From Isoetes taiwanensis (Eukaryota > Streptophyta > Lycopodiopsida > Isoetales > Isoetaceae), in the NCBI GenBank assembly GCA_021234155.1, contig JAJEKV010000787.1, positions 26,750-90,749 of the forward strand: a stretch of DNA of 64,000 nucleotides, given 5' to 3'. The notes below the pieces were generated by a model. That model did no database searches and had not been told where the DNA came from. It was given only the letters and a program-made list of their open reading frames with translations. The position numbers were made by a program, and so were the translations under genes. Below are positions 1-64,000 of the stretch, in pieces. The number at the start of each line of letters is the position of its first letter. The stretch's first letter is position 1.

Positions 1-3000
1 TCCGTCGACTTTTGTGCCTCACCTTTCTACCAGTGGTGGCTATGGCAAACAGAAAGAATTTCTTATTGGGTTCCACAATTAACTCTTCTTCCTCCTCTGT
101 TCCTTATCCAGTCCCTGACGTCATTGCCTCAAATGGGTGGTCGGATTCCAGACATACCTTGCTTACAAAATGGCAGGTGTCTTCAGATGTTCTTATTGCC
201 TTGGCATATTTTTCCATCCCATTAGAAATCATCTATTTCATCTTTAAGTCTCAGGTAAAATCATCAATTCCTTGAGCTGGTTTTCTTTTTTCTATAAGAA
301 GTTTGAAATGCTATTTTTATCAACATGTGGTACATTTATTTCAAATTGATGCCTCAGTATACAAAAAATTTGGCCTATGTAACCTGCAGGTATTTCCCTA
401 TCGATGGGTTGTAGCTCAATTTGGCCTCTTTATTGTCCTCTGTGGCACTACACATTTGCTTACAGTATGGCATTACAGTGCAAATACAGCTGCTGCTCAT
501 ATAGTCATGACTGTTTTCAAAGTGTTAACTGCTCTTGTATCATGTTCAACTGCCGTGCTTCTGGTTTGGGTGATCCCTGAAACTTTGGATGTGAAGAAAA
601 GGGAGCAGTTCTACACTCAAAAGGTAAGAAAGTTTGATATGTCGCTTATAAAATTTGCCCCTGATGTAACAACCTTAGGTTCCCTGCTTTCTTATCATGG
701 GAGACTAATTGAGGATTGCAGACTGCAGAGCTTGGTATTGAAGTGGGGAAGATAAAGAAAGATGAACAAACATTGCGGAGTGTTCGGATGTTGACAGACG
801 AGATTCGTAGCACACTAGATAGAAAGACAATTTTAGAAACAACTATAATGGAGTTAGCCAGAACCCTCAATTTGGAAAGCTGTGATATCTGGATGCCAAA
901 GCACGGTGAACCGGATCTTGAGCTTACCCATAGGTTTGGAGCAGGATTCAACTTTTCCAAAATTCCAGTTACACATGGGATTATTAGAAGGGTAAGCATA
1001 GGATGTGTATTTCCATGGTAATCAATTATTTGAATATGAAAAGTTCTTGATGAAGTCTATCTCCTACTTGTATACTCAGGTTTTAAGTAGCCATACTGCA
1101 AAGGTCATTCCAGATCTAAATGATATTATTACAGAAACAAGTTTGGATAGTCCGGGTAGTGCAGCAAATTTCAGCCCAGGTAGCGTAGCAAGCTCTGGTA
1201 GCTTAGCAAGCCCAGGTGGTGTAGTTAGCCCCGGAAGGTCTACAAGCCTAGATGGAAAGAATTTGGCAGATGCAACTACGCTCAACCGAGACACAATCTT
1301 ACGGAAATCTCAAACTGGGAGGATTGCAGCTGTACGGCTTCCAATCCTTACATTTGAAGACAACAATACAGATGCAGAAAGTTTCGGAATTATGTTACTT
1401 GCATTGCCTAAAGATTCAGCAAAGCCTTTTTCTGCACATGATCTTGAGTTGATTAATAATGTCGCCGACCAGGTAACCATTGATCCCTTTACCTTTTAAA
1501 GATAAAACTTTTAGCTTATGTCAAGAATAAATGCCTGGCACATTTCTGGGACAAAATTTTTTGCTTCGCACATATAGTAATGTTTCGTAGTTATATCTGA
1601 TTGTTTGAACTTCAAAATAACCATGTTTCTATTAGTGGATATTTTGGTAATTTTAACAGGAAGCACATACTTTAAACCTCTTCCCAGTGGACATATTTTT
1701 GCCATTCATATATTTGCAGCTTATGAAAATTTATTGTTTGATGTCTGAATCTCTTGCATCTCTAGCAATCCACTCAGAATGTACATTTTGCAGGTCGCTG
1801 TTGCTCTTTCACACGCAGCTGTAGTGGAAGAAGCAACAAGGAGCAGAGATAAACTAATGGAGCAGAATGTTGCCCTTCAGATAGCAAAACAGGAAGCTGA
1901 AGCTGCAGTCATTGCTCGGAATGAGTTCCTAGCTGTCATGAACCACGAAATGAGGACACCTATGCACGCCATCCTTGCATTGTCATCTCTACTTCTTGAT
2001 TGTCCCTTGGGTGAAGATGAGCGCTTAATGGTGGAAACGATTACTAAAAGTGGAAACCTGCTTGCCATGCTAATCAATGATGTACTAGATTTTTCAAAGC
2101 TGGAGGCAGGAAGCTTGTCATTAGATGTCCATCCATTTGTTCTCCCTGAACTTCTCAAGGAAGCTGAGAGACTTGTCATACCAATGGCAGATTCCAAAAC
2201 TCTGTCAGTATCTATGAACTGCCAAAGCGGGCTTCCTATCAATGTCATAGGGGACAGCAATGTCGCCTTCTGCAGATAATACTAAATGTGGTATGTATTT
2301 AGGTTTTGCAGTATTGATTGATTTAAACATTGCTGTGAAAGTGAAAGCAGCTAGCGCTTGCAGGTTGGTAATGCTATTAAATTCACCAAGGAAGGAAGTG
2401 TAACCATCACAGTCAGTTCAAAAAAGGCAGAAGATTTGGAAGATGACCCTAGTTCACCTGGACAGCAGAAAACCGAAAAACATTATCTACATGTTGAAGT
2501 TAAAGATACTGGCATTGGCATTAAGGCATCTGACATACATCGCCTGTTTAAAAGTTTGTGCAAGCAGATAGCAACCGCGACTTCGTAATTTTAGGCGGAA
2601 CTGGTTTGGGTCTTGCCATCTCGCAGAAATTTGTTGAGGTAATGCTTTCTTGTCAGCATCTGAGCTATTAAATTGTATCCTGCTAAAGCTGACTAATTCA
2701 TCAATTGTCAGTTGATGGGAGGCAAGATATCTCTGGAAAGTGAAGGCATCGGCAAGGGTACAACCTGCAAATTCTTTATTGTTCTTCTAGTTATCCCAGA
2801 GGATGAGTGCAGCTTAACTACGCCAGGACCAAGACCTGCTGTAGGACCTGGTTCTCCTGAGGATTTTAGAGAACAGGCATTGGCAACTGAAGCAGGACCA
2901 AGAGAAGCACAACCTCCTGAGGCAGTTAGTGGTGGAGCAGAAATTAAAGCACAGCCTGTGGCAGAAAGTGGACCAAAGCCTGGTATAGAAGCTAAACTAG

Positions 3001-4383
3001 AAGCTCAAGCACAACCCGTTGTGAGGCTTGAAGAAGAATATAGAATAGAACCTAGGACAGAAGCTGTAGGAAAATCTATTAAATTTGAGGTGGAATTGGT
3101 TGAAAAGGGAGTACAAACTGTTGTTGAAAAGGGAGTGCAAACTGTTGCAGAACCTAGTGGAGGAGTCCAAGAGGAAATTAGAGCACAGCCAAGTGCGAAA
3201 ACGGTAGCAGAGTTTAAAGCAGAAATTGGAGCAGGATTAGATGCAGAATCTAAAGTAGAACCTGTTGCAAAATCTAGAATAGAAACTGGAGAAGAACATA
3301 AAGCTCGACTCACTACAACAGACACTATGCAAGAAACCAAAGCTGGACCTATTGCAGAAATCAAAGAGGAACATAGAGCGCAACCAGTTACAAAATCTGT
3401 GGCAGACTTTAAAGCAGAAACTGGGGCTGGACTAAATGAAACAAAAACAGAACCTGGACTTCAACCTGTTATGAGACTTGAAGGAGAGCCTACAGCTGGA
3501 GTAGCATCAACTGCAGAATCTAGAATAGAACCTGCTGCAGTATCTGCTGTCTCAAGTGCAGAAGTTGTAGTGGAAACAAAACCTGAAGTAAAATCTAGTG
3601 CAGAATCTAGTACATCTAGAAGGATAATGCAAGCTGGCGAATTGAAATCATTAAAAGTAAGAGAAAGAAAGCTTTTCCTCCAAGATCTAATATCAAAAAT
3701 AATTCTAAACATAATCGATTTGCAAACTAAATTTTCGTAATGCAAAACTTGAATTCAAACTTTTAACAAGAGAGTAGCTATTTTACTGACTCATCTAAGG
3801 AACAGGTCATGGTTGTAGATGACAATGGAATTAATAGAATTGTTACAAAAAGGCTATTGGATACTATTGGATGCAAATCCACGGTCGTAGATTCTGGAGA
3901 GAACTGTCTTGCCACATTACACAGCCAGGGAATTAAATTTTTCAACCTCATCCTCATGGATCTGCTAATGCCAGAGGTGATATGATCCTCCCCTTCATAA
4001 TAATAACCTAATATAATTAAATTGGGATTAATACTGATTTGAGTGATTAAGTGTTGCTGTTTGTTAAAGTGGTTAAAGTCACACTAACATCTTACAAAGG
4101 CCAACTTCTTAAATGAGAAAGTATCTAATTCTAAACATATACAACCATAAGATATTGTTGCTGTCTTATATAAATATCATCTATCTTTTTTCAGATGGAT
4201 GGGTTTCCAAGCAACCACAGAAATTTTTTGCGCTATGGAAATGTTAGACCTCTAATAGTTGCATTAACAGCTAATGCAGATCAGAAAACTAAGGACAAAG
4301 TTTATGAAATTGGAATGGATGGGCTGTTAAATAAGCCCATCTTTGTGAATATATTAAACGGCATTGTTAAAGTACTTAGATAG
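1..4383 (+). CDS. ETR: ETR-type ethylene receptor, 5'-truncated by window edge, nine visible exons
   Basis: Ethylene-binding histidine-kinase-like receptor of the ER membrane. Exons read from GT-AG sites: <1-254, 390-623, 722-991, 1080-1472, 1794-2290, 2364-2638, 2712-3656, 3806-3976, 4195-4383. Exon 1 gives a hydrophobic leader ([13 protein letters not shown]) and TM1 ([15 protein letters not shown]). Exon 2 gives VFPYRW and [11 protein letters not shown], with the Cys and His that bind copper in ETR1. Exons 3-4 hold the GAF domain, exon 5 the H-box ([15 protein letters not shown]), exon 6 the N box (GNAIKF), G1 (DTGIGI) and G2 (GGTGLGLAI). Exons 8-9 hold a complete receiver (VVDDN, phospho-Asp in [22 protein letters not shown]). 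The kinase boxes suggest subfamily I, the leader is subfamily-II-like. The N-terminal Cys-x-Cys of ETR1 is not seen. One base is missing from A-runs near 2259 and near 2551; adding one A to each restores the frame. Confidence 0.93.
1149..1247 (+). repeat. 18-bp in-frame tandem repeat in the GAF domain of the receptor
   Basis: Five degenerate 18-bp units within exon 4 encode six-residue repeats close to SPGSVA ([30 protein letters not shown]). They sit where other ETR proteins have a GAF loop before the conserved strand read here as [12 protein letters not shown]. Units keep the frame, so this looks like an expanded surface loop in a functional protein. A spliced-out segment is possible, but I see no splice sites flanking it. 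Confidence 0.85.
2790..3656 (+). repeat. Low-complexity repeat-encoded linker between kinase and receiver domains
   Basis: About 288 codons in exon 7 with no stop, rich in Ala, Glu, Lys, Pro, Val and Gly, built of degenerate short repeats (EKGVQTV twice in a row at 3109-3150; [11 protein letters not shown] near 3211 and again as [11 protein letters not shown] near 3403). It follows the last kinase strand ([13 protein letters not shown]) and ends at a consensus donor (gtaaga at 3657); the next exon opens the receiver with VMVVDDN. Known ETR proteins have a linker of a few tens of residues here. The stretch looks intrinsically disordered. The open frame over 860 bases argues that it is translated. 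Confidence 0.85.
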
Positions 4384-5445
4384 CGGACGGATATTTCAAT
4401 GGGAGTAATTCTTCACTCCGGCGACTATGGCGGTGTTGTATAATAGAATGAAATTTATTGCTTCCTTTGAGCAAATTTCCTTTTAAGATTTTCAAAGAAC
4501 ATGAGAGGAATCAAATAGTAATAGGATAAAACTTCTCAAGTAGAAAAAAGATTCGTTTTTGTTTTGTTTTTTTGTCCTCGAGCTTCGGCAACATGACTTA
4601 ACAAATTTGTTTGGCTAGAGAAATGGGTGCGGAACCCAAGGACAATCATTTCCTCGAATTATAGTGTTTGGGATTACCAAATCCACATATTCCAGCATTG
4701 TTTTGCCAGCCCCCTTTAAACCAAAGAGAGCCTTGGATTCTGCCCAGCTTGCTAGTTGCTTGTAACACTGGGCACAAGAATCAATCCCACATGTTTGCCA
4801 TCTCTTTACAATCTCGCATCAATCACAATACCTAATGGACCTTCTTGTGCAATTCCAATAGTAACCATTATGGAGGGGATGTCTCTTCATAAAACTTGTT
4901 GATGTCAAGCTTGAATAAACTCTTAATGGCATTCAAATGACATCCAGTCCCTTTAGGAAGGGAAGCTTTTCTCGTGGCACTAGTTTTAAAAAATTTGAAC
5001 ATGCAAGCGAGACCTTGAAGAGGGGCTGGCGTGCTTATATGAAAATAGTAGAGTCTTGTAAATGAGGTGAATACCTGGAGACTTCACCTTTTTTCTAAGA
5101 TCATCCTTGTGAATTTGGTTTTTAAAATTTTACTCTGCAATACTATGCCAAATATACTGATTTCCCCTTCGATTTACTCCATTTTGCACTTCCACCAGGC
5201 AATTTTAAATATTGCACCTTCTTCATTCCCCCATGATACAAAGTTGCGAATCAGCTCCTCTAATTCCTGCACCCTTCTCCCTAGAGCAAGTAGAATTAAC
5301 GACACACATACACATACATGCACGCACACACAAATTATTTAATACATCCTACGATGCAAGTTTCTATGGTGCAAGTTTGGACTGGCGCATCGTTCACAAC
5401 ATTTTCTTTGCACGATTTATCTTCTGGATTTCTATTTTGGACTGA
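4384..5445. other. Receptor 3' flank, no gene recognised
   Basis: AT-rich sequence after the receptor stop. It contains T-rich runs near 4555-4575 and an impure CA-rich microsatellite at about 5302-5332. Short open frames here (for example 5067-5342) have low-complexity ends and no recognisable motif. I see no RNA gene. Confidence 0.6.
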
Positions 5446-5828
5446 TCTAGAACGTTCTAGAATATATTATTTTGATTTTTTGTAAAGTTTCCAAAACTTT
5501 CTATTTTAGAGTGAGATGCTTACCACCTAAGCATCTGGAATATTCTAAAACATTCTACTTTGTTTTTTTGCGAAGTTTCAGAAAATATTCTATATTTAGA
5601 TTAAGGTGCTTATCCATGAGTATCTAGACCATTCTAGATTTGACCCTGTCCAATTTTTTAAAAGGGCTTTCTATTTTTAAACTGAAGTGCTTACGCATAA
5701 GAATCTACAATATTCTAGAACATTTCAAAACATTGTATTTTGAATTGTATAAGTTTTCAAAAAAACTTTCTATTTTTTGATCGAGGTGCTTATCCTTGAG
5801 CATCTACAATATTCTAAAACATTTTAGA
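5446..5828. repeat. AT-rich tandem repeat, ~80-95-bp units, left of the transposon
   Basis: Four diverged units share a core reading roughly TTTCTATTTTTAGATTGAGG, then TGCTTATCCATGAGCATCTA and a TTCTAGAA-like end. The GTGCTTA-type cores fall near 5515, 5606, 5686 and 5786. The same unit type in the same orientation reappears at 10462-10630, on the other side of the element at 5829-10461, so the element may have landed inside one repeat array. Confidence 0.75.
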
Positions 5829-5853
5829 AAGTCGTATTTAATTAAAGTGGGAC
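5829..5853 (+). repeat. Left 25-bp terminal inverted repeat
   Basis: Exact reverse complement of 10437-10461. Similarity stops abruptly on the inner side (AAATC against TCATT). Confidence 0.8.
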
Positions 5854-6054
5854 AAATCTTGAATTTTGGGACTCGGATTGAAAATAGGACTCACACCCCA
5901 TAAATTTTTTTTTTGAATTGATTGCTTGAATAAATTCTGAGATCACACACAAAGAATTGGGTTACTTGTTTTCATCATAAATTTTACAAACCACTAGTTG
6001 AGAAAGTTTTTCAAGCTTCTCAATATTATCTACCCTCATACAATGATATAGCAT

Positions 6055-8010
6055 GGAGGTTGCTCATGGCTTTGTCCATCTCCCTTTTGGGATCTTGTGT
6101 GTGTTGTCCTTTGCGGTGTGAGAACACGGATATGACCATACCACACACTCCACCAATTCCCTCCTTTGAGGATCGGCATAATTTGCCCTCCACTTCTTCT
6201 CCCGGTCGATCGATTGTATTGCTTCTTCAAGTTGCCCTTCTTGTGTCTCCCAATGGGCTCCCAATATTGAATTTGGAATCCGGGGCGCAACTCTCCTCTC
6301 CATCGGGCATAGTGGTGGTTACATCGGAGAGTGCCACCTAACCATATTTGAGGGGCCTTACTAGCACAAAGTATCCTTCCTTGATGTCCTCAAAGGGATC
6401 CCACTCGGGAAGATCAAACCACTTGGCTTTGAGGCCTTACTTCCCACAAACCACTTGGAACCCTTGTTAGGACCCAAGTGAACATTCTTAAACGTGCTTG
6501 CTCCTTGAGAACCCTCCCATCTTGACTACGGCAAAAACCCGTCTCTTAGCTTCCTCCCACATGGTTGTTCGGTTTCTAAGCATGTCACAACTTTCTCGAT
6601 TACTTGATTAGGGAGTCCATTTGATTTTTTCTTAAGAGTGGAGGTGTGCTTTCCATTTGAACATCATCCGGTCGTTATGTAATCCTTGATGCCCTTCACT
6701 AGTTGGCTAGAGTCTTTGTGTCTTGAAGGGAGGTAGTGGTTTTAGGGCCCTTTAGGAATGAGAACTTCACCCGGCCTGACACCCCTTTGCCATAACTTCG
6801 ATTCCTTATGCAGGGCATCCACAACTTGTCACTGGTCTCCACTTATATTGCATGATTGGTATTCCATCCCTAACCCAAAACTTGAATTGAAGTGGCTTTT
6901 GTGTGTCTGTCAAGCTGGTCCTTACCATCTAGCAAGTATCCCTCTACAAATGATTTCCAATGCAACCTCATCCATCAAGAAAGCCATTGGGTTGGGGTCA
7001 ATGCGACTCTCAAACACATCCATTAGTTCGGGGAGACTAGTCACGTTTTCTCTCTTGAGCTTGGTGGAGAAAGTTCAAAAGAATCCATCTATATCATCAT
7101 CGTATGCCCCAACCATCATGAATCCCACTTTCACAACTTTGAATACTCCCCTTCTTCATCAAGTATGACATTGCCCCAAACATCCATCTATTCTTGTTTT
7201 CTTTCCAACGGTTGTCCAATTGAACACATAGCTCCTCGGTGGGTGGTTTCTCAAGTAAGGGAAATCATCCCAAGTCCTCCTTGATTCACTAGACACCTTG
7301 GATGTGAGCTTTTTATACGCCTTTGGCAACAAAGCGGTTGATCATCCATCAAAGCCTCAAAAATGGGTCTTTGAAGGGAATACCTCCTCCCTTCTTCTCG
7401 ATCCTTTCTCTAGTGTTCTCAAGCACTTGAAAATAGAGCTCACATGGAAGTTTGGATCATCCCTCCATAGATCAAGCACAAAATGACCATATGTTCAGTT
7501 CCATGACCATGTGTTAAGACACCCCGGACTTACTTTCATCTGAAAAGCGTTTTGACAACGCAGGTAAAGGATCTAGCTTTGGCAAGAAAGTCTTGTGTTG
7601 GTCCATCTTATCATGAATTATACACAAAAATTTGTCGGCTACATCTCGGAAAATGTTCTCCCTTTGCCAATACAACTGTCTACATGATATTTGGTCCCTT
7701 TGGTGATCTGCAAATTGCTCCCTAATTGCCATTCTTTCTTTCTCTATTGCGGTTGATGCAAGTGTATCCTTGAGTTGAATGCAAGTGTTGCACTTTGAGA
7801 ATGGCATGTGTTGTAGGACACTCACGTCACGAGAAGTGAGTGCTCCATAACTGCTGAAATGTGATTGAGAAAAGGCCTACCTCGGTGGTTTCCGGGATGG
7901 AGTTGACCTCCTTAAGGCACTCCTTTTGGATATAGTGTTGTGGCAACACCCTTTGCACCACTTTCGCTGCAGGTGCTCGTTCGTTCCGCCGACTTGTGGG
8001 GCATAGATTG
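6055..8010 (-). pseudogene. Decayed DUF7869-like (transposon-type) protein gene
   Basis: The minus strand reads through several frames. First come ECLKEVNSIPETTEVGLFS and MPFSKCNTCIQLKD with a Cys-x2-Cys pair (7825-7760), then IIHDKMDQHKTFLPKLDPLP (~7610-7550). Next are GHFVLDLWRDDPNFHV (~7475), CVQLDNRWKENKNRWMFGAM (~7225-7165) and GAYDDDIDGFFELFTKLK (~7095-7045). The tail is KWFDLPEWDPFEDIKEGYFV (~6425-6365). The order Cys pair, DGMDQ-like, QLDN/ENKN, GHTHEDID-like is what I recall for DUF7869 proteins, a repetitive family common outside flowering plants and probably transposon-borne. Stops and frame changes near 7500, 7340 and 7130 make it a pseudogene. The family name is from memory; the motif series is read from the sequence. 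Confidence 0.7.
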
Positions 8011-8216
8011 AGACATGTATCTCACAAAGCTCGAAGGCTGCAATGGCCTTGAGTATTTGCTCTAGGTTTCAAAGTGAGTGCATTACCATGTTGGAACAAA
8101 GCGTGCCCTTTTCTAGCGGCAGCGAGGGCGGGGAGACAAAGGCGGCGTGAGGCGAGAATGTCGAAGGTTTGAACCCGAATCTTTGCCGAACACATTCTTG
8201 AGAATGCGAGATTGAG

Positions 8217-9180
8217 GTGAGTTTACTTTGCTCTATCGGTGTTTCTCGACTTCATGAGTCGGCTTCGTTCCTTTCAATACCTTTTCTTTTCATTCTCAAC
8301 TTCATGAGTCGAAAACTTCGTTCCTTTCGGCCGGATATCATTTCGGGGAGTTCCATGTCAGCGACTCGGATCATTTGTCAATATCTAGCGGCGGTTCCGT
8401 CCAGGGAGGACAATGCACTCCACAAAAGACAATCGAGCAAGACACTTGCTCCACGACCCGGAAAGGGCCGAAAAGATAATGATCCCCATATGGATCGATG
8501 AGCGGAAATATGGTGAGCCAAACTCCATTTAGGGGATCGGTGGTCGCCAAGCTTGTAATATTTGGCGTCAATGGGTATTAGCTGCGGTATACCCACGATA
8601 AAGGCGTCCCGAGATTAACACCTCACGGATCGAGCCAAAGCGGGCATAAAATAGTGTATCAGAGGCCTAGAGCTAAGAAATTGTTGAATGGTGCACAGGC
8701 GGGAGTTGAAGTGGGCATATGGTCTTGTATGGCAAAGAAAAATATTGTCAATGTTCTTGGTGTTCTCGGCCTTCCGTTTTGAAGTTCAAGTTCGTTTGGG
8801 AAGCGAAAGGTCGAGCATGTGTCGGACCTCGATCCGACCACCACAAAGGGGAGCCTATAATGATGAAAAGGCGGACGGGGTTTATGAGCAATTCTAGGAC
8901 TATGGCAAACACAACCAGCTGATCATAGGCGACTCAGCCTACAAGTGCTATCATATGGCATAAAAATACAATCATTGCTAAGCCATATCGACACGAAGAG
9001 TATGAGGCGGATAGGTGGTTGTCCTTGATTTGTGTCTGTCTTGGCGGAATCCTCTTTGCCATTCTTGTCGCCCGATGTGATTAGGAACTATCAGGAGCCT
9101 CCACGGAACCCGATCCGGAGAGCAAAGGCGATCATGAAAGCTATGGGCGACAAATATTTTGGTGAACAAGAAGAGTGACC
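8217..9180 (+). other. Unrecognised coding-like stretch within the transposon
   Basis: Several plus-strand open pieces (8217-8501, 8688-8922, ~8985-9177). One contains a hydrophobic run (WLSLICVCLGGILFAILVA, ~9019-9075). A basic end (RRAKAIMKAMGDKYFGEQEE) closes with a stop at ~9177. I recognise no family. It might be the 3' end of a second element gene or a captured fragment. Confidence 0.3.
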
Positions 9181-9279
9181 TACGCTTTCGGATAGTCAAA
9201 TTGTGTGAATATTGTAAACAAGCGTGAACACATGTATTGAACATTTTGTAATGAATATACTTGTATATTGAGTTTTATT

Positions 9280-9640
9280 TTGCCTTTCTCGACTCACGAG
9301 TGAGAAAGGCATACTATTATTGATGAGACCATTTGTATGCTTGATTGTGTATTTGGATGCGACCACAATCTATTATGATAATGCTTGTACATTGCGTTTC
9401 ACGGGCCTTTTCATTTCGCGGTGTCGAAGCCAATTATCTCGTTAATGAAACCATTCATTATGCTTCAGCGTGTGATTGGATGCAACTATATTCTAATGAG
9501 AATGGTTGTACTTTCACTTTTATGGGCCTTTCTCGACTCGAATGAATCGAGAAAGAGACTACTCCCTAAATCATTGGATGCGGTTGTATGGAATGAATGT
9601 TCTCCATTGTAATTTGATTTCAACATTCTTTTCTTCGTTT
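9280..9640. repeat. Diverged ~115-bp repeats with TCTCGACTC motifs
   Basis: Three loose units share GATTGGATGC-type cores (near 9352, 9474, 9574), a GGGCCTTT box and TTTCTCGACTC palindromes (near 9287 and 9531, each followed by GAGTGAGAAAG or GAATCGAGAAAG). The TCGACT(T)CATGAGTCGA motif also occurs at 8246-8268 and 8299-8313. Function unknown. Confidence 0.5.
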
Positions 9641-10436
9641 TGACTAATGGCACCGTAATTGTTAATCATACTCTCCTTGCTCAGTGGTTGGGCACGAGAT
9701 CAGGCACCAACACGAGATCCCGCTCGGGCATCCGCAGAGACGCTCGGTGACACGAGATCCAGCTCAAATTTGAGGAAGAAATACCGATTACGGCGCGAAT
9801 CCAGCTCCGCTACACTCTTGCGGCCTTTGGGATAAGGTTGCTTTCGCCGAGGGGCACGCCATGCACACCACAGGGATAAAAAACGGCGAAGAACAAAGGC
9901 AGATCGGGAGCTCAAAGCATCTTGCAAGCATTACGCATAACATCCGCGGAGGTTGGGGAAGGAGCATATTGATGAAAAGGCTGCCCGGGGCGGAGTGGAG
10001 AATCCAGGTGGGCCAGGTCGGTAGCTCGAGAGGCACCTCCATGTGAGGCATTCCACACTCTTCGGGTTGCCCCCAAGGCTTACGGTCGAGGCATTGAAGA
10101 AGCGCTAGCAAGTTAATCCCCAAGGTGGACCACCTACCCCGATGATGTAGCGTACGGCAAGACCGCCATGGTCTCAAGCGTCCGATGTAAAAATACATTG
10201 TACCTATTCAATTTATTAATAAAAATTCTCTTCCAACTAGATATTTGGTTTCAATCTTTAATGAATTTCCTTTGTTTCAGTTGCATTGTTCTTGTTCTCG
10301 ACTCGCTAACCAGAGAAAACTGGAGCAAAGCTTGGATGCAGAGTTTTAGACAAAAATTGAATTAAGGATAGTTTTGAATTGGGGTGCTCCTTTTTATGTA
10401 AATTAACGGGGTTAGAAAAAAATGGGAATGGAATGA

Positions 10437-10461
10437 GTCCCACTTTAATTAAATACGACTT
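10437..10461 (-). repeat. Right 25-bp terminal inverted repeat
   Basis: Exact reverse complement of 5829-5853, 4.6 kb away. A chance match of this length in a window this size is very unlikely. Confidence 0.8.
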
Positions 10462-10630
10462 AGAGCTTTATAGAGCATTCTAGAACCTTTTAGAAAACTT
10501 TCTATTTTTAGGCTGAGTAATTACCCATCTAAAATATTCTTAACCATTCCAAAGCATTCTATTTTGGTTTATATAAATTTTAAAAAGAAAAACTTTTCAT
10601 TTTTAGATTGGAGTGCTTATTCATGAGCAT
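10462..10630. repeat. AT-rich repeat units, right side (same family as 5446-5828)
   Basis: Two units with TTTCTATTTTTAG, then GGAGTGCTTATTCATGAGCA (near 10607), in the same orientation as the left block. They pass directly into the 10-bp array that follows. Confidence 0.7.
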
Positions 10631-10916
10631 CTAGAATATTCGAGAACATTTTAGAATATCCTAGAACTTTCTAGGATATTCTAGAACTTTCTACAACTTT
10701 CTAGAACATTCTAAAACTATCTAGAAGATTCTAAAACTTTCTAGAACATTTTGGGAATATCTAGAATCTTCTAGAACTATCTAGAAGATTCTAGGACTTT
10801 ACTTTCTAGAACATTCTACAACTTTCTAGAGCTTTTTAGAATACTCTAGAACATTCTAAAACTTTCTAGAATGTTCCAAAAGATTCTAGAACTTTCTAGA
10901 ACATTGTTTATTTTAT
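10631..10916. repeat. 10-bp-period array of TTCTAGAAnn units (heat-shock-element-like)
   Basis: About 28 consecutive 10-mers close to CTAGAACATT or CTAGAACTTT run in register, broken by one 5-base insertion near 10801. Each perfect unit provides TTCnnGAA, so neighbouring units form a continuous alternating TTC/GAA ladder, the layout bound by trimeric heat-shock factors. It could equally be a simple satellite with no binding role. Confidence 0.85.
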
Positions 10917-10969
10917 CTTATTTAGGTCCTTACCCTTAAGTATATTAAAAACATCAATTATTTCAATGA

Positions 10970-11030
10970 GTGCTTGGTTTAGTAGTTAGAATGGGGACAC
11001 GGAGGGCAATGACCGAGGTTCAAATTCCAT
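10970..11030 (+). mobile_element. tRNA-like SINE head (pol III A and B boxes)
   Basis: TGGTTTAGTAGTTAGAA (10974-10991) resembles a tRNA A box and GGTTCAAATTCC (11017-11028) a B box, at spacing typical of tRNA-derived promoters. There is no foldable intact tRNA. A SINE head or a tRNA relic fits; the body and tail are not delimited. Confidence 0.5.
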
Positions 11031-11084
11031 AAAACAACATAACAATCTTTAAAGGCCTCTCAGTAAGGGTCAAGCATGTAACAT

Positions 11085-11600
11085 GAGTAGTGGAATCTTG
11101 GGCTCGTTTAAGGGGCCATGCAGCGTAAGTCGTGGGATCTTGGGCCTGTTTAAGGGCCAAGATCGCGCCATGTAGCAATTATCTAGAACAGCGTGACTCA
11201 TAGGATCTTAGACCGGCGGCCAATTATTTAAAACAACGTGAGCCATAGGATCTCGGGATCAACGACAAGGATAGGATTTACATAGAATGAGTTGGGCTCG
11301 ATTAAGGACCGAGATTGTGCCATGTGGCAAATGTCGACCAGCGACCAATATCTAAAACAACGTGGGAGTAGGATCTCGGGATCAATGACAAGGATAGGAT
11401 TTACATAGAATGAGTTGGGCCGATTAAGGGAGAGATTGTGCCATGTGGCAAATGTCTAGAAACAATGTGAGTCGTGGGATCTTAGACCAGCGACCGGGAT
11501 CTAAAAGCGGCGTGCACGTAGGATATTGGGATCAGCGGCGGGGATAGGATTTACATAGGATTCCCTTCACTTGATAGAATCCCCAAATCAATGTGGCGAT
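11085..11600. repeat. ~130-150-bp tandem repeat
   Basis: Diverged tandem units contain GGATAGGATTTACATAGAAT (near 11269, 11392, 11542), TGTGCCATGTGGCAAATGTC (near 11314, 11437) and AGGATCT(C/T)GGGATCAA. The central copies are nearly identical over ~80 bases. The units carry no open frame. Confidence 0.85.
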
Positions 11601-12565
11601 AGGATCTCGATCGACCTTGGGATTGCTCCAAAATCCTCGGTACGCTTGGCTTTATAAGAACATATATATATGTTAGATAGATATATATGGATGTTGCTTT
11701 CGACACATGTTTTGCCACTATGATCTCCCCCAAAGAAAGCATTGCCACTTTCCACCAATTTAAGTGTTTCTAAAGTTCTAACAGTATTGCATCCCATATT
11801 TGTGTTAGAGACTTTCATGCCCACTTTGATTTACTTCCATACCCATTTTGATTATTTTCCATGGTAGGATTTCGGGCATGCAAGATGAGGGATTTCTAAA
11901 AGCCACTCCGGTAAGCATTTTTTTTTTCAATTAATAAGGCAACCTAAAGCTATTGAGATGGTAGCTAATACTAATATGGGATTGTGTCTATATTTGTGTC
12001 TATATTGTGTCTATATTTGTAAAGGTTCGAAATAAGAAATCTTGGTGGGAATAGCGGTATGAAAATGTCGGCAACCAAGACCGCCAAATCCATTGCCTAA
12101 ACCACTTGGTTAAAGCACCGATTCTGAAACCTTAAATTGTCTGAGAACCTCTTAGTTGTATATCACGATTGATTGTGCGAGATCATTTACGCCTAATCGT
12201 GAACCCCAAGTGCATTTTTGTTTGTAAGCTTTAACTGCTTTCACGGTGTTTATTTCGATCTCATTGCTAAGGTGTTCCGTGGTTTATAATTCAATGGTCT
12301 ATAATGAAGTAAAGGGAATAATTGAATAATTCATGAATGGTTTCCATGTTATTCAATTAACATTGTCTAGTTGTGTTTTTGTGATTACACCTAGATAATT
12401 AAGTTGAACACATTGATATTTGAGGAGACGTCCTTGTTATTTCTCACAAAAAGAAATGAGTAAATGATATTTGTTACAAGTTTGTTGAGAGCACATTTCT
12501 AGCAGTGAATTAGACCCTCTACAAAGGCTTGCGAAATAAGCGTGAAAATTAACCTGGCTGCTACT
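11601..12565. other. No gene recognised
   Basis: AT-rich unique-looking sequence with a short TA-rich run at 11662-11690 and a local direct repeat (GTGTCTATATTTGTGTCTATA, 11985-12020). Only random-looking short frames. Confidence 0.5.
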
Positions 12566-13130
12566 TTAAAAAATGAATGGAGCCAAAGGACAAACTTGCC
12601 TAACAACCCCTCTCAATATCAAATATAGGAGAAAGTTCACCTTGGAATAAGATTTTGGCTGGCTGTCCTTAGTAGTTGTTGTTGGTAATAATTTCATAAC
12701 TCGTTTTGTAAAAAAGTTCCCACAATCTAACTTGAACATCCTCTTGCACAAAAAACAACGTCTGATACTTTTGTATGCTTTGGTGAAGTCAAACTTGAGA
12801 TAAGCTATTTTTTGTCCTATTTTTCTTGCATAGTGCAAGCCTTCAAAGGCTACTGCTATATTGCTTAGAATACTTCTACTTGGGCGAAAGCTAGATTGAA
12901 CTGTGAAATGCCTTCAGCTACAATTGGCTTGATCTTCCTTGCCAGCCTTGGGTATGATTTTGTAGAATCTGAGGATAAAAGTGCAATAGGGCCTCAGACC
13001 ATTGATTGTGCTTGTCTTTTTACACTTGGGTACCAAGGTAAAGACAACCTTTGTTCAACCTTGGGTTTTAAAATTTCAACGCTTGCATAGGGTCTTTATA
13101 AATAGAGAAGATATCATCTTAATTCATTCC
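12566..13130 (-). mobile_element. LINE reverse transcriptase fragment, 3' part
   Basis: Minus-strand reading gives, in order, LKPKVEQ, a degraded PIALLSSDSTKSYPRLARKI, QSSFRPSRSILSNIAVAFEG, then AYLKFDFTKAYKSI (RT block with F-D, usually LDF.KAFDSI) and RGVVRQVCPLAPFIF (RQGCPLSP block). This is the standard plant L1-type RT order. The catalytic YADD block is not present before the fragment ends at 12566. Frame breaks lie near 12845 and 12960. The 5' edge (VGNELRDDIFSIYK-like) lies within a few bases of the foldback element at 13139. Confidence 0.85.
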
Positions 13131-13138
13131 CAACCAAC

Positions 13139-13590
13139 ATAACAACCAACATAACTACTATGAACATTAATTAACACAAACCATTACATTAGACATGTTT
13201 AAAATTAAATTCCCCTTTAAACCCCCTTTTGTTTGGGTGCATATTATTCACCTGGGTGACTCTAAGCAACTAGAGTTGGATAGGCATATTCATCCCTTAT
13301 TCCTTAATCTACATCGACACAAAGTTCCTCGTTTGTGGGGTATGGATGTATAGAATTTGTTATACTGTATAACAAGATTTGCAAAATACTATAAGATTTC
13401 GTGCAATATACTACATGGTGTTGATTTTTAATGCATAAAAACATAATTACAGGGCTCTCAGGCGCCTACGTCATCCCCCCAGGAATATGCACCCAAACAA
13501 AAGGGGGTTTAAAGGGGAATTTAATTTTAAACATGTCTAATGTAATGGTTTGTGTTAATTAATGTTCATAGTAGTTATGTTGGTTGTTAT
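13139..13590. mobile_element. 452-bp foldback element/MITE with perfect 107-bp inverted arms
   Basis: 13139-13245 is the exact reverse complement of 13484-13590, and pairing continues imperfectly inward (CCTGGGTGAC against CCTGGGGGGATGAC). The ~238-base centre has no coding potential. It lies against the broken end of the LINE. A TA dinucleotide flanks both arms but is uninformative within a palindrome, so the superfamily is undecided. Perfect arms beside badly decayed neighbours suggest a young insertion or gene conversion between arms. Confidence 0.85.
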
Positions 13591-13599
13591 ATTACAAAA

Positions 13600-13665
13600 A
13601 TTTTTTGGCCCTTCGGGCCACAAAAGAAAATAAAATAAAAAATAAAAATCAAAATAAAATAAAAG
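13600..13665. other. GC hairpin followed by A-rich tract
   Basis: GGCCC-TTC-GGGCC (13607-13619) forms a short stem-loop, followed by ~45 bases of AAATAAAA-type sequence. It could be a retroelement tail; nothing more can be said. Confidence 0.4.
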
Positions 13666-14054
13666 TACAAAATGATTGATGTGTTATTGCAAACCATGTA
13701 TTTTAAATTGCATAATTTATAGGCTCCAAAATGACAACATTGTAACAATGCGCTCAAATTGTGTTGAAATCATTCTAAAATAGCATTGTTGCAACAACGC
13801 GCTCAATTTGTCTTGACTGAATAGAAACGATAGGCATTGGTAGTTACACATAAAATAGAAATGGATCATGCCATCGTAAGCATTGCTAGAGATATCAACA
13901 TCTTGCAAATTTTTTGAACGCATAGAGAATAGTCTGAGAGAATACTTTAGCACAAACAGAGAGAGAGCACAATGCATAATGAAAAAATAGAAGATAAGAT
14001 AATGCTTAGAAGGATAAGGAGTGAAATTTCACCGAAGTATAGCTCATTCTTGGA

Positions 14055-15070
14055 AGGATGAACCTTTATAAAATAATCTGTAATCCAAAGAGATTGTACC
14101 CCTTTGCTTCATCAAGCAATCCGCCTTTTTCAAGAATTCTCCATGCTAGAACTCAGAGCTACAAAAGCCATTGCAAAACCAAACTTCACACAATTGTCCA
14201 TCAAGGTCATATAATCCTCCGTTAGGTCCAGCTTTACATCATCTGCATCATGAAGGGGCGAATCTCCTCGCTAGCTTATTGGGTTGTGCGGAATCAAAAG
14301 CTAAAGCTACAAATATGTGTCCGGAATCAAAAGCTAAAACTACGTAACATGGATTGGCTCACCTTGGTTAAGCCCGGACACTTTTTCACGTGCAAGCATT
14401 AACCCGTAATCAAGAATAGCTCTATATACAGTTCCAAAGCCACCGGCTCAATTATGTTTTTCTCACTTAAGCGATCAGATTGTTTTGCATGATCTCGCGG
14501 TATATGAGGTGTTTGTTTGGAAAGAGACGAATCTTGTATGATGGACTTAAGGCTATCCTTCTACTTCTTTGCCCGCAAATCCACCGAGATGGTGCCACAA
14601 GAAATAGAGAAAAGAAAAGCAAGTGATGCCAAAGATGATGGCAGCAACCAAGCTTTTCTTAAATTTTGGTCCACGATCAGAATTATTGAGAGCTATATTG
14701 CTTTTGGTGCTTGAGAAGAATGAGTGCAAGCCTTAAAAGGATGTCCACAAAGACCTTGGTTGCGTGTGAATGCTAAAATGGGCATTCTTGAGAAAAAGAG
14801 CGTATCGAGGTTGAGAGAACTGTTAGGTTGTTATTCGAGATGTTCAATGTAAACAAGCTTACCATCTCCCCAAGGGTCGGAGGAATCGACCGGACAAGAC
14901 AACCGTTTTGAAAGATTAAGGGACTCGAGCTTGACCAACTTACCCAATTCTGGTGGTATTTCTCTTGAAAGATAATTCCGGCTAAAGGTTCCGCAATGCA
15001 CCAAGCGCCTTTGGAATAGAACCACTTAACCTGTTGAAGATACATAACATAACAGAGTATGCCTCTCATG
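14055..15070 (-). pseudogene. LRR receptor-like kinase pseudogene
   Basis: Minus strand, 5' to 3'. LRR repeats come first: NYLSREIPPELGKLVKLESL (~14965-14905), then SIPPTLGEMVSLFTLNISNN (~14885-14825). The post-LRR cap follows (FTRNQGLCGHPFKACTHSSQ, ~14780-14720), then a transmembrane segment (AIIFGITCFSFLYFL, ~14640-14600). The kinase glycine loop is GGFGTVYRAILDYGLMLA (~14442-14385), with degraded later kinase sequence to ~14055. The order LRR, cap, TM, kinase is that of plasma-membrane LRR receptor kinases, and the glycine loop context (KNIIE, where KNIIG is usual) resembles the EMS1/PSKR group. At least four frame changes and internal stops; the catalytic loop and activation segment are missing. 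A truncated, dead copy. Confidence 0.85.
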
Positions 15071-16119
15071 TAAAAAAGCCTAAAATATCATCAAAATCTT
15101 TTGCCTTTCCTAAATCGTTGCTAAACACAAACCATCTGTAGCTCAAGTACTATTTTAGCAGATTCGCAAGTAGCCCTAACCACCAGTTCTGCATGGGTCC
15201 AAAATGATCTTGTCCAAAGATAACCGCATTGCACCTGCTGGATGGGTCCAGAATGATTTTGTCCCACATAAATCCGGCACAGACCCTCTTCTGGGATCAA
15301 CGGCAGGCATAAAAACATTGGTAAAACATGTGCTTACCTGAGCTCGAGCTTGCGGCAAATGGATACTTGGATCCGCGCCATCCTAGCTCCAGCATTCACT
15401 TTAGTAGATCGCAGATTCGGCACTAAACCGCACGTAACATGTGTTTAATCGAGCTCGAAGTTTTGTGCAGTGGACACTCGTATCCTCAAAACTCTACACC
15501 AAAGAGATTTTTGAAATTAACAATATACTGCGAAGAACGAAGGTTCGATAAGCTGTCCAGTGTTGCAACCCCAAAACTGATATCGCCTGCCCAAAACTAA
15601 CATCGCCTACCAAAACTGCGTGCATAAAACTTGAGGTTAGGAAAAAACTTGTAACCAAATAAATCATCTAACCCACCGCTCTATTCCTGTGAAACTAGTC
15701 TAACTCCTCACGAATTTTCAGAAAGAAGCTACATACAGGAGTTGTTCAGCCAGATGTCTGATCATCACACCCTAAGAATCACACTTCCATGAATTTTGTT
15801 TATCCTAGATGCACAGCCCGATGCCTGGAGACTAAAGCCTGGGTCTACACTGGTTCTTAAATTCAGTTTACTCAAATTCTTCCAGCAAACCCTGCAGGCA
15901 AATCCGTTGCTTCAAATATGCTGCAAATCTGCCCTAAAATGCTATCGACGAGGCTTGCATGTTCAGCCTCTAAAATAAAAAGAGGGCGTTTGTTGTAAGC
16001 CTTTGGATGTTGGACCATTGAAAAAAAAATGGTAAATCAACGACTAAGAAATGGTGCACTCTAGATGTACGCATTAGTACATCCATTCGAATACGCCATG
16101 AAATCTTAGGAAAACCTTT
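15071..16119. other. No gene recognised; short internal repeats
   Basis: Contains a 56-bp-spaced repeat (TGGGTCCAAAATGATCTTGTCC near 15195 and TGGGTCCAGAATGATTTTGTCC near 15243) and a 7-bp-arm hairpin around 16064-16083 (GATGTAC...GTACATC). No family match for its short frames. Confidence 0.5.
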
Positions 16120-16640
16120 GTGAAAAGCGTACAAAAATACAAAGAAAACCCCCTGTTATTATGCTACATATTGATAGAATTCTATGGGAATTCCATCTAT
16201 ACCCGGACATTTGTTTGCGGCCAATAAAAGGGTGGCCCATTGAAGATCTGCCATAGAGAGAGGAAGACTTAAGAGTGTCTTCCTGGCTAGAGATTATTAT
16301 GGATGAGACTTTTGAAATCACTATCTCTTTTTAGGTGTCTTGGAATGTTAAGTACCTCATAAAAAGCGGAAGTGGTTATATAGGTACCTTTTGAGATCTC
16401 TTGGATTTTTTGGAGTCGAGTCATCTTCTAGCGCAACATTTGAAAGTGTGAACGATCTCTTTTTTCCTTTAGTTGTCTTTCACCTATATGTATATTGAAT
16501 ATGCCATCCGCAAAGATGAGGTCGGGTAAAAAATCCTTTAGTGTGTTTTTCATGCAACTAAGCCTATACTTGCATATTTCTTTTGGTAAAAATATGTAAG
16601 CAAATGCTAATAAAAAACCCCTCAAGGTATTCACGGATTT
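16120..16640 (-). mobile_element. LINE fragment, 5' part of the reverse transcriptase
   Basis: Minus strand reads FLPDLIFADGIFNIHIGERQ (~16545-16485), a linker typical of the region before RT, then LPLSMADLQWATLLLAANKC and PGIDGIPIEFYQYVA (~16270-16160). The latter matches the conserved AP.GPDG.P.EFYQ motif that opens plant LINE RT. It stops just where the 12566-13130 fragment would continue, so the two may be halves of one LINE. Confidence 0.7.
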
Positions 16641-17003
16641 ATTTAGGCACTATAAATATGCACCTCCCTTCTAGATTTTTGTTTTTGGTGTGTCATGGGA
16701 GATGTTGTTTTTTTGGTTTGGGAAAAAAATAAAAAATAAAAAAATATTTACAAGTTCATCAGTAATATAAAATATATTGAATATAACCAAGTCCCATAAC
16801 ACACCAGAACAAAAATTTACATTTTTTTTCTTGATACAAAACATGGCTGAAAAAATGTGGCCACCCAGATGAGTGCATGTTAGGATTGCAAAAATTTTGA
16901 GCAACCAATCACAATCTCTTATAAAAAAATAATGCAAATCATAAAAGTATTACCTGCTGTGACGTGCTTCAATCAAAATGGAGCACGTGACAAAGTCTTC
17001 AAT

Positions 17004-17143
17004 ATGTAAAACTATCCAAACACTTTACATTATTTAAACCATCGATACAATGCTTTGTATGCACTAATCGACATGTAAAACCATTCAAAACACTTTACAT
17101 TATTCGAATCATTGATACAATGCTTTGTGTGCATTAGTCTTGG
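17004..17143. repeat. Tandem duplication of ~70 bp
   Basis: Two copies of a unit with CACTTTACATTATT and GATACAATGCTTTGT motifs (17020-17062 and 17089-17130), about 85-90 percent alike by eye. Confidence 0.8.
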
Positions 17144-20100
17144 TATTGCCAAATATGCAATACATCCTAATAGGCAAGGTTGTCGGTCTTTGTTGCAGCC
17201 GATAACAAAAAATGTGTGGCCTCGGTTTGTACCGCCCTCGGCGGATATTTGGCACATAAGGTCTCGGACCCATAGATGATCTTCATAGCGACTTGGTCCC
17301 ATCGATGTCTAAAAAAACGAGGGACTTTAGGAGCTTATAAAACCAAAGCAAACGAATTTAAACCTACCTTGTGCGCCCGATAGATCAAGCTTACGTACTT
17401 TTCTTTGATTCTTTCTTTAGCCGTGGATTCCCTTTTTCTCTTATGAATCCTCGCATTATGGCTCTATATGGTCTATAAACCTCAAACCTTGGCTTTCCAT
17501 AATCATTCTATATGGTGTAATGCTTCATCTAGAACAAGCGAGAAAAATTCAATCCGCTACTTGTGAAGAAAAAGCGAGCAAAATGTCCATGATTTTTCGG
17601 TTGAAGGGGCTGATTCTTCGGAGATCCAAACGAGAACTCACAAATGCATTCAAAATTGAAAGAGGACAAAGATCATGGCCAGGGTGCACTTTGCATCATT
17701 ACAATGGTAAGGCTTCTTCGGGACTACTCTTTTTATAACTGCCATTCAACAATAAGACGCCCACGTAAATTGAAACATGGAATGGATGTCGTAACTCTAC
17801 CAAATAACACGGTCATAACTTGCTCGCTTCAAAGAAGAAAAACCCCTCGGCGGGCTTCAAGCGGCCTGTGTGCGGTAGGTTTCGACGACCCGGCACATGG
17901 TCGGGCCAAGGTTCCTTCTGCCACGTAAAATAAAATTAGAAGGCCCTTCTCTATTAATAATGATCTCATCTTCTCTTTTTATCTATTTTTAATTACTTAA
18001 CATTACAAACAATGTTTTTGGGTTGCTAGGGCAAGCCCTTGTTTATAATGGGTTTTATGGCATATTCGTGTATGTGCCAATATATGCCCGGAATATGCCA
18101 ATGACTGCTAAAAAACTTGATATCGAGGTAAACTGGCGGTGGCATTTGTTGGTGGCGACCACTTTTCAAAACCGGCATACAGGTCTTTCTGGTCCTCGCT
18201 ATAACGCGATTCTTATTCAAGAAGCTTTTCGGATCTTGGCTTCTAAGAGATGGTAGAAAAAGAGCAAAGTTTTGGCTTGGCGCGGATGATGGAATCAAAG
18301 TCCATGAGGACATAAACGTGAAGATGGGAAAAACCCAAATGACCGGGAAAGAAATCGTAGGGATTGCTCGGTTTTAAGACCCGGTGATCGAGAACAAGGT
18401 AATTTTATTTCAGGCGTTTTGGATTCAAGCAAGAAATTAGATTTAATAGCAAAACGAGTATCTAGAAGCGGGAGCAAGCTATTTGATGAGCTGCAAAGCT
18501 TGGTGAACAACTCCTTCATGTTCGATTAAGAATCGAATCTTCTTGTATGCACTATGTTAATTCATTGCGGTCTTGGTGAGTAGCAAATATCTCTCTTGCC
18601 AAAGGCGCGGTCACATTATTCATCACATTTATTACTCATTACGCTCATAAGGTCGTTTGATGCATAGTTTTTCGGTTTAACTACGTTAATACTTTCTTTT
18701 TCTCTGTTTTCTGGATTTGGTGCCTTAGCTGGTTCGTTTGCTCCACAAATTCTCATCCATGACATGATGATTAGGTAATTTTGCATTGGCATGGTATGCT
18801 ATATCATGTTTACACGAAAATGGTAATGATGTGCGTGTCAAAGTGCAACTTTTCTTTACATACCGGACTATGCATAAGATTCGTGGTCAGATTCTTTGTC
18901 GTGATTCCGCGATCTGCATTCCTTCCCTGTTTTGTTTCCAACCGTGCATCTTTATCGGCTTGAATTTTTTCGAGACCCCATGCCTTTAATGACACCTTGT
19001 AAGATTTTTAGCTTTACATTTTGGATATCGACATGCAAATAAGAAATATCCCATGTTGTTTTGTTTTTCTAGAAATATAGTATATCAATGGTGCGATCTT
19101 TCTGCGGGCATTTATTTGAATCTAACGAAGCTTTCAAAAGGATTTTGGTTGTCTACTTTATTTCCTAGGACATGTGAGAAAATCTTGCAGTGAGGCTTTA
19201 CAATCTATATTATATCCTTGCTACATTTATTTGATACCATGTTTCTAGGTATAAAGCAACATAGAGAAGAAATCACATGCTTGCAATAGATTGTGAATAG
19301 ATTCTTCTATCCCTAAAAAGAATTTTCCGTTATTCATTCTATTGTGTTTGTACAAGGAGCCTGGCCAAGAATTATGTCTTTTGGCGGCTATGAAAAGCGG
19401 GATCATTATATTCACATGTGTTGGATATAAGGAAGCACGTAAGCAAAAATTTTGGTGATTTGAAGGGATTCATCGTGTGAAAAAGACTAAAGAGCGAAAA
19501 AAAACCGCCTGTTTTGGATATTCTAGCAAGAGGGATATATTATATTTACTTCAGCCATGGATGGCCCAATTGTGGCGAAGAAAGAACGGCATGTAGGTAA
19601 TTTGCCTTCAAAAGAGGGCAATATCTTGAGGCATAATCAGGAATTATATGGAGATGATATGACATCAAGGAAAAACATGCAAAGACTAGAAGCAAGTGCT
19701 CATTTCAAATTTTTGGATGCCCACAAAACACCGGATATCGTGAATTAAAACCGATATCGATGGTAAGTCTTTGGATTTATTCTACGCTTAAATCTTAAAG
19801 CTAGCTTGTCTATCATGAAAAAATTTTGTTTCTTTTGTCTTGGCAAGACAATCATTTAAGGCAATTGTTCTACTTTGATGCAGACAACACTAAAGATGGA
19901 TTTGGTTTGCTTAAGACTCATCTTAATCAATGATAATGGGATCATATATCTTTTACATCGGGGAGAATGAAGCACTTAGGTCCTATGCTATCATGATCGC
20001 AGCGAGGATCGAATCGTACAGCGGGGAGGTGAGATAGATATGAAAATCCCAAATGTTAGGATCAAGACTCGCCATTACCAATCTATTTGAAGATGAGTGC

Positions 20101-20502
20101 AAGCGTATGCGCCAACATAGGGATTTGTACATTTACATTACACTTTCGTCCCTCCCTTAGATGTTGCATAGGTCCAGGAACGAGAATAAAGTTAGATCGA
20201 TTACATCTTTGAAATATGTAGGCCGTGAGGCGGTAGCTTCTCTCAAAAAACTTGTTCTCATGGAATATTATGGTCTCAATATATGCCCAAAGGCAATATT
20301 GGAATGGTCAATTGACCTTATTGATAGTACCAAATGTAATGTAGGCATCATTGGTTGCATATGAACCTAATCTTTTACCCCCTCTGATATCTTATTGTTG
20401 GTATCATGTAGATCCATCTATATTTTTTCCCGATTGATGTCGTTCACCTCTCCAAGAACATTACGCAATATAAAGGCAATCGTATTATGCCGGGCAATAT
20501 TA
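17144..20502. other. No recognisable gene over 3.3 kb
   Basis: Contains short unassigned frames (17520-17928, 18023-18256, ~18360-18528, 19557-19748, 20161-20364). None shows a motif I recognise, and their codon pattern is interrupted. Possibly more decayed transposon sequence. Confidence 0.5.
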
Positions 20503-20510
20503 GTATCAAA

Positions 20511-21610
20511 CGGTGTTGTCAGTACGTTAAGCACGGTATGCGGGTATTATAATGCATTTATAGCGTATTAATACGTATGCATACCTCTCATTTAAAAAGT
20601 ACTTTAAATACGTTTTTAGAATTGTAAAAATACTTATTAAATCATTAAAAATATGTACTTTACGTATAGTGCGTAAAAATACTCGTGTAATTTTTAAAAC
20701 TATAAATTCTTGTATTGCATTTAAAATGTTGCAATAACAACTAATATGAAGAACTTCAAGTTTTAAATAATTGGACCAAAATATATTACTCTAAAATTAA
20801 GTGTTTCTCAAAGCTTTTGAAATCGAAAATATGTCTATTTTAAGAGTTATATCTCCTCATAATTCTAGTTTTACTTCAACCACAAAATAAAAACCATAAA
20901 AGAGTTTTACAACAACAATACTTTATAAATGAAATCCACGAATAATCACCCTTCTTCTTAGTCCTCTTAGGTCATCGGACTACGTTTACGATGATGATTT
21001 CCAAGAATGCTTTTCTAATACGTAAGCTCATCCTCACTCCCAACCTCTTCTTCTTCAATCATGTCAAGCTCATCTTCATTTGGTAAACTACCGCCTGAGA
21101 TTGATCATGTCACAACGCCTACTTCGGTAGAAATTCTTCTTCTTCGTCTTAAGCCTACCTATTCGGCTTGTAAGGTCTTTGTGATGAAGATGCTACATCT
21201 CTTGTCATACTCCTGTCCTTCTTTTTTTCATGCTCATAGTCTCTTGGAAATACGTTTCATAAATCTCTCTATCAATATCATTATCATGGCTAGGAGGTGG
21301 AAGATCAGAGTCTTTGTGACATCTATCTCATTTGGATTCACCTACAAACAATCATGCAATAAATTTATATCTAAAATCGATTTATATCTAATGAATAATT
21401 TTATCCATTTTATAGGTCTAATGTCATTTGCACTTTTTTATAAAGTACGTATCATGATTGCTTTACATATTAATACGTTAAGTCACGGTATTAATAAAAC
21501 AAGAGCTCAATTTGACTGTCAACTTATAGGTATAAAATGCATAGTAATGCGCGGAGAAAGGTACGGGGCGTATCGCGAAGCGTAAAATCTGGAGATGCGT
21601 AAACAACACG
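20511..21610. mobile_element. 1.1-kb hAT-type element with 8-bp target duplication
   Basis: The ends are CGGTGTTGTCAGTACG at left and, as reverse complement, CGTGTTGTTTACG at right. They are flanked by an exact 8-bp direct repeat GTATCAAA (20503-20510 and 21611-21618); 8-bp duplications are the hAT hallmark. Subterminal regions are rich in TACG/ACGTA motifs. On the minus strand around 21060-20990 an acidic EEEEVGSEDE run resembles the tail of a hAT transposase, but no catalytic part is present, so the element is non-autonomous. The 174-codon plus-strand frame at 21061-21585 is probably fortuitous. Confidence 0.8.
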
Positions 21611-21618
21611 GTATCAAA

Positions 21619-23678
21619 TATATTATACATGGCTTTCTCAGTACATTGCGGGGTTGCAAGTGTGAACCCATCTGAGAATGGAGATGATGTAAAGTTTACA
21701 CGGTGAGGACACGACTTATTACCGACAAATACCAAGTGTTTTAGCACAAACAACTAAGCTCGTCCATCTAGGGACAATTGCTTTGTGCATCCATCGGTCA
21801 TAGTTGTGAGAAATAGCTTGCGGTCATTTTAGCTCGTATTATTTCCAAGCGTCATTTGATTCTCATTTGTTGTTGAGACATATCGGCAATTACAAATTAA
21901 ATCTACAAAGTTATAGTTTGACTAAAGTCGTGGTCTCGCGACTCATAATTAAAAGCGTTCCAATAATTTACTTTCGGCATTCCCATTTTGGATATAATTT
22001 CTTATCCCAAAATTGTGTTCATACAAAAAGAGGAGAAAAAATCTAGGGAAGCTCTTACATTTGAAGTTTAGTTAAATGCATTTTGGGTTACATGCGCGAT
22101 GCCAAAGTGGCATAATTTTTTTTAAGAATGTTCTGAGATTTTCACCCGTCGGATTAAAATTGCATTTTCTTGAACCTTCTTGTGCAAACAATTGCATTTT
22201 CGGCCTCTCTCTCTAATGGCGTGCGCCGGGGATATTTGTATACAAGATAATCTATGAAACACAATTCTTGGATTGAAAAAAACTTGTTAAGGGTGGCTCC
22301 ATATATCTATGAAATACAATTATGGATCCAAAAGAACTTTGTTAATGGTGGGTGCGGGTAATTTATATGGAACATAGATGTTGGATTAAATAAACTTGTA
22401 TGGGAGGGCTCTTGTGTAATTAATCTATTTTGGACACACTTGCTTTATCCAATGAGTTGTGTTCACAATTTTACGCAATGCATGTAGTTTATACCTTGCC
22501 TTTTTTTTTTGCCCTTTGCTAGAGGCTTAATTTCGTTGTTCTACGGCTATCCCCTGACTATTGAGCCCCTCGTGACATTTTCGTCTATAGACGAAAATAG
22601 CTCTTCATTGAAAAGGATACAATTTTAATAATGGCTTTCCAATTGAGATTTTACACATTGAAAATGTGATATAAATCATCACCATAAGTGTGATAACCAT
22701 CAAGTCAATTGGAGTATGGTGGGTTGCAAGGGAGCATTCAATGTTCTTTGTTGTTTGCTCTCGAAATGTAATGAGACTTTTTTCATTATTGTTCCAAGAA
22801 CACATGATGTAACAATCGAAAGCTGGGTGGACTCTCTTGCACATACAATTAGTTTTTCTTCTTCAATGAAATTAACACCTTGCATTGATAGGAACAATCG
22901 ATATCATGGCAATGCCATATAAGCTTGTATTTTTATTGAAAAATTGTGGCATTCAAAATATCATAATGGGGAACATATAATTCTTCGATAGTAACAAGCT
23001 AAAATACGATAAGAGTAAACAACATTAATCTTAAGAACTTGGAAAAACAGAAACCATGAAAACACACTTTCACGCCATCGAGGAAGGGCAACCCCTCGTC
23101 GGCGCGAACACCTTGTTTTTATTAAAACCTTTTTTTTTCAATCAAGGATTTTGTAAAAGCATTTTCCAATGTAATCGGCTTCCTTTAGCTTCGTTAATTC
23201 TTTTTTATATATGTTTTCAACTATCTTCCTTCTTCTAGTATCTTTATCGATCTAATATCCTCTTATATCCTGCATCCCATCATTGATGCCCAATGCTCTA
23301 AGTGAGTGGAGATGGTTGTAGAGGTTATCCACTCTCCTCTCTTTTTGCACTTTGGCTCTACTCAACTTTTGGTATAGTCTTTCATATTTGCAAGAGCTAT
23401 TACCAAGGTTTTGCATATTAATTACTGAAAAAGCCTCCACAAACTCTAGGTCTGAGCTAGGTCTTTTTCGGATGTTAGAGTTAATGTGAACTACTAAAGT
23501 TAGAGAGATAATTCATATTGATTATTTCATACAATCAACACTATTGACCTTTCATATTCCTAGATTAGGGTTTAGGTACTTAGCATTTAGCCCTAAGCGT
23601 AAGGATATATGTAATGGACAAGATGTCACAAAATAGATAGAGGTTTTAGCATCTCCATTTCACGTAATGTCTGTTTTG
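21619..23678. other. No gene recognised
   Basis: AT-rich sequence with short T-runs (22500-22511, 23130-23139) and a small palindrome (TCGTCTATAGACGA, 22580-22593). Short frames are unassigned. Confidence 0.5.
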
Positions 23679-23726
23679 TCTCTCTTCTCTTCTCTTCTCT
23701 TCTCTTCTCTTCTCTTCTCTTCTCTT
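23679..23726 (+). repeat. (TCTCT)n pentanucleotide microsatellite
   Basis: About nine to ten uninterrupted TCTCT units. Confidence 0.97.
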
Positions 23727-24026
23727 GACCAGCTTTTGAGATAGTCCGAGAATCATTTTTGACCCTAGCATTCCATTCCACTCTTCCACAACTTCTCGGT
23801 AGCACCATCGTGCATGACTTGGCATTATACATACTTGAGGTTCTAGATGGCGTCCGCGAATTCTTTGAGCCCTCGGTAGTCATATTTAAGCTTGTCTAGT
23901 ATCATCATTCTTTGCAAAGGTTTTCCTTGAAAACCTTTTTTGAGGGTTTTTTTAATCCTAGTAGTAATGATTGTACTAGCCCATTGTATGGGTCCCATGA
24001 CCTATTGGTCTCGTGGATGTTAAAAA

Positions 24027-24103
24027 CTATTCTATTCTATTCTATTCTATTCTATTCTATTCTATTCTATTCTATTCTATTCTATTCTATTCTATTCTAT
24101 TCT
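24027..24103 (+). repeat. (CTATT)n pentanucleotide microsatellite
   Basis: About fifteen uninterrupted CTATT units, 300 bp from the TCTCT array. Confidence 0.97.
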
Positions 24104-24199
24104 TCCTTCATTTGGTATGTCGAGCCTACAACCTATATCCATTAGTTTGGTCATCTAAAATTTGGTGTGCATGTCATAGAAGGGATGGAAAAAGTGTTG

Positions 24200-25585
24200 A
24201 TGCATGAGAAGTTTATGTTGAATGGTAGAAGTTACCCAACTTGTAAATGATGCAATTGGCCTTTGAGCTTTGCAAGTTTGATGGGGATTGTTGATGGAAC
24301 CTAATCCTAGGAGATCCACAATTCCTTTCGCAAGTGGAAAATCACCAAAAAAAATTGTCATTTCATTGGATAAGGTGCAGAAATGGTTGAAGGAGAATAA
24401 CAAGGTCTTGTTCCTCATCAAAATTTCAATTGATGAGAAGATGCAAAAGCATATACTTAGGATAAAATATGCAGAAGCTTGAATCAGATTTCAGACCTTG
24501 TATGAGACAAGGACTCATACAAGAAAACAGTATTTGAAGAATCAATTGAATGCCTTAAGTTTGAAGGATTGTAAAGACATGGAGGAATTTCTTAGTTCAA
24601 TTAGAGAAATTGCAGCTCAGTTAGTATCAATTGGAGTGGAAGTGAAGATGACTCGCTTAATGCCATCTATCAAGAGGCACCAAAATTTGAAAGCTTCTTG
24701 GATGGCTTTCAAACTAGAGGAGGCAGCAATGATAACCAACCTACCTTTGAGGAGGTAGCCGCAGGTTTGCAATAGAAAACAATGAGTTCGAAAGTCGAAG
24801 ACCAAAAAGAAGCAATTGAATTTTGGATTTTCTCAAGCAGGATGCATATCTAATAGGGAGAATGGAAGAGGATAGCAATCCCCACACTTCAAAAGAGTTT
24901 GCTATGTTTGTGATGAAGAACTCTTCTCGACAATTGAAAGAATACGAGGGGTGATAGAATTTTTTGCTTGGCAATGACTACGCCTTAGACATTAAGGGAG
25001 AAGGTTCTATCAAGATAAAAGGTGAAAAAAGATATTTTTAGCAATGTTAAATTAGTCCACAAGGCTAAAGAGGGATTCAAAATTCTCTTTGATTATAAAA
25101 AGGCAGTTATTTTCAAATTGGATGGAGAAAAGAATGTTATAGCACATGTGGAGATGGAGGGCAATTTATACAAGATAGGCATTCACAAAATTATTAATGA
25201 AGTTAATACTGATGGTGATTGCAAAATTTCAGAATTTTGGTGTAAAAGCGATATGGCCATCTAAGCTACCATGCTCTAAAAACCCTATCCAATTATGAAG
25301 AAGTTAGTTTCTTGCCTTCTATTCATGGAAACAAAGAGTATGGAAAGCATGAGTTTTGGGAAAGCAACATAGGATGCCTTCCGGAAAGGGGTCCCAATTT
25401 GAGTCGCACTCTGTTGGAGCTCATTCATGCAGATCTTTGTAGATATATGTCGAAGCATCATTTGGTGGTGCATTATACTTCTTTTTGTTTGTGGATGATT
25501 ACTCTAAAAATGATGTGGATTTATTTTCTCAAAAGAAATTTCAAACTTTTTGAGCATAATTTTTTTTTGATGAATTAATGGGCTA
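24200..25585 (+). mobile_element. Ty1/Copia retrotransposon remnant: gag, protease, start of integrase
   Basis: In order along the plus strand: a gag start (LMHEKFMLNGRSYPT, ~24198-24240), gag core (KHILRIKYAE, then YLKNQLNALSLKDCKDMEEF, 24453-24590), and scrambled zinc-knuckle and protease regions (LGNDYALDIKGEGSIKIK, ~24966-25020). Then come the gag-pre-integrase stretch (FDYKKAVIFKLDGEKNVIAH, 25089-25153) and integrase onset (ERGPNLSRTLLELIHADLCR and a degraded VDDYSKMMWIYFLK, 25383-25535). This is Copia order. It ends before the integrase catalytic triad; RT and RNase H are absent. Stops and frame changes at several points. No LTR seen at either end. Confidence 0.85.
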
Positions 25586-28500
25586 AGCTTTTTTATTATG
25601 AATGAACTTATTAAAATTGGTTACAATTTGTAGACACTTTGGACCCTTAAAGGCTGAAAAAAGAACAATTTATGTGGCCAAATTAATTAGGACCATGCAG
25701 ACGCCCTTGAGACCACCATCTCATGATGTAGAATGATTCCATATTTGTACATTTTCCAATATATGTACAATTTCCCCAATGTCTGTACAATTTCCTCTGG
25801 TAAAATGTCTTTGCTTCTTTTATGATCGGGTTTGATCCGGCAAACCAACAAGGATTAGTTATCGTGTTTGCGGGTTCGAAAAAGCCTAATTATTTGGTGC
25901 TATGGGTATGTTGAGTAGCCTTTGCTTGGCATATCTCACATACGGCCGGCCAAACATCAACATTAACAACATGGTGGTTTGATGTTACATTGCGGATCTA
26001 TAACTATCGACACTCAAATTAGGAATAATTGCTTCCATGGTTAGAACATAGCGTTAGCCCCCGGCTAGCGAGGAAATCACTGCTAACTTATAACCCGAAA
26101 CTATCGGGGTTAGTTTAAGCCAAAAAATGGTGGGCATTTTGAAAAAAAAAAAAAAACCTCGTGTTCAATTTTTCCTCCCGAACACAATCTTTGCAGATTG
26201 TTTTGGCGGCGGAGGGGCGGAATCGGTCGAAAGTCGATGAATGCTATGAAAGTCTCGTTGGAACTCGTTGGAAAGTTTTGATTCGTCTTGGCGGCGGTGA
26301 AGCGAATCGGGCGAGGCTCTCCACCATCTCAAAGGTAAGGGTTTTTCTAAGGCGAGTTTATGAATGACAACAAAACGTAGATTGGAGACCCTCGATGTAA
26401 TTTTGTGGCCCATAATACCGGGCATTACTTTCTTTACGTAGATACTACTCTCAAAAAATTGAGAACCAGAACAAGGCATCTTAATGAAGTCATGGGCTTG
26501 GGCAGCATGGGCTTGGGCGACATTTTCTTTTATTCAAGCCGCCGTGCCTTATAAAATATGATGCAGTTGGTAAGAGCCTTGGGGATTAGGGCCTTGGAGA
26601 TCAGGTTGTCAAATTCCATCGTAAGACATTGATTCAAGCTAATTCAATATAACTTAGATGAATTTACAAAGAGAAATGTTGTTGAATGAATTAAGAAATA
26701 GAAATGTATAAGCATTATGATTGGGGGCCTTTGTTCAAATGAAAATTTACATCCCTTGTTCTTTGAAGTTTTGTGGCCTTGGATCACGAAGTTGAGTATC
26801 AATTTTGAACCTACATTGGAAATCACGAATCTATATGTTACCTTGCGAAAAGCGGCGGATCACGAGTTAGAGATTCTTTGCATATAATATTGGCATTTGC
26901 ATAATAAGATCACGAATTAGACAATCTTTGCATAATATATAAGATTTACACGGATCCCGATCAAATAGGTACCCCAAAGGAAAGGGGGAGAGCTAGATTA
27001 ATTTTCACCACGGTGTCATTTGAAGAATATTACTTGTTTAGTTTTATATTGTCAATTATGTTTTACTTTAGGAATGAACTTCGAGTATGGTTTTGTTCCA
27101 AATTGCTGGCCCCATGACAGGTTTATGTTAACAATGCAACTTGTGATTGGCATAAAGGCAGTATGATTTTAGTTCTTTTATTGCAAATTTGGTCATCTAC
27201 GTGTCGAAATTAGTCGGTGATATATTAAATTTAAAAACTGATTTTTTTTTTTTTAAACTAATCGGCGTTAGTATGTTTGAAATAGCTAGTTAGAGCGTTA
27301 TTATACGTTTGGCGTTAGCTAACTCTAACTTCTAACTATTTCTTCGTTGGAGGCGGTGTAGAGCTCAAACATAATCTCCACAAGAACACAACCCACTTTT
27401 TGAAATGGTGAATGCGGTATCCATCTCAGATATTATAATTCGGCTCCTCTATTTTCACTCATATATAATCGAAGCGGGGATCAAAATTCAAAATAAACAA
27501 GGTTATATACTGCAAACCTACTTACATAATTTGGTTTTCCAATGTAAACCATCTTCAAAAATCTAGTTTTCAGCCTCATCATCCCAGTTGATATCCTTCC
27601 GGAATACAAGAGCTTTATTCCAATAAGAAAGCAATGTGCTCTTAGCCATACAAAAAAAATTAATGCACAAATTCGGCTATGATGAGCCGACCCGATGCGA
27701 ATCAACAAATTATGGATGCTGGCCTGAGGTGGGCGGCAAAAATTGGGGCAAAACAGGATGGAGGATTTTTTGGGGAAAAAAGGGGTCTATCCATTATAAT
27801 TACAAGTGATTTATCGTGGCGGCCGTCACATACAGCTTATACGGAAGGATATTCATCCTTTTGGCCGATGCTACATAATATTTTTTAGCTAAATATAATA
27901 ATCTCACAAGCATAATAGCTTTTTTCCTTTCATTATCTTACTTTGAGACAAAAGAGCTTATTCAAAATTTCTGAAATGAATTCTATGAACATTGATAAAA
28001 TTGCAGGGTGAATGATGGGTCATACACAAATTCTCAAGTCATGGTTACCTAGTACCATAGGTGATCAACATGCGCATTAGTACCATAGGCCATCAACATG
28101 CACAAAGTCTAACGTCCTAGTTATTAGTATCCTACCTTATTTGACATGTAACAGAATGGTATTTTAACCAAAACCATATCCAACACAACTGCAAGAGACA
28201 TGATTGCTTTGACTGTTGCAGATCTATATATAACAGGGACGAGCAACATGATCGTCAAAAAAAAAAAAACTCAAATCACTAGAGGCTTTAAGCGAATAAC
28301 AAAGGCATCTGCCACACCAAATGGATCCAGATCATAACCTGTTTATAAAATCTTGCCTTACTGTATATACTCATGAATGGAGTCCAAAGTTTTTGCATTC
28401 ATGTTCACACCTGGATGCTATCGAGGTTCACAAATCTATGTGCTTACCTAGAATTGAAACCACTTGTATTATGAACCGTTAATATTCCCAAATAAGGTCA

Positions 28501-29190
28501 CATGTCTGCACCTTTATTAAAACTCTCAACTTTATTTTGGAGCATAGCCAGCTTCCTCTCATCTCTATCACAAGAGCTTTACACACAATCTTCACATCCA
28601 GAAGCCATCACAAGGAAGCACTTACATGCTTAGAATGGGATGGTAGACTAAGAACAAAATGTTCATCACTACCAAATCAAAGGATTCCTTTAAAGAGCGC
28701 TGTCTCATGAAGAGAAGAAGCCATCTGCTTGGGCATGCCTAGTATTCCATGCTCTAAAAATGCTCAGGAATTTTTGGGTGAGAAGAAAGAGCAAGAACTA
28801 GATCAGTCTGAAACAAATTACAAATTTCAATTTACATGCATCATAGCTACCTTCTGAACTACTGTCCAAGCATTATTGTGCATCAGAACACCTGCAATAA
28901 GCAGTAATTTCGGTGTAAATTTTTTGTGCATCAAATGTGCAGGCGTTTCGAGCAGTGAATAGAAGACCCAAACTCTGCTTCCGGACCTACTATTGTGCGC
29001 CAAAACAGAATAATAAGCAACCTGCCATTTCAAGCAGTGAATAAAACATTTGTAACTTGAGTTTTAAGAAACAATCAAAAGGAACTTTGCTTCAACCTAC
29101 TGTTTCAACTAGGATTTTGAGCCTTGACAACGTGTCACTACAACTGCTTACTTTGTAATATTAGTTATATCGTTCCTATCCCCATATTAA
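25586..29190. other. No gene recognised; simple repeats
   Basis: Homopolymer runs at 26141-26155 (A) and 27242-27254 (T), and a 23-bp direct duplication (AGTACCATAGG..ATCAACATGC) at 28050-28096. A GC-richer patch at 26190-26330 has the motif CTTGGCGGCGG. Short frames are unassigned. Confidence 0.5.
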
Positions 29191-29195
29191 AAAGC

Positions 29196-29208
29196 GAAGC
29201 TTCTAGAA
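29196..29208 (-). promoter_or_regulatory. Three-module heat-shock element
   Basis: GAAGCTTCTAGAA gives GAA-TTC-GAA with two-base spacers. It lies downstream, in minus-strand sense, of the promoter clusters at 29.6 and 29.95 kb. Confidence 0.5.
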
Positions 29209-29617
29209 GAACAAAGAAGCTGGTTCGACCTTCCAGCAACTCGGTTCCTGAAGAATCGAGAACAACCGGAGCTTACTTTCCATCTTCTCATACCTGACCT
29301 TCCGTAGAACTTAAGCTTCACGGCAACATAGCAGAAGTTAGAGCTCCGACCATTTCTTTTTCAAGACCCAGTTTTAGCAGAGTTGAAAGCCTGTATCAAC
29401 GACCTCGTTCAGCAGAGTTGAAATCTTCTGAGTCAATCCCTCCACGAACCAATCACAACTTGCTATAAACTCCGACTCCTTTCAATAGAACAGCAAAATT
29501 CGATTCTGTTGATTGTGCCATGTGCCCAACTCGCAGACAGAAACTTTTCCAGAGATATACAATAAAACCTACCAAGAGCTGCGTCAAAACAGACAGCTTG
29601 AACGGGGCATCCTCCTT

Positions 29618-29658
29618 CTTTTATACGAAGCCAAGGAGGATCCTGGAGGATTCTAGAA
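29618..29658 (-). promoter_or_regulatory. TATA box with one TTCTAGAA element, minus strand
   Basis: Minus-strand TATAAAAG (29625-29618) with TTCTAGAA 26 bases upstream (29651-29658). It resembles a second, weaker copy of the arrangement at 29941-30066. No open frame downstream is recognisable. Confidence 0.45.
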
Positions 29659-29940
29659 CCTTAATCCGGCCTCATAGGTGCAGTGTACAACAGGACCTCA
29701 TAACTAAAAATCAGAAAAAAAAAACCAGCGAAGGAGCAGACACGGCAGCACAGGCTTCCTCATTTCATAAACACAACATGATTCAGTGCTCACACGATTA
29801 CCTGATGCGTAAACAGGTCAGGCGCTCATCAAACCACCGCGATACAGGCTTTCCACCTCAAACTCTGCGCCAAAGCAGTCGCACTTGCTTTCTCAACAAT
29901 TTTGTCATGCGGTCAATCTGAGTTCTAATTTCTCTGCGCT

Positions 29941-30066
29941 CGTCCTTTTATACTAATTGCAGCTTCCAGAAGCTTCTCGAACAACAGCCTCAGGTCCTTC
30001 GCGAACAGCCTCAGATCCTTCCGGAAGCTGCGCCACGCTTCAGAACTCCATCCTTCTAGAAGTTTC
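29941..30066 (-). promoter_or_regulatory. Heat-shock-type promoter: clustered HSEs upstream of a TATA box
   Basis: On the minus strand TATAAAAGG (29952-29944) is preceded by four HSE blocks. These are a perfect four-module block TTCCAGAAGCTTCTCGAA (29964-29981), TTCGCGAA (29998-30005), TTCCGGAA (30019-30026) and a three-module TTCTAGAAGTTTC (30054-30066). The two middle blocks lie in a 21-bp tandem duplication (29985-30026). This is the layout of plant heat-shock promoters and of heat-activated retrotransposon LTRs. No heat-shock protein frame follows on the minus strand, so the driven unit is unknown: a non-coding transcript, a retroelement LTR, or a promoter separated from its gene. Confidence 0.6.
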
Positions 30067-30069
30067 CAA

Positions 30070-31492
30070 AAACACCATCACTCCCACCTGTCAAATTCTG
30101 AAACGTTCACTCCCTCCCTTAGTATTTTAAAGCCCTACACCTGTCCAACTCTAACCAAAAAAATAACTATCTAATAACAATATCACGTGCCCCTAAGCTG
30201 CCCCCTAATCCTCCATATTAGAATTATATATTAGAGATATAATTGCTATAAATTCTTTCAAAATGGAATATTTAGAGAATATTCCTAAAAACCATTCCTC
30301 AAAAATCGGTTTTCAGATGTAAACCTTGTCTAATAATTTGGTTCTCAGATGCAAACCAATAGCTAAATGTTGGTAGTCTCTGCAACCCAATCAACCCAAT
30401 TGGGTTGCAATTTTGCTCCCTCGAGAGTCGAGTGAAAATAATCGAGAGTCATTTTTTGTTTGATAATATTTGTTTGAAACCTATTTATTCGAAGCATCGT
30501 TATGGTGACACGTATGTGCAAACAAAATTTTAAGAAAACAATACGGAATTTATGATATGCATTTATTGTGCATTTATAGCGGCTCTGGCGGCTAGAAGAT
30601 TGCACGGCCTTTTTCCTGTTTCGTGCTCTGCCGCTGCTCTGCTATAGCTATGGCAGATCCAACTCCGATGCTGGTATTAGTGGTCTTAAACCCATTTTGA
30701 AGAGCAAAAAGCGTGCGTGACTGGATAGGGGTTTTTTCAAACTTGAAACGTCCGTATACGGACTGGTCACTCGTACGGCTTGGCCCCATTCTTCTGGTAG
30801 GTGGTCGAGAAGGGGGAATTGGGCGGGAAGCGCCAATCCGTCTCATACGTTAGGCCTCCGGCTCCTGTTCTAAATCTTCTCATCTGCCATCTATTACATC
30901 TATTATGTACATTACATGTTCTTGCCATTTGGATTACGTCTTTTGCTATCTGGAATTCCTTACAGGGTGATGGTGGCATTGGCAGGTCGTCGCTCTTCAG
31001 GCTCTGTATGGCCAAAAAGTTCTGGGATTAAGAATGCTTACAGGATTTACTTGTTCAGGAGGAGGTGAAAACCATCTAAATATCGATTGCTTTTCGTGTA
31101 TAACTATCTGATGTTTGGCAAAGGTTTGATCAAAACAGCCTTTACCAAATATAAAATCTGCATTTTCTGCAATGCTTGACAGATTGTGTTGTCATTTCAC
31201 CCGTGCGTTCAGCATACATTGTTGTTATATGCAATTAGGAGTTAGGTTCTGGTCGTATTGTAATATGTTTCAATGAAGCCTATAATATGTTTCAATGAAG
31301 TCTTTTGAAGGAGGTGTGATTCAATATTGATAACCATGGCGTTGCTGGCATTTGTTTCTCTCGAGTCTAATGTGACTTGGACTTCTGTTTGTAGTCTTGG
31401 CATTTTCTGAGAAGCTCATCAAGCTTCAATACACCTCAGAATTTTTAATAAAAAGCCTGGGAATTGCTCAGTGTGCTCCTGGCCGTGCACAT
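30070..31492. other. No gene recognised
   Basis: A patch with several overlapping short frames on both strands (30592-31039) has no family motif. A small direct repeat of TATAATATGTTTCAATGAAG occurs near 31260-31300. This segment may be upstream or intronic sequence of the PMT-type pseudogene that follows. Confidence 0.4.
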
Positions 31493-31757
31493 TCTGTCCC
31501 AATCACAGATGATGGCCAAATTATTATTATCCAAGGAGAGGACATTTATGTATATGGATTATTGACCCTGTTATACATCCAGCATTGTGTAATATGGTTT
31601 GCTAGGTCTGCACATTTTCTCCAGATTGTAGATGAATAGTCTGTCAAATCACAGATGATGGCCAAATCACTTATTACCCAAGAATTGACATGAGAGGACA
31701 TTTATGTGTATGGATTATTGTCCCTGCTCTACATCCAACATTTTGTAATCAGATTTA
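31493..31757. repeat. Diverged ~155-bp tandem duplication
   Basis: Both copies hold ATCACAGATGATGGCCAAAT, then GAGGACATTTATGT, TATGGATTATTG and TACATCCA (first copy from ~31500, second from ~31650). Confidence 0.8.
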
Positions 31758-31949
31758 TCAGGTTTATCAGACATGCTTGATTATCAGATTTATCACACAT
31801 GCTTGATCGTGATAAAATGCACATATGCACATATCAAAATTGTCCTTTGTTTCTTGTTCTTGTCATGTGTTTTTAACTTAGACAATTTCTGGTTTTCTCT
31901 TGTCAATGTTCTTCCTCCTAAATAGCTGCCATGCATTGGCTTTTCCAGG

Positions 31950-32790
31950 TGGCAAGCAGGGGTGCCTATCTATTGAAGAGGAATGCCTTGATGTGGTGTC
32001 CCTGCCATGATTGGTATGATGGCCTCACAGCGCCTGCCTTACCCAGCTAAGCATTTGACATGGCTCACTGTTCTCGCTGTCTAATTCCATGAAATGTTGT
32101 TGTTCGAATGATATGGTATACTGAATCCAGTTTTGCAAAAAAATATTTGCTGCAGATGGTGTGTATTTGATAGAAGTTGACTGAGTCCTTAGACCTGGTG
32201 GTTATTGGATCTTGTCTGGACCCCAGTGAACTGGGGACTTGAAGGCAGAGATGGATTCTATTGAGGATCTTGCACAGCGATTATGAAAGCCACATATTTG
32301 CAAAGGGAAGATCGATTTTGCCTGGTATGCAGCACCTATTTTTTTAGGTTCTTAACACTTTCTGAGGCCTTCTAGTTGGCATGCAATTATCTATCTATGG
32401 AAATTCTATGCTATATGCTTTTACTGGGGTACTTTGAGCATTGTACTTCTCAAATCTTATAATTCTTGTGTTTTATTAGGTACAAAAAAATGGAGACATG
32501 CATAACACCTCTTCCAACAGTTATGAGATCTAGTGATGTAGCTGGAGGGAAGATTCCAAATTGGCCAGCATGTTCTGGTGCCGTGCCACCCAGGATCACA
32601 AATGGAGAAATTCCTAAAGTTGCTCCACAGACCTATAATGAAGACACTAGGCTTTGGACAACACGTTTGAGTTGCTACAAAAAACATGTGACTCCCTTGT
32701 TGGCAACAGGGAGATACCGTAATATTATGGATATGAATGCTGGGCTTGGTGGATTTGCAGCTGCTTTAGTAGCGGGTTCATGAGCTTGGT
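31950..32790 (+). pseudogene. PMT/QUA2-type methyltransferase pseudogene
   Basis: Three exon-like blocks. Block 1 (31951-32098) reads VASRGAYLLKRNAL, then QRLPYPAK and AFDMAHCSRCLIP in shifting frames. Block 2 (32156-32323) follows a CTGCAG acceptor and reads DGVYLIEVD, VLRPGGYWILSGP, then a break inside the PVNWG motif. Block 3 (from 32480, open to 32782) reads MRSSDVAGGKIPNWPACSGA and ends IMDMNAGLGGFAAALVAGS. These are hallmark motifs of plant DUF248 (PMT) Golgi methyltransferases linked to pectin methylation and cell adhesion. Block 1 lacks a central stretch, block 2 has stops, and the C-terminal domain after block 3 is missing. Dead, truncated copy. Confidence 0.85.
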
Positions 32791-35700
32791 ATAATTTAAC
32801 TATCTCAGACATTGAAGCAACTGCCTGCTCCAGAAAGCCAGCTTTTTCAGATTCAATACCCAACTATCTGCTGGTGACATCTTCAATAGACAAAGGGTGC
32901 TGCATGTGGCTATATTCGGAGAAGCTGGAAACATGAGCTGGTTAGGATCAACAAAGCTTCTTCTTCATGTTCTGCTCAAATACCACTTGGCGGGCAGCTT
33001 GTCTTATGCTGCCACTCTGGTGGAATATGGAACTATTTGAGCCACCTGCTGCTCCTGCTTTTTGAGGTGAGGAATTTCTGCTGTTTAGCAGAACTGGCTA
33101 TTTTGCCTTGCTTAGGATTTACACAGAGTTTTTAATACCTTCATAAGCTTTGAAGAAGCCTTGATGTCAGAGATAATCAACAGTTGGTGTTAGAAAGCTT
33201 AACAGAGCATTAACTCCGTTCTAGGCAATGCCTCTTTATCACTGTGCATTGCAGATCAATGTTGTTATCATTGCAACAGTCCTAGATTTAGGGACGAATT
33301 TAAAGCATGTAAATCTAGTATCGAGAAAACTAAGTGTAGGTGTCCTTTCTTCTCGATATAAATTTCTAAGTTTCTCTGATTACCCTAGAGTCTAATATGG
33401 ATGTTAGTGTGTGGCAAAACTGTGGCAGGTTGCATGGCTAACTAATAATTTTTATCTGAAAAGAGGCTGGGAAATCCGTCGCTGCATTCAAGAATATCGA
33501 GAACTTGGCAGTGAGATATTATCAGTTGCCAAAGTATGCATATGAATTGGTAAAGGTTTAATATAAGCATCCTTTCAGTAATATTTGTTTCTTGCGGCGT
33601 AGGTTAGACATCATGCTTTTATGTTGCGTTGATAGACAAGCATAGGGAACCTGCAACTGCTTTTGCTTAGAAGTAAACAAGGGTTCCTTAGAAGTAACCT
33701 TGTAATGTCGCATGCATGGGATTTGATAGACAAGCATAGGGAACCTGCAACTGCTTTTGCTTAGAAGTAAAACAAGGGCTCCTTTTAAGTAACCTTGTAA
33801 TGTCGCATGCATGGGATTGATGAACTAGGGATCACACCCCTCATCGATTGTGGCTGTGACATCCCTTCCGTCTGTGTTCTGCTGCGGTACCCCATTTTGG
33901 GTTTTTCAGGATTCCTCGGTAAGGATATCTTCAGATTGATTTGTGCCTAGGAAATGGTAGTAGAGCTGTTGATGCAGATTGATATCTGTTTCGGTCCCAG
34001 CATGTCTTCCATTCTCTGTTTCAGCGGCTGTGTGTAACGGACTGCGGACAAGGATAGAGGAGATCCCCTTTAACGCCAGTGGTTGGAAGCTCTGTGTCGA
34101 AGGCCATAGCTATGGCTAGATTCGTCAATCCAACCTCCATCATTTTGCCCCATAGCTGCAAAAATCTTAACTCTTAGCAAAGCCCTTGCACCGTTGGCCT
34201 ACAAGATGCCAGCTGCTCCTGTCCTTACCAAATCCGGCCCGTTATTTGCTATAATGGCCAAACATGGGGTTTGACCCCTTCTTGAGATGTCTTTCCACTC
34301 CAGAATTTGAAGGGGATAGCGAGGAAGACAGAAGAGGGCAACATTCTACATCAGAATGCATGGGCTAGCAAATCAAGGTTCTGGGAATTTCAATTAGAGC
34401 AATTTGAACGGGGCAAAAGGATATGAGCCAGTGATTCTTAGAAATCATGAATCATGTCCAGTGATTCTTCTGTAGCAGATAAATTCCTCTGGAGCAAATA
34501 AATTTGAATGTGGATAAATTCATGCCAGCCCTAGCAACAGTTCATTTACGCATCTTTTGCAACGGCAGAGGCAATAGCCTGCTTTCTAATTTGGCTGCAG
34601 ATCCACATTATGATTCTTTGAGAGGGCTTTCATATTTCTGAACTGAAATAGGCCTAAATCTGTGAGTAAACATCAAGAATAGATAGATCAGCATCTATAT
34701 TTTGATGTAGCATGCAGTCATCATGAAATCGGCTTCCTAATTTTTCAAATCTGGATGCGAGCTTTTGTTTACTCTGTGAGTAGAAGAGATCGGCTTCCTG
34801 CTTGAAAATATAGAATCTCTCAGAACACCGTTCTTGAACCTTTGTTGCCAAAGAGGTTTACAACTGGTTTTCACTATAAGCCTCAAGGAAATCTTGATAA
34901 GAGTCATTTACAGGGCCTTTTGAGACGATTCGTTAAAGTTGATGATGAAGTGGTTCCATAGTGCAAACAACTTGTGAGTGGTACATTGAGTATTGTGAAA
35001 GTATTGTGAAGGATGTAAAGGTCTTTGGTATATCTTTTATACCATTGAAGAAATGTTATAAGAGTATAGGCGACAAGATGCCCCATGGAAATATTTGCCG
35101 GACATTAAGGAATTTGAAAGTCTTTGTTCATCTAAAAAAAAAAAAAGAGGTCTTAAGCGTTAAAGCATTGGCTTGCAGATTAGTGCAGTGAAAAATTAAG
35201 ATCCATTTATGGGTTTACTCTATACTTACGGATCTTGGAGCTTTTGGTGACTCTACTTGGAACCTCTTAACTTATTTGTAGCTAGCATGCATGACATCTC
35301 AAATTTGAAATAGCAGCTCATTCTGTATATACATACGAGGGTTTTGATCATAATGTGCACTCAATCTGAAAAGGCTTTAATAGACTGTATTCCCCAGAAA
35401 CGAGGAATTTGTTGAATTGGGTTCAATGTTTGGGCGCATTAACTCACTCATAATCTCATGCAAAATGGGTTAAGATACGAAGCTTGACGGAGTTGCGAGA
35501 AGCGATTTGCTTGGCCAGCGGCATGGGCATAAGCAAAGTGGTCAAAAACTTCTCTTTGCAAGCATGGATTACGAGAGATCGCCTCTTGAGGGTACTCCCT
35601 ACTGCGGAAGCAAGTATAAAGTCCATGATGAAAACATTTCATGGACATAGTTTCATTCTTACAACCCTAGGATCCTTAGCTTTCACCTAATACCTTGCAC

Positions 35701-35855
35701 TAACACTCTGTCATGCACTTTCATGTTAAACAATATTCTTGAACACGCCATGTCTACATAACCTTGGCCATTGCATATGTAAAAGGACCAAGGAATTTTT
35801 CTTTATTGCATGGAAACAATGTTCTTTTTCTGGTTTTACACATCTCTACAACCAG
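32791..35855. other. No gene recognised
   Basis: Starts where PMT homology stops. Contains the 93-bp tandem duplication listed separately. The rest has only short unassigned frames and an A-run near 35135. Confidence 0.5.
33631..33818. repeat. 93-bp tandem duplication
   Basis: Unit 33631-33723 is repeated at 33725-33818 with only a few differences, each beginning GATAGACAAGCATAGGGAAC and ending GTCGCATGCATGGGATT. A recent local duplication. Confidence 0.95.
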
Positions 35856-36180
35856 CTATCTTGGATGTAATTTCAAACACCAAGGCAAACATTAGAAATT
35901 AGATTATCAAAATTCACTTTCGGATATGAACAAATAAAGTGCCTCCCGGTTGCTAAAATGTCCAACCCTTCAACTATAAATAATTTGCTATCTTGGATGT
36001 AATTTCAAACACCAAGGCAAACATTAGAAATTAGATTATCAAATTCACTTCTCGGATAGTGCCCTTTGTTGCTAAAATGTCAACCCTTCAACTATAAATA
36101 ATTTGCAAACACCATGGAAAACATTAGAAAATCGATTATCAAATTTATATCCCATGTATGAACAAAATAAGTGTTTCCAC
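35856..36180. repeat. ~115-133-bp tandem repeat, two and a half units
   Basis: Units start CTATCTTGGATGTAATTTCA (35856 and 35988) and include AAACATTAGAAATTAGATTA and AACCCTTCAACTATAAATAA. A third, partial unit with AACATTAGAAAATCGATTAT follows at ~36106. The second unit differs mainly by short block changes. Confidence 0.9.
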
Positions 36181-38270
36181 ACTTGAAGTGTCTATTGATA
36201 GATCTATAAATAATTCTAGTGGGTTCTAAAGAGCATTATATTGTCAAACATTGGACGTTAATAGTGGCTCCAATTGCACAAGTTTGAACTAAAAAGAAAT
36301 GTTAGAAGAGCGGCCTTGGCGCTTTGGTTACAAAAGGAGAATGTTTTATCACGAGGACATTCACGAATGCTCTTTGTAATAATGTACCTATTTTTTCTCC
36401 ATGGTGGAGCCGGAGGAGGTTTTCTTAGAGGTTATGTTGGAAAATAAGTGAAACAACTTTATGACCCTTGCTCGGCTATGGCGACTACACCCGGACTTCC
36501 TCAACATGCAAAAGTCGTCTTTGTGTGCAAAGCTAGAGATTTTGCCAAAATTTTTGTTACGCTTTCATAATTCACGGACACCCAAACAATAACTTCTCAA
36601 AAGCGTTCCAAGTGTCTTTCTTTTAAAGAGAAGTAGATTACGACCGAAGAATTTATAGAGGTGTAATAGCGGTGAGTGAGTATCGTTGTTTGTCTTCTTT
36701 CGAGAAAATAGATTTGTTGTCGACCTAACCACGGGTAGTTCTAGGCATGGGTAAAACTAGCGTGATTAGTTTTTGGCTATTCTAGAACTTCGCTTGAATC
36801 GAAGGGAGAGGTACTCTTGGACTAAATCAAATGTAGGGTGCAAAATCGGTCTTTGGGTACTTGAAAAATCCGTCGGTGCCCTTACAAGTGCTTAAAATGA
36901 TTGTGTTTTTAAAACGGCGTGCGTGATTGAAGTATTGACATGTAGGGTCTTGGCAGATCAAATGGCATTTGAGAATCATGAACATGTTTGGTCGCGGAAA
37001 CATGAATGCACATAGCCGCGCCATATTCACGGATGGCGGGCTAACTTATCTTAATTCAAGCAAAATTGAGGGACTAATTGTTTCCAGAATTGCACGAACG
37101 AGAAATTCAACAATTTGCCCTCACCAATTTTTGCAATACAAGAAATCAGGGATAGATGAAACCCAATTCCTCTCACAGGTTCAATTTCTGAGCCATTGAT
37201 GCAGCAGGAAAGAAGATCGGACCGGTGTATGCAAAGAAGGTAGCAATGAAGAAAATTCCCTTGAAGATTAAGCCTTCAAAGAAGAATAAAAATTGAGGCC
37301 CGAGTGACCCATGAGAATAAGAAATTTCAGGAGAAATTTATGAAGTATTCAACAAATTAGTACAAATGTTGATGACAATGACAAAGGCGCATCCTTGGCC
37401 GGTCTTCTTTGGAGGCAAGGATTTACCAATTGCTTCTATAAAGAAATCTAAGCGGGTTACTATGGTAGAGCAAATGGTGAAAATTTGAAGGAAACAATGC
37501 AAGAACATAAGTTTGAGAGGAATCATGACATGCCGTGCAAAAGGAAGTCCACGATAATGGCGGTGATAGGTACAAATGGTGTCAAGCCATTGAATCAAGC
37601 GAGAAGTGGCGGTGCTTTCGGCGGCAGGAAAAAAAACAATTTCAAATGCTTTTCAAAAGAAAGGGTGCAAAGCTAACAAAGGGGAAGGACCTTGGTCAAT
37701 GTTCGGGGAGGAGGAAGCGGATGGATAGCATGTTAGATTACAATAGAAAGGCTACATTATCAAGTTGGGCCAGAAAAATACAAAAGTTTTCTCCATACAA
37801 AGAAAAGGCGTGAGAAGTATGTAGAGAGGCGAGGGAATAAAGATGGAACATCAATTCACCTTCTTGAAAGTCAGCCAAGTAAGTATTCATCCTATATTGT
37901 AGGGTTCATTATATGTAGCATTTATTTGGCATTCACGATTTCCCTAGGGTTTGCAATTCTACCTCGAGGTTTAGAGAGGAGAATCCTCATATCAAAATTG
38001 CATTTAGAGACTTTTGAGGAGGTTGAAAGCCAGAGTTTTTTGTAAGGAGGATGCATGAGAGGCATACATCTTTCATTTGCATTTACCACTTGAAATTTGA
38101 ATACATCATGTAGGGATTGAAACGACATGAGAAAATCGGGTGGAGTTCATGACAATTGCAGCGCCCTTTGTGAGATTTGTTGGCCGGCGCGAATGTGCAG
38201 CCAAGGAGCATACAATCAAGTGCACGGTGATTTATGGAGACAAATGAGTGCGGCAAAAGGTGATGATGAG
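36181..38270. other. Coding-like but unrecognised sequence
   Basis: Overlapping plus-strand frames at 36969-37199, 37485-37676 and 37535-37813 are Lys/Arg-rich (for example KRKGAKLTKGKDLG). They lie upstream of, and in the same direction as, the transposase-like remnant at 38530-39230 and may be its N-terminal part. No motif I can name. Confidence 0.35.
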
Positions 38271-38529
38271 TGGTTTGATCATAGCGCTTGATCTTGGCGT
38301 GTAAAATGTGGGTTGGATAGAATTAGAAAAATGTCCCGCGAGGAAATGGATGGCGCGGGTCGATTACTAGTTACTTGGAGAAGACATTTGAAAAGCAACA
38401 CGTGGACGGGGCCGGAGAATTGAGGGATCAAGAAAGGCTTTGAGGTACAAACTGTCTTGAGATTAGTCTGAAGGAGAGAAGTCCCAAAAGTTTCAAGAGG
38501 AAGTGAAGAAGGTAATATCGATTTTGTTC

Positions 38530-39230
38530 CACACAATTACATAGCACATTGGCGGGGCCAATGTCGGTTTAAGCGATTGTGTCTCATCATTTCGAAGATA
38601 CAATTGTATACATTTATTGACTTTTCTTGAGAAAATTACAGACATCAAGATCGAGAATGAGCCCGGTGATCAATGCGGCATCTGAGATAAGTTTCTATAC
38701 TTGTTCACATAACATATAGACATGACAAAAGTCTTGATATTCTGTTCTGTGTGAGCCGGAAGAAAGACTGTCCAAAGAAGAAAAAAAAGAACAGAAGATT
38801 GGAGCGGTCCAGGAATAGACTCAACAATGGTAGGAAGATCATAAAAGAGACTCACTTTTACATTTCTGATGATAAAGTGCATGACTCATTATTTGTGGAA
38901 CAACTGCCTACAAAAAGCATGTTGCATGGCTTAAGGAACGGAAATAGAAGTATGAGAAGCATTGGGTTTGGAGTGATGGTGCTCATCCTGAATTCAAGTC
39001 GGGGGAAAACCTTTTTTTTTCTTAGGCGGGTACTTCACAATCAATGACAAAGGAAATAGTGTGGAACTACTTTGCCCACTGCTCATGGTAAAGGTGAACA
39101 TGATGATGGTGCAGTCTTTGTTATCAAAAGGCTGCTAAGTAAGGAACAACTCAAACCCAATGGGTGTGTCAACTGAGGGCATGCTAAAGATATTGTAAAA
39201 TTTACACGTGTACATATTTGTGGTCTACGG
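38530..39230 (+). mobile_element. Remnant of a repetitive transposase-like family (SDG..QFK / HGKG..DG)
   Basis: Across three frames the plus strand reads a DFSENY-like block (~38610-38640), VSILVHITYRH (~38690-38720), ETHFYISDDKVHDSLFVEQL (38850-38909), YEKHWVWSDG then FKSG (38953-39004), WNYFA (~39065) and HGKGEHD..A (~39085-39115), followed by IKRLLSKEQLKPNG (~39125-39165). I recall this motif series from multicopy plant and animal proteins of unknown biochemistry, probably transposase-derived with an RNase-H-like fold; I cannot name the superfamily. At least three frame breaks and a poly-T expansion (39012-39020) show decay. Confidence 0.65.
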
Positions 39231-41714
39231 TCGATGAAACACTGCAACATGGCCAAAACCTAGCTCGTCAAATACACCCTCGGCACCTTTCGGGGCAACC
39301 ATGAATACATTGTCCTCCTCTCAACAATGAACAACAAGCTATATGATACTCATGTTGGCAATTGATTGCTAAACTTAACACAATAAGCTTTTAGTGAATT
39401 CGGACCACATGTCGAACATGTATAAAATGGATCTTCCACTAACAACTTATCTGCAATTATGTAATAGTAGAGATGCTAAAATGTTGCGAGGGTATCCATT
39501 TTCGACTTCCTAAATTGTTTATGTAGAAATCACGGGAAGTCTACGTTCTTCTTAGAGAACTTTTAACTCCCTCAAGTTTGAGTTTACGTTTGACACGCTC
39601 ATTGCCGGATGTAGGGTTCATTGCTTTTTGTACCTTGTTCGTGCCCCAAGTTTCCATCTAAGCGTCTGCTCCAAATCTTTAATTTACGCCTCCAACTCAC
39701 ATGTTGGATTAAGCGAACTCCTCCTGTTTGTAGCCAAATCATTTGTGGCTGTCTTAAAGCTGTTTTCGACCTCTTCCAACATCATTTTTACGTAATTGGA
39801 GGCCTTCTCATTGCCTTCGGCTCACTTCCCTCTTTGCTTCAGTTCTTTGTGATAAGTAAAAGCCCGATTTTCAATCTCATCTTTGCATTCTCTAAAGGTT
39901 TTATGTTTTCATCACATGCCTTGATCTCATTTGATCCGGTGCCACCTTTGGCTTGCCTTCATTTGATTTTCTAACATGTGCTACAACATACGCCTCTATT
40001 TTTACTTGTCTATTGTTGTGGTATCTTTGGCATTGCACAACAAATGCAACCAGTTTACTTTGTGTTCCTCGGGTGCAAGTATTGATCTAGTGCAATTTTT
40101 GCATAAAAGCAGGGGCGGTTGCTTTCTTACTTCTTTGTTGTGACAATTCTTGTAGATTTACCGAGTGTTTCCAACTTCTCTTGAAGATGCTCCTTTACCG
40201 CGGTGCCATTTATCTTTCCCTTATTCAACTTCTTTGTCCAAGCGAGAATCCCAATCTCGTCCAGTGACATTATTTTTCCAACCAAGCTTCTTCCTCATGG
40301 GGCTTCACCCGAATTACCTGAACCCGATCTTTGTGAAAATCATCAGCGCTCCATGCCTCCATCGTCAACGGTGAAACAGCGTCCGAGTTTTAAGCCCGGG
40401 GAAAAGGAGGGAGAAGAGTGGCGAACCCCGGCGTCCGCGAGTTTCAACACGCAAAGTGCTTAAGCGCCTCGCCAAAAGTTGTACCCCACTAGCGATTTTA
40501 CACCCCTTAGCAAGGATAACCATTATTATTTGTCCATACTTTCGAGTTTAGTGAGCGGTCGATGTTGGCTGTAGGATTAAGTTGCGATTGGCGGTGATTG
40601 GCTTACTACCAAGTTCTAAATGTCTCCACCAAAGCTTTGAACTAGATTATCTCGGTGGGTAAATATTATAAATATTCTCGGCTCGGGAATTCATTCGAGC
40701 CTTTTTTTGTGAATGAATTGATTCTGTTTTGGACTATTATGTTTTGCCTCTCCACCTTTTTCATTGTATTAGATAATAATTGGTGCGGTGAAATTCTCGA
40801 TATAGCATGGACTACGATGGCGGAGGAGGATTTTTTCGGCCGTTACCCACACCAAAGTAAATTTTTACATTTGTTAATTTAAAGACCATTTTCGTTATCT
40901 CAGGTGATATGTTGAGCTCAAATTGTTATATCACGGACTAACATGAACATCCAAAAATTTTAGTAACGGATATTATTAGATGCCAAGCGGATTGATGTCC
41001 ATGCTCTATTTTTTTGGAATGTCATGTGCCCATAATGATTTGCTCCATGATTAAAAGGCAGTGGTGAAGCTAGAGGTTCGGATATGATTGAGATATTGCT
41101 TGGAGATTTAGCGAGGACCTTGCGGTATCAAAATCTACTTTTCAATGCCCGCTCTGTGAGTTACCAAAATTGCTTTGTCCATCAAGGAGTCTTCCAAGCG
41201 ATCAATGTCATTTTCTATCTCTATTAGTAAGGAGATTTCTCTTATACAATTTGAAGATTTCATTGCTAATTGTTTTTGTGTGAAGGCTGTAGTGGGTATT
41301 TGAAAGGTCCAAATTGCATGTAATGCATGTGCCTTAGTACACCAAATTTGCATACATTTGAAGGACTGATATTCAAGCGTGCAAGCATGCATCATTTTCC
41401 AAACATCGTTCTCATTTAGAATATCGTTTTCATCGTTAACATTTTGTTTCCTTGAGAGGTCAAATTTGATCTACCGCGTTTGAAACATTTCCATACATTT
41501 GAGCGAGCAAATAATCTTGTTGGACAATAGCATATCATAAATTTGTTCTTACCATATGGAAAGCTATTGGATTAATGGGTTCATGTTTTATTCATATGCA
41601 TTTTGAATAACCATTTTGCATAGATATATATTAGCAACTTCTGGGGTTAGAATTCCCCATGCTCAAAAACAGTTCAATTTTTGTATGTTGAAACTTAGAT
41701 TCTTTTGATTTAAT
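39231..41714. other. No gene recognised
   Basis: A plus-strand frame at 39621-39974 is hydrophobic, but its complement reads as a Lys/Glu-rich coiled-coil-like stretch, so the true strand is doubtful. 40165-40463 is locally GC-richer. Nothing else is assignable. Confidence 0.4.
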
Positions 41715-42350
41715 GCAAAACATCTTTCATAGCTTGAGTCGTTATGATCAATATTCTTCTATACGTCTTGATGACGGGCGAACACAAGGCAACAAAATGA
41801 AGGTTCAAATTTCTACGGGTTGGGCGGGAAAGCGTTTGGCGGCGGCCTTGGTTTGCGGCTTATGGCGATCGGGCATACTCGATGTTCTTTCTTACGGGGC
41901 CGGTTGTGTTTGGGGTGTGTTAACAAGTCAGAAAACCCACAGCCGGCTTCGCCAATGTCCGCAGGCGTCTTCCTTATTTCCACTTGACATTACTTTGTCC
42001 ACTGAGGGACATATCCTTCATCTTTCATTAACTTGCTTAGCTTCTTTATCATTGCATAAATTTCGTCACTTTGCTCATGGCTTTTATCTCCAATAATAAA
42101 CTCATGCACCTTATTTCAACTTCGAAGCCGATCGGGCTCTTCGGGTTTCTTCCATGCATATGCACTTTTCCTCTATCTCCGGCATCCTCGGCATTTGAGC
42201 ATCAGGTATAAATGTTGGACATAAGGATATATCGGGCATCGGGATCTTGATTGTACAATTTGTCAAGCATCTTCTTCGATTTCCATATTGCCATGGATTC
42301 TGCGGCGGTAAGCAAAGAAGTCCGTCGTAATGCGACTGCATATTTAAGAG
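41715..42350 (-). pseudogene. PPR protein pseudogene, E and DYW domains
   Basis: On the minus strand a degraded E domain (KKMLDKLYNQDPDARYI, MSNIY, ~42270-42205) is followed by a clean in-frame E+ block (VHEFIIGDKSH, then YAMIKKLSKLMKDEGYVPQW; ~42115-42000). A broken DYW deaminase start (RSRLWVF, LVNTP, RVCPDRHK-like, TKAAAKRF) runs to ~41800. DYW-type PPR proteins edit organellar transcripts (C to U). The HxE zinc site and the terminal DYW are not readable, and upstream PPR repeats are missing. A decayed C-terminal fragment. Confidence 0.8.
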
Positions 42351-43540
42351 CTCAAATTCTGCTTCATTTCAAATATCACTTGCTTAAAAGATCCACCATG
42401 CAATTGTAATGGTTAACATACCTTTCTGATCCCATGGTCTTCTTTCATAGACTTAAAATATAGAACCCCATCATCATAAGGAGTCCTTTGTGGCTATAAA
42501 GCGGCAAGGTGGTTGGGAAAATAAACGGGGTTAAAGAGCATCGACCGTTTAAAATTAAAAATTGTGATTGTTAACAAAGTTGGCGGATGTGGGCGTTTAA
42601 TTTTTTATCTTTTTAGAAAATTGGTGGGTTTGATTTTATTTGGCGTAAAAAAGCCGCCTCTTTTTCCGGATTCTCCCGAGCACCCTATTGCATTTTATTT
42701 TTTACGGCTTTCCTTTTTAGGTTTAGGTTAGTGAGCGGGGCAACCGCGGAGGCGATGAAGTGGCGGCCTTGCGGGTTCGAAGCAAACATGAAAATGGCGG
42801 CATGAGGAATAAAACGGCTCCCATGCAAAATCACGATATGGAGGCGTTTCTCTCTCCCTCAGCAAGTAGCTTTGGCGGCAACACCAGTCTTTAAAGATTT
42901 TTGGAAGATATATTGGAGGGAGTCCGAATCTTAGAGGCCGACATTTACTAAAAGCCTTACAGCAACAGTTTGCAATGCATTTTCTAGAGTAAGCTAGTTA
43001 GTAGCACTGCTTTGAATCTTTGGTATTGGCGAAAGAGTTGTGACTATACACACGAAAGAAACAAGCATCCATTTCTTCTAATTTCTCAAATCCCTTTGGG
43101 CTAGTCTATTCTATGGTATAAGGGCATGCAACAAAACCAGCAAAGATCGGGTAAATTTCTTTGCATCTACATTGCATTTTCTTGCTTATTGAGCTTACGA
43201 TTTGTAGTAGAATGTACATGGAGATGAGTTTCAAAATTCATTAGTCATTAAAATATCAAAGAACAATCTTGTCTTGGTTTGTCTGACATCATCTTAGCAA
43301 GCTTTTAGTGATTCTTTAGGCAATATTGGGAGGCATTCGAGTTTGTTCCTTAAGTGCGAGAAGCGGGATACCAACTTTATATATGTTGTTGTGCTTTTCC
43401 CTTTCTATTGTGCTTCTTGTTATTTTTAAATCTAGCAATACATGAGCCTTATTTGCATTTTATTTGATTTTCTAGAAATGTTTTGCACTTAGGGTGTCTT
43501 AATTAAATATTTGCTCTTATATTAGGAATTTACAAAGTTG
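42351..43540. other. No gene recognised
   Basis: Unassigned sequence upstream of the hAT-type element. A tRNA B-box-like GCGGGTTCGAAGC (42768-42780) occurs in a GC-richer patch with no good A box. Confidence 0.45.
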
Positions 43541-46500
43541 TATTATGGCTCCTCCAGCGAAAAAGGATGGTAAAAACAAGGGGCGGGGAAATCAATTACG
43601 CAAATGTTTGGATTACATAAGGGGAAGTGGAAGCTCCCTCTTCTACTGAACCAAGTAGAGACAAGCAGGTCAAATCTTGTAGATGTCATGGCGGGGCCAT
43701 ACTTAAGAGCTTAATCTTGAGCATGAGAGACCACGCAAGCTAGGAAGGAATTCAAAGAAAAGATGCATTTGGATGAACATGATTGGTTAAGGTTCAACTA
43801 TGACCGGTGGTGGGAGCTTTGCATTTATTGCAAAAGGATTCAAGATGTAGAAAGCGCATTTGGTAAAGAGGGTGTAACAAATTTAAGGACATCCAGCCTT
43901 TAAAGAGCATGCTGCAAGTGGTCAACATAGACATGCATCATGGTTAGCCACACAAGGGAAAGATTCCCTTGAGAGAAAGTGGAGAAAGCGGAAGAATGGT
44001 TGGTGGATAAGGAGGTCCTTACTTTAATAGAAGTGTGCATATTTTATAGGTAAGGGAAGACCTTGCTTATAGAAAGTTTGGTTCTTTATTACATCTTCTT
44101 AGGGATTATTGGATCAATTGCTCGTTGATGTATAATGATGATAAACTTGTAGCTACTTTTACGAGGAAATGCATCAGCCAATCTTTAGAAGAAGAAGAGG
44201 TATTTGAAAAATCAGAAGAAGCCCTTGGTATGGCATAATGGTTGTGAATCAGCGGACATTAGTGTGGTGCAACATCTTTATGCCCACTTACTTGGGCGAT
44301 TTTCACAAAAATCATTTATAAGCTTTAACGCCATTCTAGAATGGGACTTCGCTTAAAGAAACCAAAACCGCCCATAGATAGGCTTCTCATTCATCTCGAC
44401 AGATTTTTCTGATGGTGGATTGGGTAGCCACATCTGTGAACTACCCCGAGAAACTAAAGGGAAAATCAATTATATCATTTGGACCCCAAAAAATACAATG
44501 CTAATAGATGAGTGGGTAAGTGTACTGCTTAGAAAGCTTATCAGGGATTAAAAACCCATGCTTCGGGTTTTAGGGAAAAACCCTAGTGATAAACGCCGTG
44601 AGGGGTATATGACAAGCGTAAGGCATAGAATAAACTCCCAAAAACCCGCGCCAGAAGTCGAAGCGGATAAAGCAGCCAACACAACACGCACATCACCAAC
44701 ACAACAAAGCGAGAAAACATACGAATAGCATCACCCGGGGTTGGAAAAAAGCATCACCCACCCCGGGTGAAAAATATGATAAAAGCGGAACTTGTACAAA
44801 ATATAATAAACAAAGAAGGGGGAAGAGATTGGGTTCAAAGAGAATAAAGATGCTAGCGAGAGAAAGCGCCCGATGAGAACGTGGATCTGAGAAAGCGGCG
44901 CTGAAATAGCGAACTCTCCCAACCAAAAGCGGGCATGCGCCGCCCGCATGCATGCCCGCGAACGCATGCGTGCTCGTCCCATTCTAGAATGGCGATCCGA
45001 TGTCGGATCGATGCGATTCTAGAATGGGACTCGCAAAACCAACAAACCGCCCGGAGCTACGAGAGAACTTCCTTACAAACGGTCGAGGGGCCCGAAGGTC
45101 CACCCGGGGCGAGGCCAAAAGGCGGAAAAAGGATAGCATGAAAAGCGCCAAATTGGCTAAACGAGGCGGGGAAGAAGCCCTCCCTGCCTGGGGAAACAGA
45201 TTCAAAGGGAATAAAGATGCTGGCGAGGAAGAGGAAGCGCAGATGGGGGCGTGAATCTGAAGCCCGGAAAATAGCGAACTTTCCAACCAAAAGCGGGCAT
45301 CGCCGCCGCATGCATGCCGCGACATGCATGCTCGTCCCATTCTAGAATGGCAATCCAGATGTCACCGGATCGATCTCACGATTCCTGGCGAGGGAGATGA
45401 AAAACAATTAGTCACGGCAGTGCGGATAAATTGGATAAATTAGGGGAAAAGTGGACTTGACAAAAATGATAGGATTTGGTTCGGATGGGGCTCACGTTTA
45501 TGATTGGATCACGGGCGAGTGTAGCTACTAGACTAAAAGATTATCATCCCTTTATGACATCCATACATTTGGCAGCTCTTAGAGACAATTTATGTGTAGA
45601 ATCAATAATAAAGATGCAATTACAAAAAGCATATATGTAGGAAGATTGACAAAAGAAATGGTCAATGGGGCAGCAAACTATTTATTACCAAGTAGTAGTT
45701 TAAAGAGGGATCTTTCTTCCGGAAGGAACTTGAAGAGGAACTTCGCTTACTCCACCTTAAGGCTTGAAAATATCTCGACAACAAGATGGTTGAGTAGACA
45801 CCATGCAATTACAAAATTATATGAAGTCCTGAACCTTTGTCATGATGGTATTTCAACAAAATAGTCTTGCTCTTTATGAGTGGTTAAAGAGAATTTAAGA
45901 TTGTATACATTATGCACTTCTAGGTGATATTACCATTTGCATTTGACCACTTTGAGTTCGCGATTTTAAAAGATTGGGTGGATGTCACTTCTATAGGCAG
46001 CCCTTGTGAGGTGGACAAAGCATCATATTGAGATGGAGTTCTTGAGGCGAGGTGTGGATCTAAATGGGTGGTTTTGAAAAGAATATATGGATATCCCATA
46101 ATTCGATTTTGGCGGTCAAAAGGATATCTAAAACTTCTTACTTAGAAATTTTGTAAAGGGAGATTATGTATCGAGGCTGATTCAAATTATGAAAAGGAAT
46201 GTTGATAGTGATGATTTTAGCGAGGAGCTCTTGAATTTCAAAAAATAATTTTACTTTCGAGCTGTTAAGTTTGCTTTGGATGAGAGGTTTAAGGACCATG
46301 AAATTACGTCATGCTTCAAGATATTTTCACACTGCGCGTATTGCCAATGGAAACAATGAAAATGAAAGAATTTGGACAACGAAGCTAATGAGTTCTTTGC
46401 TGAAATTTTTATGGGCTTCAGTGGTTGGAGGAGTCACATTTAATAGTCTTATTGATCAAGACAAATTTCGCGAGTTTAGAAAGTTTAAGTTTGCAAAGCA

Positions 46501-46925
46501 TGTACAATTGGTAGGGAAAAAAATTTTGTAGACACTTGGACATTATTCTCCTCATAAAATGTTGAGAGAGGATAAATATCTTTGAAATGGTGAAGCTTTG
46601 CGGCCAGGTGGGTATGGTTCAATGCTCAAGTCTGACAATTTGTGAGAGGGATTGACCAATTGAACCATATTAAAGATAAATGCTCATAATAGGCTTTCAA
46701 CAAATGGGTCGATTTCTCATGAGGGTTACAGTGAAGGCCCCTATGGAAGCAATTGATGAGTTTGATTTTGGAGAAGCTTACAAGTTTTGGAAATGCGGGT
46801 TGCTAAGTATAGGCATATTTTTTCAACCAATCCAGATCTAAAATGTCCGCGTGAAAATGTGGTAGATGAAGAAGAAGAAAAGGATATGATTATGGAATAA
46901 GCTGAATTTTTGAATGTTGTAGTGG
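43540..46925 (+). mobile_element. hAT-type transposase remnant, split
   Basis: N-terminal part (43545-44290) has a zinc-finger-like block: NWLRFNYDRWWELCI, then CKRI, KEGVTNLRTSSL and EHAASGQHRHASW across frames. The transposase continues after a foreign GC-rich block. It reads YVGRLTKEMVNGAANYLLPS, then NISTTRWLSRHHAITKLYEV (45629-45825; RWLSRHDA-like motif of hAT proteins), DERFKDHEI (46277) and LIDQDKFREFRKFKFAKHVQ (46449-46508). Tail ~46925. The type resembles ZNF862/KIAA1586-like hAT transposases. Many stops; no terminal repeats identified. Confidence 0.6.
44331..45375. repeat. GC-rich ~360-bp tandem units with CCATTCTAGAATGG palindromes
   Basis: 44835-45010 and 45205-45375 are diverged copies (AATAAAGATGCT(A/G)GCGAG, CCAACCAAAAGCGGGCAT, GCATGCATGC, then CCATTCTAGAATGG). 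The palindrome occurs at 44331-44344, 44979-44992 and 45337-45350; a near copy GATTCTAGAATGGG lies at 45015-45028. The block interrupts the hAT-type coding sequence. Minus-strand open frames here are repeats of each other, not a gene. Confidence 0.8.
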
Positions 46926-47149
46926 TTAGATATTTTTAACTTTGGTAGCTGGCATTTATATATGCCTTATGTATGCAATTTTCGATTTTACGATCTTGAT
47001 CGATTATCATAAACCATATTACTTTATAAACCATCTATTATTATATCGGTTGATTTTTACTTCTTAGAAAAATTGTATATATCCGGTTCATTTTAATTCT
47101 TAGGAAAATTACATGTATGTTTTTTGTTTTAGTAGGAAATTGTAAATTT

Positions 47150-49000
47150 GGAAAGGGCTATAACGGGTTATGTTACGCCAAAGTCGAAATTTTCCCTTGG
47201 ACTTGTAAAAAAGTTCGAACCAAGAAGCAAAGGATATTTGGCTTTCCTTGGACTTGTAAAAAGTTTCAAGAACCAGAGCAAGGATGTTGTGATGCTTACC
47301 GACATTGGGCTTAACTCTAGCTTTTGCATGTTCTTAAAAGCACTTTTCAATAATTCAATATTTGCGGATTTTTGCATATCTGGGTTTATAATTATACACC
47401 CGACCGCGACATCTGGACTTTCGGTTTGTCAAACCTTGCTTATGCTTCCTCAAGCCTCCGTTGGCTCCTTTCCGCATTTCACATACATGTCGAATTGGGG
47501 GCACCACCAATGGGCCAGTCGATTCAAGGCCCTTTTTTGATGATTTTTGATCATGTGCTAACTTCCCATTTTATTGCTCCAATGGTCCCACGTGGGAATA
47601 CCCTTCAAGATGCTTTCGAAGCTTACGACTTATGGATCTGGACCTTAGGTATTTGCATTTTGATCAACAAAGGTCTAAGCGCCATAAGGCCATCACTCTT
47701 TTTGGGCATACCCGCTTCTATCATTGAACCCCTTGACACCACGAGTTTGATTATCACGAGGGCCATCAAATACTTTCGTGCATCCCTCCAACGGTCGCAT
47801 TTGGCATACATATTAACAAAGGGCACTTCCAAGCCCCACATCGACTCTAGCCCACTTTCAATGACGACAATGTATCGGCCATTCCACGCTCTATGGCACC
47901 TATGCTAGCCACATGCTTTTATAGTGTCTAGAAGAGTGATTTTTTCTCTACCTTTATGCCTTCCCTCTTGCATTTTTCAAAACAATCTAATGCAAGAGAC
48001 CCAGACCCATGTCGGTAGGTATCACGCTTTATCATTGTGCCCCATGAAAGCCTGGATTCGTTTGGCAATGCATCAAACCATCATGGCTTCCTCTAAACTT
48101 TCACGACTTGCATACATATCAACGGAGAATTCCCAATGATTTGGTCAATTTGTTGTCAACCAACTATGCCATGTACTAATCTTCCTGGCGGGGCTCCCAC
48201 TCGCACATGCTTTTTCAATGTGCTTGAAATTATGAACTTATACGGTTTTATACCTTCATCTATCATTTTCGTTATAAAGTCCTAAGAGGAAGACCACATC
48301 CATGCCAAGCATCCTCTCAATCATTGCACCCACACCACAACATCGATTTGGCAATTCATGGAACACTTTAGATGCCTCCTCCTAAGCTGCCACATTTACT
48401 ATACCTTATCAACAAGGGTGCTTCCAATGACAATATCGACTTGGGGCCGACTTCAATTATCTGTGCGTGGACAATTCTTCCTTTGCATTATAGAAGTTGC
48501 CACAATGCATGCCCTAAGGGCAGCAATATAAACATATTTGTCACTATTAACATTCAGCAGTTCCATGTTATAGGTACAATTCAGGGCATTCTCACCTCTT
48601 CCCAGCTTGGCATTTGCTGACACAACTGCACTCCATGCATATACATTTGGTTTTGCAAGGGTATGAAATGCTTTTATTGGCTTCAGATAAATGGCTACCA
48701 GCAGCTTAAACAACCTAATGAGGTAAGACCCTAGAAAGGCATCTGAAAACCTAATCCGCCTTAGACCATAAATGTTTGCAATCTTCTTCCACACGGTATA
48801 TATGTTCTCTTTCTTGCACCCTTGAAGAAGAGACTGTACAGTATTTGCTGATAAAGGGAACTCCTTGTTGTCTCATAACCTCCAGCGTCTTAAAGGCCTC
48901 ATCTTGATGTCCCTTTCAAAAGCCTTTCCCGGATTGCCGGCCCTCAACAAGAAGCTGTACTTCTCAGAAGGTGTTTTTATTGCAACAATTTCTCAATGAG
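47150..49000 (-). pseudogene. PPR protein pseudogene
   Basis: The minus strand begins near 48950 with AFKTLEVMRQQG-like and VPLSANTVQSLLQGCKK. It continues DAFLGSYLIRLF, KAFHTLAKPNVYAWSAVVSA and NAKLGRGENAL (48790-48590), then the next repeat (NSDKYVYIAALRAC). Further on are VNMYAKCDRWRDARK (47815-47770) and NRSGYAQKE-like text, giving the P-L-S repeat rhythm of plant organellar PPR proteins. The strongest match is MYAKC..W.DAR. Frame changes occur about every 100-200 bases, and repeats between 48.45 and 47.85 kb are only faint. It lies on the same strand as the DYW fragment 5 kb away but does not overlap it in content. Confidence 0.8.
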
Positions 49001-49784
49001 TTCCTAGCTAACTTGGCCGGGAAAATGTCATTGTTTCTTTTCAATAAAATAAGCCTCTGTATCCGCTCCTTAGGGATCTTGAAGCAGGGAGAATCAGAAA
49101 ATTCGCATAGACACAGATATGAACGGAGATCGTTTAAAAGCAAGAGTTTCAGCCCATACTTTGAAATTACGTAGACACGAATTTGAAAGCACGGCCGAAG
49201 CATTGCATTGATCGGCTCAACAATGCTATGTAAAGGCAGAAAGATCCATAATTGCACATACCTCTGATTTTTTGAGCATAATTTAAGTTGCAGGTTGGGG
49301 GCTGAAACATGGTAGAAAATTGGCTGCCTTAGGATTGATAATAGGAGAATTCACTTCAAAGAAGAAGTGCAGCGGAGTTTTTACCAAGAAATGGCATTCA
49401 AAGGCACATGCTTGCACTTAGTCCCTCACTTAGCAAATTGAAGTTGTGGGAGGCACGCAATCCCGGACCATTGCTAACATGCTTAGATCCCTTATGGCTC
49501 AATGGAAAATGCCTCATAGGTTTTGGGCTGGAAGTGGCTTTGAGAAATCTTCCTAACAGGTCGCCATCAAAAAGTCTTGAATGGCATGACATCTTACTTG
49601 GCTTATTATGGGAAAACTTGGTTCGGGAAATTTTGGACTATCAGGGAAAATTTCACGCATTTCATCTGGGATAACCTGCTAATTGCTAATTCACACTTTC
49701 ACATTTTCTGTAATTTTTAAAACCAACAAATTTAGTTTCCTACAAGTTAAAATTTTTGTCTACAATTTCTTATATATATTCTAA
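49001..49784. other. No gene recognised; left flank of the LTR element
   Basis: Short unassigned frames (49408-49674 and others). ATTCTAA at 49778-49784 matches the 7 bases after the right LTR. Confidence 0.45.
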
Positions 49785-51250
49785 TAGCTGGTTTTCACAT
49801 ATTTATAAGCCTTTTTAAGTATAAATCATTGACCGCGTCACTATGAATAATTAATGGCACATTATTATTGTAAGCTAAGGTTAGCTATGTTAATAATTAA
49901 ATTATAAAGGTGGAAACCTAACCTAACCTAATAATTCAATTTGGGGCTTAATCTAATATTAAAAGGGCCTAAAATACCAAATTAGTTAATATTAGCCAAC
50001 CTTAGCCACCCTGACTGTCGATTGGGCAAAGCGGGGTTTCCATTTGGGACACCCAAATTGGGGCATTGCCCCAGGTAGAATTAAAGCAAGTGGAGATGGG
50101 GGAGGAGGGGGCGCGACCGGCTGGCCCAGTCGGGGGTGGAGCCATCCCAAGCGGAATTGACGGTTGGTTTACCAGCTTAGCTGTATTTATCTGTGGAGTG
50201 GCCTGTTGGGCACTTGTTGTGTGTATTTCTTCTGTTTCTCTGTGTTCTCTATGCTTTGTAGGAACTAACCCTTGATTGCAAAGGTGAGTTCTCCTTATCT
50301 CTGATTACGTACTTGCTCTTAAATGATGGATTAGTAGTTCTTTTGCATAGTATTGCCTCTTGAAATGGGGGAATTTAGAGCCTATGTAGTATTCTAGATG
50401 GGGAGCTGTATTATCCCATTGGTTGCGGATCTGAGACCCGAGGGGGTAGGATCTTATGGGTGACTTCGAGCAAGGGACAGGTGGTGAAGTGGGGGTTTCT
50501 CGAACATAAAGGCTCGAGACCCATGTGGACTACCAGCACCTGTTGAGCTCACGGAAGTATGGGGCCTTCCCAGGAATTGGCCCCTGCCCATCGTTACTTT
50601 GAGAGTAGGGCCGTAAGGCTTCACGTACGTAACCTGGAACCACTGTGATCACAGAGGGGCGGCTTCCCAGGCACGCCTCTGGGGCGGGCTTCATACCACG
50701 TAGTAGGCTGAGAAGGGGAGGTGATACCTTAGGAAGCACGTATGGAGCTAGGTGGCGCCATAGCATGGTCGACTCATGCAAAGTGTGCACGAGGAGGCCG
50801 GATGGAGTGGACAACCCTAGCCGATGTTCTATACCCGGCCAGCGCCCGAGGTTATACCTCATCTGGCGATCTCTTGAGACCAGCCCCGTCGATCTATCCT
50901 CACCCAGTCTGGGCAGGGGCAGAACACAGGGTTTTGGGGTGTTTTCCTTAGGATTAGATGCATATTCTTCTTTGTTAGTACTTGGATGGATGTGCCACCC
51001 ATTCAGGTGGTGGTTTATATATGATTTATCTTTGTGTGCTAACATGTATTCACCTTCCATGACAACTTAGGAGTCCCATTGAGAGGCGTGGGCGAATGAC
51101 ACCTCAGGTGTGTCCTTCACTTTCGAGGCATCTCTCTATAGATGGCGGGATAGGGAGGAGGGCTCTACTCATGGCCGAGGGGGGTAAGCCATGGGAGGAA
51201 AGTCCCGGAATATGTATCTGGTAGGGGGTGCGTTATATATTGAGGGCGTC
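49785..51250 (+). repeat. Left LTR
   Basis: Matches 62251-63740 in blocks: TAAGCTAAGGTTA.CTATGTT, CTTGATTGCAAAGGTGAGTT (50271-50290), GAGTGGACAACCCTAGC, TTTTCCTTAGGATTAGATGC, and the end ATATAT.GAGGGCGTC. A TATA-type run (TTTATATATGATTTAT, 51014-51029) is shared by both copies. It has a 176-codon minus frame and a 141-codon plus frame that are not coding. Confidence 0.85.
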
Positions 51251-51892
51251 CGCTTGATGAAGGTATGACCATGATTTTGGTGGACGGATCATAGCAGCGG
51301 CCATGTCAAACTTCGTTAGAGCCCGTTTTAGATAGTAGGAGACCTCCAATGTAGGGAAAGTACACCAAATCCATAAGTAGGGATGAGGTTTTGGCCTAAG
51401 TATGTGAGGATTGAGCTAGGTAAATAGAAAAATTCAAGATTTTAAGGGTGAAGTTATATTTGAGTTTTGTGAGGAATCGATCCCCTTTCTTTTCGGAGAC
51501 CATAACTCTCTTTAAGGAAACTCGGTTCGCGGCGATTTTTTTATTCCATTCGTCCGTGGTATAGAACACCCCTGGGCCCAAAATGGAAGCGATCACGGAG
51601 CCTTGAGGAAACCCTAAGTGGCGGGCGGGGGGTACCGGCGTCTCCCCTCACAGGGTCGAGAAATTAGAGGGTTAGTGGGTTTAGCCACCCTTAAAAAAAA
51701 ATAAAAAAAAAATAAATTAAAATTCTTCTTTTTCCCCTCATTTTGAGGGGTGACCTTCCACTTATAACCCAACAGTCTCTCCATTTTGCCAACTCTCTTA
51801 ATGTAGGATATATATATTCTATCCCTTTATGTTATACACATTTAATAATCTGTTTTGCCTAGTTAAACATCTTTTTTTAGCAAAAATACATC
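51251..51892. other. Start of LTR-element interior
   Basis: No match to a common tRNA primer-binding site directly after the left LTR. Contains a CCCCTCATTTTGAGGGG palindrome (51735-51751) and an A-run near 51690-51712. Confidence 0.5.
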
Positions 51893-51953
51893 CCTAGGTT
51901 GAACCCCGACCTTCTACACCCCAAGCCAATATCTTTACCAATAAGCCAACTTT
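51893..51953 (-). mobile_element. tRNA-like SINE head
   Basis: Minus strand: A-box-like TGGCTTATTGGTAAAG (51948-51933) and B-box-like GGGGTTCAACC (51907-51897) at tRNA spacing. No intact cloverleaf. Confidence 0.55.
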
Positions 51954-52047
51954 CTTTTTATGTAATGTTTTATGTTTTATAGATATTCTTATACATATTT
52001 GTATATTATTTCTAGACCACAGACTCTTTTTAAAAGAAAGGGGTATA

Positions 52048-52112
52048 TTGTGGGATTGAACCCTTGAGCTCCTACAACCAAAATTCAGCCCTTTACCAAT
52101 GGGCTAGGTTTC
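52048..52112 (-). mobile_element. Second tRNA-like SINE head
   Basis: Minus strand: TAGCCCATTGGTAAAGGG (52106-52089) and GGGTTCAATCCC (52063-52052). It has the same layout as the copy 150 bases away, suggesting tandem or nested SINE insertions. Confidence 0.6.
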
Positions 52113-54640
52113 TCCATCAAGAATATAATAGTTCTCATTTTATTTATAGTGGCTACGTTTTCTATTTAGAATTAGAGACTACCTTCCATAGATCCGCATT
52201 CGTGGAGGCAACCAACTCTACCGGGGACAAAGCTCTCTTTCGCCACTTAGCCCGGAGCAAACGCTCTCTTGCCATGGCGCCCGAGTGCTTGATGCTTTGC
52301 CGCCTTTAGCCCGCGGGAGTGGGCCTCTCTCGTCATAGTCGTGGGATGGCTGATAACCATACATAAAAGCTAGTATCCCTAGGAACAAACAGGCCAAATG
52401 AAGCGACATAATCTAGCAAAAGTCACGGCCAACTTGTTATGATAACATCCAACTCACTTGGTGGGACTAATTAGGAATTCCCAATTAACAGCGGCGGGGC
52501 AATTCTCTAGAATAGTAGCATGTGTTATATCCTTGGATATTCCATTAGCGGCGATAATAATATCCATTATGCGGCATTCCCATACCTATTTTTCCTTTTG
52601 TAGATGCCTTGATAACCGCGGAATTTCTTGAGGGCCTTGCCATCATTCGATCCATACTACATTCACATGCTTTATATTAGACCTTATTGACGTTATACAA
52701 GTAATGTTTTATAGACATAATTCTAATTAATGTTGCTTGCCTCTCTCTAGTGTCTAAACCTTGGCTTCGTCTGAGTTCCCGAGAAAAGGATCTCCGTCGT
52801 CCAGCCGGCTAGGGGCGCCTGCTGACACCCCTCTAGACCATCGGTTTGGATTCCTTTTGATCCTACCACCCTTCAATATTCCTTCTGTTGGTCACCCGTT
52901 TCCTTTTATGGATCATTTCCTTAGATCATGACACATACTCACGTAATGTCACGTGGTGAGTCCTTGTGTTGGGTACAAACCTTGCCTATCATTTTTGTGC
53001 CAAACTTCACGCGCCTATATGGCTATGAGTGATTCTCTGCGCCCCGCGCTTTTTGTCAAATTGATGGCGGTCTACCCTTTTTTGGACTTGTTCTCCGTAC
53101 ATTCCAATGGCCTCTCTAACCATTGTTGACTAGTCACCCCTTCTTCTCGCTATCGAGAGATCTTGTGTTCAAAGTCTCTAGAGATTAGATCATATGTCAT
53201 TATGGACGATGCCAATATGGCTGACATACAAATCCCTAAGCCATGCACCAAATCTTTAAAGAGTTTTTAGCTCTTCTTTGCCTTTCAAGCGAGGGTATAC
53301 CTTTGCATGTTACTTAAAGACTACCCTTCATGTTAGGGAATAACCTTTGGTATTCCCCATCCTTACGCCACGCCAGCTGTACACATCTCACCCACATTTT
53401 GTGACCTTTATTGATTAGAGTCACCAATCCATTTTACTCCTTTTCACGTATTCAATAGTCTTGTGGCTTCAAAGCGGCTATTATATGTTCCCTATATTGT
53501 TGACCCACCTATCATTGGCGTTATGATTCCAGCGTTGTCCGCATCCCTCGAGATGTTAGTCATTACATTTCTGTCATCATGTTATCTTTGTTGTTGTAGC
53601 ATTCCCAATGACTTGGCATACTAGATTCGAGCCATAGTCATGGCCTAAGGCGGGTGAGCCTTATTGTGTCGTAAATTACACGGAGGTCATCAAAGGTGCA
53701 CGCCTAGTATTTTTGAGAGCCTTTCTACAATTACCTATGTTTGAGATAACTTGGGACTTGTATCCGTGTTAGGTCCTATATATCCTAACTTACACCTCCA
53801 TGTAACCCATCTTTACATTTCACCTCGGTCTGATCCGGCTATGGATCATGTAGGCTTTCTAGTCTTAAGGTGTCTATTCAAGACACATTTGAACTTTTTA
53901 GCATGTAACTCCCTATTTGATACCTATCCACGGAATTGTACTATTGTACTATTCAACCCCCTCATCTTAAGCTTCATTCTATTGGCCGATTTGACATTTT
54001 ATTTGATTGCCAACTTCGACATCATACCTTAGCACAAGCGAATTGAATATTTGTTGTTTTGCTCATCAGGAACATACTCTAAACCCTTCGCCGGTAACTT
54101 TTGGGATACACTCTTTCTTTCTCTCCTTGTGTAAGCCACGATTACCTCTCCGGCATGTTTATACATTATCTACATGCTTTATGTACATAACAAACATATA
54201 TCCTCATCCCACAATGCTAGAAGCTCTGCTCTACCAAATTTGAAATGTAGCTTATGCGTAGTTTCTTATGATGTGGCTGTACCACCTACTTCCCAAATGG
54301 TGAGGGGCCAACTCTCTATGTTGGACTTGTACATCTTTGATGTGTCACGTAATGCGGGGCCCGATGCTTGATCACACGTGACCTGCCCATGTATAGAAAG
54401 GGGTTCGCGTGGCCCGACTTTTCCGATTTTATCTTATCTACATGTGTTACCTTTTTGTTACGGTGATGTTTTGATATGGACCGGTCCTTAAACCTTCTTA
54501 TGATAAGTATGTCAAATGCACCTTGGTGCTTAAACTCTTCTATGTTTTAAGCTTTCATACTATTACCTTTGGAAATAAAAATTACCTTCCTTTTTATGTA
54601 TACTTTTCTTCTATTGCAGTTTTGATTAGCGAGTCATTTG
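52113..54640. other. Scrambled interior of LTR element(s), no readable ORF
   Basis: Frames such as 53751-54032 and 54007-54243 are short and match nothing I recognise. Given the pol-end trace at 54640-54690 this is expected to be decayed pol, but I cannot read catalytic motifs. Confidence 0.4.
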
Positions 54641-54720
54641 TTTTAACTAACTCCAATCTTGAGGGCGACATTATTTCTAAGAGGGGGAGAATGTGGCGTT
54701 CCGTATTTATCACGGTATGC
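54640..54720 (+). other. Pol end, polypurine tract and LTR start of another LTR element
   Basis: Reads LTNSNLEGDIISKRGRMW, the typical last residues of plant gypsy pol. The purine tract AAGAGGGGGAGA (54679-54690) and a candidate LTR start TGTGGCGTTCCGTATTT (54692) follow. No partner LTR is found in the window, so this is a truncated or nested element. Confidence 0.6.
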
Positions 54721-55717
54721 ATTATAAATAAGGCTGGCGATCTTACCCAAAAGAATGCGCCACCATGGAGTATCTTAACCTAAAGGGGTTGACCTAAAGG
54801 GATTAATTTAAACTTATGGTACTTTAACCCATTGCATAAACTATAATTTTCCCATGGGATTATGCCATAGTTCAAAGGTTTACACCACGGTCCAAGGCCT
54901 TTTCTAAAAGGTTCCTTAGGTTAAATGCGTTTTAGCCATGTTTTTTGTCACACCTAACCTATTTTTTCTTAAGTTAGCATGTCAACCTCAACTTTTTGAT
55001 CCCCTTTGAATGTTGTCGTCTTTGGTTCCCCTCATAATGAAGCGGAGGCACTAAAACCTCGGTCTTCTAATAGGAAAACTCAATGTTTCAATCTTAGTTA
55101 GTCACATATGATTATCAATTCCCTTACCCTCTTAAGAGTTTCAAAGTCCAATCTCCTACTTGGTCTATCTTAGGGCAGCGGATCATCCGGCTTCACTTAA
55201 GGTACCTACAATTGTTCCAGAGTAGGTAGAGGGTGCTCTTAGGATATATGGACCCCTCTTGGTCTATATAATCTCACCCCTTGTAATCTATACACCTGGG
55301 TCTTGATTTTTTATACGGGACTGGGAATTGCTATGTATTGCCCTCTTCTCGGTTATCCCCTAAAGGTATAATCGCCAAAGTCGTCATTGCTCTTTCTTTT
55401 TCTTCCATCGGGGATCACGATATTTTACACATTTTTCTTGGTCCCAAAACCAAATAAATGCTCTGGGCTTATAACAATGAAGTAATTCATTGGTATCTAG
55501 AACAACTGAGTAGCTAAGCTCTCATTATCGGTTATTTCGACACCCTTCCGAAACCATCATCGGGGTGTTTTGAATGTAACATCATAGGTATATGCTAGAC
55601 TTACTCTAGCTATTCTCATTGATTTAAACTCTTCTCATCTCCTTGTGCCGATGTATCTAGGATAGTCAACTCAACCATTGGGATACCTTGAGTGCATATG
55701 GGTAGCGCCTTATACAC
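54721..55717. other. Probable LTR sequence of the nested element
   Basis: Follows the LTR start at 54692; no end could be fixed and no second copy is present. Short AT-rich frames only. Confidence 0.35.
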
Positions 55718-58700
55718 AGGGGACACTTTTAGTGTCCCGCGACACTTAGTGCTTGTAGGGGTGCTTTTATACATGGCGATTAAAATTTTGGGCCGATCCG
55801 CGAATAATGCTTGGCGAGATTGTTCGCTTAGGCGGCATAAATTTTTATAATCTGGCTAGGGAGGCGGGTTCTCCGCTCTTTGGAGATTCTACCAATTTTC
55901 AATTCGAATCAAACTTAGAATCACACTAGAGAATTTTGGGTAAGCTAGCTCTATGGCCATTTTTTCATTGAATGGGATTCAATCGATCTGATTCGCGATA
56001 TGTGGCCATTTTGGAGGCTGACTCATCCAAGTTCAAAGCGCAATACGATGTGAACACTCGATGTACTTTTATCTCAGAGTTCTTGTTGAAGTTTCGGGAG
56101 TTTTAGTTTTGGTTTGTATCTGATCGTTTAAAGCATGATTTTTGGGTGAAATTATGTTGCTTGCTAAATTATTTTGTCTTCTGGAGACTATTGATCCCCT
56201 ATCTTCGAGGTGTGATGTTGCTTGGCGGCTTACGAGAAAAAGCAAAAGGCGGGTGAATCTTGGACAATGTTGATTGTGATCTTTTGAAAGGTGATGTCTC
56301 CACATTTGGTCATGGAAGGCAGATTATTTGTGATTCAATGTAAAATAAATTACGCATCTTGCTAATCTTGTTTCATTGTTCTCGTGCATTTAGCGTAAGC
56401 GGGGCATATTTCTTTTAAATGAAAATTTGTGCTTTGATGCTATATCTCAATTAGGGATAATTCTTTACGATCATTCCATTTGCGTTATGGTTCCAGGTTA
56501 CATTAGGATATTGAGAAAAGAAAGCAGCATATGACCAATTTGGGGAGGGTTAGATTAATGGTAGTGGTCAAAACTAGATTCTCCATTATATTTGTTGTTT
56601 TCACTATGATTAGGGAAAGAATGTTCACTTAAACTTGTTTGTACAAGGCAAAGGCACAATTCTCATAACATATCTTGATGCTTGAAGTCGATCTATCGAG
56701 GAGCCAATTATTGATGGTTTACACCAGCATGCTTGATGTTTTCAAGCATAGAGAGTTTTTAATTGTTGGGGTGGGTTGATTTGAGTTCATGTTAGAGGAC
56801 TTATGTAAAATCACGATTGAGGAAAAATTGACACGAGATTTTGGTTTCTATCTAACAACTTTTCTACTCGGCACAACCCTTTCGATCTTTTAGTCTATGT
56901 TTGGTGAGTGGAGAACTGGAGAAGAACTCAGAGCATCAAAAGGGGGAGATGACCTTGGTGAGTTCATGCTTCTCGGGTCCCTCCCTCTATGTGTGTAGGT
57001 GTATGTGCGTGAGCATATGTAAATAGGTTTTTACGCATTTGGGTATGGTGCAAAGCACAAGCATTATGTGGTAGAAACGATTGTAAGAAGCGATTAAAAA
57101 TGGAATATGAAGGAATAGAACATGAGAATGAGTAAAGGAAGGATGCTACAAAAGAAACCACGATCCGATCCTTGTCCAAAATGATACGTAAGAAAACTAC
57201 AAACCCTCTTTTGCAAAGAGTAATGTATAGGTAGCAAAGAAGCCACATGTTGAATTAGAATTGAAGGCTTACACCCGATTGGTTTAATTAGGAGATGAGG
57301 CTTAATGGTCTTCTAACTTATATGATTCTTTAGCGGTAATATAAAATGTCAATCTGCATTATGCGATCTTTTTAAGCTGATTCACGGATAGAAATTTTTA
57401 GTCGGAGAGGCACATGTGTATGAAAACAATGATATATTTATAGGAATTCATAGGAGATAAGAGTGCACTATATGAATGATGCCCCAATTTGAATGATCTA
57501 ATCACGAATGATGAGTTTAATTTTGTAATAATGTATACATTTCATTTATTTTAGTTTTCCTCCTCTCTTTCACGTGTCACGAGGTGAATATCTTCACATA
57601 TTTCTATCCTGCTTTTCCCTTGACCTATTTCTCCTATGTATGCAGCTGACATGTCCACGGTATGTGTGTGTACGTGGAAATTTGTTTGTTACTCACTCTA
57701 ATACATTCTTACGTCTGAGACAATGCTTTTAATCCTTACACACATCATGTACCGGTATGTTCTAATTGTTTTGCTCCATCATTATGGTATGTTTTATATT
57801 TTTGGCACACTTTTTCGGACACTTCATTACATACTGTTTTTCTCTAAGAGTGAAAACCAATTTTCTATGCTTCTATAGTTGGTGCATTGGGGATCTTGTA
57901 GTAACCTTGAGATAGATAAACATATGGACTGGAGAAATGCTCATGGATTTATGATACTAATGCGAGGTTATTCTTGTACATGATTGGTGACACAGTACAG
58001 CATCTGATGGAAGTGAATTACAAAAGTACATAGAGCTATTTACGTTATATAACTATTGATGTGTACCAATACATTATTCTTACATTGAAAACAATGATAA
58101 TTCGGGCTAAGCTACTTACAGCCAATAGGTTAATATGAAAGACTAAGCATGGAATTGATAAAAAGGGAAGTAAAAGAGGCAGCTGCATTTGTGGAGCTAT
58201 TCAAAACTTGATAGTGTCTTTGCCTTAGCAATGAGATCCTAGCTTGTGGAATTCTACGCCCCATGGTATTTGTAGGCTAGTTTATTTTGGGTTGATTTTA
58301 TGCTCAAGCTTATCTTGAGTTCTTTTTATGCTCGGAATTTGCTCTCTCTATTTTACATCTGTATCAAACCCTTGCATTTCTCCTAGTCGGATTGTTCATT
58401 TTGCGAAATAGAGGCTACATTTGATTTTGCATATGCTACTTTTTTATGCGAGAAATAGAGACCCAAAAGACAAATCGGGCTTATTCTTTAGATAAACAAA
58501 CCAATAGCACAGGGTTTTAAAACAAAAAGATGCAGGTTTTGGGCAAGCTTTAGCTTTTTTGAATTGGGTTTCCATCTATGAACGACACACTTTTTCATTT
58601 TTTGACTTTGGTATTTGAGTACTTTTTGGGCACTTGCTAGAAGCTGAGGTTTTGCTCTTGTTGCAGATGTGAAAAGGGGAGTCTATACTGCATTTCTTGG

Positions 58701-59637
58701 GGTTTCTTTAAGCCTTATGTAGTACATGCATTCTTGTATACAACAAAATGATGTGTGATAGTGGAATGAAATTTGAATGAGATGAATTTATCTCAACTCT
58801 GAGAGGATACCTTTGCCAAAAAAGCAATTATTTGCTTTTTGAAATGAATAGGGAGTGAGCTTGAGGTTGCCTTTGCTTTTTCATTTTGCGGATTTTTAGG
58901 GGACTCTACTATAAGTAGCATTTTTCATCACTTATTATCTCTGGAGGCCCTCCATAATATCCATATAAACATCGTTTTGACACGAGAATTAAACATCTCA
59001 AGGTCAAATCGTGTATGCCGCAATATTCAACAAGAGTTGAATCAAAGATTTAGTAGTTACATGAAATTTTTCCATTACGATATTTCATTTCTACTCTAGT
59101 AATTTTTTATCTTTCTTTTCATCTTAGGCATGATAAAAGGGAAAGAGTTCTATCTATTTGTCCTTTATCACATTGGGAAGCTCAAGGACCACACCAAACT
59201 TTAGAGTTTCTAGATTTTTATGGTGGTTTTGCATGAAGCATGGAGCGAGTGCTTTGCAATGCGTCATTTTCTAAAGCAAAATAAGAAAGTATTTTGAAAG
59301 AGCCGGATGAGCAAAGAGCAAAGCAAATGAAATCAGGAGAAAAAAAAAAACCGAGTTGAATACATCCTTCCTTCCTCAGTTTTATCCACCGAAGTTTGCA
59401 GGAAACTCGTTGGACATCCCGATTGAATCACATTAAGGTTTGAAGCGTTGGACATGGAATTGAATCATAATTAGGTTTGAAACTCTGGATTTGGACACAT
59501 CCGATTGAATCATTCTTAGATGCACATACCTCTAGAGGCATATGAGGCTGCGCCAAGCGTGAAGGGCAATGACAAAAGTCTTTAAAAATGCATTATAAAA
59601 GGGTGCTTAAGGGGTGCTTGGCTGCGGCAAAAGTGAC
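55718..59637. mobile_element. Possible DNA transposon with imperfect inverted ends
   Basis: The left end holds GGGGACACTTTTAG and GGGGTGCTTTTATA (55718-55775). The right end, as reverse complement, holds GGGGTCACTTTTGC and CACCCTTTTATA (59637-59590). The left end also contains an 8-bp-arm hairpin (GGGACACT-TTT-AGTGTCCC, 55720-55738). Flanks CCTTATACA and CCTATATAC are similar but unequal. The interior has no recognisable gene. Low confidence. Confidence 0.3.
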
Positions 59638-62232
59638 CCCCCACCTATATACTTTGACCCGCTATCTCTGGTGTACGTACATAGCTTAATATCTTAGGTA
59701 TATAAGCATATCGTTGTAAGCTATACGTAAGCGATTGTCGCGTAATATGCCACGGTATATGCGAATATTCTACCATCTTCCAATATGACACTTTATCCCC
59801 GGTTTGTCTGTCGGCATCCTTGATGTCCCTCCCCGCAGTGTAGTATTTGATGCCTACTAAGTCCTTCTAACATCAAGAGCGCTACGTTGTTATTATATGA
59901 TATATGAAACATGTGTGCACCAACCTTAGTCTACACTCATATGTAACTTCGTTGACGCAAAGGCATCGCTATATTCATACTTATGACCAACTTATTCCCA
60001 CTTTCAACTTGATTTGTCTGGTACCATAGACATGTCTCTAGTCTTAGTTTTACTTGTAGGTCTCCCAGCCCTCCTAGTCATAACTTCCACCGCGGGGAAA
60101 ATGCCATCTTAGGTTCCTTGTGGACATCTTTGATCTCTAGTAGCAGAACTCTTATCTTCATTGCCAGGTATTCATAGGGAATGTGAACTAAAAGTTCACA
60201 GTATATATCTATCTTCTTTTAGTTATGTTTTTCTATTAAATGGTCTAGTACATATACTGCTTGGCGGAGTTACTCCTCGGGAATATACACACCATACCAA
60301 GTCGGACCACATCCTCACCTTGGTGAGATGTTCATTGGTAGCCTACTGTATTCATACTCTAGACTTAGGTATATTCAACGTTCTATATTTGAAAGCGTTG
60401 TTTACATAACTTTTCAAAGCACCCCTCTGCAGCCTCACTCCCCACCCCTTAAAATTGTGGGTACATTACTTGCCTTCTGTGTATCATTAGTTGAAGGTCA
60501 GCTTTCCTTCATAGTAAAGCTACGCAAAGGAATCCAACATGCTACTGCGGTTTTAGATGCTTGTGCACATTTCCTCCCAATTGTCCTCTTCTCTTGACCT
60601 TATGTGCAAACTCGTTCCACATTATTGTCTGCTTATTAGGCACATCTCATGTTCCAGGACATGGTACGTGATAATTTCCTTAATTTATATCGCCCGTAAT
60701 GGTCATGCATTTGATATTAGCACGTCATTGGCGTATCCAAGTAGTATGTGCGTCATCTTATTCATACCCTTGCATTGTTATTGCACCTCGGGGAACACTT
60801 ACTAATCTTCTTACGAGCATAGCGTATGCGTAATTTTATATCCGTAGTTTATGGATCCGGATCCTCATACAACATTGTCTCCTACCTTTCATGGAGTCAT
60901 ACATAATTTCAGTGGCATAGCTATAAAATGCTTCGAAACCAACACTTCTAAAGTGATCTCCCTTTCATGAGTTGGGTATTTATAATCCAGTTTCCACCTT
61001 ATTATAGTACCTCCTTAGCGTGGTCTATAGTAGATAATCATAAACCACTTCTCCATCGGATATATGGTGCTATGTCCGAGTCTCCTTCTCGTTGAATGGC
61101 AATATCCATCATTATATAATAGCCTCAGTAGGACCGGGGCATGTCTTAAGGCGGCACCAGTGGACACCATAGTCTGGCGGCTGCATCGCCACGTGATGCA
61201 GGGAGGGATTTGCGGCTTTATAACGGCGGACTCAGGCAGGTACGGAGTTACTTTGTCCGAATGTGTCACGTGAGATGTACTTTTGTAAAATATAAGGTAA
61301 TACGTATGTGTGACAAATTCTGAAAACAATATGTATGAATAAGTAATTGAAAGTACCAGTAGATTATAACCTATGGTTAAGATAGACTAGAATAGAGTAG
61401 TGTAAGAACATTAAAAGTAATTAAAAAGGAGCTATTTAAACACATAATCAAACACTAACAAAGGAGATAACTATGTACAATATGCTTACACAAACTTACG
61501 AGAGAATAGCGAGACTTAGATTATCTTAGAAGGTTATAGATAATAATTGATGAAGAGCGTGTGCACATGAGTCCATATTAGAGTATAAGTAAAAATTATG
61601 TCCGATTTGATCTGATATAATTGTATTAAAGGGTAAAGTCTAAATGTGAGGGGCATGTCAAATCTTGAGGGTAGGACCTTATAGGTTATCAAAACTATAA
61701 CAAAATAGGAAAACAAAATTAAATTACAAAATTAAATTAAGCGGTAATTAAATGGATTGTAAAGCGGGAGAATATAATACATATACCACGAGAAGTTAAT
61801 ATCATTAGAATCACTTTCTACTACTAAGCGGTCTGAGCTTAATAACTCCATATTATAATATAAGAACAAATAGAAGTTGCTTGTGTCTATACATCCATAA
61901 TATATATAATCAATTACCGTGTGTATAGAAAGAATATGAATTCAAAATTAGCCATACTCTGCGAAAGCGGTGAGACTTCCACATACGCCAGTATTCACTT
62001 TTGTGATCTAGGCAATGACCGGTCTAATCTATACCTCTACCTTCTATATCCGAGTTATAAATTGCACATTTCACAGTCATTTCAAACTGTCACTTTTGAA
62101 CATGACAAGGTACGTGTGACCTATAATCTCACGCTATCTCTCTCTTTTGGGAGGGAGACTTCCTCCCAGTATGCGATGTATTGCCCACACAACAAGAGTA
62201 GTCTTGATCTTTGAGGACAGCTTATCACTTTT
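59638..62232. other. Scrambled interior before the right LTR
   Basis: Short frames (60161-60409, 60557-60805, 61015-61329, 61921-62214) match nothing. Expected pol/spacer of the LTR element. Confidence 0.4.
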
Positions 62233-62250
62233 AAGGTAAGGGGAAGGAAA
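62233..62250 (+). other. Polypurine tract of the LTR element
   Basis: AAGGTAAGGGGAAGGAAA directly before the right LTR (TGCTTTATTT). This is the plus-strand priming site in LTR retrotransposons. Confidence 0.7.
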
Positions 62251-63740
62251 TGCTTTATTTACGTTCCACATATTTACTCGCCTTTTTAAGTATAAATAAA
62301 AGTAGTCACTATGAATAGCACATTAGTATTCATAAGCTAAGGTTAACTATGTTAATAATTAAATTATAAGGTGAAATCTAACCTAACCTAATTCGAATTT
62401 AGGGCTTAATCTAATATTAAAAAGGGCCCACAAAATACCAAATTAGTTAATATTAATAACCGGGAGCTGCCACTGACCGTCGATTAGACTGGCCGGGGTT
62501 TCCATTTTGGACACCCAAATTAGGGCTTATTACTTTAATTCAATTAAACAATTGGAGATGGGGGGAGGAGGCGGCGGCGGGCACCCTTGGTCGAGATGGA
62601 GCCATCGAGCAGGTCCGGCCGGTTAGTCGTAGCAAGCATGTTGCTCTGTAGAATTAAGCGCCCTTGTTGGAGCACTTGTTGTGTGTATTTCTTACGTTTC
62701 TCTGTGTTCTCATGCTTTACAGCAGGAACTAACCCTTGATTGCAAAGGTGAGTTCTCCTTATCTCGATTACGTACTTGCTCTTAAATGATGGATTATCCC
62801 ATTAGTTGACACGTGTCTGAGACCATAGGAGTCGTGGATACTATGGAGTGACTTAGCGCAAACAAGGGACGGTGGTGAAGTGGGGGTGGGGTCTTACCTG
62901 CGAACATAAAGGCTCCTGAGACTCCTCTGATGGACTAGGCCTAATGGCGGCGGTGAGCTAAGCGCGATCGGCGGTAGAATGCATAAAGATCAGAACACTC
63001 ACTGGAGTGCAGAGGTGTGACGCATGGGGCGGCATCTGTACTTTGAGTAGATTTAGAGGCCGAGTAAGTCCAGTCTGGATCACGGGGATGCGTGATGCGA
63101 CGCGTATTCTCTAGTCCACCCATGGAACCCTTGTGATCACGGGAAGGGGCGGCTTCCCGAGCTACTGCCTCATCGGACGAGGGGCTTCATGAACCACATG
63201 GCTTTCGAAGGGTGATACCTTGGAAGTGCACGCATGCTTAGGAAGGCTATAGTGGCGCCCATAGCATGATTTGACTCATGCAAAGTGTGCCTGAGGAGGA
63301 TGGAGTGGACAACCCTAGCGTGTTATGCCCGATAGCGCGGGTTATACCTGCAATGCTGAATCTCTTGAGGGCGGCCAGGTCGGTCTATCCTCCGCAGTGC
63401 AGGCAGGGGTAGGAGCACGGGGTTTGGGGGTGTTTTCCTTAGGATTAGATGCATATCCTTTCAACATTGAGTACTTGGATGGATGTGCCACCCTTAAATG
63501 GTGGTTATTTATATATGATTTATGCTGTGTGCTAACATGTATTCATGCTTATGACTTAGGAGTCCCATTGAAGGCGTGGAGATATTTACCTGGTAATGGC
63601 CGCAGGGCATCTCTCTATAGATGGCGGGCGAGGATGAGGGAGGGGCCACTGCTCACATGGCGAGGAGGGTACCAAGCCATGGGAGGAAAAGTCCACATAT
63701 GTATATCACAGTAGAGTCGTATATATTACGAGGGCGTCAC
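62251..63740 (+). repeat. Right LTR
   Basis: Direct repeat of 49785-51250. Long identical stretches alternate with short replaced or inserted blocks; total length is similar. Ends GGGCGTCAC before the flanking ATTCTAA. Confidence 0.85.
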
Positions 63741-63747
63741 ATTCTAA

Positions 63748-64000
63748 ACCAACAAGTAAATTTGAAATTTGAAATCTCACAAATGCATAATACATATTGA
63801 TGTAAAATATACATATTAAGGCCTTGATACATAATAGAAACAAGCATAAATAGTTCTTGTGACATCAACTTGTATTCTATAAACCCGAGGTGTGCATATA
63901 ACACATTTTTTAGCGAAAAGATGTCCCTAAAGCAATGTAACTTTATGTAACACGGCTTTACTCGTACCATCTTTTTTTCTTGCACTTAGCACTTTTTAGC
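63748..64000. other. Right flank, nothing recognised
   Basis: AT-rich unique sequence to the window end. Confidence 0.5.

Follow-up and report, generated by a model that had tools for sequence, protein, structure and literature searches.

A predicted ~283-residue low-complexity tether between kinase and receiver in one ethylene receptor lineage of Isoetes taiwanensis

Judged from sequence, a long tether between the histidine kinase and the receiver domain is a real trait of one ethylene receptor lineage in Isoetes taiwanensis, because the intact-looking gene on contig C1036 has 283 residues at this place, versus 23–25 codons in three other receptors of the genome. We consider it likely that the tether of this lineage, ~283 residues of low complexity, is coding and acts as a disordered spacer, that the copy in the window is a recent pseudogene, and that the tether of C1036 was overwritten by the window type through gene conversion.

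The window is a stretch of 64,000 bases (C538:26750-90749), and the genome searched contains 1,658,258,908 bases in 1,110 contigs. The published assembly, built on nanopore data with racon and pilon polishing, including an Illumina polish, is described as 1,658.30 Mb with an N50 of 17.40 Mb in 204 scaffolds and 909 contigs (PMC8566536). The contig that holds the window is 90.7 kb long. The first 4.4 kb of the window contain an ethylene receptor gene, of which exons 2-9 are complete and exon 1 is present for its larger part. All eight introns are GT-AG. The features are as follows.

1..254, + strand: exon 1 (C1036 exon 1 homology; GT donor at 255; Pfam ETR1_N); its start codon lies ~66 bases upstream of the window, and it encodes an N-terminal signal-like segment and the first transmembrane helix
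390..623, + strand: exon 2, remainder of the ethylene-binding transmembrane domain (ETR1_N 64.2 bits; AG..GT)
722..991, + strand: exon 3 (AG..GT; C1036 homology)
1080..1472, + strand: exon 4, covering the GAF region, into which a Ser/Pro/Gly repeat is inserted (GAF 19.3 bits; 18-base length difference from C1036)
1794..2290, + strand: exon 5, HisKA with H box (HisKA 64.3 bits)
2261..2279, + strand: 2-base insertion relative to C1036, then premature TAA at 2277-2279 (alignment and translation; insertion absent in C299)
2364..2638, + strand: exon 6, three indels in the HATPase_c region (alignment; HATPase_c 31.4 bits on part)
2712..2789, + strand: start of exon 7, final 26 kinase-domain codons
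2790..3641, + strand: tether, 284 codons, low complexity, open
2807..3890, + strand: apparent gene-conversion tract common to the window and C1036, ends approximate (three-way informative sites)
3099..3147, + strand: tandem duplication of 24 bases that encodes VEKGVQTV two times and differs little between both linker types
3657..3805, + strand: intron 7, phase 0, GT-AG
3806..3976, + strand: exon 8, first half of the receiver (Response_reg 30.7 bits, cut-off 30.2)
4195..4383, + strand: exon 9, second half of the receiver, with three indels when aligned to C1036 (Response_reg 19.4 bits, under the cut-off)

The SPGS-unit insert in exon 4 (window 1140-1250) varies between the window, C1036 and C299 copies in increments of 18 bases. 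From 6 to 64 kb of the window, Rfam and tRNA scans gave no match, and none of the three ORFs of at least 160 aa was assigned to a family.

Domain searches identify the window gene as an ethylene receptor gene by homology. The ETR1-type ethylene-binding membrane domain (PF25487) scored 35.3 bits in exon 1 and 64.2 in exon 2 against a cut-off of 27, and GAF (PF01590) scored 19.3 bits against 22.4 with exon 4 alone. HisKA and HATPase_c were both above their cut-offs in the window, mutually out of frame, and are continuous in C1036. A C-terminal receiver of the hybrid-receptor type was present, with Response_reg above its cut-off on exon 8. Hybrid receptors usually, though not by definition, have a short linker between the catalytic domain and the receiver; here it is 283–284 codons. 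A Pfam search of exon 7 found no family.

The C1036 gene (C1036:8254449-8258923) has nine exons, eight GT-AG phase-0 introns and an uninterrupted coding sequence of 1091 aa with one terminal stop. Its exons of 300, 234, 270, 375, 495, 273, 942, 171 and 216 bases are all multiples of three. The readable motifs are the H box, IILNVVGNAIKF, DTGIGI, GGTGLGL, VVDD, LLD, ALTA and NKP. The best PDB matches of its kinase were, in order, 7z8n (2.3e-48), 7p8e, the ETR1 catalytic domain 4pl9 (1.8e-40) and ERS1 4mt8, and that of its receiver was 1dcf, the ETR1 receiver (1.6e-22). Between the same landmarks, receptors on C1018 and C1048 have 75 bases (25 codons) and 69 bases (23 codons), and C823 has 70 bases with a frame change. 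The earlier note had pointed to short-linker relatives as a check, which these receptors of the same genome provide in part. On C1018, at least four separate ETR1_N matches, one with stops, lie within 0.27 Mb (C1018:31585877-31851925), a stretch that looks like a cluster of receptor genes or fragments. A third copy of the long-linker type, at C299:54100-67700, is 95% identical to C1036 over the main 5' block and is broken: ~9 kb of extra sequence lies within exon 6, exon 3 has 6- and 20-base deletions, and the exon 4 donor and exon 6 acceptor are changed.

The open linker stretch is real. Exon 7 (2712-3656) consists of the 26 kinase codons, 284 low-complexity codons and LKSLK, and it joins the receiver exon in frame via a phase-0 intron. 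The window frame is open from 2697 to 3740. The 289-codon frame at 2790-3656 contains no stop, and the other two forward frames contain 20 and 30. In 500 dinucleotide-preserving shuffles, the same frame had a mean of 19.7 stops and a minimum of 7; the longest open run in the three forward frames of 1000 shuffles was 151 codons. These counts bear out the earlier note, which had described exon 7 as open through ~288 codons between the last kinase strand and the receiver. Its placement of the linker at 2790-3806 holds for the start; the linker proper ends at 3641 and the intron at 3805.

The linker is composed of E (15.9%), A (13.1%), V (9.9%), T (8.5%), G (8.1%), S (7.8%), P (7.4%) and K (6.4%), with aromatics at 5 of 283 residues. 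It holds degenerate internal repeats, including a 97-base pair at 75% identity spaced 195 bases apart, so the low-complexity repeats in the same note were also found. The mean TOP-IDP value was 0.255 for the linker versus 0.052 for the remainder of C1036, and the linker was at the charge–hydropathy boundary (0.436 vs 0.435). AlphaFold prediction of C1036 exon 7 from one sequence gave a mean pLDDT of 43, with 53–57 for the kinase strands and no residue at or above 70. As the prediction was poor across the whole exon, kinase strands included, it neither supports nor contradicts disorder of the linker in particular.

The possibility that the linker is a transposon or a domain of another gene was rejected. 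Nine six-frame genome matches fell at seven places, namely the window, C1036, C299 and four transposon copies with a captured part of the gene.

These four copies belong to an element of 4.46–4.50 kb at C1040 (12102580-12107066), C1084, C1049 and C544. The element ends in a 15-base terminal inverted repeat (TIR), CCCGGGGATTTCACC, and is flanked by an 8-base target duplication in all four cases. Each contains the receptor gene from intron 3 to the middle of the linker, that is, exons 4-7 with their introns and half of the linker, and all four have the same internal deletion of 288 bases of exon 5, H box included. A fifth locus, C323, has a shorter part of the captured piece. The right 800 bases of the element occur at at least 53 places (40 of 641 candidates scored), indicating that the family is larger than its gene-bearing members. 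These sequences indicate that part of the receptor gene was captured by a TIR transposon family and multiplied with it. Pack-type TIR transposons are the class that carries host gene pieces, and the C1040 family is like them in its 15-base TIR, 8-bp target duplication and captured exons with introns. The 8-bp duplication presumably fits a hAT-like or similar superfamily.

Linker identity between the window and C1036 was 97.7% and intron 7 identity 97.3%, versus 78.6–94.1% for the other introns and 90.9–95.9% for the other exons. Three-way informative sites among the window, C1036 and C299 were then counted. In exons 1-6, the window stood alone at 183 sites and C299 at 26. In the linker and intron 7, the window stood alone at 11 sites and C299 at 172. 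From intron 8 to the 3' end, the counts were 69 and 5. They were 9 and 5 in exon 8, and 8 and 7 in the block made up of intron 6 and the kinase codons of exon 7. The best run score was 164 versus at most 34 in 2000 permutations, with switch points near 2807 and 3890. By this pattern, a gene-conversion tract running from the linker through intron 7 into the beginning of exon 8 pairs C1036 with the window; elsewhere C1036 pairs with C299. An origin of the tract in assembly copying is unlikely, as the two linkers differ by 20 substitutions and one 3-base indel.

The captured copy on C1040 settled the direction. In the two flanking blocks, 99 sites (77 + 22) grouped it with C1036 and C299 and left the window apart, while the window paired with C1036 at 2 sites and with C1040 at 4. 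In the linker, the window and C1036 stood against C299 and C1040 at 32 sites, and the window paired with C1040 at none. The simplest history is that C1036 was formerly of the C299 type and was then overwritten by the window type. The first linker half of C299 has an excess of private differences (44 sites vs 9 and 4 in the flanking blocks) and 1–2-base indels, though its flanks are nearly identical to C1036. Decay or assembly error may explain this excess; these are the only explanations we offer.

The earlier note had proposed comparing dN/dS between the linker and its flanking domains, and this was done in part. For the non-linker exons of the window and C1036 (774 codons, the 26 kinase codons of exon 7 left out), there were 88 synonymous and 67 nonsynonymous differences, giving dS 0.186, dN 0.038 and a ratio of 0.21. 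For the linker, there were 4 synonymous and 16 nonsynonymous differences, giving dS 0.019, dN 0.025 and a ratio of 1.28; a second alignment of 275 codons gave 1.10 (bootstrap 0.38-5.17). The linkers of the window and C1036 are 94% identical in amino acids. Constraint was rejected as the reason for their high identity, because dS is 0.019 there versus 0.186 elsewhere and intron 7 is alike. Between the window and C299, the linker ratio was 0.77 (0.55-1.08; 249 codons), with 0.54 (0.34-0.90) for the first half and 1.13 (0.46-8.1) for the last 66 codons; as C299 itself is broken, its dN/dS is pushed towards 1. The ratios indicate near-neutral drift of the linker and constrained domains, with some constraint possible on the first linker half. 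The larger linker indels between the window and C299 (9, 24, 36, 39, 18 and 12 bases) are all multiples of three, a pattern that repeat units of 12 or 24 bases would give regardless of coding. In the first half of the linker, seven small indels of 1 or 2 bases also separate these two copies; decay of C299 or errors in its assembly would account for them, but they do not prove coding.

The window copy has no uninterrupted coding sequence. Relative to C1036, exon 5 has +2 after 2260, which leads to the TAA at 2277-2279; exon 6 has -1 after 2549, +2 after 2575 and +1 after 2595; exon 9 has +1 after 4206, -1 after 4228 and -2 after 4356. The H box is in frame, and from the N box onward the reading frame is shifted relative to it. 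The F/G2 region also differs, and the receiver is garbled in part. The seven indels and the TAA contradict the earlier view that the linker is flanked by retained kinase boxes and a receiver with all its positions. The suggestion in the same note that the protein may be functional fails for the window locus as assembled; judged from sequence, it holds for C1036 with its matching tether. Most likely, the window copy became a pseudogene recently. Because its non-linker exons were long under purifying selection, the gene was probably working until recently. It was rejected as an allele or haplotig of C1036, since homology to the C1036 stretch spans only from about -66 to 4509 of the window and the introns apart from intron 7 are just 79–94% identical.

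The frameshifts could instead be errors in a nanopore assembly polished with Illumina reads, in which case the window gene would be intact and both copies would make long-tether receptors. The described polishing with racon and pilon (PMC8566536), the position on a 90.7-kb contig, the purifying selection on the exons and the lack of frame-breaking indels in exons 1-4 favor this. We nevertheless regard it as unlikely, because the seven indels in exons 5, 6 and 9 are mixed with substitutions, several lie outside homopolymers, and none falls in the long-identical tract. It is also conceivable that the linker is absent from the main product, removed by alternative splicing or lost because the transcript ends early. 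Near-neutral change of its residues and the three other receptors that manage without a long linker agree with this. The absence of stops from 289 codons in two copies, versus a shuffle minimum of 7, the strong phase-0 boundaries kept in the window and C1036, and the larger indels in threes speak against it and make it quite improbable.

Selection for docking, with short conserved islands binding partners and the remainder serving as filler, is very unlikely. Among the 45-base windows listed, linker identity between the window and C299 does range between 43% and 98%, the tandem VEKGVQTV repeat is 96% identical between otherwise diverged linker types, and the genome has 14 matches to dynein-light-chain-family proteins. 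However, dN/dS of the whole linker is not confidently below 1. The tandem resembles the LC8 motif, yet both repeats have valine at +2, described as disfavored for LC8 binding (PMC6607443), and LC8 docking there was judged weak. A combined model seems highly improbable to us: the receiver would be loose on a disordered tether of ~280 residues spread between paralogues by gene conversion, the tandem GVQT island, its best-kept part, would dock a dimeric partner, and tether length and docking, rather than the geometry of the kinase, would determine receiver output.

The best reading is that the tether is probably a near-neutral, disordered spacer that leaves the receiver attached but loosely placed. 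It may have grown through internal repeat duplication. If intrinsically disordered, it would act as an entropic spacer, tying the receiver to the dimer and loosening its position relative to the kinase. Its length would determine how concentrated the receiver effectively is around the kinase histidine and how the receiver is placed with respect to partners. Length and an open frame would matter, and most residue identities would matter little; little need for residue identity fits near-neutral change with the frame kept.

Among known systems, ethylene response sensor ERS1 is not known to have a receiver, and the histidine dimerization region of C1036 matches its structure 4mt8 (1.5e-35). Arabidopsis ETR1 has the same domain order as C1036, whose catalytic domain matches 4pl9 and whose receiver matches 1dcf. 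The ETR1 catalytic–receiver linker is given as 21 residues, S590-L610 (PMC12643061), versus 283 in C1036, so the earlier description of the linker as unusually long for an ETR protein stands. C1018, C1048 and C823/C912 of the same genome are like C1036 in having ETR1_N above the cut-off and a receiver; unlike C1036, they have 23–25 codons at the linker place, where C823 shifts frame. Among the papers listed for lycophytes or Isoetes, no title or abstract shown describes such a receptor tether. ETR1 linkers are described as flexible, full-length ETR1 as not crystallized, and AHP1 and others as binding the ETR1 receiver (PMC12643061, PMC13012798). With a linker ~13 times longer than that of ETR1 and short-linker receptors alongside it, the genome offers a ready experiment on whether receiver position matters, for which the gene of interest would be C1036 rather than the window copy.
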